From contig CAMIZH010000003.1 of NCBI GenBank assembly GCA_946403255.1, positions 1 to 46,668 on the forward strand: 46,668 nucleotides of DNA, in the 5' to 3' direction. This document shows positions 1-46,668 of the stretch, in pieces (the first letter of the stretch is position 1; every line of letters starts with the position of its first letter). A program made the position numbers and the translations under genes. The notes beneath the pieces are model-generated. The model was not told the origin of the DNA, made no database searches, and saw only the letters and a list, made by a program, of their open reading frames with translations. The stretch is from an uncultured Peptoniphilaceae bacterium (GTDB lineage Bacteria; Bacillota; Clostridia; Tissierellales; Peptoniphilaceae).

Positions 1-201
1 AATTTGATTATTGAACCACTTGTTACAATGATGGAAATAAATCGAGCCATATCTAAAGTGTATTCGGTAAATATACTTAATTCAAAATTAATTTTATATA
101 AGAAAAAAACTAGTAAATACCCTACGAAATATTTTAAAAAATATAATAGAGTTAAAGCTATTTTAATAAATGTCATAAAAAACCTCTTTTCTAAAAATTA
201 A
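1..201 (+). CDS. C-terminal end of an unidentified ORF entering from the left edge
   Basis: Frame is open from base 1 to a TAA at 199-201; Lys/Ile-rich tail (...KNLFSKN); no recognisable domain in the fragment. Confidence 0.3.
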   Translation, partial: NLIIEPLVTMMEINRAISKVYSVNILNSKLILYKKKTSKYPTKYFKKYNRVKAILINVIKNLFSKN

Positions 202-216
202 AAATAAAGTTATAAG

Positions 217-266
217 TTATTACAATATATAAAATTAGTATCACATAAAATTATATATTGTAATAA
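217..266. repeat. Perfect 16-bp inverted repeat (TTATTACAATATATAA / TTATATATTGTAATAA), 18-nt spacer
   Basis: Arms 217-232 and 251-266 are exact reverse complements. Confidence 0.75.
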
Positions 267-339
267 TATTAATTTCAATAATATATTAGTTGTAAATATT
301 TACTTAAATATTTTTATATAGTAATAAAAATAAAAAATT

Positions 340-368
340 TTGACTATATAAAATAAGTGTGTTAACTT
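340..368 (+). promoter_or_regulatory. Possible sigma-A-type promoter (TTGACT, 17 bp, TAACTT)
   Basis: Good -35 and spacing, poor -10. Confidence 0.35.
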
Positions 369-445
369 ATATTTAATAAATAACCAAAAAAATATAAATA
401 AGATTTATAAAAACCTGCCGAGGTAATTATAATGTTAAGCTAGGC

Positions 446-480
446 CTTTGTTCACAGAAAGAGCCTAGCTTTTTTTATTT
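446..480 (+). terminator. Strong intrinsic terminator hairpin upstream of the SLH protein gene
   Basis: AGCTAGGC-CTTT-GTTCACAG-AAAG-A-GCCTAGCT followed by TTTTTTT. Confidence 0.8.
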
Positions 481-553
481 ATATAATAAAAGAGGTGAAA
501 ATAAAAAAATTGTAAGAGTAGAAAAAATATTAAATAGAATAGGAGTTGCTAAA

Positions 554-3055
554 ATGAAATTAAAATGTATAAAAAAAGCTGTATTATTATCAAGTTTTTT
601 AATGATTAATACAAGTGTGGTATTTGCAGAAAAGAATGAAATTTTTCAAGATATAAATACTACAATTGAATATAATGAATTGAAAAAAGAAAATATCGGT
701 GAAGAAGATAGTAATTTAAAAAATGAAAAAAGTTCATATGATGAAACATCTGAAGAAATGGGATTTAATCAATCCAGTTTAGAAAATTTAAGAATAAATA
801 AAAATGTATTTGAATATACTGATTTAAAAGATGGGGAAATAAAATTAACTAAGTATTTAAGTGATTCAAGTGAAATAGTGATACCTTCGGAAATTGATGG
901 AAAAACAGTAACTGAACTAGGAAATGATTTATTTTCAGGTTTAACAATAAATTATATAAAGTTCCCAAATACCTTAAAAATAATAGGAAGTGGAGTATTT
1001 CAAGATACTGTAGTTAACTGTGATATTAATATACCAGAAGGCGTAGAAAAAATAGGTAGATTTACAGGAGGACTTTTCAGTAAGGCGATAGTTAATGGCG
1101 ATATAATATTACCAAGTACAATAAAAAGTTATGGAGGATATGATTTTAAAGAAATAACTGTTAATGGGAAAATTAAAATCGCAGGATATTCTGGGCTAGA
1201 GGATGGACATGGACCTAAAAAAATTAATATATCCATATTTAATAATGCAAAGTACATTGAAACTATAGAGTTTACAGGAGATGCTCAGCTTATTAAAGGA
1301 AGATTTTCATTTGGAAATGAAAACTTAATAAATGTAGATGATTTTATAATAGGAGAAGGAGTCGAAAATATAGGTATATTTCCATTATTTAAATATTTTG
1401 ATATTAAAAATCCTTTAAAATTACCTTTAAGTTTAAACACTATTGATGGAAATGCTTTTGAAGATACAAAATTAAATCATCCATTATTAATTCCTAAAAA
1501 TGTAGAAAATATATATGCATTTGCATTTAATGGGGCAGAAATACCTTTGCTTGAAATTGAAAATGGAGTAAAAAATTTAGATGAAGCAAATGGGAATTTA
1601 GGAAATAATATATTTTCGAATTCTAAACTTCTAGATATAGAAATACCTTCATCAGCAGAAAATTTAGGAGATAATATGTTTGAAGGCTCAAATTTTGAAA
1701 ATATCGTTATATATAATGATCAAATAAATTTTGGTAAAAATATGTTTTCCTTAGAAAAAGATTTATATAAAAACATAAATTTGGTAGGTTTTAATAATTC
1801 TACAACTAAAAAACTTGTGGAAACCATTAAAGAAGATTTTCCTAATATAAAGTTTAAAAATTTTGTAGAAATAGAACAAAAAATAAATGGTGAATATATT
1901 GAAGAGATAACTATAGATCCAGGTGATAAGTTATTACAAAATACAGAAATTATTATAAATGAAAGCAAAGGATATAATGACTTATATAGAAGTGTAGATA
2001 GACATATAGATATTGTTATAAATGAAGAGTTGGATAAAATATTTGATATAGAGTCTATAAAAGCTGTTGTAGACAAAAAAGAGAACTTATATGTTATAAA
2101 TGAAAATGGAAATTTTTCAATAGAAATACCAAAAAATAAATTTTATGGAAATAAGCCTATTTATCTTGAGGTTCAGTTAAAAGTAAAAGATAATGCTGTT
2201 ATAAAAGAAGGAAGTAATTTAATTATTAATGCAAATATTTCAAGTGTGTTTGGAGATACAAAAGAAATCATATCTTCAAATGTTGTAAATTTAAAAGCGG
2301 GAAATAAAAATCCAACAGATCCTTCAGAACCAATAAATCCAGAGATTAATGATAAAGGTAATACCAATAAAAAAAAGAAAAAAGAAATTAAGAAAGAAGA
2401 AATAAAAAAACAGCAAATTTTAAATCATGATGAATATTTATTCGGATATGAAGATAATACAATAAAACCAGAAGGAAATATAACAAGAGAAGAAGCATCA
2501 GCAATATTAGATAGAATAACACCAGATAAAGTAACTACAAGAAGAAAATTTATATATCCAGATGTTGAAACAAATAGATGGTCTTATGAAAATATTAATA
2601 ATTTATCAAATAAAGGTGGAATAAAAGGATATCCAGATGGAAGATTTTTACCATCAAATAATATAACAAGAGCAGAAGCTGCAACAATTTTGGTAAGACT
2701 TGAAAATGCTAATTTATCCCACAAAGAAAATTTACCAAAAGAATTAGAAGGGCATTGGGCAGAAAAAGATTTAATGATATCAATAAATAAAGGATGGTTA
2801 AAAGGTTATGAAGACGGTACTTTAAAACCTGATAGAGAAATAACAAGAGCAGAATTTGTAACATTAGTAAATAGAATATTAGATAGAAAAGTAATAGAAG
2901 AAAATATATTATCAGAAATAAGAGAATTTAAAGATCTAGAAAAATCAAAATGGTATTATGAAGATATTGTTGAAGCAACAAATAGTCATAGTTATGAAGA
3001 AAAAAGATTAAAGGATAATTCGGAAAAATGGATTGATTTAATTAAATCAATGTAA
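554..3055 (+). CDS. Secreted surface protein: signal peptide, BspA/LRR_5-like repeats, Lys-rich linker, C-terminal S-layer homology (SLH) domains
   Basis: N-terminal MKLKCIKKAVLLSSFLMINTSVVFA signal; repeated IPSEIDGKTVTELGNDLFSG / FPNTLKIIGSGVF / IPEGVEKIG motifs; GYEDNTIKPEGNITREEA, GYPDGRFLPSNNITRAEA and GYEDGTLKPDREITRAEF SLH motifs. Confidence 0.9.
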   Translation: MKLKCIKKAVLLSSFLMINTSVVFAEKNEIFQDINTTIEYNELKKENIGEEDSNLKNEKSSYDETSEEMGFNQSSLENLRINKNVFEYTDLKDGEIKLTKYLSDSSEIVIPSEIDGKTVTELGNDLFSGLTINYIKFPNTLKIIGSGVFQDTVVNCDINIPEGVEKIGRFTGGLFSKAIVNGDIILPSTIKSYGGYDFKEITVNGKIKIAGYSGLEDGHGPKKINISIFNNAKYIETIEFTGDAQLIKGRFSFGNENLINVDDFIIGEGVENIGIFPLFKYFDIKNPLKLPLSLNTIDGNAFEDTKLNHPLLIPKNVENIYAFAFNGAEIPLLEIENGVKNLDEANGNLGNNIFSNSKLLDIEIPSSAENLGDNMFEGSNFENIVIYNDQINFGKNMFSLEKDLYKNINLVGFNNSTTKKLVETIKEDFPNIKFKNFVEIEQKINGEYIEEITIDPGDKLLQNTEIIINESKGYNDLYRSVDRHIDIVINEELDKIFDIESIKAVVDKKENLYVINENGNFSIEIPKNKFYGNKPIYLEVQLKVKDNAVIKEGSNLIINANISSVFGDTKEIISSNVVNLKAGNKNPTDPSEPINPEINDKGNTNKKKKKEIKKEEIKKQQILNHDEYLFGYEDNTIKPEGNITREEASAILDRITPDKVTTRRKFIYPDVETNRWSYENINNLSNKGGIKGYPDGRFLPSNNITRAEAATILVRLENANLSHKENLPKELEGHWAEKDLMISINKGWLKGYEDGTLKPDREITRAEFVTLVNRILDRKVIEENILSEIREFKDLEKSKWYYEDIVEATNSHSYEEKRLKDNSEKWIDLIKSM

Positions 3056-3064
3056 TAAAAATAA

Positions 3065-3104
3065 AGAGACTAACTTTTCTTATAAGATCGGTTAGTCTTT
3101 TTTT
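3065..3104 (+). terminator. Intrinsic terminator after the SLH protein gene
   Basis: AGACTAAC-N16-GTTAGTCT followed by a T run. Confidence 0.8.
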
Positions 3105-3351
3105 GATATATCTCTAAATTGTAAAAGATTTCTAAAATAGTCTGTTTATAGAGTTATTTTTATAATAAGATACGGGGAGATTTATGTAAAATTCTTTTAA
3201 AAGGTAGTAAATGTTAGTCATTAGATATCTTTTATCTAAATAAAAGACTTATGGTTAGGGATATAGATTTTTATGGGTATACTTTATATTATATTAATGA
3301 AATTTAATTTTATAAAGTAAATTAAACATTTAACTTTATTTGGAGGTTTGA

Positions 3352-3729
3352 ATGGACAAAAAAGTATTAGTAATATTAGTAGTTTTAATTATAGTATTGA
3401 TATTTCCTTTGTATATTATGCATTTACTTTCAAATGATATTGTTGATAAATACGAATTACTAGAAATAAAAGAATTTAAAACAGAAAATGAAATATTTAT
3501 AAAAGGTAAAATTAAAAATAATACTTTTAAAACAATACCGTACTTACAAGTAGGAATACCGATATATAATAAAAATGAATATTTAATATATACCTCTTAC
3601 GATATGATATATAATTTTAAACCTAGAAAGATATTTAATTTTAAAATAGTTATCTCTATGAATAAAAAAGATGAAATTTTATGGGAAAAAGAAGAAGTAA
3701 TTGAAGAAGTAATTATTGAAGAAAAATAA
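3352..3729 (+). CDS. Small membrane-anchored protein, possibly FxLyD/DUF-like extracytoplasmic domain
   Basis: N-terminal hydrophobic helix (KVLVILVVLIIVLIFPLYIMHLL), SD ggaggt at about 3341, then EIFIKGKIKNNTFKTIPYLQVGIPIYNKN beta-rich domain. Confidence 0.6.
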   Translation: MDKKVLVILVVLIIVLIFPLYIMHLLSNDIVDKYELLEIKEFKTENEIFIKGKIKNNTFKTIPYLQVGIPIYNKNEYLIYTSYDMIYNFKPRKIFNFKIVISMNKKDEILWEKEEVIEEVIIEEK

Positions 3730-3734
3730 AATAA

Positions 3735-3775
3735 AAAGACTAACATTCCCTTAAAGGTTTGCTAGTCTTTTTTAT
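3735..3775. terminator. Bidirectional terminator between convergent genes
   Basis: AAAGACTAAC...GCTAGTCTTTTTT between the + ORF ending at 3729 and ychF ending at 3777 on -. Confidence 0.75.
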
Positions 3776-3776
3776 T

Positions 3777-4871
3777 TTAAACATTAAATTTAAATACTAC
3801 AACGTCTCCGTCTTGCATTATATATTCTTTACCTTCACTACGAATAAGTCCTTTTTCTCTAGCGATTGCTAAAGAGCCAGTGCTTACTAAATCTTCATAA
3901 GAAATTGTATCAGCTTTTATAAATCCTCTTTCAATATCAGTATGAATTTTTCCAGCTGCTTGTGGTGCTTTTGTATTTCTTTTTATTGTCCAAGCTCTAG
4001 TTTCTACTTGACCTGTTGTAAGGAAACTTATTAATCCAAGTAAATCGTAGCTTGATTTTATAAGTTTATCTAGTCCTGATGAATCAAGTCCAAGTTCTTC
4101 TAAGAATAATTCTTTTTCATCATCTTCTAATGATTGAATTTGTGATTCAATTTCAGCGCTTATTACAACTATTTCATCACCTTGTTCTTTTGCAAAGTTT
4201 GCAACTTTTTGAACATATGGATTTTCTTTTGCGTCATTTTGAATTTCATCTTCAGAAACATTAGCTACATAAATTACTGGTTTTCCACTAAGAAGAGCAT
4301 AGTTTTTAATAAACTTGCTTTCATCTTCATTTAATTCTAAAGCTCTTGCAGGTTCACCTTTTTCAAGTAAAACTTTTAATCTTTTAAGAAGTTCTACTTC
4401 AGGTAATAATTTCTTATCACTTTTAGCTTGTTTTTCTGTTTTGAATAATCTTTTTTCAATTTGTTCTAAATCTGAAAAGATAAGTTCTAAATTTATGTTC
4501 TCTATATCTCTTAGAGGGTCTATAGAACCATCAACATGTATTATATTTTCATCTTCAAAGCATCTTACTACATGTACTATTGCATCTACTTCTCTTATAT
4601 TTGACAGGAATTGATTTCCTAATCCTTCACCCTTACTTGCGCCTTTAACAAGTCCAGCAATATCAAAAAATTCAATACTTGTATGAATGATTTTTGATGA
4701 ATTACTTATATCAGATAAAGTTTTCAATCTTTCGTCAGGAACATTTACTACACCAATATTTGGTTCAATTGTAGCAAATGGATAATTAGCAGCTTCGGCT
4801 CCAGCTTTAGTAAGAGCGTTAAATAAAGTAGACTTTCCAACATTTGGTAGTCCAACTATCCCAAGTTTCAT
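3777..4871 (-). CDS. ychF: Redox-regulated ATPase/GTPase YchF (Obg-like family)
   Basis: MKLGIVGLPNVGKSTLFNALT, DIAGLVKGASKGEGLGNQFL, C-terminal TGS-type domain (IHTDIERGFIKADTISY). Confidence 0.97.
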   Translation of the reverse strand: MKLGIVGLPNVGKSTLFNALTKAGAEAANYPFATIEPNIGVVNVPDERLKTLSDISNSSKIIHTSIEFFDIAGLVKGASKGEGLGNQFLSNIREVDAIVHVVRCFEDENIIHVDGSIDPLRDIENINLELIFSDLEQIEKRLFKTEKQAKSDKKLLPEVELLKRLKVLLEKGEPARALELNEDESKFIKNYALLSGKPVIYVANVSEDEIQNDAKENPYVQKVANFAKEQGDEIVVISAEIESQIQSLEDDEKELFLEELGLDSSGLDKLIKSSYDLLGLISFLTTGQVETRAWTIKRNTKAPQAAGKIHTDIERGFIKADTISYEDLVSTGSLAIAREKGLIRSEGKEYIMQDGDVVVFKFNV

Positions 4872-4953
4872 TTTATCGCCTCATTTTCTATTTTTTCAAA
4901 TTGTATTATAACATAAAAAAAATCTTAACCCAATCTTTTATAGTTATATAATA

Positions 4954-4982
4954 TTGGTTTTATATACACCTTAGTGTATAAT
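4954..4982 (+). promoter_or_regulatory. Sigma-A-type promoter (TTGGTT, 17 bp, TATAAT) overlapped by a perfect 7-bp inverted repeat
   Basis: TTGGTT 4954-4959; TATAAT 4977-4982; TATACAC-CTTA-GTGTATA at 4963-4980. Confidence 0.6.
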
Positions 4983-5015
4983 AGGAAAAAGATAATATAA
5001 AGAGGTGAATATAAA

Positions 5016-5909
5016 ATGAGTGCCATAGTGGTAAATGAATTAACCAAGAGATTAGGTAAAAAAGTTATATTTTCTGATATAAACTTAGAAGTGCTTGAAG
5101 GTGAATTTTATGCTGTACTAGGACTAGAAGGACAAGGAAAAACTACTTTAGCAAAAATCATATTTAATTATTTAAATCCAACAACTGGATCTATTAATAT
5201 TTTTGATATGGATTGTACTAAGGATTCTAGACTTATAAAAGAAAGTGTTTCTTATGTTCCTGAAGAATTTATTTTCCAGGATAATGTTAGAGCAATATCT
5301 TTATTTAAGAAAACTCTTGCTTTTCATAATTTGAAAAATACAGAAGAATTAAACTATTTAGTTGAATATTTTGGATTTAATCAAAAGGTTAGAGTCATAG
5401 ATATGACTGAAAATGAAAAAAAATTATTTAGTATTATAAATGCATTAATAGTTAAACCTAGGTTGTTAATACTAGATGAACCAACAAAGTACTTAAGTAT
5501 TGAAGATACTGTTAAATTATTTGATCATTTGAATAAATTAAAATCAGAAGAAAATTTAACTATGTTTATGTTAACTGATTCTTTAGTAGATGCTCAAAGA
5601 TATTGTGATAGAGGAGCATTTTTACATGATGGACAAATAAAAAATACAGAATATCTAAAAGATAAAGCTGCTAATGATAAAATTATTAAAATTTATTCAG
5701 AATTAGATAGCTTAGATAGATTTACAGATATTGGTGCTAGAGTTATAAAAGAAAGCGTTGAAGAAAAAATATTATACTTCGATGGTAATTTAAATCTTTT
5801 ATCTCAAGTTATAGCAAGTTTAAATATAGTTAATTATAATATAGAGGATTCATCATTAAGTGATAAAATATCAGCTTATTATAAAAATGTAGAGGAGGTA
5901 GAAGGATGA
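5016..5909 (+). CDS. ABC transporter ATP-binding protein
   Basis: Walker A GLEGQGKTTL, Walker B LLILDEPTKYL; signature region degenerate (DMTENEKKL). Confidence 0.9.
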   Translation: MSAIVVNELTKRLGKKVIFSDINLEVLEGEFYAVLGLEGQGKTTLAKIIFNYLNPTTGSINIFDMDCTKDSRLIKESVSYVPEEFIFQDNVRAISLFKKTLAFHNLKNTEELNYLVEYFGFNQKVRVIDMTENEKKLFSIINALIVKPRLLILDEPTKYLSIEDTVKLFDHLNKLKSEENLTMFMLTDSLVDAQRYCDRGAFLHDGQIKNTEYLKDKAANDKIIKIYSELDSLDRFTDIGARVIKESVEEKILYFDGNLNLLSQVIASLNIVNYNIEDSSLSDKISAYYKNVEEVEG

Positions 5910-6727
5910 TTTTTGAAAGAGAATTTAAGTCTACCTTTGGAAAAATGATTGCGTGGGTATTAGTTTTATTAGTTTTAACAGGATTATTACTTGCTCTTTA
6001 TCCTATGATGTTAGATTTAAATATGAAAAGTGTTTTTGATAGTTTTATTTCTAGCTTAAATGATAATTTTAAAAAGGTAATGGGCTTTGATGAAAAGCTT
6101 AACTATGAAGAAATAGGACAATATATTGCTTTTATTTATCAATATATTGCAGTTTTAATTGCAATGTTTGCTATGCAACTTGGAGCGAATTCTTTAGCTA
6201 AAGAACAAGGTTCTGGAAATATAGAATATTTATATTCTAATCCTATAGACAGATCTGAAATTGTAACTCAAAAGATTTTATCAAATATTTTAACTTATGT
6301 ACTATTTTTAATAGTTATGGCAGTTGCAACTTTTGGTCTTGCAATAGTTTTAGCACCGAAAGATGCAGATTTTAGAAAACAACAATTATTAATAGATATG
6401 ATAAAAATATTTGCAGGACTACTTGGAAGTGGACTTGTATTTATGTCAATTGGTTATTTTGTAAGTTCATTATCTAAAAATACAATCTATACAGAAGGAA
6501 TAAGTGTATTATTTGTATTTTTAATTGCAATTTTTATAATTGTTGGAAAGATAAATGGGGGAGTTCTAGGAACTATTACAAATTTATCTCCACTTGAAAC
6601 TTTTAAACCAATAAGAATGTTAAATTTAAATATTTCTGTAATTGGAGTTATTACAAATATAGTTATTTTTGCTATATTTATGTTACTAACATATTTTATT
6701 TACAACAAAAAAGAATTGAAATACTAA
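5906..6727 (+). CDS. ABC-2 type transporter permease
   Basis: Six hydrophobic segments, ANSLAKEQGSGNIEYLYSNPIDRSEIVTQKI motif typical of ABC-2 permeases; ATGA overlap with the upstream ATPase. Confidence 0.88.
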   Translation: MIFEREFKSTFGKMIAWVLVLLVLTGLLLALYPMMLDLNMKSVFDSFISSLNDNFKKVMGFDEKLNYEEIGQYIAFIYQYIAVLIAMFAMQLGANSLAKEQGSGNIEYLYSNPIDRSEIVTQKILSNILTYVLFLIVMAVATFGLAIVLAPKDADFRKQQLLIDMIKIFAGLLGSGLVFMSIGYFVSSLSKNTIYTEGISVLFVFLIAIFIIVGKINGGVLGTITNLSPLETFKPIRMLNLNISVIGVITNIVIFAIFMLLTYFIYNKKELKY

Positions 6728-6752
6728 CCTCTATAATATATAGAGGTTTTTT
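6728..6752 (+). terminator. Intrinsic terminator after the ABC permease gene
   Basis: CCTCTATAATATATAGAGG followed by TTTTTT. Confidence 0.75.
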
Positions 6753-6772
6753 ATATTATAGATAAAAAATTA

Positions 6773-6801
6773 TTGCTTACTAAAAATGATTATGATATAC
6801 T
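6773..6801 (+). promoter_or_regulatory. Sigma-A-type promoter for the rpsB operon
   Basis: TTGCTT, 17-bp spacer, TATACT. Confidence 0.6.
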
Positions 6802-6823
6802 TATCTTCGGTAATTAAAACACA

Positions 6824-6881
6824 CACTTTCTGATGATTTAAGAGTTGCTCTTAGAAGTCCTTAAATTATAAGAAGAAAGTG
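6824..6881 (+). promoter_or_regulatory. Candidate structured rpsB (S2) mRNA leader
   Basis: CACTTTCT (6824-6831) pairs with AGAAAGTG (6874-6881), enclosing TTTAAG/CTTAAA and AAGAG/CTCTT arms; ends at a GGAGG. Confidence 0.5.
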
Positions 6882-6907
6882 GAGGTAAAAACACGGAGGT
6901 GGACATT

Positions 6908-7651
6908 TTGTCAGTTATATCAATGAAAAATTTATTAGAAGCCGGTGTACATTTCGGACACCAAACTAGAAGATGGAATCCAAAAATGGATAGATTCATT
7001 TTTACAGAAAGAAATGGAATCTACATCATCGATCTTCAAAAAACAGTTAAAAAAGTTGAAGAAGCTTATGAATTCACAAGAGAAATCGCTGCTGAAGGCG
7101 GAACTATTCTTTTCGTAGGAACTAAAAAACAAGCTCAAGACGCAATCGAAAAAGAAGCTAAAAAATGTGAAATGCCATTTATTAACCAAAGATGGTTAGG
7201 TGGACTTCTAACAAACTACAAAACAATCAAAAAAAGAATTGAAAGACTTAATGAACTAAATGAAATGGAAGAAGATGGAACATTCGATCTTTTACCTAAA
7301 AAAGAAGTTATTGACTTAAAACACGAAAGAGAAAGACTTGAAAAGTTCTTAGGTGGAATTAAAAATATGAATGGCATGCCAGATGCTATTTTTATCGTAG
7401 ATCCTCGTAAGGAAAGAATTGCAGTTCAAGAAGCTCATATTCTAGGAATTCCTATTATCGGAATTGTAGACACTAACTGTGATCCAGATGAAATTGATTA
7501 TCCAATACCTGGAAATGATGATGCTATTAGAGCTGTTAAACTTGTTACTGAAACAATTGCAAATGCAGTATTAGAAGGAAAACAAGGAAATCAAAACGAA
7601 GATGGATCTTCTGAAGAGCAATCAGTCATAGATAAAGAAGAATTAGAATAA
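6908..7651 (+). CDS. rpsB: 30S ribosomal protein S2
   Basis: [30 protein letters not shown] start at 6908 preferred over GTG 6899 because of the SD at 6895-6899. Confidence 0.97.
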
Positions 7652-7662
7652 TAGACATTTTT

Positions 7663-7701
7663 GAGAGTTCTAAAGCTATGGCTTTATAACTCTCTTTTTT
7701 T
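7663..7701 (+). terminator. Intrinsic terminator/attenuator between rpsB and tsf
   Basis: GAGAGTTCTAAAGC-TATG-GCTTTATAACTCTC followed by TTTTTTT, which abuts AGGAGG. Confidence 0.75.
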
Positions 7702-7715
7702 AGGAGGAATATATA

Positions 7716-8363
7716 ATGAAAATTAGTGCAGCACTTGTTAAAGAAGTAAGAGAAAAATCAGGCGCAGGAATGATGGATGCTAAAAAAGCTTTAGTTGAAG
7801 CTGATGGTAATGTTGATAAAGCAATGGACCTTTTAAGAGAAAAAGGACTAGCTAGTGTAGCTAAAAAATCTGGAAGAATTGCTTCTGAAGGAATTATTGA
7901 ATCTTATATTCACGGTGGAAGAATTGGAGTTCTAGTTGAAGTAAACTCTGAAACTGACTTCGTTGCTAAAAACGAAGAATTTAAAGAATTTGCAAGAGAT
8001 GTAGCTATGCAAGTAGCAGCTGTAAATCCTCAATATTTAAAACGTGAAGAAGTTCCAGCTGAAATTGTTGAACATGAAAAATCAATTTTAAGAGAACAAG
8101 CTTTAAATGAAGGAAAACCAGAACATATTGTTGAAAAAATGATCGAAGGTAGATTAGATAAATTCTACGAAGAAATTTGTTTAATGGATCAAAAATTCAT
8201 CAAAGATGGCGATAAAAAAATGATCGACCTTCAAAATGACTTAGCAGCTAAAATCGGCGAAAACATCAGTGTTAGAAGATTCGTTAGATTTGAAGTTGGC
8301 GAAGGAATGGAAAAGAAAGAAGAAGATTTTGCAGCAGAAGTAGCAAAACAAATAGGTAAATAA
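7716..8363 (+). CDS. tsf: Elongation factor Ts
   Basis: [37 protein letters not shown]. Confidence 0.98.
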
Positions 8364-8366
8364 TAA

Positions 8367-9083
8367 ATGAATTCTATGAATCCAAAATATCGTAGAATTG
8401 TTTTAAAGTTAAGTGGAGAAGCTATGGCTGGAGAACAAGGTATTGGTATTGATATTGATACTGTTCGAAAAATTGCTTCACAAATTAAAGCAATTCATGA
8501 AATGGGAGTCGAAACTAGTGTAGTTATTGGTGGCGGTAATTTTTGGAGAGGTAGAGATGCTCAAACAATGGATAGAGCAACTTCTGATTATATGGGAATG
8601 CTTGGAACTGTTATGAACGGTCTTGCTTTTCAAGATTGCTTAGAAGATATGGGTGTTACAACTCGTCTTCAAAGTGCTATTGAGATGAAAGAAGTGGCAG
8701 AACCTTATATTAGAAGAAGAGCTATAAGACATTTAGAGAAAGATAGAGTTGTAATTTTCTCTGCTGGAATAGGAAATCCATATTTTTCTACTGACACAAC
8801 TGCAGCTTTAAGAGCAGCAGAAATTGATGCTGATGTAATACTTTTAGCTAAAAAAGGTGTTGATGGAATTTATGATTCTGATCCAAAAATAAACAAAGAC
8901 GCTAAGAAATTTGAAAATTTAACATATTACGAAATATTAAGTCGTGAATTAAAAATTATGGATACTACAGCAACTTCACTATGTATGGATAATAAAATTC
9001 CTTTAATCGTTTTTGGAATAGATGAAGAAAACTCTATGATAGATGTTGTTTGTGGTAAAGATATAGGAACTAATGTTGAGTAA
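8367..9083 (+). CDS. pyrH: UMP kinase
   Basis: [33 protein letters not shown]. Confidence 0.98.
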
Positions 9084-9095
9084 GGAGTATATATT

Positions 9096-9653
9096 ATGAT
9101 ATCTGATCTTAAAAAAGATGCTGAATCTAGAATGACTAAAACTATAGCTGTTTATAAAGAGGATTTACAAAGTATCAGGGCTGGACGTGCAAACCCTTCG
9201 TTATTAGATAAAATAACTGTAGAGTGCTACGGTCAACAAACTCCTCTTAATCAAGTAGCTGGACTTTCTACACCAGAAGCTAGACTATTAGTAGTTCAAC
9301 CTTGGGACGCTTCTCTTATACCTGAAATTGAAAAATCAATCCTTAGATCTGATTTAGGATTAAACCCTTCAAATGATGGAAAAGTTGTTAGATTAATGAT
9401 TCCACAACTTACTGAAGAAAGACGTTTAGAGTTAACTAAAGTAGTTAAGAAAAACGGTGAGAATGCTAAAGTAGCGATTAGAAATATTAGACGTGAAATC
9501 ATTGATGAAGTTAAAAAGATTGAAAAATCTAAAGAAATCAGTGAAGATGAAAGAGTTGTAGCTGAAGAAGATATTCAAAAAGTTACAGACAAATACATTA
9601 AAGAAATAGATGTTGTTACAAAAGCAAAAGAAGAAGAATTAATGGAAATTTAA
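9096..9653 (+). CDS. frr: Ribosome recycling factor
   Basis: [46 protein letters not shown]. Confidence 0.98.
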
Positions 9654-9663
9654 TTTTTATATT

Positions 9664-9688
9664 AGGGCCGATAAGGCCCTTTTTTTTA
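9664..9688 (+). terminator. Terminator hairpin between frr and uppS
   Basis: AGGGCCGATAAGGCCCT followed by a T run. Confidence 0.7.
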
Positions 9689-9700
9689 AAGGAGAAATCT

Positions 9701-10429
9701 ATGGGTAGTCTAATAAATGAAATAGATATGAGTTCATTACCAAGACATATTGGAATTATAATGGATGGTAATGGTAGATGGGCAGAAAAAAGAAATTTAC
9801 CTAGAACTATGGGACATAAAGAAGGGACTAAAAGAGTTATAGATATAGTTGAGGCTAGCTATAAACTTGGAATAGAATCTTTGACTTTATATGCTTTTTC
9901 TACTGAAAATTGGAAAAGACCAGAAGATGAAATATCTAAATTAATGGAACTTTTAATTTATTATATTAGAACGCAACTAAATAAAATAATGAAAAACAAT
10001 ATTAAAATTAATGCTATGGGAGATTTAAGTAAATTCCCATCAAAAGTTATTACAGAAGTGCAAAGGGCTATGGACCTTACTAAAGATAATAATAAAATGA
10101 TTTTAAATATTGGACTTAATTATGGTGGCAGAGATGAAATAATTAATGCTGTGAAAAATATTTCTACTGACTATAAATTGGGTATCATTGAATTGGAAGA
10201 TATTGATGAGTTAACTTTTAATGATTATTTATATACAAAAAATCAACCTGATCTAGATTTGTTGATTAGACCAAGTGGAGAGTTGAGAATAAGTAATTTT
10301 ATGTTATATCAGTTAGCATATTCGGAATTTTGGTTTTCTAATATATTATGGCCAGATTTCACTGAAGAAGTTTTATATAAAGCTATTTTAGATTATCAAA
10401 ATAGAGATAGAAGGTTTGGTGGGATATAA
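9701..10429 (+). CDS. uppS: Isoprenyl transferase (undecaprenyl diphosphate synthase)
   Basis: PRHIGIIMDGNGRWAEKRNLPR, LYAFSTENWKRP. Confidence 0.97.
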   Translation: MGSLINEIDMSSLPRHIGIIMDGNGRWAEKRNLPRTMGHKEGTKRVIDIVEASYKLGIESLTLYAFSTENWKRPEDEISKLMELLIYYIRTQLNKIMKNNIKINAMGDLSKFPSKVITEVQRAMDLTKDNNKMILNIGLNYGGRDEIINAVKNISTDYKLGIIELEDIDELTFNDYLYTKNQPDLDLLIRPSGELRISNFMLYQLAYSEFWFSNILWPDFTEEVLYKAILDYQNRDRRFGGI

Positions 10430-11197
10430 TTGTCAGAACTTAAACAAAGAGTTATTACAGGAGTAATAGGTTCAATTGTATTAATAGCAATAATTTTACA
10501 AGGTGGATTGCTATTACAAGGTGCAATATTATTATTGTCACTTGAAGTTGTTAGGGAATTATATAATGCATTTAGAAAAATTAATATTACAATAAATATC
10601 CCTGTTTTAATAATGGGTTGTTTGTTGTTGTTTGGATTCCATATATTGGATATTTCTTTAGAATTTAGTATAATAGCTGTTTTATTTTTATCATTTATAA
10701 CACTATTATTTAAAGATGATATGGAATTACAAGATGTTTCTTTTACATTATTATCATTTATATATGGTCCATATTTACTAAATTTACTTTATGGATTAGA
10801 ACAACAAATGATTTATTTAGTTTTTATAATTGCATTTAGTACAGATACTTTTGCGTATTTTGTTGGTTCTTCAATTGGAAAACATAAACTTATACCAAAA
10901 GTAAGTCCGAATAAATCTATAGAGGGTTCTATTGGTGGTGTGCTAGGTTGTTTAATTCTAACTTTAATATATTTTAAATATATTAACTTACCTATTTCAA
11001 TAGTTGCAGTATTATTTATAATAGTAGCATCAATATCAGGTCAAGTTGGCGATTTAATAGCTTCTAAAATAAAAAGAGTAACAGGAATAAAAGATTATGC
11101 TAAAATTTTACCAGGGCATGGTGGTATTTTAGACAGATTTGATAGTACTATCTTGGTAATTCCTTTTGTATATATGTTACAATATTTTTTATTTTAG
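10430..11197 (+). CDS. cdsA: Phosphatidate cytidylyltransferase
   Basis: Polytopic; SNKSIEGSIGG-type motif (SPNKSIEGSIGGVLG) and C-terminal IKDYAKILPGHGGILDRFDS; TTG start. Confidence 0.95.
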   Translation: MSELKQRVITGVIGSIVLIAIILQGGLLLQGAILLLSLEVVRELYNAFRKINITINIPVLIMGCLLLFGFHILDISLEFSIIAVLFLSFITLLFKDDMELQDVSFTLLSFIYGPYLLNLLYGLEQQMIYLVFIIAFSTDTFAYFVGSSIGKHKLIPKVSPNKSIEGSIGGVLGCLILTLIYFKYINLPISIVAVLFIIVASISGQVGDLIASKIKRVTGIKDYAKILPGHGGILDRFDSTILVIPFVYMLQYFLF

Positions 11198-11211
11198 AAT
11201 AAGGAGGAAAG

Positions 11212-12216
11212 ATGACGACATTAATAGGTGCATTAATTGTCTTTATGTTAGTAGTATTACTACATGAATTAGGACATTTTACAGTAGCTAAACTTGTAGG
11301 AATAAAAGTAAATGAATTTTCAATAGGAATGGGACCAAAACTTTTTCAAAAAGAAAAAGGAGAAACAAAATATTCTTTAAGATTACTTCCTATTGGTGGA
11401 TATGTTGCCATGGAAGGTGAAGAAGAAGGTTCAAATGATCCTAGAAGTTTTGGTAATGTATCAGTTTTAAAAAGAATGGCAGTTGTTTTAGCAGGTGCTT
11501 TTATGAACTTTATACTAGCAATTGTAGCTTTTTTTATAGTTGCTTTATTTATTGGATCTCCTACAAATAAAGTTGGATTTATTGTTGAAGATTCTCCAGC
11601 ATATATTTCTGAAATTAAATTAGATGATGAAATAGTTGCAGTAAATGGTGTAAAAGTAAGTAACTGGCAAGATACATTAAACAATATATCTAATGCTAAA
11701 GATGAAAATATAGATTTAACAATAAAAAGAGAAAATAAAGACTTAAATATAATTATAAAAGCGGATTTAAAAGAAGATGGTTATAAAATTGGAATAGGTA
11801 GTAAAAATGAAAAATCTTTAACTAATGCTTTTAGTGCTGCTCTTATTAATACTTGGGTAATTGTAAAAAGTATTTTTTCAGTATTTAAATTAATATTTTC
11901 AGGTAACTTTAATATGAATATGTTAGCAGGTCCTGTTGGAGTAGTTTCAATGATAGGTCAAGAAACTTCTAAGGGTGCTATTTATTTAATAAATGTTTTA
12001 GGTGTAATAAGTGCGAATCTTGGAGTTGTAAATTTACTTCCAATTCCTGCACTAGATGGTGGTAAATTTATATTTTTATTAATTGAAGCTATACGAAAAA
12101 AACCTATCAGTGAAAAAGTTGAATCTACATTAAGCTATGTTGGATTTTCATTATTAATAGGATTAATGTTATATGTAACAATTTTTGGAGATTTAGCTAG
12201 AATTTTTGGAAGGTAA
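11212..12216 (+). CDS. rseP: RIP zinc metalloprotease (site-2 protease family)
   Basis: HELGHF motif, PDZ-like domain, NLLPIPALDGGKF. Confidence 0.96.
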   Translation: MTTLIGALIVFMLVVLLHELGHFTVAKLVGIKVNEFSIGMGPKLFQKEKGETKYSLRLLPIGGYVAMEGEEEGSNDPRSFGNVSVLKRMAVVLAGAFMNFILAIVAFFIVALFIGSPTNKVGFIVEDSPAYISEIKLDDEIVAVNGVKVSNWQDTLNNISNAKDENIDLTIKRENKDLNIIIKADLKEDGYKIGIGSKNEKSLTNAFSAALINTWVIVKSIFSVFKLIFSGNFNMNMLAGPVGVVSMIGQETSKGAIYLINVLGVISANLGVVNLLPIPALDGGKFIFLLIEAIRKKPISEKVESTLSYVGFSLLIGLMLYVTIFGDLARIFGR

Positions 12217-12219
12217 AAA

Positions 12220-13272
12220 ATGATTGAAAGAAGAAAAACAAAACAAATAAAAGTTGGTAATGTTCTTATTGGTGGAGATGCAGATATCTCTATTCAATCT
12301 ATGACAAATACAATAACTAAAGATGTAAATAGTACAGTAAATCAAATACACAACCTAGAAAATGTTGGTTGTGATATTATACGATTTGCTGTTAATGACC
12401 TAGATGATGCAAGTGCAATAAAAGAAATTCGGAAAGAAATATCTATTCCTACAATAGCCGATATTCAATACGATTATAAACTAGCTATTGCAGCTGCAGA
12501 AAATGGTATTGATGGACTTAGAATAAATCCAGGTAATATTGGTGAACGTTGGAAAGTTGAAGAAGTTGTTAAAGCTTGTAAACATCATGGCATTTCAATT
12601 AGAGTAGGTGTAAACTCTGGATCTATAAAACAAGAATTTTTAGATAAATATAAAGGTGTGAATTCAAATTCTATTTGCTATTCCGCTTTAGAAGAAATAG
12701 AAATTCTTGAAAAAATGGGTTTTAATGATATAAAAGTTTCATTAAAAGCAAGTGATGTAAATTTATCAATAGAATCATATACTAAGTTTTCATCTATTAG
12801 TGATTATCCATTGCATTTAGGAGTAACTGAAGCAGGTCCTGCTTGGAATGGAACAGTTAAGTCTGCTATAGGAATAGGAAGTCTTTTAGCAAATGGAATT
12901 GGTGATACAATAAGAGTATCTCTAACAGCCGATCCAGTTGAAGAGATTAGAGTTGGTAGAGAAATATTAAAATCACTATCCTTATTAAAAGATGGTGTTG
13001 ATATAATATCTTGTCCAACTTGTGCTAGAACTAAAATAAATCTTTTAGATATTGTAGAACAAGCTCAAGAAAGACTTGAGAAAGTTGACAAAAACATTAA
13101 AGTCGCTCTTATGGGTTGTGCAGTAAATGGTCCTGGAGAAGCTAAAGAAGCTGATATTGGAATTGCTGGTGGTAATGGTGAAGGTATTATCTTTAAAAAA
13201 GGCAAGATTATAAAAAAAGTTCCAGAATCTGATTTATTAGAAGAGTTATTTCGAGAAATAGAAAAATTATAG
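12220..13272 (+). CDS. ispG: 4-hydroxy-3-methylbut-2-en-1-yl diphosphate synthase
   Basis: SMTNTITKDVNSTVNQI, GLRINPGNIG, CPTCARTKI, ALMGCAVNGPGEAKEADIGIAGG. Confidence 0.97.
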   Translation: MIERRKTKQIKVGNVLIGGDADISIQSMTNTITKDVNSTVNQIHNLENVGCDIIRFAVNDLDDASAIKEIRKEISIPTIADIQYDYKLAIAAAENGIDGLRINPGNIGERWKVEEVVKACKHHGISIRVGVNSGSIKQEFLDKYKGVNSNSICYSALEEIEILEKMGFNDIKVSLKASDVNLSIESYTKFSSISDYPLHLGVTEAGPAWNGTVKSAIGIGSLLANGIGDTIRVSLTADPVEEIRVGREILKSLSLLKDGVDIISCPTCARTKINLLDIVEQAQERLEKVDKNIKVALMGCAVNGPGEAKEADIGIAGGNGEGIIFKKGKIIKKVPESDLLEELFREIEKL

Positions 13273-13280
13273 GTGATATT

Positions 13281-16200
13281 TTGATCAGTTTTTCAGAGTT
13301 TTTAAATATAATAGCAGTACATGGTGAAAATTTAAACTCAAGAGAAGCTGTTATAAGTAAAATAACTCTAGATGATAAAAGTCTAGAGTTATTTATTTAT
13401 ATAACTTCTAAGTCTAAATTTTTATATGAAGAAAAACAATTAATATTAAAAAGTAGTAAAAGAATATTAAAAGAGTTTAATGTTCACATAATGTATGAAT
13501 TAGAAAAAGAAAATTATAAATCAGAAGAAGATTTAATAAAAAATGAAATATTACAGTACAATTCATCTGCTAAAGCATGGATTGATGATTTGTTAATTGA
13601 AATAAATAAAGAAGATAAAATTGCTACTATTAGTATTGAAAGTGAAAGTATATTTTATTCTTTAACGCAAAATGGATTAAATAAGTTTTTAGAAGATAAG
13701 TTAAAAGTTTTTAACGATTATATAGTAAATATAACACATTTAGAAAATGCAGATAATTCTAAAATAGATACTTTTATAAATAGTATTGAAGATGAAGAAA
13801 AAGACATTTGCTTAAATACCACAATTAAAAGAGATATAATTCCTGAAAAATCCAGTGAATCAAAAAGTTCTAATGGAGAGAATTATAGATATGGTAAAAA
13901 AGATATTGGTGAAATTTTAGATGTAAAAGATTTAAATCTAAATATGCAAAAAGTAAGTATAAAGGTTGATATATTTAATATTGAAATTAAAAACCTTAAA
14001 AATGAGAAAGATTTAATTATTATGTCTGTAACCGACTATACTTCATCAATAATTGTAAAAGTCTTTCTTTCAAAAGAAAAATCAAAAGATTTTAGTGAAA
14101 ATATATCTGAAGGAGATTGTATTATCTTAACAGGTAATATGCAATATGATAATTTTTCTAAATGTGAAAATGTAATGATTAGATATATGGAAAAATCTAG
14201 TAGATATATTCGAGAAGATAATAGTTCTGAAAAAAGAGTGGAATTAAAAGTTCATAGTAAAATGAGTACGATGAATGGCGTATCCTCTTTTAAAAGTATA
14301 GCTAAACGTGCCAAGTATTGGGGACATAATGCTATTGCAATAACAGACAACGCAGATGTTCAAGGATTTCCTGAAGCGATGGAAGCTGGCGAAAAATATG
14401 GACTTAAAATAATCTATGGTTTAGATGGGAATTTTGTTGATGATCAGTTACAAATTATAAAAGATTATGAAAGTGGAAAAGATTATAATACTTATGTTGT
14501 ATTTGATATTGAAACTACAGGTCTTTCTGTTAGAAAAGATAAAATAACTGAAATTGGTGCTGTAAAAATCAAAGATGGGCATATTGTTGAAAGATTTTCA
14601 CAATTAATAAATCCTGAGAAGAATATTCCTCAAATTGTTGTAGAACTTACTGGAATCAGCAATGCATTAGTAGAAAATGAGCCAGTAATAGAAGATGTTA
14701 TTCAAGATTTCAATGAGTTTTGTAAAGGTTCTGTTTTAGTTGCACATAATGCTACTTTTGATATTAGCTTTATTCGAAAAGAAATGAAAAATGCAGGTAT
14801 TTTATTTGACTATCCTGTTCTAGATACTTTACAACTTGCTAGAGCGGTTATTAAGGGAGTTAAAAGATTTAATTTAAGTACTATATCTAAAAGACTTGGT
14901 GTAAGTTTAGTTAATGCTCATAGAGCGGTTAATGATGCTGAAGCAACAGCTGAAGTGTTTTTAAAAATGCTTGAAATAATGAAAAAAGATAATATTCAAA
15001 CTTTTGATGAGATTAATTCTTTAAACAAAGAGATTAACTGTGCAGCACTTTTTGAAGGAAGTATATCTATTATCGTTCAAAATTTAACTGGATTAAAAAA
15101 TCTATACAAGCTTGTTAGTGAATCACATATGGAATATTACAATAGAAATGCCAAAGTTCCAAGAAGTTTACTTGATAAATATCGTGAAGGCTTATTAGTT
15201 GGTAGTGGAAATTCATCATCAGAGTTATATAAAGCTGTATTTAATATGGAGCCTGATGATGTAATAAAAAAAATAGCTTCTTACTATGACTATATTGAAA
15301 TTCAACCTGTATCAAATAATTTAAATTATGTTGTTAAAGATATGGTACATGGATATGATGAGCTTCGTGAAATTAATAAAAAACTTTATAATCTAGGTAA
15401 AGAGTTAGATATTCCAGTTATTGCAAATGGTGATATACATTATTTAGATGAACGTGATGATGTTGTTCGTAGAATTATCTTAAATGGTAAGACAGGGCGT
15501 CCTGTTGAAAATGCTCATATACCACAGGAGTTATATTTTAAGAACACTCAAGAGATGTTAGATGAGTTTAGATACTTAGGTGATGACATCGCAAGAGAAG
15601 TTGTTATAAAAAATCCAAATCATCTTGTAGAAATCTGTGATGATATAAAACCTATACCAGATGGTACATTTCCTCCAGTTATTGAAGGGTCGGAAGATGA
15701 CTTAAAAGAAATGTGTTATAAAAAAGCATACTCTATTTATGGAAATCCATTACCAGAAGTTGTAGAAAACAGATTAAAAAAAGAGTTAGATTCTATAATT
15801 ACTCATGGATATGCGGTGCTTTATATAATTGCTCAAAAATTGGTAAAGAAATCTAATGAAGATGGTTATCTTGTTGGATCTAGAGGATCTGTTGGTTCAT
15901 CCTTTGCAGCTACAATGAGTGATATAACTGAGGTTAATCCTTTACCACCTCATTATGTTTGTCCAAATTGTAAACATTCTAAGTTTTTAGATGATCCAGA
16001 TATAGGTTCTGGAGTAGATTTACCTGATAAAATATGTCCAGAGTGTTCAACTCCAATGAGAAAAGATGGCCATAATATTCCATTTGAAGTTTTCTTAGGT
16101 TTTTATGGAGATAAAGAACCAGATATCGATTTAAACTTTGCAGGAGAGTATCAACCAAAGGCTCATAAATATACAGAAGATTTATTTGGAGAAGGATATG

Positions 16201-17540
16201 TATTTAGAGCAGGAACTATTGGTACTGTTGCTGAAAAAACAGCTTATGGTTTTACAAAAAAATATTTTGAAGATCAATATTTATCAAATATAGAAGTAGA
16301 AAGACTGGCACAGGAATGTACTGGTGTAAAAAGAACATCTGGACAACATCCAGGTGGAGTTATGATCTGTCCAAGGGATAAAGAGATATTTGATTTTACA
16401 CCAATTCAATATCCAGCGGACGATCCTACATCAGGTGTTATAACAACTCATTTTGATTATAACTTTATTCATGGGAAAATATTAAAACTAGATATACTAG
16501 GTCATGATGGTCCTACTATAATAAAAATGTTGGAAGATTTTACTGGAGTTGATTCTATGGAGATAACTTTAGATGATCCAGCAACTATATCTTTATTTTC
16601 AAACTCGGAAAAATTAAAGATGAATGATGAAATTTTTAAATGTAGTACAGGTACTCTTGGAATACCAGAGTTTGGTACAAATTTTGTTATTCAAATGCTT
16701 TTAGAAACAAAACCTAAAAACTTTGCAGAGCTTGTAAGAATATCTGGGTTATCACATGGAACAGATGTATGGACTACAAATGCGCAAGAACTTGTTCGAG
16801 CAGGAAAAGCAAAACTATCTGAAGTAATTTGCACAAGGGAAGATATTATGCTTTACTTAATACATGCAGGTGCAGAAAATAAATTTGCCTTTGATACAAT
16901 GGAAAAAGTAAGAAAAGGTAAAGGATTAACTGAGGATAAAAAAGAAATCATGAAGACATTACCATTACCACCTTGGTATATAGATTCTTGTGAAAAAATA
17001 AAATATATGTTCCCTAAAGCACATGCTGTTGCCTATGTAATGCTGTCCTTTAGAATTGCATATTTTAAATTAAATTATCCATTAGCTTTCTATGCGACTT
17101 ATTTTTCAATTAAATTATCTGATTTTGATGGTGAACTTGTACTAAGTGGTGCTGATGCAATAAAACAAAAATTAGATGTGTTAAAGAATTCTGATGAAAA
17201 ATTAAGTGCTAAAGATAAAGGAGAGATAACAGTTCTTGAAGTAGTTCTTGAAATGCTCTCAAGAGGATATGAATTTGAAAAACCAAATTTATACACTTCA
17301 GATTCTTCAAAGTTTAGTATTTTAGATGGAAAAGTAGTTATGCCATTAAGAGGTCTATCTGGAGTAGGTGAAACTGTTGCTAATAATATAGTTGAAGCTC
17401 GTGAAGATGGAGAATTCCTTTCAATTGAAAATTTAGTTAAAAGAACTAAGGCAACTAAATCTGTAATTGAGATATTTAAACAAAATAATTTATTAGATAA
17501 GATGCCAGAAAGTAATCAACTTTCTCTATTTACTTTGTAG
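13281..17540 (+). CDS. polC: DNA polymerase III alpha subunit, PolC type
   Basis: Embedded 3'-5' exonuclease (VVFDIETTGLSVRKDKITEIGAVKI), PHP region, GSRGSVGSSFAATM, EPDIDLNF; 1419 aa; TTG start. Confidence 0.98.
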   Translation: MISFSEFLNIIAVHGENLNSREAVISKITLDDKSLELFIYITSKSKFLYEEKQLILKSSKRILKEFNVHIMYELEKENYKSEEDLIKNEILQYNSSAKAWIDDLLIEINKEDKIATISIESESIFYSLTQNGLNKFLEDKLKVFNDYIVNITHLENADNSKIDTFINSIEDEEKDICLNTTIKRDIIPEKSSESKSSNGENYRYGKKDIGEILDVKDLNLNMQKVSIKVDIFNIEIKNLKNEKDLIIMSVTDYTSSIIVKVFLSKEKSKDFSENISEGDCIILTGNMQYDNFSKCENVMIRYMEKSSRYIREDNSSEKRVELKVHSKMSTMNGVSSFKSIAKRAKYWGHNAIAITDNADVQGFPEAMEAGEKYGLKIIYGLDGNFVDDQLQIIKDYESGKDYNTYVVFDIETTGLSVRKDKITEIGAVKIKDGHIVERFSQLINPEKNIPQIVVELTGISNALVENEPVIEDVIQDFNEFCKGSVLVAHNATFDISFIRKEMKNAGILFDYPVLDTLQLARAVIKGVKRFNLSTISKRLGVSLVNAHRAVNDAEATAEVFLKMLEIMKKDNIQTFDEINSLNKEINCAALFEGSISIIVQNLTGLKNLYKLVSESHMEYYNRNAKVPRSLLDKYREGLLVGSGNSSSELYKAVFNMEPDDVIKKIASYYDYIEIQPVSNNLNYVVKDMVHGYDELREINKKLYNLGKELDIPVIANGDIHYLDERDDVVRRIILNGKTGRPVENAHIPQELYFKNTQEMLDEFRYLGDDIAREVVIKNPNHLVEICDDIKPIPDGTFPPVIEGSEDDLKEMCYKKAYSIYGNPLPEVVENRLKKELDSIITHGYAVLYIIAQKLVKKSNEDGYLVGSRGSVGSSFAATMSDITEVNPLPPHYVCPNCKHSKFLDDPDIGSGVDLPDKICPECSTPMRKDGHNIPFEVFLGFYGDKEPDIDLNFAGEYQPKAHKYTEDLFGEGYVFRAGTIGTVAEKTAYGFTKKYFEDQYLSNIEVERLAQECTGVKRTSGQHPGGVMICPRDKEIFDFTPIQYPADDPTSGVITTHFDYNFIHGKILKLDILGHDGPTIIKMLEDFTGVDSMEITLDDPATISLFSNSEKLKMNDEIFKCSTGTLGIPEFGTNFVIQMLLETKPKNFAELVRISGLSHGTDVWTTNAQELVRAGKAKLSEVICTREDIMLYLIHAGAENKFAFDTMEKVRKGKGLTEDKKEIMKTLPLPPWYIDSCEKIKYMFPKAHAVAYVMLSFRIAYFKLNYPLAFYATYFSIKLSDFDGELVLSGADAIKQKLDVLKNSDEKLSAKDKGEITVLEVVLEMLSRGYEFEKPNLYTSDSSKFSILDGKVVMPLRGLSGVGETVANNIVEAREDGEFLSIENLVKRTKATKSVIEIFKQNNLLDKMPESNQLSLFTL
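13360..13394. repeat. Perfect 13-bp inverted repeat inside the polC 5' coding region
   Basis: AAATAACTCTAGA - tgataaaag - TCTAGAGTTATTT. Confidence 0.85.
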
Positions 17541-17573
17541 CTAAAGTCATACTTTAGTATCTATTATAATTGT

Positions 17574-17601
17574 TTGAATTTACCTATATTTGTGGTATAC
17601 T
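17574..17601 (+). promoter_or_regulatory. Possible promoter for the rimP-nusA operon
   Basis: TTGAAT, 16-bp spacer, TATACT. Confidence 0.5.
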
Positions 17602-17626
17602 AATTAAGAAAGATATAGAAATTGTT

Positions 17627-17659
17627 TAGAGAGTGGGGTTTTCCCACTCTTGTTTTTTT
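17627..17659 (+). terminator. Leader terminator/attenuator ahead of rimP-nusA
   Basis: AGAGTGGG-GTTTT-CCCACTCT followed by an interrupted T tract (TGTTTTTTT). Confidence 0.7.
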
Positions 17660-17677
17660 AAGTAGGGGAGGTGTATT

Positions 17678-18142
17678 ATGAAAAATGGTGAACTAATAAA
17701 AAAAGTTTATGAAATCTCTATGGAAAGTGCGGAAGGATTAGGATATGAAATAGTAGATATTGAGTATAAAAATGGTTCTAAACACGATTTGTTATCGATT
17801 TTCATATACAAAAAAGAGGGAATAGACTTAAACGATTGTTCAGATATGAGTAGAAGTATAGAAGATAAAATAGAGGATGCAAAATTAATAGAAAATCCTT
17901 ATTATTTAGAAGTATCCTCTCCAGGCTTAGATAGACCTTTAAAATCACAAGATGACTATAGAAGAAATCTAAATAAAGAAATGGAAGTAAAGTTATATGC
18001 TCCATTAGATGGTGTTAAACTATTTGAAGGTCAATTAAAAGCATATGATGAAACTGATGTGTATATAGAATTAGAAGATAATAAAGAAATTAAATTACCA
18101 ATAAAATCAATTTCTTCAATGAAGCAAAAGATTATTTTTTAA
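17678..18142 (+). CDS. rimP: Ribosome maturation factor RimP
   Basis: GYEIVDIEYKNGSKHDLLSIFIYKKEGIDLNDCSDMSRSIED, YYLEVSSPGLDRPL. Confidence 0.96.
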   Translation: MKNGELIKKVYEISMESAEGLGYEIVDIEYKNGSKHDLLSIFIYKKEGIDLNDCSDMSRSIEDKIEDAKLIENPYYLEVSSPGLDRPLKSQDDYRRNLNKEMEVKLYAPLDGVKLFEGQLKAYDETDVYIELEDNKEIKLPIKSISSMKQKIIF

Positions 18143-18158
18143 ATAAGTGAGGGAAATT

Positions 18159-19403
18159 ATGAACGAAGAATTTATAGGTGCGTTAGAAGAAATCGAACGT
18201 GAAAAAGGAATCTCTAAAGATATTATTTTTGATGCTTTAGAATCTGCACTTGTATCAAGTTATAAAAAGAATTTTGGTACATCTCAAAATGTAACTGTTA
18301 ACATAGATAGAGAAACTGGAAAAATTGAATTATATGCAGTAAAAGATATTGTTGAAGATGATGCAATTGAAGATGAAGATTCTCAAATGACAATTAGCGA
18401 AGCAAAAGAATTAGATTTTCGTTTTGAAGTAGGCGATGTTTTTAGTGAGGAAATTGAACCTGCTAAATTTGGTAGAATTGCTGCTCAAACTGCTAAACAA
18501 GTTGTTATTCAAAGAATTAAAGATGCAGAAAGAGATGTTATTTTCGAAGATTTCACAGATAGAGAAAATGAAATTATAACTGGTCAAGTTCAAAGAGTAT
18601 CATATGGAAATGTTTATTTTGACTTAGGTAGAACAGAAGCAATTCTTCCACAAGTTGAACAAATTAAAGGTGAGACTTATAAACAAGGTGATAGATTTAA
18701 GTTATTATTACTAGAAGTTAAAAAAACAACTAAGGGACCACAAGTTGTGCTTTCAAGATCTCATCCAAATCTAGTTAAAAGATTATTTGAACTTGAAGTT
18801 CCAGAAATATCATCTGGAATAGTTGAAATTTATTCTATATCTAGAGAAGCAGGATCAAGAACTAAGATAGCTGTATTTTCAAGAGATGAAAAAGTTGATC
18901 CACTAGGTTCTTGTGTTGGATATAAAGGTGCTCGTGTTAAGGCAATTGTAGATGAATTACATGATGAAAAAATAGATATTGTAATTTATGAAAAAGATGT
19001 TGAAAAATTTATTGCAAATTCATTAAGTCCTTCAAAAGTTGAAAAAGTTTTTGCAGATGAAAATGAAAAAACAGCACTTGTTATAGTTCCTGACTATCAA
19101 TTATCACTAGCAATTGGTAAAGAAGGACAAAATGCAAGACTTGCAGCAAAATTAACAAATTGGAAAATAGATATAAAATCTGTTACTCAATTTGAAGATT
19201 ATTTAAAAACAGAAAATCTAACAGAAGAAGATGTAAAGAAAAAATTCAACTGTTTAGAATCAGATAAAGAAGTGGTTTTAGAAGAACTAGAAATAATTGA
19301 AGATTCTGTAGAAAATGTAGCTGAAGAACTTGTTGAAGAAATTGAAAAAGAAGTTGTAGACGTTGTAGAAGAAACAGATGAAATAATTATAGAAGATCTA
19401 TAA
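18159..19403 (+). CDS. nusA: Transcription termination/antitermination factor NusA with acidic C-terminal tail
   Basis: S1/KH domains: VVLSRSHPNLVKRLFELEVPEI, GSRTKIAVFSRDEKVDPLGSCVGYKGARVKAIVDEL, AIGKEGQNARLAAKLT; ATG at 18159 preferred over GTG 18147. Confidence 0.96.
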   Translation: MNEEFIGALEEIEREKGISKDIIFDALESALVSSYKKNFGTSQNVTVNIDRETGKIELYAVKDIVEDDAIEDEDSQMTISEAKELDFRFEVGDVFSEEIEPAKFGRIAAQTAKQVVIQRIKDAERDVIFEDFTDRENEIITGQVQRVSYGNVYFDLGRTEAILPQVEQIKGETYKQGDRFKLLLLEVKKTTKGPQVVLSRSHPNLVKRLFELEVPEISSGIVEIYSISREAGSRTKIAVFSRDEKVDPLGSCVGYKGARVKAIVDELHDEKIDIVIYEKDVEKFIANSLSPSKVEKVFADENEKTALVIVPDYQLSLAIGKEGQNARLAAKLTNWKIDIKSVTQFEDYLKTENLTEEDVKKKFNCLESDKEVVLEELEIIEDSVENVAEELVEEIEKEVVDVVEETDEIIIEDL

Positions 19404-19431
19404 TATAAAAATTTTAATTTTGGAGAAAATT

Positions 19432-19701
19432 ATGTCTAAGATAAGAAAAGATCCTATGAGAAAATGTATAGGATGCGGTGTAAGTAAACCAAAAAAAGAA
19501 TTAGTTAGAGTAGTTAAAAATAAAGATGGAGAAATCTTTTTAGATAAAACTGGAAGGCAAAATGGTAGAGGTGCTTATATTTGTTTTAGTAAAGATTGTC
19601 TTGAAAAAGCAATAAAAACAAGAGGATTGAATAGAGCATTTGCAATGGAAATAGAGGAAAAAACTTATGATGAGTTAAAAGATTCGATGGATTCCATATA
19701 A
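19432..19701 (+). CDS. ylxR: YlxR family RNA-binding protein
   Basis: RKDPMRKCIGCGVSKPKKELVRVV, GRGAYICFSKDCLEKA. Confidence 0.92.
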   Translation: MSKIRKDPMRKCIGCGVSKPKKELVRVVKNKDGEIFLDKTGRQNGRGAYICFSKDCLEKAIKTRGLNRAFAMEIEEKTYDELKDSMDSI

Positions 19702-19730
19702 AAGCATCTTGTCTCAAGGAGGTGTTCTAA

Positions 19731-21878
19731 TTGTCAAAAATTAGAGTTCATGCATTAGCAAAAGAGTTAGGTGTTAGCAGTAAAGATCTTTTAGAAAGTT
19801 TACAAAAGTTAAATATCGAAGTTAAGAATCATATGTCGACAATTGATGAAAGTGAACAAGAACTTGTTAAAGCAAGTTTTAAAAAAGAAAATACTGACAA
19901 AGTAGAAATGACAAAAGCTGATTCTAAAAAAGAAACAGAACCAAAAGAAAAATTAGAAAAAGTTGAAGAAGTAACGGATACTAAAAAAGTTGTTGTTGAA
20001 AATAATAAAAAACAAAAACATTCTAACTCTACACATAAGAAAAAAAGTAGAGCACAAAAACGAGAAGAGAAAAGAGAAAAGAACGAAGTTGTTGAAGATA
20101 ATAAAGAAACTGGAGATGATGTTATAATTACTATAAGTACTCCTATAACAATAAAGGATTTTGCAAAAGAAATAGATAAGCCTGTTGCACAAGTTATTAC
20201 TAAATTAATAGGATTAGGAATAATGGCAAGTCAAAATGAAGAAATTGATGAAGATACTTGTATCTTAATTGCAGATGATTTTGGTGTAGAGATTGAAATA
20301 CAAGAAAAAGAACCTGAATTATCAATGGAAGAAAAATTAAATTTAGATTATGAAGATAATGAAAGTGATTTAAAACAAAGACCACCAGTAGTAACTGTTA
20401 TGGGTCACGTTGATCATGGTAAAACATCTTTACTAGATTTTATTAAAGAATCTCATGTTCAAAATTCAGAAGCGGGTGGAATCACTCAACATATTGGAGC
20501 ATATACTGTAAATGTAAATGGTAAAAAAGTTACATTTTTAGATACTCCTGGTCATGAGGCTTTTACATCTATGAGACTAAGAGGAACTCAAATCACTGAT
20601 ATTGCAATACTTGTAGTTGCAGCAGATGATGGAGTTATGCCTCAAACTATAGAAGCAATATCTCATGCTAAGTCAGCTGGTGTTCCAATAATTGTTGCTG
20701 TAAATAAAATGGATAAACCAACTGCAAATCCTGAAAAAGTAAAACAAGAATTACTTGAAAATGGACTTATGCCTGAAGACTGGGGTGGAGATACTATAAT
20801 GGCTCCTGTATCAGCTAAGACAGGTGAAGGCGTGAATGAACTACTTGAAATGATTCAATTAGTTGCTGAAATGCAAGAATTAAAAGCTAATCCAAACAGA
20901 AGAGCAATTGGTACAGTTATTGAAGCAAAACTTGATAAAGGTAAGGGACCAATGGCTACAGTATTAGTTCAAAAAGGAACTTTAAAATTTGGAGATAGTG
21001 TTGTATCAGGAATAACTAGTGGACGTATTAGAGCTATGACTGATGACAAAAATAAAAATATTAAAAAAGCAGGACCATCTATGCCAGCTGTTATTTTAGG
21101 ACTAGCTGATGTACCTAATTCAGGCGATGTTATATATGCAGTGGAAGATGATAAAGTTGCAAGAGCAATTGCTGACAAAAATAGAGAATCTGTTCGTGAA
21201 GAAAGAATTCATGCAGGTGTTAAAGTTTCACTTGAAAACTTATTTGATAAAATTAAAGAAGGCGAAATGAAAGACTTAAACATCGTTGTAAAAGGTGATG
21301 TAAAAGGTTCTGTTGAAGCTTTAATTCAATCATTATTAAAATTATCAAATGAAGAAGTTAAAATAAACATCATTCACTCTGGTGTTGGTGGAATTAATGA
21401 AAGTGATATAACTTTAGCTTCAGCTGCAAGTGCAATTGTTGTTGGATTTAATGTAAGACCTAATATAAATGCTTTCGAACTTGCAAAAGCAGAAGAAGTT
21501 GATGTTAGAACTTATAGAGTTATTTACGATATTATAAATGATATTGAATCTGCTGCAAAAGGTATGCTAGAACCTACAATTGTTGAAGAAATTCAAGGTA
21601 GACTTGAAGTTAGACAAACATTTAGATTACCAGGAAACAAAGTAATTGCAGGTGTTTATGTATTAAACGGAAAAATTCCTAGAAAATCAATGGTTAAAGT
21701 ATTACGTGATGACATTGTTATTCATGAAGGAGAAATCAGTTCTTTAAAAAGATTTAAAGATGATGTTAAGGAATTAGCTACTGGATATGAAGGTGGTATG
21801 ACATTAGATAGCTTTAATGATATTAAAGAAGGAGATGTATTTGAAAGTTACATCCTTAAAGAAGTTAAAAGAGATTAA
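19731..21878 (+). CDS. infB: Translation initiation factor IF-2
   Basis: RPPVVTVMGHVDHGKTSLLDFI, GGITQHIGAY, DTPGHEAFTSMR; TTG start. Confidence 0.98.
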   Translation: MSKIRVHALAKELGVSSKDLLESLQKLNIEVKNHMSTIDESEQELVKASFKKENTDKVEMTKADSKKETEPKEKLEKVEEVTDTKKVVVENNKKQKHSNSTHKKKSRAQKREEKREKNEVVEDNKETGDDVIITISTPITIKDFAKEIDKPVAQVITKLIGLGIMASQNEEIDEDTCILIADDFGVEIEIQEKEPELSMEEKLNLDYEDNESDLKQRPPVVTVMGHVDHGKTSLLDFIKESHVQNSEAGGITQHIGAYTVNVNGKKVTFLDTPGHEAFTSMRLRGTQITDIAILVVAADDGVMPQTIEAISHAKSAGVPIIVAVNKMDKPTANPEKVKQELLENGLMPEDWGGDTIMAPVSAKTGEGVNELLEMIQLVAEMQELKANPNRRAIGTVIEAKLDKGKGPMATVLVQKGTLKFGDSVVSGITSGRIRAMTDDKNKNIKKAGPSMPAVILGLADVPNSGDVIYAVEDDKVARAIADKNRESVREERIHAGVKVSLENLFDKIKEGEMKDLNIVVKGDVKGSVEALIQSLLKLSNEEVKINIIHSGVGGINESDITLASAASAIVVGFNVRPNINAFELAKAEEVDVRTYRVIYDIINDIESAAKGMLEPTIVEEIQGRLEVRQTFRLPGNKVIAGVYVLNGKIPRKSMVKVLRDDIVIHEGEISSLKRFKDDVKELATGYEGGMTLDSFNDIKEGDVFESYILKEVKRD

Positions 21879-21887
21879 GGTGATTTT

Positions 21888-22241
21888 ATGAATAAAAAAA
21901 GAACTCAACAAATATCTGAAGAAGTTAGAAAATGTCTAGCTGAAATTGTTCAGAATAAATTAAAAGATCCTAGAATACCAACTATGCTAAGCATTTCTTC
22001 TGTAGAAGTAACGAATGACTTATCATTTGCTAAAGTATATGTATCTGTTTTAGGAAGTGAAAAAGAAAAAGAAGAAGCTATTAAAGGTTTAAATAGTGCC
22101 AAAGGATTTTTAAAAAAAGAACTAGGTAGAAGTGTTAAATTAAGAGCTATGCCAGAATTAATATTTACTGGAGATGATTCTATTGAAAGAGGCGTAAGAA
22201 TGGCTAAATTAATAGATGAGGTTAATAATGGAAACAACTAA
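21888..22241 (+). CDS. rbfA: 30S ribosome-binding factor A
   Basis: RTQQISEEVRKCLAEIVQNKLKDPRIPTMLSISSVEVTNDLSFAKVYVSVLG. Confidence 0.96.
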   Translation: MNKKRTQQISEEVRKCLAEIVQNKLKDPRIPTMLSISSVEVTNDLSFAKVYVSVLGSEKEKEEAIKGLNSAKGFLKKELGRSVKLRAMPELIFTGDDSIERGVRMAKLIDEVNNGNN

Positions 22242-23187
22242 ATTTAAAAAACTAATAGATGATTCTAAAATAATATATATAGCATCTCATTTAAATCCAG
22301 ATGGAGATAATTTGGGATCTATTACAGGAATGTACTCAGCACTTGTCGAATATGGCAAGTGCGTACATTTGATTATAGATGATGAAGTTCCAGTAGCGGA
22401 AAGATTCCTGCCAAATATTGATAAAAGTGTAAATAGTTCTACTTTAACAAAAAATCCAGATTTATTTATAACTTTAGATTGTGCAGATATTGATAGATTA
22501 AGCTTAGGTTCAAAGGAATTGTTTTTAAGTGCTAAAAATACAATAAATATTGATCACCATAGTACAAATACTATGTTTGCAGATGTAAATATTGTTGATA
22601 CAAAATCTCCAGCAACAGGAGAAACATTGTTTGGTACATTGAAAGAAGCTAATATACCTTTAAATAAAGATTCAGCAACTTCTTTATATACAGCAATATC
22701 TTCTGATACAGGAAGTTTTAAGTATGATAGTGTTAGAAAATCAACATTTTTAATTGCTGCAGAATTACTGGATTTTAATATTAATATTAACGAAGTTGCA
22801 GTTAATTTATATCAAAATAGAAGTTTAGCAAAAACAAATTTATTAATAAAAGCTATGAATACATTAGAGTTATATTTTGATGGAAAAATTGGAATAGTTT
22901 GTATTACAGATAAAGATATTGAAGAATGTAATGCTGATAAATCAGATGCTGATGGTATTGTTGAATTTGTTAGAGATATAGACACAGTTGAACTTGCTAT
23001 TCTATTAAAAGAAAAATCTGATTGTGTAAGACTTAGTACGAGAAGTAAATCTTATATTGATGTAACTAAAATTGCAGGTAAATTCAATGGTGGTGGACAT
23101 GTAAGAGCTTCTGGTGCAACTATTAACCTTCCAATTAATAAAGCAAAAGAGGAAGTTTTAAAACATTCTTTGGAGGCTTTTAAATAA
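22228..23187 (+). CDS. nrnA: DHH-family phosphoesterase (NrnA-like bifunctional oligoribonuclease/PAP phosphatase)
   Basis: SHLNPDGDNLGS, LDCAD, NIDHHSTNTMF, NGGGHVRASGA; ATG at 22228. Confidence 0.92.
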   Translation: METTKFKKLIDDSKIIYIASHLNPDGDNLGSITGMYSALVEYGKCVHLIIDDEVPVAERFLPNIDKSVNSSTLTKNPDLFITLDCADIDRLSLGSKELFLSAKNTINIDHHSTNTMFADVNIVDTKSPATGETLFGTLKEANIPLNKDSATSLYTAISSDTGSFKYDSVRKSTFLIAAELLDFNININEVAVNLYQNRSLAKTNLLIKAMNTLELYFDGKIGIVCITDKDIEECNADKSDADGIVEFVRDIDTVELAILLKEKSDCVRLSTRSKSYIDVTKIAGKFNGGGHVRASGATINLPINKAKEEVLKHSLEAFK

Positions 23188-24068
23188 TGAAGGGACTTTT
23201 GATTTTTAATAAACCTCAAGGTATTACATCTCACGATGTAGTTTATATATTAAGACGTAAATTAGGAATAAAAAAAATAGGTCATACTGGAACATTAGAC
23301 CCCTTAGCAGAAGGGGTTTTACCTATGTGTATAGGTAAGGCTACAAAAATTGCTGATTATGTTAGTGCTGATAATAAAGAATATATTGCAACTTTAGAAT
23401 TTGGATATGAAACTGATTCTTATGATATAACAGGTGAAATTACAAATAAAAGTGACAATATTCCTACTAGAGAAGAAATCTTAGAAAAGATTGAGGAATT
23501 TAAAGGTGATATTTTACAAGAACCACCTATGTATTCTGCATTAAAACATAATGGAAGAAAATTATATGAATTAGCCCGTGAAGGTATAACAGTTGAAAGA
23601 AAAAAAAGAGCTATTACAATTTATGAATATGAAGTTTTAGAATTTATATCTGAAAAAGAAGTTAAAATAAGAGTTAATTGTTCTAGTGGAACATATATAA
23701 GATCATTGATTAGAGACTTAGGTATTTCATTAAATACTTTTTGCACTATGAAATCTTTACTTCGTACGCGTGTAGGTGAATTTCATTTAAATGAATCTAT
23801 AACAAAAGAAGAATTAGAAGCAATGTCTTTAGAAGATATAGAAAAATTAATTATACCAATGGATAGAGCTTTAGAAAGTTTAGAAAAGTTTATATTACCA
23901 GATTGGTTTTATGAACGAGCACTAAATGGTGTTGCTTTCAAACTTAAAAATGCTATTGAAAATAAACAATTTAGAGTTTATTGTAAAGATGAGTTTTTAG
24001 GTATTGGTGAATCAGTAACAGATGACGAAAATATCTGTAAACTCAAAATAAAGAAACTCCTCATATAA
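23187..24068 (+). CDS. truB: tRNA pseudouridine(55) synthase
   Basis: GLLIFNKPQGITSHDVV, GHTGTLDPLAEGVLPMCIGKATK. Confidence 0.97.
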   Translation: MKGLLIFNKPQGITSHDVVYILRRKLGIKKIGHTGTLDPLAEGVLPMCIGKATKIADYVSADNKEYIATLEFGYETDSYDITGEITNKSDNIPTREEILEKIEEFKGDILQEPPMYSALKHNGRKLYELAREGITVERKKRAITIYEYEVLEFISEKEVKIRVNCSSGTYIRSLIRDLGISLNTFCTMKSLLRTRVGEFHLNESITKEELEAMSLEDIEKLIIPMDRALESLEKFILPDWFYERALNGVAFKLKNAIENKQFRVYCKDEFLGIGESVTDDENICKLKIKKLLI

Positions 24069-24077
24069 GGAGGTATT

Positions 24078-24989
24078 ATGAAAGTTATAAAAATTGACAA
24101 AAATTTTATCGCAGATGAAAATTCTGTAATTGCATTAGGAAATTTTGATGGTGTTCATATTGGACATAAAGAATTATTAAAAGAAATAATTAAAAAATCT
24201 CAAGAACTTAATACAAAAAGTAGTGTTTTAATTTTTAAGGAACATACTAAAAATCTATTGAAGAAAAAAGAACAGTATTTACTAACTTCAAATGAAGAAA
24301 AATATAGAATTTTTTCAGAAATGGGAATAGATATTGTTTATGAAATAACTTTTGATGAAAATATTATGACTATGACTCCAGAAATATTTGTTGAACAATT
24401 TCTAATCCATAATTTAAAGGTAAAGGGTATAGTTGTAGGATTTGATTATAAATTTGGTTATAAAGCCAGTGGAAATATCGAAATATTAAAAAAATTATCT
24501 CTAGATAATAATATTTCTTTATCTATAATAGAGCCTGTATCACAAGATGGTGAATTACTATCTAGTAGTAATATAAGAAATCTAATAAAAAGTGGAGATG
24601 TAGATAGAGCAAATAAACTACTTGGACATTTTTATACTATTGATGGCGTTATTATACATGGTAAGAAACTTGGCGGGAAAATGGGATATCCTACTGCAAA
24701 TATTGATCCTGATGTAAAATATGTCATACCACATTATGGTGTTTATGACACAGATATAATTATAGATGGAAAAGTTTATAAAGCTGCCACAAATATTGGC
24801 AAAAATCCAACTATAGAAAATGACGGATTAAGAGTTGAAGCTCATATTTTAGATTTTAATGGAGATATTTACGGAAAAAAAGTATCTTTAAGACTTCGTA
24901 AATTTTTAAGAGAAGAATTAAAATTTGATTCTGTTGATGAGTTATTTAAACAAATTGCTGATGATGTAGAATGTATTCGTAATAGATAA
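24078..24989 (+). CDS. ribF: Bifunctional riboflavin kinase/FAD synthetase
   Basis: ALGNFDGVHIGHKELL, GKKLGGKMGYPTANI. Confidence 0.96.
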   Translation: MKVIKIDKNFIADENSVIALGNFDGVHIGHKELLKEIIKKSQELNTKSSVLIFKEHTKNLLKKKEQYLLTSNEEKYRIFSEMGIDIVYEITFDENIMTMTPEIFVEQFLIHNLKVKGIVVGFDYKFGYKASGNIEILKKLSLDNNISLSIIEPVSQDGELLSSSNIRNLIKSGDVDRANKLLGHFYTIDGVIIHGKKLGGKMGYPTANIDPDVKYVIPHYGVYDTDIIIDGKVYKAATNIGKNPTIENDGLRVEAHILDFNGDIYGKKVSLRLRKFLREELKFDSVDELFKQIADDVECIRNR

Positions 24990-25037
24990 TTAAATGTTTA
25001 CTAATACTAAATATTATGATAATATTGATGAATAGGA

Positions 25038-25082
25038 CCATGCATTAGTTTGACGTTCCTCGGCGCTTACTTATGCATAGGC
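25038..25082 (+). promoter_or_regulatory. Candidate structured rpsO (S15) leader
   Basis: ATGCATTAGT ... ACTTATGCAT stem (one mismatch) around a GC-rich loop (GACGTTCCTCGGCGC) in an otherwise AT-rich intergenic region. Confidence 0.45.
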
Positions 25083-25111
25083 ATATATAAAAATTTTGGA
25101 GGTATACAAAA

Positions 25112-25378
25112 ATGATGAACGCAAGTGAAAAAAAATTAATAATTGAAGAATTTAAAATTAACGAAAAGGATACAGGTTCTCCTGAAGTTCAAATTGCTAT
25201 TTTAACTAATAGAATTAACGAACTAAACGAACATTTAAAAGAACATAAAAAAGATCACCATTCAAGAAGAGGTCTTTTAAAAATGGTAGGTAAGAGAAGA
25301 AACTTACTTAGATATTTAAAAAATAAAGATATTGAAAGATATCGTAAACTAATAGAACAATTAGGAATAAGAGGTTAA
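25112..25378 (+). CDS. rpsO: 30S ribosomal protein S15
   Basis: [50 protein letters not shown]. Confidence 0.98.
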
Positions 25379-25381
25379 TAA

Positions 25382-25409
25382 AAGAGCGGGGATACCGCTC
25401 TTTATTTTA
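25382..25409 (+). terminator. Intrinsic terminator between rpsO and pnp
   Basis: AGAGCGGGGATACCGCTCTTTATTTT. Confidence 0.7.
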
Positions 25410-25427
25410 TAAAGGAGGAATTTAATT

Positions 25428-27530
25428 ATGGAAAGAATTTTTACCTTAGACTTAGCTGGAAGAACCTTAAAAGTTACAACAGGTAAAGTAGCTGAGCAAG
25501 CAAGCGGAGAATGTATTGTTGAATATGGCGATACTGTAGTGCTTGTAACTGCAACTGCTTCAAAAAGTCCAAGACAAGGAATAGATTTCTTCCCACTAAG
25601 TGTGGATTTTGAAGAAAAAATGTATTCTGTTGGAAAAATGCCTGGCGGATTTATTAAAAGAGAAGGTAGACCTAGTGAAAGAGCGATTCTTACTTCTAGA
25701 TTAATAGACAGACCTATTAGACCTCTTTTCCCTGAAGGATATAGAAATGACGTACAAGTAGTAGCTACAGTTTTATCAGTAGAACAAGATTGTTCACCTG
25801 AAATAGTAGCAATGATTGGTTCTTCTATAGCATTAGCTGTATCTGATATACCTTTTGATGGACCAACTGGTTCAGTAGCAGTAGGTTATATCGATGGAGA
25901 ATACATTATAAATCCTACAGAAGAACAAAGAGAAATAACTGATATAAATCTAGTTGTATCTGGAACTGACAGTGCAATAATGATGGTTGAAGCAGGTTCT
26001 AACATTGTAACTGAAGAACAAATGCTAAATGCTATATTAAAAGGACATGATGAAATTAAAAGAATCTGTGCTTTTATAGATGATATCGTTAAAGAAGTTG
26101 GAAAAGAAAAATCAGAATATGATGTTTTCAAATATGATGATGAAATAGCTGAAAAAGTTAAATCTTTTGGAACTGAGCTAATAGTTAATGCAATTAATGA
26201 AGCTGATAAAATGGCTAGAATTGATAAAGTTAATGAAGCAAAGGTAGCTATTCGTGAAGAATTTGCAGACTATATAGAAGATTATAAACAAGATATAGAA
26301 GCTGTTATGGAAGAAATTGAAGTAACAGAAGTTAGACGTGGAATTCTAGAAGATGAAATTAGACCTGATGGAAGAAAATTAACTGAAATCAGACATTTAT
26401 CTTCTGAAGCAGGACTTTTACCAAGAACTCATGGTTCAGGATTATTTACAAGAGGACAAACACAAGCTCTATCTATTGCAACTTTATCTGGACTATCAGA
26501 TGTACAAGTTATAGATGGTATTGGTGATGATACTCCAAAAAGATATATCCACCATTATAATTTCCCACCTTATTGTGTAGGAGATACTAGACCTATGAGA
26601 GGACCTGGAAGAAGAGAAATCGGTCATGGTGCTTTAGCTGAAAAAGCATTAGTTCCAGTAATACCTTCTGAAGAAGAGTTCCCATATGCTATTAGAGTTG
26701 TATCTGAAGTGTTAAGTTCAAATGGTTCTTCATCTCAAGCTTCTATTTGTGGTTCTACTTTAGCATTAATGGATGCAGGTGTTCCTATTAAAGCACCAGT
26801 AGCTGGTATTGCTATGGGATTAATCGAAGAAAATGGTGTTATTAAAATCTTAACTGATATACAAGGTCTTGAAGATCATTTCGGAGATATGGACTTTAAA
26901 GTAGCAGGAACTAGAGAAGGTATCACTGCTATTCAAATGGATATTAAAGTTGAAGGAATTAGTAGAGAAGTATTAGAACAAGCTTTAGACCAAGCTAAAG
27001 TAGCTAGAGTTCAAATTCTTGATCATATTGCTACTACTATAGAAAAACCTAGAACAGAACTATCTAAATATGCACCTATTATTCATATGATTTCTATTAA
27101 TCCTGAAAAAATAGGAGATGTTATTGGAGCTGGTGGAAAAGTTATCAATAAGATAATAGAACAAACTGGCGTTAAAATAGATATTGATGAAGACGGAAAA
27201 GTTGCAGTACTTTCAGATAATGCAGAAAAAGCTAATGAAGCAATTGCTATAATAGAAAGTATTGTAAAAGACGTTGAAGTTGGAGAAATTTACAAAGGTA
27301 AAGTTAAGAGATTAATGAAATTTGGTGCTTTTGTAGAAATTAAAAAAGGTAAAGAAGGTTTACTTCATATTTCTGAAATTCAACATGAAAGAACAAATAA
27401 AGTTGAAGATATACTTAAAATCGGGGATGTTTTAGAAGTAAAAGTTATAGAAATTGATCCAATAGGAAAAATTTCACTTTCAAGAAAAAGTCTTTTACCA
27501 AAACCAGAAGTAGAAAAAGAAGAAAATTAA
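25428..27530 (+). CDS. pnp: Polyribonucleotide nucleotidyltransferase
   Basis: Two RNase PH domains, KH ([21 protein letters not shown]) and S1 domains. Confidence 0.98.
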
Positions 27531-27554
27531 TTATCTATAAATGGAAAAATAAAA

Positions 27555-27590
27555 AACATGAACCTAATATAGATGGTTCATGTTTTTTTA
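27555..27590 (+). terminator. Intrinsic terminator after pnp
   Basis: AACATGAACC-N10-GGTTCATGTT followed by TTTTT. Confidence 0.8.
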
Positions 27591-27615
27591 AAGACTAATA
27601 ATATAGGAGATAAAT

Positions 27616-28047
27616 ATGAAAATCAAAATAGTAAATAAAAGCAATAATGAATTACCTCAATATCAAACAAAAGGTTCTTCAGGAATGGATTTAAGAGCAG
27701 ATTTAAAAGAGGATATTATTCTCAAAAGTTTAGAAAGAACACTTGTGCCTACTGGGATATATTTAGAACTACCTGAGGGATATGAAGCACAAGTTAGAGC
27801 TAGATCTGGATTAGCTTTGAAAAAAGGATTATCTTTACCAAATGGTATAGGAACAATTGACTCTGATTATAGAGGAGAATTAAAAGTTATCATGGTAAAT
27901 TTAGGTAGAGAAGATATAGTAATTCAAAATGGAGATAGAATAGCTCAGTTAGTTATAATGAAATATGAAAGAGCAGATATTGAGTTAGTAGAGGATTTAA
28001 GCGATTCTGAAAGACAAGACGGCGGTTTTGGACATACAGGTATATAA
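27616..28047 (+). CDS. dut: dUTP diphosphatase
   Basis: GSSGMDLRADL, RARSGLALKKGLSLPNGIGTIDSDYRGE, GFGHTG. Confidence 0.97.
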   Translation: MKIKIVNKSNNELPQYQTKGSSGMDLRADLKEDIILKSLERTLVPTGIYLELPEGYEAQVRARSGLALKKGLSLPNGIGTIDSDYRGELKVIMVNLGREDIVIQNGDRIAQLVIMKYERADIELVEDLSDSERQDGGFGHTGI

Positions 28048-28099
28048 ATAGTGTTTGCCTTATTATTATGATATAATTTTAATTAAATGAGGTGTTATA

Positions 28100-30424
28100 T
28101 TGGACAAAAGAAAAACTAAGAAAAAGACAAAGCCAAAGAAGGTTACAAAAAAGACAGAGATTACAAAAGAAGCCTTTAATAGTGAAATCTCTGGTTTATT
28201 TTTAATAGTTATAGGTATTATATCTTTTATAAGTTTATATAGTAATAAAATGGGAATTATTGGAAAATTATTATACAATATGTATTCTATTACATTGGGA
28301 AGTGGAAATTTTTTATTTCCTCTTTTGTTAATTTTTTGGGGCTTTATTTTAAATAATACAAAGCTTAATCAATCTGCAAAAAGATATATTATTTCCTCTT
28401 TTATAATAATTTTATGTATTATAGTTATCTTAGATGGAAGTAAGCCCTTTGATTTAACTTTAATTGATAGAATACAACTTGCAATTGAATATTCAGATGT
28501 TGCAAGAAATGGTGGTATTATTGGAGCTATATTAGGATTCTTTTTATATAAATTATTTGGATCAATTGGAGCTTATACAATACTTACTATTTTGATTTTA
28601 AGTAATATATATATAATTTTTAAACCAAACATATCAATAATAATAGATTCTTTTAATAATTTAAAAGATAAATCAGCTATAAAATATTCAAAAATAAAAG
28701 AGAAAAAACAAATTTCTAATATAGAAAAAATTAAAAAAGAAGAAATAAAAGAAAAGAATAAGAAAAAAACAAATACTAAGAAAAATAATAATGAAGGTCC
28801 TAAAGAAAAAATAAGTGAAAAAAATGTAGTTATAAAAGATTATGGTAGTAGAAGTAATTCAGAAGAAAATAATGAAATTAAAAAAGATAATACTACTGTA
28901 AAAAACATTGAAGCAGAAGACGAATCTGAAAATATTCCTGATGATTTTGATATTACAAGTGAAATGGTAGAAAGAGAAGATAGTTATGTATTTCCTCCAT
29001 CAGAACTTTTAAATAATGTTGAAGTTTCGAAAAGTGTTTCCAATGACGAAGTCATTACAAATGGTGAAATAATAGAAGAGACTATGGAAAATTTTGGGAT
29101 TGATTCAAAAATTACAGCAATAAATAAAGGTCCTGTAGTAACTTGTTATGAATTAGAACCAGCACCAGGTATTAAATTAAGTAAAATTGTTGCGTTAACA
29201 GATAATATTGCAATGAACTTAGCTAGTTCAGATATTAGAATTGAAGCACCAATTCCAGGAAAATCAGTTGTAGGAATTGAAGTTCCAAATAAAGTAAAAG
29301 ATCCTGTTAGTGTTAAAGAAATGATTGAAAGCAATGAATTTAAAGTTTTAGATTCTGATTTGCCATTATCTTTAGGAAAAAATGTAGCTGGAGATATTAT
29401 TATTTCATCAATTGATAAGATGCCACATTTATTAATAGCAGGTGCTACTGGTTCAGGAAAATCTGTATGTATTAATAGTATTATTACAAGTATTATATAT
29501 AAATCATCTCCTGAAGATGTGAAATTAATGCTTATAGATCCTAAAGTTGTAGAACTTAATGTTTACAACGGGATTCCACATCTATTAATTCCAGTAGTAA
29601 CAGACACTAAAAAAGCTGCAATGGCTCTTAGTTGGGCTGTTGGAGAAATGGAAAAGAGATATAAACTTTTTGCTGAAAGTTCAGTAAGAGATTTAAAGTC
29701 ATATAATAAAAAACTAGAAAAATCTAACAAATCAAATGAGAAGTTACCAAAGATAGTAATTATTGTTGATGAACTTGCTGATTTAATGATGGTTGCAGCT
29801 AGTGAAGTTGAAGATTACATTGCAAGACTTGCACAAATGGCAAGAGCGGCAGGTATATATCTAATTTTAGCAACACAAAGACCTTCTGTTGATGTTATAA
29901 CTGGTACTATTAAGGCAAATATTCCTTCAAGAATTGCTTTTGCTGTTTCTTCATCAATTGATTCTAGAACTATTTTAGATATGGGTGGAGCAGAAAAACT
30001 TTTAGGAAAAGGAGATATGCTTTTCTATCCTAGTTTTTATTCAAAACCTGTTAGAGTTCAAGGTGCATTTATAAGTGATGAAGAAGTAGAAACAGTTGTA
30101 GATTTTGTAAAAATTAATAAGGTGGATAATCAAGAAGATAGTCTTGAGCAAAAAATCATCAAGGAAATAGAAGATAAAAAAAATAATGAAGTTTCTAATA
30201 GAGATCCATTATTTAATGATGCTTTAAAACATATATTAACTGATGAACAAGCCTCAATATCATTTTTACAAAGAAAATTAAAAATTGGTTATTCTAGAGC
30301 GGCTAGGATTGTAGATCAAATGGAAGAAATGGGAATACTTGGACCTCACGAAGGCTCAAAACCAAGAACTTTATTATTAAGCAAGGAAGAAATAGAAAAA
30401 GTTTTGGAGGAGATTGATGAATAA
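28100..30424 (+). CDS. ftsK: DNA translocase FtsK/SpoIIIE
   Basis: N-terminal TM segments, charged linker, LLIAGATGSGKSVCINSII, C-terminal gamma domain (TDEQASISFLQRKLKIGYSRAARIVDQME); TTG start. Confidence 0.97.
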   Translation: MDKRKTKKKTKPKKVTKKTEITKEAFNSEISGLFLIVIGIISFISLYSNKMGIIGKLLYNMYSITLGSGNFLFPLLLIFWGFILNNTKLNQSAKRYIISSFIIILCIIVILDGSKPFDLTLIDRIQLAIEYSDVARNGGIIGAILGFFLYKLFGSIGAYTILTILILSNIYIIFKPNISIIIDSFNNLKDKSAIKYSKIKEKKQISNIEKIKKEEIKEKNKKKTNTKKNNNEGPKEKISEKNVVIKDYGSRSNSEENNEIKKDNTTVKNIEAEDESENIPDDFDITSEMVEREDSYVFPPSELLNNVEVSKSVSNDEVITNGEIIEETMENFGIDSKITAINKGPVVTCYELEPAPGIKLSKIVALTDNIAMNLASSDIRIEAPIPGKSVVGIEVPNKVKDPVSVKEMIESNEFKVLDSDLPLSLGKNVAGDIIISSIDKMPHLLIAGATGSGKSVCINSIITSIIYKSSPEDVKLMLIDPKVVELNVYNGIPHLLIPVVTDTKKAAMALSWAVGEMEKRYKLFAESSVRDLKSYNKKLEKSNKSNEKLPKIVIIVDELADLMMVAASEVEDYIARLAQMARAAGIYLILATQRPSVDVITGTIKANIPSRIAFAVSSSIDSRTILDMGGAEKLLGKGDMLFYPSFYSKPVRVQGAFISDEEVETVVDFVKINKVDNQEDSLEQKIIKEIEDKKNNEVSNRDPLFNDALKHILTDEQASISFLQRKLKIGYSRAARIVDQMEEMGILGPHEGSKPRTLLLSKEEIEKVLEEIDE

Positions 30425-31745
30425 AATAAATTTTATAACACTTGGATGTTCAAAAAATGATGTTGATACATCATTAATGAAATCTGTTTTAAATAAAGAT
30501 AAATTCACAGTTACAAATGATGTAAGAGAAGCAGATATTATAATAGTAAATACTTGTGGCTTCATAAATGATGCTAAGGAAGAGTCTATAGAAACTATAC
30601 TTGAGGCAGCTAAATTTAAAGATGATGAATTTGGAAAATGTGAAAAATTAATACTTGCAGGATGTTTAGCTCAAAGATATCCTGAAGATTTACTAGAAGC
30701 TATGCCTGAAGTAGATGGAATACTTGGAACTGGTAATATTTCAGATATTAATTTATTTTTAGAAAATATATTAGAAAATAATAAAGTCATTAAAGCTGAT
30801 AATATAAATGACACTTATCTTGAAGGCTATAAAAAAGCTAAAGAAAATATTTTAAAAACAGAATATGTAAAAATTTCTGAAGGATGTAATAATAATTGCA
30901 CTTATTGTATTATTCCTAAATTAAGAGGTAGAAATCGTTCAAGAAATATAGAAAACATTGTTGAAGAAGTAAAATACCTTACTGACAATGGTACAGAAGA
31001 AATTATATTAATTGCTCAAAATACTACTGATTATGGAATAGATAATTATAAAGATTATAAATTACATGAACTTATTAAAGAAATTTCATTAATAACAAAA
31101 GTTAAATGGATAAGAGTAATGTATTTATATCCTGATCATTTTACAGATGATTTAATTGAAGAATTTAAAACAAATGAAAAGCTAGTTAAATATGTAGATA
31201 TTCCACTACAACATATTAGCAATAATGTTTTATCTAAAATGAATAGACGAACTAATAAAGAAGATGTTGCAAATCTTTTAAATAAATTAAGAGAATCTAT
31301 TGAAAATATAGTAATTAGAACAACTTTCATTGTAGGATTCCCTGGAGAAACCGATGAAGATTTTGATGAATTAATTTCTTTTATAACTGAAAATCCAATT
31401 GATAAAGTTGGAGCTTTTAAATATTCTAGAGAAGAAGACACTTTAGCTTTTTCTATGGATGAACAAATTGATGAAGAAATAAAAGAAGATAGATTAAATT
31501 CTTTAATGGAAGAACAACAAATTATTTCAGAAAAATTATTATCAAAACATTTAAATACTGAAATAGATGTTTTACTTGAAGAAAAAGCTTCAGAAGATAC
31601 ATTTGTGGGTCGTGGATTTATGGATGCTCCTGAAATTGATGGAGTTGTTTATATAAAATCAAATGATGATTTAAAAATTGGTGATTTTGTAAAGGTAAGA
31701 ATTCAAGAAGCTTTAGAATATGATTTAATAGGAGAAATAATATGA
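30417..31745 (+). CDS. rimO: Ribosomal protein S12 methylthiotransferase
   Basis: FITLGCSKNDVDTSLM, radical SAM EGCNNNCTYCIIPKLRGRNRSR; ATG at 30417. Confidence 0.96.
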   Translation: MNKINFITLGCSKNDVDTSLMKSVLNKDKFTVTNDVREADIIIVNTCGFINDAKEESIETILEAAKFKDDEFGKCEKLILAGCLAQRYPEDLLEAMPEVDGILGTGNISDINLFLENILENNKVIKADNINDTYLEGYKKAKENILKTEYVKISEGCNNNCTYCIIPKLRGRNRSRNIENIVEEVKYLTDNGTEEIILIAQNTTDYGIDNYKDYKLHELIKEISLITKVKWIRVMYLYPDHFTDDLIEEFKTNEKLVKYVDIPLQHISNNVLSKMNRRTNKEDVANLLNKLRESIENIVIRTTFIVGFPGETDEDFDELISFITENPIDKVGAFKYSREEDTLAFSMDEQIDEEIKEDRLNSLMEEQQIISEKLLSKHLNTEIDVLLEEKASEDTFVGRGFMDAPEIDGVVYIKSNDDLKIGDFVKVRIQEALEYDLIGEII

Positions 31746-32275
31746 ATTTACCAAATAAATTAACTTTTTTAAGAATTTTAATGGTTCCTATTTTTGTAAT
31801 TTTAATGTACTGCGATTTTAATAATGCTAGATTATATGCAACTATTGTCTTTGCTATTGCATCATTTACAGACTTTTTAGATGGTTATTTAGCAAGAAAA
31901 CAAGGTTTAGTAACAAATTTTGGTAAGTTTGCAGATCCATTAGCAGATAAAATATTAGTTTGTGCAGCACTTATATGTCTTACAGAAATGGGGGATATTC
32001 CTGCATGGGGAGTTATAATAATAATAGCTCGTGAATTTGCTGTAACTGGACTTAGAGTAATAGCTGCATCAGAAAATATTACAATAGCTGCAAGTAAATT
32101 AGGAAAGTTCAAAACTGTATCTCAATTGATTTCAATGATTATATTATTATCAGATAATTCTAAATTTCATAGTATTGGTTTAATTTTATTTTATGTTGCA
32201 GTTATATTTACTATAGTTTCTGGAATTGATTATTTTGTAAAAAATAAAAAGGTTTTAGATTTAGACAATATGTAG
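31742..32275 (+). CDS. pgsA: CDP-diacylglycerol--glycerol-3-phosphate 3-phosphatidyltransferase
   Basis: MNLPNKLTFLRILMVPIFV; FTDFLDGYLARKQGLVTNFGKFADPLADK. Confidence 0.97.
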   Translation: MNLPNKLTFLRILMVPIFVILMYCDFNNARLYATIVFAIASFTDFLDGYLARKQGLVTNFGKFADPLADKILVCAALICLTEMGDIPAWGVIIIIAREFAVTGLRVIAASENITIAASKLGKFKTVSQLISMIILLSDNSKFHSIGLILFYVAVIFTIVSGIDYFVKNKKVLDLDNM

Positions 32276-32284
32276 AGGTGGACT

Positions 32285-33502
32285 TTGAAAGCTGAAATAA
32301 TAACAATAGGCACAGAAATTTTAATTGGAAGTATTTTAAATACAAATGGTAGGTTTTTATCACAAAAACTATCAGATTTAGGAGTTCATGTTAACTATCA
32401 AATATCTTTAAGAGATGATTTTAATGAACTTGTTGAACAGATTAATGAGTCTATAAATAGATCTGACTTAGTTTTTCTATGTGGTGGATTAGGACCTACA
32501 GAAGATGATTTAACAAAAGATGCTTTAGCTCATGTTTTAAATAAAGAAATAGTTATTGATCCTAATGAATATGATCATTTAATAGCTTTTTTTAATAAAA
32601 TTGATAGAAAGATGAGTGAAAACAATATTCGACAAGCAAGAGTAATTAAAGACTCTAAAATTTTGCATAATGATTGGGGTATTGCACCAGGAGAGGTTGT
32701 TGAGTATCAAAACAAAAAAGTTTTTTTATTCCCAGGACCTCCAAAAGAATTTGAACCTATGGTTACAAAATATCTTGCGGGAAATATTGGTGAAAAAAAT
32801 GATATTTTGATTAAATCTTTAAATGTTGTGGGAGTTGGAGAAGCAGCTACAGAAGATAGGATTAGAAAGTTGCATATAGAAGATTCAGAAATTTCTATAA
32901 ATACTTTTGCACATTTTTCAGAAACTGAAATAAAGATAATTGCTGAAGGAGATGATAAATCTTCTTTAAAAATTAAAATGGATAATATAATAAGTATCTT
33001 GTATAAAGAATTTGGAAATAATATTTATGCTGAAGACAATGTAACTTCTCCAGAAGCACTGGTAAATTTATTAATTGAAAAAGATTTGAAAATTTCTTTT
33101 GCTGAATCTATTACTGGTGGACTTTTAACATCAAAAATTACAGCAATACCAAATGCTTCTAAAATATTAAAAGCATCTTATATAACATATTCAAATAAAG
33201 CCAAAATAAAGGACTTAAATGTTTCTAATGATACTTTGATTGAATATGGAGCTGTAAGTTCTAATACTGCAGTTGAAATGGCTAAGGGACTATATAAAAA
33301 GGGAGATTGTGATATAGCTATTTCCTTAACTGGAGAAGCTGGTCCAACTCCTTCTGAACAAGAAATTGGTAAGACTTTTATTTGTTTTAATTATGGTAAT
33401 AAATTAGAAGTAAAAGAATGTGACTTTAAAGGAGATAGACGTGAGATACAAGAAAGAGCATCAAAATATGTAATTTCTCATTTACTATTGAAACTTAATT
33501 AA
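32285..33502 (+). CDS. cinA: Competence/damage-inducible protein A
   Basis: [38 protein letters not shown]-terminal CinA domain ([15 protein letters not shown]). Confidence 0.96.
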
Positions 33503-33512
33503 GGAGGCTACA

Positions 33513-34547
33513 ATGGAAAACGAAAATAAGAAAAAAGCACTTGATTTAGCTATTGCACAAATTGAAAAGCAATATGGCAAGGGATCTATTATGAAACTTG
33601 GTGAAAATGCTACATTAGATATTGCAAATACTATTCCTACTGGCTCTTTAGCACTAGACTTGGCTCTTGGAGTAGGTGGAGTTCCTAGAGGAAGAATCAT
33701 AGAAGTTTATGGTCCTGAATCATCAGGTAAAACAACACTTGCACTTCATATTTTAGCTGAAGCTCAAAAGAAAGATGGAATAGCTGCTTTTATAGATGCA
33801 GAACATGCTTTAGATCCAGGTTATGCAAGACATTTAGGTGTTGATACTGAAAACTTAATAATTTCTCAACCAGATACTGGGGAACAAGCTCTAGAAATAA
33901 CAGAGGCTTTAGTTAGAAGTAATGCTGTAGATATTATTGTTGTAGACTCTGTAGCTGCTTTAGTTCCAAAAGTTGAAATTGAAGGAGAAATGGGAGCAAG
34001 TCACATTGGATTACAAGCAAGGCTTATGTCTCAAGCTCTAAGAAAATTAACTGGTGCTATAAATAAATCTAACACTTCTGTTATATTTATAAATCAATTA
34101 AGAGAAAAAGTAGGAGTTATGTTTGGTAGTCCAGAAACAACAACTGGAGGAAGAGCTTTAAAATTCTACGCAACTATTAGAATGGATATTCGTAAAATTG
34201 AAAATCTAAAACAAGGTGATGAAATAGTTGGAAGTAGAGCTAGAGTTAAAGTTGTAAAAAATAAAGTAGCACCTCCTTTCAAACAAGCTGAGTTTGATAT
34301 AATGTATGGTAAAGGAATCTCTAGAGAAGGTAATATTCTAGATGTAGGAGTTCAAGCTGATATTGTCAACAAAGCTGGAGCTTGGTATTCTTACAATGAC
34401 AGTAAATTAGGACAAGGTAGAGAAAATTCTAAAATATTCTTAATGGAAAATACTGACATAAGAGATGAGATAGAACAAAAAATAAGAGCAGTTTATAATT
34501 TATCTGATGATGTAGAAATATCTGAAGAAGAAAAAACTGAAGAATAG
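33513..34547 (+). CDS. recA: Recombinase RecA
   Basis: [39 protein letters not shown]. Confidence 0.99.
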
Positions 34548-34560
34548 GATCTGTGATTTA

Positions 34561-35541
34561 ATGAAACTATTATATTTTACAGATACTCATATTAGAGGAA
34601 ATAATCCTAAAAATAGAAAAGATGAGTTTAGTGAGACTCTTAAAAATAAATTATTAGAGATTGTTGATATTAGTAAAAAAGAAAATATAGATTTTATACT
34701 TCATGGGGGCGATCTATTTGATCGTCCCGATGTTTCTATTGGGATAGTTAGTGAATTTGCTAGTATCTTTAATAAATTTAAAAGTCCAATTTATATCGTA
34801 AGTGGAAATCATGATATATTTGGACATAATCAAAAAACTCTAAATAGAACTATGTTAGGATTATTATCAAATCTTGGAGTATTTAAACTTGTTGAAGATA
34901 AGCCTATTATTTTAGAAAAAAATAATATAAAACTCCAATTAACTGGAAATCCTTATACTTTTAGTATGGAAGAAGACTTTAATAAGGATAATTACAAAGT
35001 TTTAGAAAAAAATAAAGATGTAGACTATTCAATTCATATGGTACATGGTTTTTTATTAGATAAACCATTTCTTAAAGAAGTTCCTCATACATTAGTTTCT
35101 GAAATCTATGATACTAATGCAGATATAACTTTATCTGGACATTATCATTTAGGTTTTAAAACTATTGAACATGAAGGTAAATATTTTATTAATCCTGGTT
35201 CAATGGTTAGAATTTCAAATAGTTTATCTGAAATGCAAAGAAAACCAAAAGTTATAATTATAGAATTAGATTCTGAAATAAACATTAAGGAAGTTTATTT
35301 AAATTCAGCTCTACCAGGAGAAGATGTTTTAGATAGACAAGAGATGGAAAGACATAAATTTAAAAGAAGTAAAATTTATGAATTCAAAGAGATAATTGAT
35401 TCTACAACAGATTTATCTAGTCTAGATGTATTTGATTTATTAATTCAAATTTCAAAAAATGATTCTATTCCTGAAGATGTAAGAGATGAAGCAGTTAGAA
35501 GAATTCAAGAGGTGCAAATAAAAGGAGCTGATTATTCTTGA
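34561..35541 (+). CDS. Mre11/SbcD-like calcineurin-type metallophosphoesterase
   Basis: FTDTHIRG, LHGGDLFDRPD, VSGNHDIFG, MVHGFLL, LSGHYHLG phosphoesterase motifs; directly downstream of recA. Confidence 0.88.
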   Translation: MKLLYFTDTHIRGNNPKNRKDEFSETLKNKLLEIVDISKKENIDFILHGGDLFDRPDVSIGIVSEFASIFNKFKSPIYIVSGNHDIFGHNQKTLNRTMLGLLSNLGVFKLVEDKPIILEKNNIKLQLTGNPYTFSMEEDFNKDNYKVLEKNKDVDYSIHMVHGFLLDKPFLKEVPHTLVSEIYDTNADITLSGHYHLGFKTIEHEGKYFINPGSMVRISNSLSEMQRKPKVIIIELDSEINIKEVYLNSALPGEDVLDRQEMERHKFKRSKIYEFKEIIDSTTDLSSLDVFDLLIQISKNDSIPEDVRDEAVRRIQEVQIKGADYS

Positions 35542-36983
35542 TATTTATTACTAAAATAGAATTGAAGAATTTTCAATCTCATAAAGATACTACAATTGAA
35601 TTTCATAGAGGTTTAAATGTTATTTTAGGTCATTCTGATAGTGGTAAAACTGCTATTTTAAGAGCTATAAAATGGGCTCTTTACAATGAACCTTTAGGTG
35701 ATTATTTTATTAAACAAGGTGAAAAAGATGTATCTGTATCAATTGAATTTAATACTGGAGCTATTGTTAAGAGATATAGATCTGCATCTAAAAATACTTA
35801 TTATTTAAAAAGAGCTGATGGTGAAGAATATACCTTTGATGGATTTGGGCAAAAAGTACCTCAAGAAATTTCTGAAGAAATAAAAATGTATAAAATAAAT
35901 TTAGATGAAAAATCTTCATCAATTATAAATATATCAGAACAACTTGATGGCCCTTTCTTATTAAATGAAAAACCATCTCTTCGAGCAAGTGGTATTGGAA
36001 GACTTGTAGGGGTAAATCTTATTGATGATGCTTTAAGAGAAACTATAAGAGATAAAAAACAAATAACTTCATCATTAAAATCTTTAGAAGATGAAAAAAA
36101 GGAACTTAAAATTAAACTTGAAGAATTTTCAAATTTGGAAAAAGAAGAGCTTGTTTTAAATGAATTAATAGATATTAGAACAAGTTTACAAATTAAAAAA
36201 GAAAAACTAGATTATATGAAAAAAATAGATTTTAAATTAAAAAATAATTTAGTGGAAATAGCAAATGAAAAAAATATTTTAGACAAATATAAGGATATAG
36301 ATTTATTAGAAGAATATCTGAATAATTTAAAATCATTGATTATACAAGAAAAATCAATCTCTTTGAAAAACCAATTATTTAAAAATTATAATAAAGAAAT
36401 AACTGAAAAAAATATATTAAAAAATAAATTAAGCACTATAGATGATTTATCAAAATATATTCTAAAATTAGAAGATAGCACTTATAAATTAAATAGATTA
36501 AGTTTAATTAAAACTAAATTTAATGAAATCTTTAAAAATTTAGAAAAAACATCTCAAAGTTTAAAGATATATGAATCTTTAAATAATGTTGAAATACTAA
36601 GTTCTAATTTAGAAAAAACAATTAAAAGATATAATTATATTTATAGTTTAAATACAAATTATAATAAGACTAGCAATAATATAAATATTGGCAATAGATA
36701 TTTAAAAAACTTTGAAACTCTAGAGCTAACAGAGTCTATTGTTCAAGAACTTAATTTAAAAGTTTTTAACTACAATAAACTTAGAGATTATTCAAAAATA
36801 TTAATAGAACTAAATAATAATAAGATGAAAATAGAAGAAAGTATATCTATATTTAATAAAGATATAAATTTAAATCTTGAAAATTATAATAATTTACTTT
36901 CATCTCTAGGCTATTGCCCTATGTGTATGACTAAAGTTGATAAAAATACAATGGATCATATTGAAAAACATTTTAAGGAGTGA
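35538..36983 (+). CDS. SbcC/Rad50-like ATPase, N-terminal half (Walker A plus coiled coil) ending in a C2H2-like zinc motif
   Basis: IELKNFQSHKDTTIEFHRGLNVILGHSDSGKTAILRAIKWALYNE; long coiled coil; C-terminal CPMCMTKVDKNTMDHIEKHF; TTG start overlapping the upstream stop (TTGA). Confidence 0.85.
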   Translation: MIFITKIELKNFQSHKDTTIEFHRGLNVILGHSDSGKTAILRAIKWALYNEPLGDYFIKQGEKDVSVSIEFNTGAIVKRYRSASKNTYYLKRADGEEYTFDGFGQKVPQEISEEIKMYKINLDEKSSSIINISEQLDGPFLLNEKPSLRASGIGRLVGVNLIDDALRETIRDKKQITSSLKSLEDEKKELKIKLEEFSNLEKEELVLNELIDIRTSLQIKKEKLDYMKKIDFKLKNNLVEIANEKNILDKYKDIDLLEEYLNNLKSLIIQEKSISLKNQLFKNYNKEITEKNILKNKLSTIDDLSKYILKLEDSTYKLNRLSLIKTKFNEIFKNLEKTSQSLKIYESLNNVEILSSNLEKTIKRYNYIYSLNTNYNKTSNNINIGNRYLKNFETLELTESIVQELNLKVFNYNKLRDYSKILIELNNNKMKIEESISIFNKDINLNLENYNNLLSSLGYCPMCMTKVDKNTMDHIEKHFKE

Positions 36984-36988
36984 TTTAG

Positions 36989-37222
36989 TTGAATAATGAA
37001 GAACAATTAAATAAATTAAAACAAGATTTAGAAAAATATAAAAATTTAAAATATAAAGCAGAAGCTAGATTAGAACAACTAAATGTTCAAAGAGATAATA
37101 TTATAGAAGAAATAAAGGCGGAAGGTATTAATCCTAAAAATTTAGAAGATGAAATTTTAAAATTAGAAGATGAAATATCAAGCTTGTTTAAAAGAGCAGA
37201 AGAACTATTACCGAGGGAATAA
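36989..37222 (+). CDS. Small (77 aa) coiled-coil protein between split ATPase halves
   Basis: SD aaggag at 36975-36980, TTG start, heptad-like EEQLNKLKQDLEKYKNLKYKAEARLEQLN. Confidence 0.65.
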   Translation: MNNEEQLNKLKQDLEKYKNLKYKAEARLEQLNVQRDNIIEEIKAEGINPKNLEDEILKLEDEISSLFKRAEELLPRE

Positions 37223-37223
37223 T

Positions 37224-37871
37224 ATGGATTATGAAGTTTTATCTAAAGATATAGATACCTTTAAAAGTAAAATTGATATTTCAAAAGGTAAAAAAGAAAT
37301 TCTAGATAGCCACTTAGACGTAGTAGAAGAAAAAATATCTTCTCTTTCTGAAATGGAACAAAGACTGGAAAAAGTTATTATTTTATTTCAAAAGACTTCT
37401 GAATTTGGTAGAAATCAAGCGAAAAGTCAAATTGAAGATTTAGTTACTAAATGTTTGCAATTTATTTTTGAATCAGATATTGAGTTTAATATTGAAATTG
37501 TAGAAAGTAGAAATATCCCACAGGCAGAATTTTATGTTATATCTAATTACAGTGAGGGATATAGTGTAAAGACAAAACCAGAACTCTCAAGAGGTGGTGG
37601 AGTTGTAGATATAGTATCTATTGCTTTAAGACTTGCTTTTATTCAAATCCATAAACCTTATATTGAAGGTCCTATTTTATTTGATGAGCCAGGTAAGCAT
37701 GTTAGTGATGACTATATTTTTAATGTAGGTGAGTTTTTAAAGCAATCCTCAAAAATGTTTAAACGACAAATAATAATGGTAACTCATAATAAATATTTGT
37801 CTGAAATATGTGATAAATCCTTTACTATCAACATTAAGGATGGAAATAGTTTTTTAGAAAAATCAGAATAA
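37224..37871 (+). CDS. SbcC/Rad50-like ATPase, C-terminal half (signature plus Walker B)
   Basis: PELSRGGGVVDIVSIALRLAF signature, GPILFDEPGKHVSDD Walker B, IIMVTHNKYLSEIC H-loop; ATG at 37224. Confidence 0.83.
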   Translation: MDYEVLSKDIDTFKSKIDISKGKKEILDSHLDVVEEKISSLSEMEQRLEKVIILFQKTSEFGRNQAKSQIEDLVTKCLQFIFESDIEFNIEIVESRNIPQAEFYVISNYSEGYSVKTKPELSRGGGVVDIVSIALRLAFIQIHKPYIEGPILFDEPGKHVSDDYIFNVGEFLKQSSKMFKRQIIMVTHNKYLSEICDKSFTINIKDGNSFLEKSE

Positions 37872-37893
37872 TTTATATTATTCTGATTTTTTA
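37861..37893 (+). terminator. Intrinsic terminator at the end of the split-ATPase module
   Basis: AATCAGAATAATTTATATTATTCTGATTTTTT, overlapping the stop codon. Confidence 0.8.
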
Positions 37894-38027
37894 CATATAT
37901 ATGTGAGATTGACTTTATTCTTAAAAAGATATAAAATTATTTTATACAAGTTTATAAAAATTTAAAATGAAATTATGAAAATTATGAAATTTGAAACTTG
38001 AAAATTAAATATGGAGGTGTATAACTG

Positions 38028-39569
38028 TTGTCAAAAATAATAACTGGTTTAATTATTATTATTTGTAGTTTAATTAGTATAGCTATAGGTTATGCTATTA
38101 GAAAATATATAGCTGAAGGTAAATTAAGTACTGCTGAAGAACTTGCAAATAAAATTATAACTGACGCTGAACACGATGCAGAAACTAAGAAAAAAGAATT
38201 GTTAGTTGAAGCAAAGGAAGAAATTCACAGACTTAGATTTGAACATGATACTGAAGTTAAATCAAGAAGAATTGAAGTACAACAACTTGAACAAAGAGTA
38301 CTATCTAGAGAAGAATCTGTAGATAGAAAGTTTATACAACTAGAAAAGAAAGAAGAAAATTTAAATTCTAAAATTCAAGAAATTGAATTTAAAGATCAAA
38401 AAGCTGAAACTTTAATAGTTGAAAGAGAAAAAGAACTTCAAAAGGTAGCAGGTCTTACTTCTGAAGAAGGAAAACAAATGTTGCTATCTGAACTTGAAAA
38501 AGAAATCGTTCAAGAGTCCGCATTAATAATTAGAGAAAATGAAGCATTAGTTAAAGATGAATGTAATAAATATGCTAGAAATCTTATAGCACAAGCAATT
38601 CAAAGATATGCAGCAGACCAAGTCACTGAAAGCACTGTTTCTGTTGTTAATTTACCTAATGATGAAATGAAGGGTAGAATAATAGGTCGTGAAGGTAGAA
38701 ATATTAGAGCTATAGAGTCATTAACTGGTGTAGATTTAATAATAGACGATACTCCAGAAGCAGTAGTTTTATCTTGTTTTGATCCTATAAGAAGAGAAAT
38801 TGCTAGAATATCATTGGAAAAATTAGTATCTGATGGTCGTATACATCCTACAAAAATTGAGGAAACTATAGATAAGGCTAAACAAGAAGTTGAAATTGCA
38901 ATAAAAGAGTCTGGAGACCAGGCTGCTTATGATGCAGGGGTTCATGGAATTCATCCTGAACTTATTAAATATCTTGGAAGGTTAAAATATAGAACTAGCT
39001 ACGGACAAAATGTTCTTAAACACTCTGTAGAAGTGGCACATATAGCAGGAATGCTTGCAAGTGAAATCGGAGCAGATGTTAAAATTGCTAAAAGAGCAGG
39101 ACTACTTCATGATATTGGTAAGAGTATTGACCACGAAGTAGAAGGACCTCATGTAGAAATTGGAGTAGAACTAGCTAGAAAATATAGAGAATCTGAATCT
39201 GTAATCCATGCTATTGAAGCTCATCATGGTGATGTTGAAGCAAAAACAGTTGAGGCCGTACTTGTTCAAGCAGCTGATGCAATTAGTGCTGCAAGACCTG
39301 GAGCAAGACGTGAAACAATAGAAGCTTATATTAAGAGACTTGAAAAACTAGAAGAAATAGCTGATTCTTTTGAAGGAATTGAAAAATCATATGCTGTTCA
39401 AGCAGGACGTGAAATAAGAATAATTGTAAAACCTGAAGAAATTTCAGAAGCTGAGATTACTATACTTGCAAGAAATATTGTTAAGAAAATAGAATCTGAG
39501 TTAGATTTCCCAGGACAAATTAAAGTAAACGTAGTTCGTGAAATGCGTGCAATAGATTATGCAAAATAA
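38028..39569 (+). CDS. rny: Ribonuclease Y
   Basis: N-terminal TM helix, coiled coil, KH ([33 protein letters not shown]) and HD ([10 protein letters not shown]) domains; TTG start. Confidence 0.98.
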
Positions 39570-39570
39570 G

Positions 39571-39603
39571 AAATAACCTGCCTTATGGTGGGTTATTTTT
39601 TTA
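39571..39603 (+). terminator. Intrinsic terminator after rny
   Basis: AAATAACCTGCCTTATGGTGGGTTATTTTTTT. Confidence 0.75.
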
Positions 39604-39625
39604 TATATTTATATGGAGGTAAAGA

Positions 39626-40585
39626 TTGATAAAGAGTAATTTATTAGATGATTTTTTAGATTATATGAAATCTACAAAAGGAGCATCTGAATCCACAGTA
39701 AAAGAATATTATTATGACATAAGATTATTTTTAAGATTCTTAAAACAAAGAAGAGGTCTTGCCAAAGATATAGAATTTAACGAAATAGATATTGAAGATG
39801 TAGGAATTGAAATGCTTTCATCTGTTAAAAAACAAGATATTTATGCCTTTAATGCTTTTTTAGAGAAAACAAGAAATGTTTCTAATAGAACTAAATATAG
39901 AAAGGTATCTTCTATTAGAGCTTTTTTCAATTATCTATCTACAAAAATTGATGTAATTGAATATAATCCTATTGAAAATATTGATATGCCTAAACTTGAA
40001 AAAACTTTACCACAATATTTAGATTTAAATGAAGCTATTAGCCTTTTAGAAACAATTAATAAAGCTGAAAAAAAAGAACCTTATAAATCAAGAGACTATG
40101 CAATAGCAACACTATTTTTAAATTGTGGTATGCGTTTATCTGAATTATCTAGTATTGATTTAAAAGATATTTCAAAGGATAATACTTTACGAGTTTTAGG
40201 AAAAGGAAATAAAGAAAGGACTATATATTTAAATAAAGCCTGTCAAAACGCTTTGGACATCTATTTAAAAAATAGACCTAAGGTTGATACAGATGCATTA
40301 TTTTTATCTATGAGAAATACAAGAATTAGTAATAGAGCTATCCAACATATGATAGAAAAATATATTATTGAAACAGGATTAGATCCTAAAAAATATACTG
40401 TCCATAAATTAAGGCATACAGCAGCAACATTAATGTATCAATATGGAAATGCCGATATAAGGTCACTACAAGAGATTTTAGGGCATGAATCCATAACAAC
40501 AACACAAATATATACTCATGTAAGAAGTGAGCAATTAAAGCAAACTATAGATAGTAATCCATTGGCTATTGTAGATGAAGATTAA
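39626..40585 (+). CDS. XerC/XerD-type tyrosine recombinase
   Basis: Catalytic motifs NCGMRLSEL, HKLRHTAATLM, LGHESITTTQIYTHV; TTG start. Confidence 0.92.
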   Translation: MIKSNLLDDFLDYMKSTKGASESTVKEYYYDIRLFLRFLKQRRGLAKDIEFNEIDIEDVGIEMLSSVKKQDIYAFNAFLEKTRNVSNRTKYRKVSSIRAFFNYLSTKIDVIEYNPIENIDMPKLEKTLPQYLDLNEAISLLETINKAEKKEPYKSRDYAIATLFLNCGMRLSELSSIDLKDISKDNTLRVLGKGNKERTIYLNKACQNALDIYLKNRPKVDTDALFLSMRNTRISNRAIQHMIEKYIIETGLDPKKYTVHKLRHTAATLMYQYGNADIRSLQEILGHESITTTQIYTHVRSEQLKQTIDSNPLAIVDED

Positions 40586-40713
40586 AATTATTTAACTTTG
40601 ATGATTTATCTTAGAGTTTTCATAACAATTTAGATATTAAAATTGTGTTAAAATATTTGTAGTAGTGTAATGAAGTTACTATATAAGTTATATATAAACA
40701 AGGGGGATAAATT

Positions 40714-41934
40714 ATGTCTGTTATAAATGTAACTAGTGAGATTAAACCTTTGAAAAAAGTATTACTTCATAGACCTGGTGAAGAGTTATTAAATTTAACA
40801 CCTGATAATTTACATGAATTATTATTTGATGATATTCCTTTTCTAAAAGTAGCTCAAGAAGAGCATGATTATTTTTCTAAAGTTTTAAGAGAAAATGGTG
40901 CTGAAACTGTTTATCTAGAAGATTTAATGACAGAAACTTTAAGTTCAAATATTTCTTTAAAGGAAGAATTTTTAGAGATATATCTAAATGAAGCAGGAAG
41001 TTTTAATAAAGAATATAAAACTGAAATTTTAAATTATTTAAATAGTATTAGTAGTTTAAAAGAATTGGTTTTTAAAACTATGTCAGGAATAAATATAAAT
41101 GAATTAGATTTAAGCAGAAAGACATTGTCTGATTATATTGATTTATCTAATTCTAAAATGATTATTAATCCTATGCCTAATTTATTTTTCACAAGGGATC
41201 CTTTTGCATCTATAGGTAGTGATGTATCTATAAACAAGATGTATTCAAATACACGAAATAGAGAAACAATATATGCAGATTTTATATTAAAGTATCATCC
41301 AAGTTACAAAGACAAAATTAATACTTTATACGATAGAAATTCTAATTTTAGTATAGAGGGTGGAGATATTTTAAATATAGATGAAAATACATTGGCTATT
41401 GGAATATCTCAAAGAACAGAAGCTAATGCTATTGAATTATTATCTAGAAACATATTTTTTAATTCAAATAGTAAAATAAAAGAAATCTATGCTTTTGAAA
41501 TACCTTCTAAAAGAGCTTTTATGCATTTAGATACTGTTTTTACACAGGTTGATGTTGATAAATTTACTATTCATCCTGAGATTTTGGGAACACTTAGAGT
41601 TTTTAAAATTAGCAAAGGTATAAAAGACTTAAAAATAGAAGAAATTAATGATTCTTTAGAAAATATACTTACTAAGATAGTTGGATATAAAATAGAGTTA
41701 ATACTTTGTGGCGGTGGAGATAATATAATATCACAAAGAGAACAGTGGAACGATGGTTCCAATACATTATGTATTAGCCCTGGAAAAATAATTGTATATG
41801 AGAGAAATAATATAACAAATGATATACTTAGAAAAAAAGGTTTAGAGGTTTTAGAAATACCAAGTAGTGAGTTGTCTCGTGGACGTGGCGGACCAAGATG
41901 TATGACTATGCCACTTATACGAGAAGATATATAG
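40714..41934 (+). CDS. arcA: Arginine deiminase
   Basis: PNLFFTRDPFASIG, EGGDILNI, ELSRGRGGPRCMTMPL. Confidence 0.98.
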   Translation: MSVINVTSEIKPLKKVLLHRPGEELLNLTPDNLHELLFDDIPFLKVAQEEHDYFSKVLRENGAETVYLEDLMTETLSSNISLKEEFLEIYLNEAGSFNKEYKTEILNYLNSISSLKELVFKTMSGININELDLSRKTLSDYIDLSNSKMIINPMPNLFFTRDPFASIGSDVSINKMYSNTRNRETIYADFILKYHPSYKDKINTLYDRNSNFSIEGGDILNIDENTLAIGISQRTEANAIELLSRNIFFNSNSKIKEIYAFEIPSKRAFMHLDTVFTQVDVDKFTIHPEILGTLRVFKISKGIKDLKIEEINDSLENILTKIVGYKIELILCGGGDNIISQREQWNDGSNTLCISPGKIIVYERNNITNDILRKKGLEVLEIPSSELSRGRGGPRCMTMPLIREDI

Positions 41935-41958
41935 AATATAGTAAACGGAGGGATTATT

Positions 41959-42951
41959 ATGCCAGTGAATTTACAAGGAAGAAGTTTTTTAAAATTATTA
42001 GATTTTACAACTGAAGAAATAGAATATCTATTAGATTTATCAAAAGAGTTTAAAAAGTTAAAGTTAACTAGAACTCCACATAAGTATTTAGATGGTAAAA
42101 ATATAGCTTTATTATTTGAGAAAACATCAACAAGAACAAGATGTTCCTTTGAAGTAGCTGGATATGATTTAGGTATGGGAGTTACCTATTTAGAACCTGG
42201 TTCATCACAAATGGGTCATAAAGAATCTATTGAAGATACTGCAAAAGTACTTGGAAGATATTATGATGGTATTGAATACAGAGGCTTTTCACAGGATTTA
42301 GTTCAGGAATTATCTGATAATGCAGGTGTGCCTGTTTGGAACGGATTAACTGATGAGTTCCATCCTACTCAAATGCTTGCAGATATTTTAACTATTGAGG
42401 AAAATTTTGATAGTATAAAAGGATTAAATTTAACTTTTATGGGAGATGCTAGAAATAATGTAGCCAATTCTCTAATGGTTATTAGCGCAAAACTAGGTAT
42501 AAACTTTACAGCTTGTGGTCCAAAAGAGTTAATGCCATCTGAAGAGCTTGTAAGTATTTGTAAAGAAATTGCTCTTACTAATAACTCTAATATAGTATTA
42601 ACTGATGACCCCATAATTGGAGCAACAAATGCCGATATTATATATACTGATATATGGGTTTCTATGGGAGAACCTTCAGAGGTATGGTCTTCACGAATCC
42701 ACTTATTAGAAAAATTTAGAGTTACTAAAGAACTAATGGACTTAGGATCTGATAATTGTATATTCCTGCATTGTTTACCATCTTTTCATGATATAAATAC
42801 AGTTGTTGGTAAAAATATTAACAAAGAGTTTGGTATAAATGAAATGGAAGTTACTGATGAGGTATTTAGATCAAAGTATTCAAAAGTTTTTGATCAAGCA
42901 GAAAATAGAATGCATACTATAAAAGCAGTTATGTATGCAACTTTAAAATAA
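41959..42951 (+). CDS. argF: Ornithine carbamoyltransferase
   Basis: FEKTSTRTRCSFEVA, GHKESIEDTAKVLGRYYDGIEYRGF, FLHCLPSFHD. Confidence 0.97.
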   Translation: MPVNLQGRSFLKLLDFTTEEIEYLLDLSKEFKKLKLTRTPHKYLDGKNIALLFEKTSTRTRCSFEVAGYDLGMGVTYLEPGSSQMGHKESIEDTAKVLGRYYDGIEYRGFSQDLVQELSDNAGVPVWNGLTDEFHPTQMLADILTIEENFDSIKGLNLTFMGDARNNVANSLMVISAKLGINFTACGPKELMPSEELVSICKEIALTNNSNIVLTDDPIIGATNADIIYTDIWVSMGEPSEVWSSRIHLLEKFRVTKELMDLGSDNCIFLHCLPSFHDINTVVGKNINKEFGINEMEVTDEVFRSKYSKVFDQAENRMHTIKAVMYATLK

Positions 42952-42985
42952 ATTTATATAACTTAGGGATGATGGAGGTAATAGC

Positions 42986-43930
42986 ATGAGTAAAAAAATA
43001 GTTATAGCTTTAGGTGGAAATGCTTTAGGAAATAGTCCAGAAGAACAAATTGAACTTGTTAAAGATACTGCAAAATCAATTGTAGGTCTTGCAAAAGAAG
43101 GTGACCAAATTATAATAGGTCATGGAAATGGACCACAAATTGGTATGATAAACCTTGCAATGGAATATGCTTCAAAAGGTGATTTTAATAGTCCATATAT
43201 GCCTTTTCCTGAGTGTTGTGCAATGAGTCAAGGATATATTGGTTATCACTTACAGCAAGCTATTGTAAATGAACTTAAAAAACAAAATTTAGATAAAACT
43301 TGTACTACAATAGTAACTCAAATAATTGTAGATAAGGATGATAAAGCTTTTTTAAACCCAACAAAACCAATTGGCTCCTTCTATTCTAAAGAAGAATCTG
43401 AAAAAATTGCAAAAGAAAAAGGATATGATTTTGTTGAAGATTCTGGTAGGGGATATAGAAGAGTAGTAGCATCTCCAAAACCAGTTGAAATTGTAGAATC
43501 AAAAGTATTAAAAATGATTTCAAGTGTAGATAATATAGTTATTACAGTTGGTGGTGGTGGAGTTCCAGTAATTCAAACTGAAAATGGATTAGAAGGAATC
43601 TCTGCTGTTATAGATAAAGATTGGTCTAGTGCAAAAGTAGCATTGGAATTAGATGCAGATATATTGTTAATACTTACAGCAGTAGAAAAGGTATCTATTA
43701 ATTTTAATAAACCTGATCAAAAAGAATTAGACTCTATGACAATTGATGAAGTTAATAAATACACTGATGAAGGTCATTTTGCTAAAGGATCTATGTTACC
43801 CAAAGTAGAAGCCTGTAAGACTTTTGTAGAAGGTAGTAGTAAGAAAGATGCTATAGCAATAATAACTTCTCTTTCAAAAGCAACTGATGCTTTAAAAGGA
43901 GAGACGGGGACTATTGTTAAAAAATCATAG
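42986..43930 (+). CDS. arcC: Carbamate kinase
   Basis: KIVIALGGNALGNSPEEQ, GHGNGPQIGMI, GGGGVPVIQ, AVIDKDWSSAKVALELDADILLILTAVEKV. Confidence 0.98.
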   Translation: MSKKIVIALGGNALGNSPEEQIELVKDTAKSIVGLAKEGDQIIIGHGNGPQIGMINLAMEYASKGDFNSPYMPFPECCAMSQGYIGYHLQQAIVNELKKQNLDKTCTTIVTQIIVDKDDKAFLNPTKPIGSFYSKEESEKIAKEKGYDFVEDSGRGYRRVVASPKPVEIVESKVLKMISSVDNIVITVGGGGVPVIQTENGLEGISAVIDKDWSSAKVALELDADILLILTAVEKVSINFNKPDQKELDSMTIDEVNKYTDEGHFAKGSMLPKVEACKTFVEGSSKKDAIAIITSLSKATDALKGETGTIVKKS

Positions 43931-43939
43931 GAGTAAATA

Positions 43940-45382
43940 ATGGCAAACAAAAAGAAAAAATCATTATCAGCATTTAGTATATTATTTATTATTCTAATAA
44001 GTATATTTATAGTATCAAAATTTTTAAATGGAATGACTTTTGATATGGCAACAAACAAATCAGGAGAAAGTTTTAGTAGTGTCGTTGGTGCAACTCTACC
44101 ATCCTTAGTAATGGCTCCATATAACGGATTTTTAGATGCAATTGATATATCTATATTCGTATTAGTATTAGGTGGGTTTTTAGGTATTGTACAAGCTACT
44201 GGAGCACTAGAAGCAGGAATACATTCTCTAGTTAAAAAGAAAAAAGATAGAGAAATTAGTTTAATTGTTATACTAATGATATTATTTTCTATTGGTGGAA
44301 CAACTTTTGGAATGGCAGAAGAAACTATGGCTTTTTATGGAATAATAACAATGGCTTTAGTAACAGCTGGTTTTGATTCATTAGTAGGAGCTGCAACTAT
44401 ACTTCTTGGTGCAGGATCAGGAGTACTTGGATCAACAGTAAATCCTTTTGCCGTTGGTACTGCAGTAGAAGCTCTAAACTCTATTGGTATAAAAGCAAAT
44501 CAAGGGATTATATTGTTATTAGGAACTTTTTTATGGATATCAACTACAATAGTTTCAATATACTTTGTTACAAAATATGCAAGAAAAGTACAAAAAGATA
44601 AAGGCTCTACATTATTATCATTGCAGGAACAAGAAAATATGGAGAATGAATTTCAATTAGATAATAGTAAATCATTAGATTTTACTAAAATTCATAAATT
44701 AATATTATTTATATTCGCTTGTACATTTATTGTAATGATTGTTGCACTTGCACCATGGCAAAACTTAGGGATTAATATTTTCGAAGGATGGTCTGATTTC
44801 TTAACTGGAGAGACATTTGGTAATTGGTCCTTTGGAGAAGTTGCTATGTGGTTTTTTATTATGGGAATTGTCATTGCATTTATTTCTGGAATGGAAGAAA
44901 AGCAAGTTGTTAAAGAATTTGTAGATGGCGCTTCAGAGGTTTTATCTGTTGTTTTAATTATAGTTGTATCAAGAGGTGTTTCAGTATTAATGCAAACAAC
45001 TCATATTGATGCACTAATACTAGATAGAGCATCAAAAGCATTATATGGTTTAAGCCCTATTATATTTGTACTAGGTGCATATATACTATATGTTTTATTA
45101 TCATTTTTAATTCCATCAACATCAGGACTAGCATTTGTTTCTATACCTGTAATGGGTGGCCTTGCAGAAGCTTTAGGTATGAGCCCTGAAGTTATGATTA
45201 TGATTTTCACAGCAGGTTGTGGTCTTGTAAATCTAATCACTCCAACATCTGGAGTTGTAATGGGTGGACTGGAAATGGCAAAAGTAGAATATTCTACTTG
45301 GTTAAAATTTGTTACAAAACCAATTATAGTTATATCTTTAATGAACTTTATAACATTATGCGTAGCTATAATAATATTTTAA
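43940..45382 (+). CDS. YfcC-family transporter, likely arginine/ornithine or other amino-acid permease
   Basis: About 11-12 hydrophobic segments, FGMAEETMAFYGI, NPFAVGTAVEALNSIGI, LIPSTSGLAFVSIPVMGGLAEALG; sits in the arginine deiminase operon. Confidence 0.88.
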   Translation: MANKKKKSLSAFSILFIILISIFIVSKFLNGMTFDMATNKSGESFSSVVGATLPSLVMAPYNGFLDAIDISIFVLVLGGFLGIVQATGALEAGIHSLVKKKKDREISLIVILMILFSIGGTTFGMAEETMAFYGIITMALVTAGFDSLVGAATILLGAGSGVLGSTVNPFAVGTAVEALNSIGIKANQGIILLLGTFLWISTTIVSIYFVTKYARKVQKDKGSTLLSLQEQENMENEFQLDNSKSLDFTKIHKLILFIFACTFIVMIVALAPWQNLGINIFEGWSDFLTGETFGNWSFGEVAMWFFIMGIVIAFISGMEEKQVVKEFVDGASEVLSVVLIIVVSRGVSVLMQTTHIDALILDRASKALYGLSPIIFVLGAYILYVLLSFLIPSTSGLAFVSIPVMGGLAEALGMSPEVMIMIFTAGCGLVNLITPTSGVVMGGLEMAKVEYSTWLKFVTKPIIVISLMNFITLCVAIIIF

Positions 45383-45386
45383 GTTT

Positions 45387-45422
45387 TACTGCTTGGATTT
45401 TAAATCTAAGCAGTTTTTTTAT
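45387..45422 (+). terminator. Intrinsic terminator ending the arginine deiminase operon
   Basis: ACTGCTTGGATTTTAAATCTAAGCAGTTTTTTT. Confidence 0.8.
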
Positions 45423-45488
45423 ACACAAATAAAGGAAATTTTGTATATGTTATAATTAATTTATAATATTAATATATTGGAGGAAATT

Positions 45489-46668
45489 ATGGATTTTAAT
45501 AAAGATTTTAATGCAACTACATATAAATATAATTCAAATAGAAATGTAGTTTTTTCAAATAGAGGTATGGTTGCTACAGGAAACCCAATGGCTGCACAAG
45601 CAGGAATCGACATACTAAAAAAAGGCGGAAATGCAATTGATGCAGCTATTGCTACGGCAGTAGTTCTTTCTGTTGTTGAACCTACTTGTAATGGAGTTGG
45701 TGGAGATGGCTTTGCTTTAGTTTGGGATGGAAAAAAACTTCATGGAATGAATGCTTCTGGTAAGTCTCCAGAACTAATCACTTTAGAAGAAATAAAATCA
45801 ATGGGGTATAAAAAAATCCCTACTGAAGGAGTTATCCCTATTACTGTTCCTGGACAAGTTGGTGGATGGATTGAACTATCTAAAAAATTTGGAAAATTAG
45901 AATTTAAGGAATTATTTACAAGTGCAATTGATTATGCGAGAAATGGATTTATAGTACAACCTCTTGTATCAAAATTATGGGGTAGGGAATATGATAGATT
46001 TAAAAACTCAATTGATGATAATACTTTTTTAGACGAATGGTTTAAAGTATTTGCTCCAAATGATATGCCTTTAAAAGCTGGGGAATTATTTAAAAATCCT
46101 GAACTAGCTAAATCTTTAGAAGATATTGCATTAACAAAGGGAGAAAGTTTTTATAATGGTGTAATAGCTGAAAAGATAGATATATTTATGAAGGAAAATA
46201 AAGGTTATTTAAGAAAAAAAGACTTAGAAAAGTATAAAGTTCAATGGGTTGAGCCAATTACTACTGAGTTTAATAATTATACTGTTGCTGAAATACCACC
46301 AAATGGACATGGGATTACTGTTCTTATGGCACTTAATATATTTAAAAATTTAAGTTTAGATGAAGATATTAATTCGGAAGAGTCCATTCACAAACAAATT
46401 GAGTCATTAAAATTAGCTTTTTCTGATGTAAAAGAATTTATAGCAGATAAAGACCATATGAGAACAGATGTTTCATCTCTACTATCAGATGACTATTCTA
46501 AAACAAGAGCTGGTTTAATAAATGAAAATGCATTAGATCCAATTTATGGAGATCCTGAAAAGGGAGGAACTGTATATCTTGCTACTGCTGATAAGTTTGG
46601 TAATATGGTTTCATATATACAAAGTAATTATACTCAATTTGGTTCAGGTGTTGTAATTCCAGGTACTG
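45489..46668 (+). CDS. ggt: Gamma-glutamyltransferase family protein (N-terminal part, cut by right edge)
   Basis: MVATGNPMAAQAGIDILKKGGNAIDAAIATAVVLSVVEPTCNGVGGDGFALVWDG; catalytic region GGTVYLATADKFGNMVSYIQSNY; open to the window end. Confidence 0.9.
   Translation, partial: MDFNKDFNATTYKYNSNRNVVFSNRGMVATGNPMAAQAGIDILKKGGNAIDAAIATAVVLSVVEPTCNGVGGDGFALVWDGKKLHGMNASGKSPELITLEEIKSMGYKKIPTEGVIPITVPGQVGGWIELSKKFGKLEFKELFTSAIDYARNGFIVQPLVSKLWGREYDRFKNSIDDNTFLDEWFKVFAPNDMPLKAGELFKNPELAKSLEDIALTKGESFYNGVIAEKIDIFMKENKGYLRKKDLEKYKVQWVEPITTEFNNYTVAEIPPNGHGITVLMALNIFKNLSLDEDINSEESIHKQIESLKLAFSDVKEFIADKDHMRTDVSSLLSDDYSKTRAGLINENALDPIYGDPEKGGTVYLATADKFGNMVSYIQSNYTQFGSGVVIPGT

Follow-up and report, generated by a model that had tools for sequence, protein, structure and literature searches.

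Rad50, its bacterial counterpart SbcC, and their SMC relatives are regarded as single chains, with a continuous coil linking the two ATPase lobes. Downstream of recA in this Peptoniphilaceae genome, however, the parts of such an ATPase are spread over three genes that follow a gene for an Mre11-like nuclease. Are these the debris of one gene, separate proteins, or a Rad50 that works in pieces? The four genes (P1 to P4; positions 34561–37871 of the window, the whole 46,668-nucleotide stretch analyzed) were verified in coordinates and strand (table 1), and only 13 bases separate recA from P1. Each start signal named in the original prediction is present: P1 and P2 share a TTGA overlap that suggests translational coupling and recurs in relatives as an overlap or near-contact, aaggag precedes the start of P3, and the TAA of P3 at 37222 lies just before the ATG of P4. 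The module was also said to end at its own terminator, which is plausible given the hairpin at its end, but the U run is short and a stem-GC-based consensus terminator scan did not flag it. A scan of the window for LexA-type SOS boxes found nothing above chance, and the window has no Rfam families or tRNAs.

Table 1. Positions of the genes and motifs of the recA-linked module in the window.
Feature	Position	Strand	Basis or remark
recA	33513..34547	+	Upstream neighbor; recA-P1-P2-P3-P4 order recurs in relatives
P1, Mre11/SbcD-like phosphoesterase, 326 aa	34561..35541	+	Metallophos, phrog_100, Mre11 structures
TTGA stop/start overlap of P1/P2, 4 bases	35538..35541	+	Sequence
P2, Rad50 N-half, 481 aa	35538..36983	+	AAA_23, phrog_16465, M. 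jannaschii Rad50 profile match, 3auy fold match
Walker A of P2, GHSDSGKT	35628..35651	+	G31, G36, K37 invariant
P2 arm, residues ~159–457	36012..36908	+	Helices interrupted about every 47 residues
Zinc-hook motif of P2, CPMC	36915..36926	+	18 codons from P2 end
P3, 77-aa helix-turn-helix-shaped coil protein, putative third Rad50 piece	36989..37222	+	Conserved family, phrog_18563
P4, Rad50 C-half, 215 aa from ATG 37224	37224..37871	+	phrog_15167, Rad50 C-lobe profile
Signature of P4, LSRGGG	37584..37601	+	G124, G125, G126 invariant in P4 alignment
Walker B of P4, ILFDEP	37674..37691	+	D154, E155 invariant in P4 alignment
H-loop of P4, VTHN	37779..37790	+	H188 invariant in P4 alignment
Terminator-like hairpin, perfect 16-bp, A+T-rich	37857..37892	+	Fold z -7.1

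P1 has the features of an Mre11-type nuclease. It matches Pfam Metallophos (E 1.8e-15) and the SbcD-like PHROGs family phrog_100 (E 5.8e-18), and the top matches of its profile are Mre11 structures (E 1.4e-10). All five metallophosphoesterase motifs are present (D8/H10, D51, N83-H84-D85, H162, H194/H196); across 41 P1 sequences D8, H10, D51, H84, D85, H162, H194, and H196 are invariant and N83 is nearly so. Against the SbcD model TIGR00619, P1 scores 37.0 bits and does not pass the cut-off of 77.65.

P2 and P4 carry complementary parts of one ATPase. P2 consists of an N-lobe with Walker A, an arm of ~47-residue repeats, and a C-terminal zinc-hook motif; it matches Pfam AAA_23 (E 1.6e-14) and phrog_16465 (E 4e-58), its family profile matches the N part of M. 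jannaschii Rad50 (3aux; E 5e-15), and the top Foldseek match of its AF2 model is Rad50 3auy. P4 combines a long helix with a C-lobe bearing the signature, Walker B, D-loop, and H-loop. It matches phrog_15167 (E 3e-63) and, under the Pfam cut-off, SMC_N (E 3.5e-5), its profile matches the C-lobe of M. jannaschii Rad50 (3aux; E 2.2e-12), and Foldseek matches of its AF2 model (pLDDT 93) are SMC/Rad50 C-lobes (E ~2e-8). The motifs on which the original prediction had relied, Walker A, LSRGGG, ILFDEPGKHVSD, and VTHN, were all located, the first only in P2 and the others only in P4. The signature is of the SRGGG type, as opposed to LSGGE in archaeal-type Rad50, and its serine (S122) is less than 90% conserved in the P4 alignment, being alanine in the sequences of one clostridial family (f70). 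Both halves had been called SbcC-like; a Rad50/SbcC-type ATPase stands, but the label is loose because the nearest profiles are those of archaeal-type Rad50, not SbcC. The CPMC zinc hook of P2 and the failure of the canonical SbcC and SbcD models (PF13558, TIGR00619) had been overlooked.

The hook lies at the end of a polypeptide. C460 and C463 of the CPMC motif are invariant in the P2 alignment, and profile columns 413–479 match two Rad50 zinc-hook structures, 6zff (E 8.9e-6) and 1l8d (E 1.4e-5), so that by sequence the motif qualifies as the zinc hook at the arm tip and would be expected to bind zinc. Only 6–24 residues follow the CPxC motif in P2 sequences, and phage relatives likewise have the hook at the P2 end; Rad50 is therefore cut at its tip. 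P3 had been taken as a coiled-coil open reading frame, which holds insofar as it is a helical coil but is incomplete: P3 is a conserved family of its own (44 sequences, mean identity 46%) with a conserved turn, LGxxPExLExEI, it matches phrog_18563 (E 1.5e-7), and it recurs in all 40 relatives fetched. This recurrence, together with the separate family matches of P2, P3, and P4, rules out chance open reading frames. Derivation of P3 as a degenerate copy of a P2 repeat was considered and rejected, as a profile comparison gave no match.

We consider it very probable that P1 to P4 form a working split Mre11–Rad50 complex, with Rad50 permanently in three polypeptides, that processes DNA ends for RecA. 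Assembly of the pieces as one Rad50 is well supported at the sequence level. Nuclease activity is expected of such a module, and its family and neighborhood suggest that it processes breaks jointly with RecA. In the proposed arrangement, P2 would supply the N-lobe, the outgoing arm, and the zinc hook at the far end, P4 the C-lobe and a head-proximal coil, and P3 the segment between hook and P4. P4 and P2 would join into one ATPase head; two heads would close with ATP between them and bind a P1 dimer, and two P2 hooks could share one zinc ion, holding both arms together. Through ATP cycling, the complex would open DNA ends, hairpins, and protein-blocked ends or trim them, making them usable by RecA or for recombination-dependent replication.

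How the arm is paired bears on the most durable alternative, which accepts this complex but has P3 and P4 return along the whole P2 arm as a classical antiparallel coil. A phage contig (L207) in which a P3-like tail is fused directly behind the hook fits a returning strand. However, autocorrelation of the P2 arm peaks at lags of 47 and 94 residues, its AF2 model shows helix breaks, and arm length ranges from 145 to 348 residues in steps of ~47, with no corresponding change in the lengths of P3 and P4 (Spearman -0.06 and 0.04; n=111). The P3 and P4 coils together also amount to only about half of a 297-residue arm. Because the arm is far longer than these coils and varies independently of them, it is not simply a classical coil cut up, and an ordinary intramolecular antiparallel coil appears unlikely; we regard the classical pairing as having a minor chance of being correct. 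A modular, noncovalent Rad50 is a tentative proposal, somewhat less likely than not: an arm of ~47-residue units could pair with another P2 or several copies of P3 instead of its own returning strand, and evolve in length by whole units. An open chain end at the hook would let the ring open up or swap components in ways that classical Rad50 cannot.

The genomic context of the split complex is conserved. P2, P3, and P4 occur in this order in 40 of 40 relatives fetched for gene order, and recA precedes the module in every case where the contig extends far enough. The order is also kept in loci of named genomes, in further families of Bacillota, and on plasmids and phages. In chromosomes, the site is fixed between recA and rny across families; on phage contigs, the same genes lie near phage RecA in replication/recombination blocks with helicase and resolvase genes. 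This context bears on whether the module is instead an antiphage defense of the Lamassu, Gabija, or ABC-ATPase type, for which the presence of relatives on phages and plasmids and weak matches of P2 and P4 to GajA, LmuB, and mad3 models might speak. Yet PADLOC models gave no full-length match, only weak ones (GajA, LmuB, PtuA, mad3) with the best confined to the P-loop region, and both the recA-rny locus, a housekeeping position rather than a variable island, and the setting of the phage copies speak against it. A role in defense is thus improbable. Phages carry the split and hold much of its diversity; a phage origin is possible, but the trees, being unrooted, do not show the direction of transfer.

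Relatives also show what happens when the pieces are moved or joined. In f70, P4 is apart from P1-P2-P3 in seven of seven genomes, by 0.17–1.1 Mb or on separate contigs, with all genes intact and the lone P4 near rny. That location could suggest that P2 and P4 do not share a head, with P4 acting on its own as an ATPase-like regulator and P2 forming a coil protein apart from it, but we give this very little credence: the ATP site is incomplete in each half, P2 is present elsewhere in every f70 genome that has a lone P4, and family f146 joins the N-lobe and C-lobe in an arm-less single chain, P1-Nlobe-Clobe. P1-P2 fusions occur on viral contigs and two plasmids and a P1-P2-P3 fusion on L207. In the cellular and phage loci examined, no single polypeptide carries both lobes with a long antiparallel coil between them; the lobes are encoded by separate genes, and in trans in f70, hence the complex is a split variant and not a plain member of the Mre11–Rad50 family. 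Conserved synteny, trans halves, and natural fusions thus bear out the original prediction of separate, real genes for one Rad50-type ATPase with its Mre11. That sequencing errors, a frameshift, or decay broke a one-piece gene is next to impossible and is ruled out, for although the three pieces jointly span one Rad50 and the assembly is a fragmented draft of 114 contigs, dozens of genomes, as well as phage contigs, share the same boundaries, pieces lie at separate places in f70, P3 is a conserved family, one phage has another gene between the pieces, and no relative examined has an intact fused SbcC at this locus.

Nor is the module the ordinary SbcCD of its lineage. The module resembles the SbcCD of E. 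coli and B. subtilis in having an sbcD-like gene before the ATPase gene and in the ATP-dependent end/hairpin nuclease role presumed for it. This identity is ruled out by the models that are not passed and by near-exclusion: across 81 relatives, canonical SbcC is found in 3 of 44 with the module versus 26 of 37 without it. The SbcC Walker B model PF13558 also has no match in this genome, a weak point taken alone because the draft is 76% complete. The same genome has two further, unsplit Mre11/Rad50-like pairs, which could take over part of the work of the module.

Archaeal-type Mre11–Rad50 (M. jannaschii 3aux/3av0; Pyrococcus furiosus) is closest, sharing both ATPase lobes, the zinc-hook motif, and an Mre11-type phosphoesterase and giving the best profile and fold matches. 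It differs from the module, in which Rad50 is in three polypeptides, with an N-half ending at the hook and a repeat-built arm. In phage T4, recombination-dependent replication involves gp46/gp47 (Rad50/Mre11) acting alongside a RecA-like protein; this pair too is phage-encoded, and phage relatives of the module are also near RecA, but gp46 is a single polypeptide. Viral contig L165 (218,948 bp), which has the length of Bacillus phage 0305phi8-36 but no DNA match to a named phage record in the collection searched, has a separate P4 gene downstream of a P1-P2 fusion. Mre11/Rad50 fusion proteins have been described in Mimivirus and others, with those of Bacillus phage 0305phi8-36 and Anaerostipes lacking one P-loop NTPase segment (Yoshida et al. 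2011, PMC3175470). The Mimivirus-type proteins resemble the viral and plasmid fusions here in joining Mre11 to the N-part of Rad50; in its passages on these proteins, that paper treats them as fusions and describes neither a Rad50 in pieces nor a P3 or a C-half with its own gene. The P4 of L165 is probably the half that the Bacillus phage fusion of the 2011 paper lacks.

Among the papers searched, none describes this split or presents it as the usual SbcCD of the lineage. A three-piece Rad50, stable and ancient, in many Bacillota and phages appears undescribed as such. Annotation can be corrected accordingly, as P3 and P4 pass no Pfam or NCBIfam model and PHROGs lists the phage P2, P3, and P4 (phrog_16465, phrog_18563, phrog_15167) as three unconnected families, exonuclease, unknown, and ATPase, rather than as one protein in pieces. 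If our reading is true, the covalent link between lobes is dispensable and the zinc-hook end of Rad50 is a natural cut point. Comparison of natural split, arm-length-variant, and arm-less forms would make the roles of coil, hook, and ring directly testable.

On re-reading the window sequence, the four open reading frames of the original prediction have the coordinates, starts, overlaps and motifs claimed for them. By family profile search, P1 (the Mre11/SbcD-like phosphoesterase) is a metallophosphoesterase, P2 (the Rad50 N-half) is an AAA_23/Rad50 N-lobe protein and P4 (the Rad50 C-half) weakly matches SMC_N; neither P4 nor P3 (a 77-aa helical protein) matches a curated Pfam or NCBIfam family above cut-off. 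P2 ends in a CPMC motif, overlooked in the original prediction. P2, P3 and P4 each match one PHROGs family (E = 4e-58, 1.5e-7 and 3e-63, respectively), and the three families carry no cross-link in PHROGs.

The split is conserved across cellular relatives. Strong P4 matches occur in 44 of 81 genomes (the window's own and 80 relatives, searched with P4) and sit in open frames of the usual P4 length, except for one decayed copy and one cut by contig ends. Gene order P2-P3-P4 is kept in all 40 relatives' loci fetched; P1 and recA precede these genes in every contig that extends far enough, and in most loci rny immediately follows P4. P3 is present in each (40 of 40; 77-88 aa) and aligns as one family, with a mean identity of 46% and a conserved LGxxPExLE turn. 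A frameshift within one ordinary gene is rejected because split boundaries are conserved across relatives and P3 shows family-level conservation; the pieces are separate genes, as had been proposed. In genome G016, in-frame stops interrupt P4 and P1-P3 are intact, reflecting either recent decay or an error in the sequence. Among named genomes, a scan returned 398 relatives, and in the best 80 (Peptoniphilus, Anaerosphaera, Aedoeadaptatus, Tissierella, Soehngenia, Anaerosalibacter, Thermohalobacter, Thermosediminibacteraceae and kin) the split is seen wherever annotation is readable. P4 is present in 28 of 391 genomes of the class and matched in 69 of 399 of the phylum, the latter count including three fused chains of family f146; a few weak phylum-level matches in 558-572-aa frames are probably other SMC-like proteins. 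L312-L315 and L317, from further families of the phylum, also show the order recA-P1-P2-P3-P4-rny.

Family f70, a clostridial family forming a single clade on the P4 tree (support 100/98), separates the halves. In 7 of 7 genomes from three genera (L258-L264, L283-L289), a lone P4 lies just upstream of rny; in the two loci examined closely, a folD-like gene precedes P4. P1-P2-P3 adjoin rimO and pgsA, either at a distance of 0.17 to 1.1 Mb or on a different contig. Every piece is intact. This arrangement shows that the two Rad50 halves are independent genes.

The module is also carried by phages and plasmids. Among the best 80 of 189 relatives in a viral-contig scan, no fused P2-P4 is annotated, P2 ends 6-24 residues past a CxxC that is nearly always CPxC (exceptions are a broken copy, L177, and a P1-P2-P3 fusion, L207), and a phage RecA gene is located near the module in many contigs. 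In diverged viral contigs the P3 profile mostly fails, and all 12 of those inspected have a 79-97-aa coil-type ORF a short distance upstream of P4. Another gene order with RecA linkage is seen in L215, L216, L221, L225-L238 and L241: short-arm P2, P1, P4, many after a RecA-like gene. In Bacillus phage vB_BboS-125 (module genes gp32/gp34/gp35), an AP2-domain gene is inserted between P2 and P3, and gene spacing suggests similar inserts in other phage contigs. Bacillus velezensis p3, Alkaliphilus pB6464 and Microcystis phage Mvi-JY20 carry the split module.

P2 and P4 profiles match, respectively, the N and C parts of one solved Rad50 (3aux), and the final P2 columns match solved zinc hooks. The P4 structure model is confident (pLDDT 93.2) and resembles SMC/Rad50 C-lobes; that of P2 is of moderate confidence (82.7, pTM 0.32), with Rad50 as its best fold match. 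The P2 arm self-correlates in sequence at lags 47 and 94, its modeled helix breaks about every 47 residues, and arm lengths in relatives (counted from D163 to CPxC) cluster at about 145, 196, 250, 297 and 345 residues. The arm, in the window and in P2 relatives, is built of ~47-residue units and changes length by whole units. A classical antiparallel coil requires strands of matching length. Lengths of P3 and P4 do not track arm length (Spearman -0.06 and 0.04; 111 loci). Some of the arm therefore probably pairs with itself, folds back, or binds more than one copy of P3.

Natural fusions support P1, P2, P3 and P4 being parts of one predicted machine. Mre11-Rad50N (P1-P2) fusions occur in L165, L183, L214, L228 and L229 (707-799 aa) and on plasmids of Geobacillus and Brevibacillus (802 and 851 aa), each with a separate P4 downstream and several with a detected P3. 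In L207, a single 771-aa chain comprises P1, P2 and, following the hook, a tail resembling P3, which leaves no space for a separate P3; the tail does not match the P3 profile, and this positional argument would place P3 after the hook. The f146 chain (P1, N-lobe and C-lobe) has neither arm nor CxxC and, by sequence, is a putative minimal Mre11-Rad50 without coiled arm or zinc hook; it is placed among split sequences on the unrooted tree, its exact position weakly supported.

L165 is probably Bacillus phage 0305phi8-36, whose length it shares (218,948 bp), and its fusion is followed by P3 and P4 genes. Mre11/Rad50 fusions were reported by Yoshida et al. 2011 (PMC3175470), who describe one P-loop NTPase segment as unobserved in the fusions of phage 0305phi8-36 and Anaerostipes. 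If L165 is this phage, the ATPase half described there as missing is probably a separate downstream gene. We found no description of a split Rad50 in the literature, in which subscription journals were thinly covered and an earlier mention is possible.

Coordinates of the module and of related loci
Feature	Locus	Coordinates	Length
Module P1-P4	window	34561-37871 (+)	
P2 arm	window	36012-36908	
Mre11/Rad50-like pair 1	C14 (L004)	435-3480	349+668 aa
Mre11/Rad50-like pair 2	C36 (L007)	169-3721	380+802 aa
f146 fused chain	L309	7652-9754	684-700 aa (range of the three)
f146 fused chain	L310	7583-9670	
f146 fused chain	L311	6264-8318	
Mre11-Rad50N fusion, P3, P4	L165	2675-6711	
AP2-domain gene, vB_BboS-125	L039	5152-5724	
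Interrupted P4, G016	L048	7540-8200	

Of the 44 genomes that carry the module, 3 have canonical one-piece SbcC (PF13558); of the 37 that do not, 26 have it (p 1.5e-9 by Fisher test, optimistic as genomes are related; one 1404-aa frame, a probable other SMC-like protein, excluded by judgement). At class level canonical SbcC is found in 1 of 28 genomes with P4 versus 179 of 363 without (a 1397-aa frame likewise excluded). The proposed search for a second, full-length sbcCD in the window's genome had a divided outcome: canonical SbcC was not found, but two further Mre11/Rad50-like pairs have the ATPase in one piece. The module therefore seems to stand in for SbcCD and not for every Rad50-like pair. 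One of the one-piece ATPases resembles the AAA_27 YhaN type. Mre11-Rad50/SbcCD are ATP-dependent nucleases acting on DNA ends and hairpins. Given the protein family and the recA neighborhood in chromosomes and phages, the predicted role of the module is most likely end preparation for RecA.
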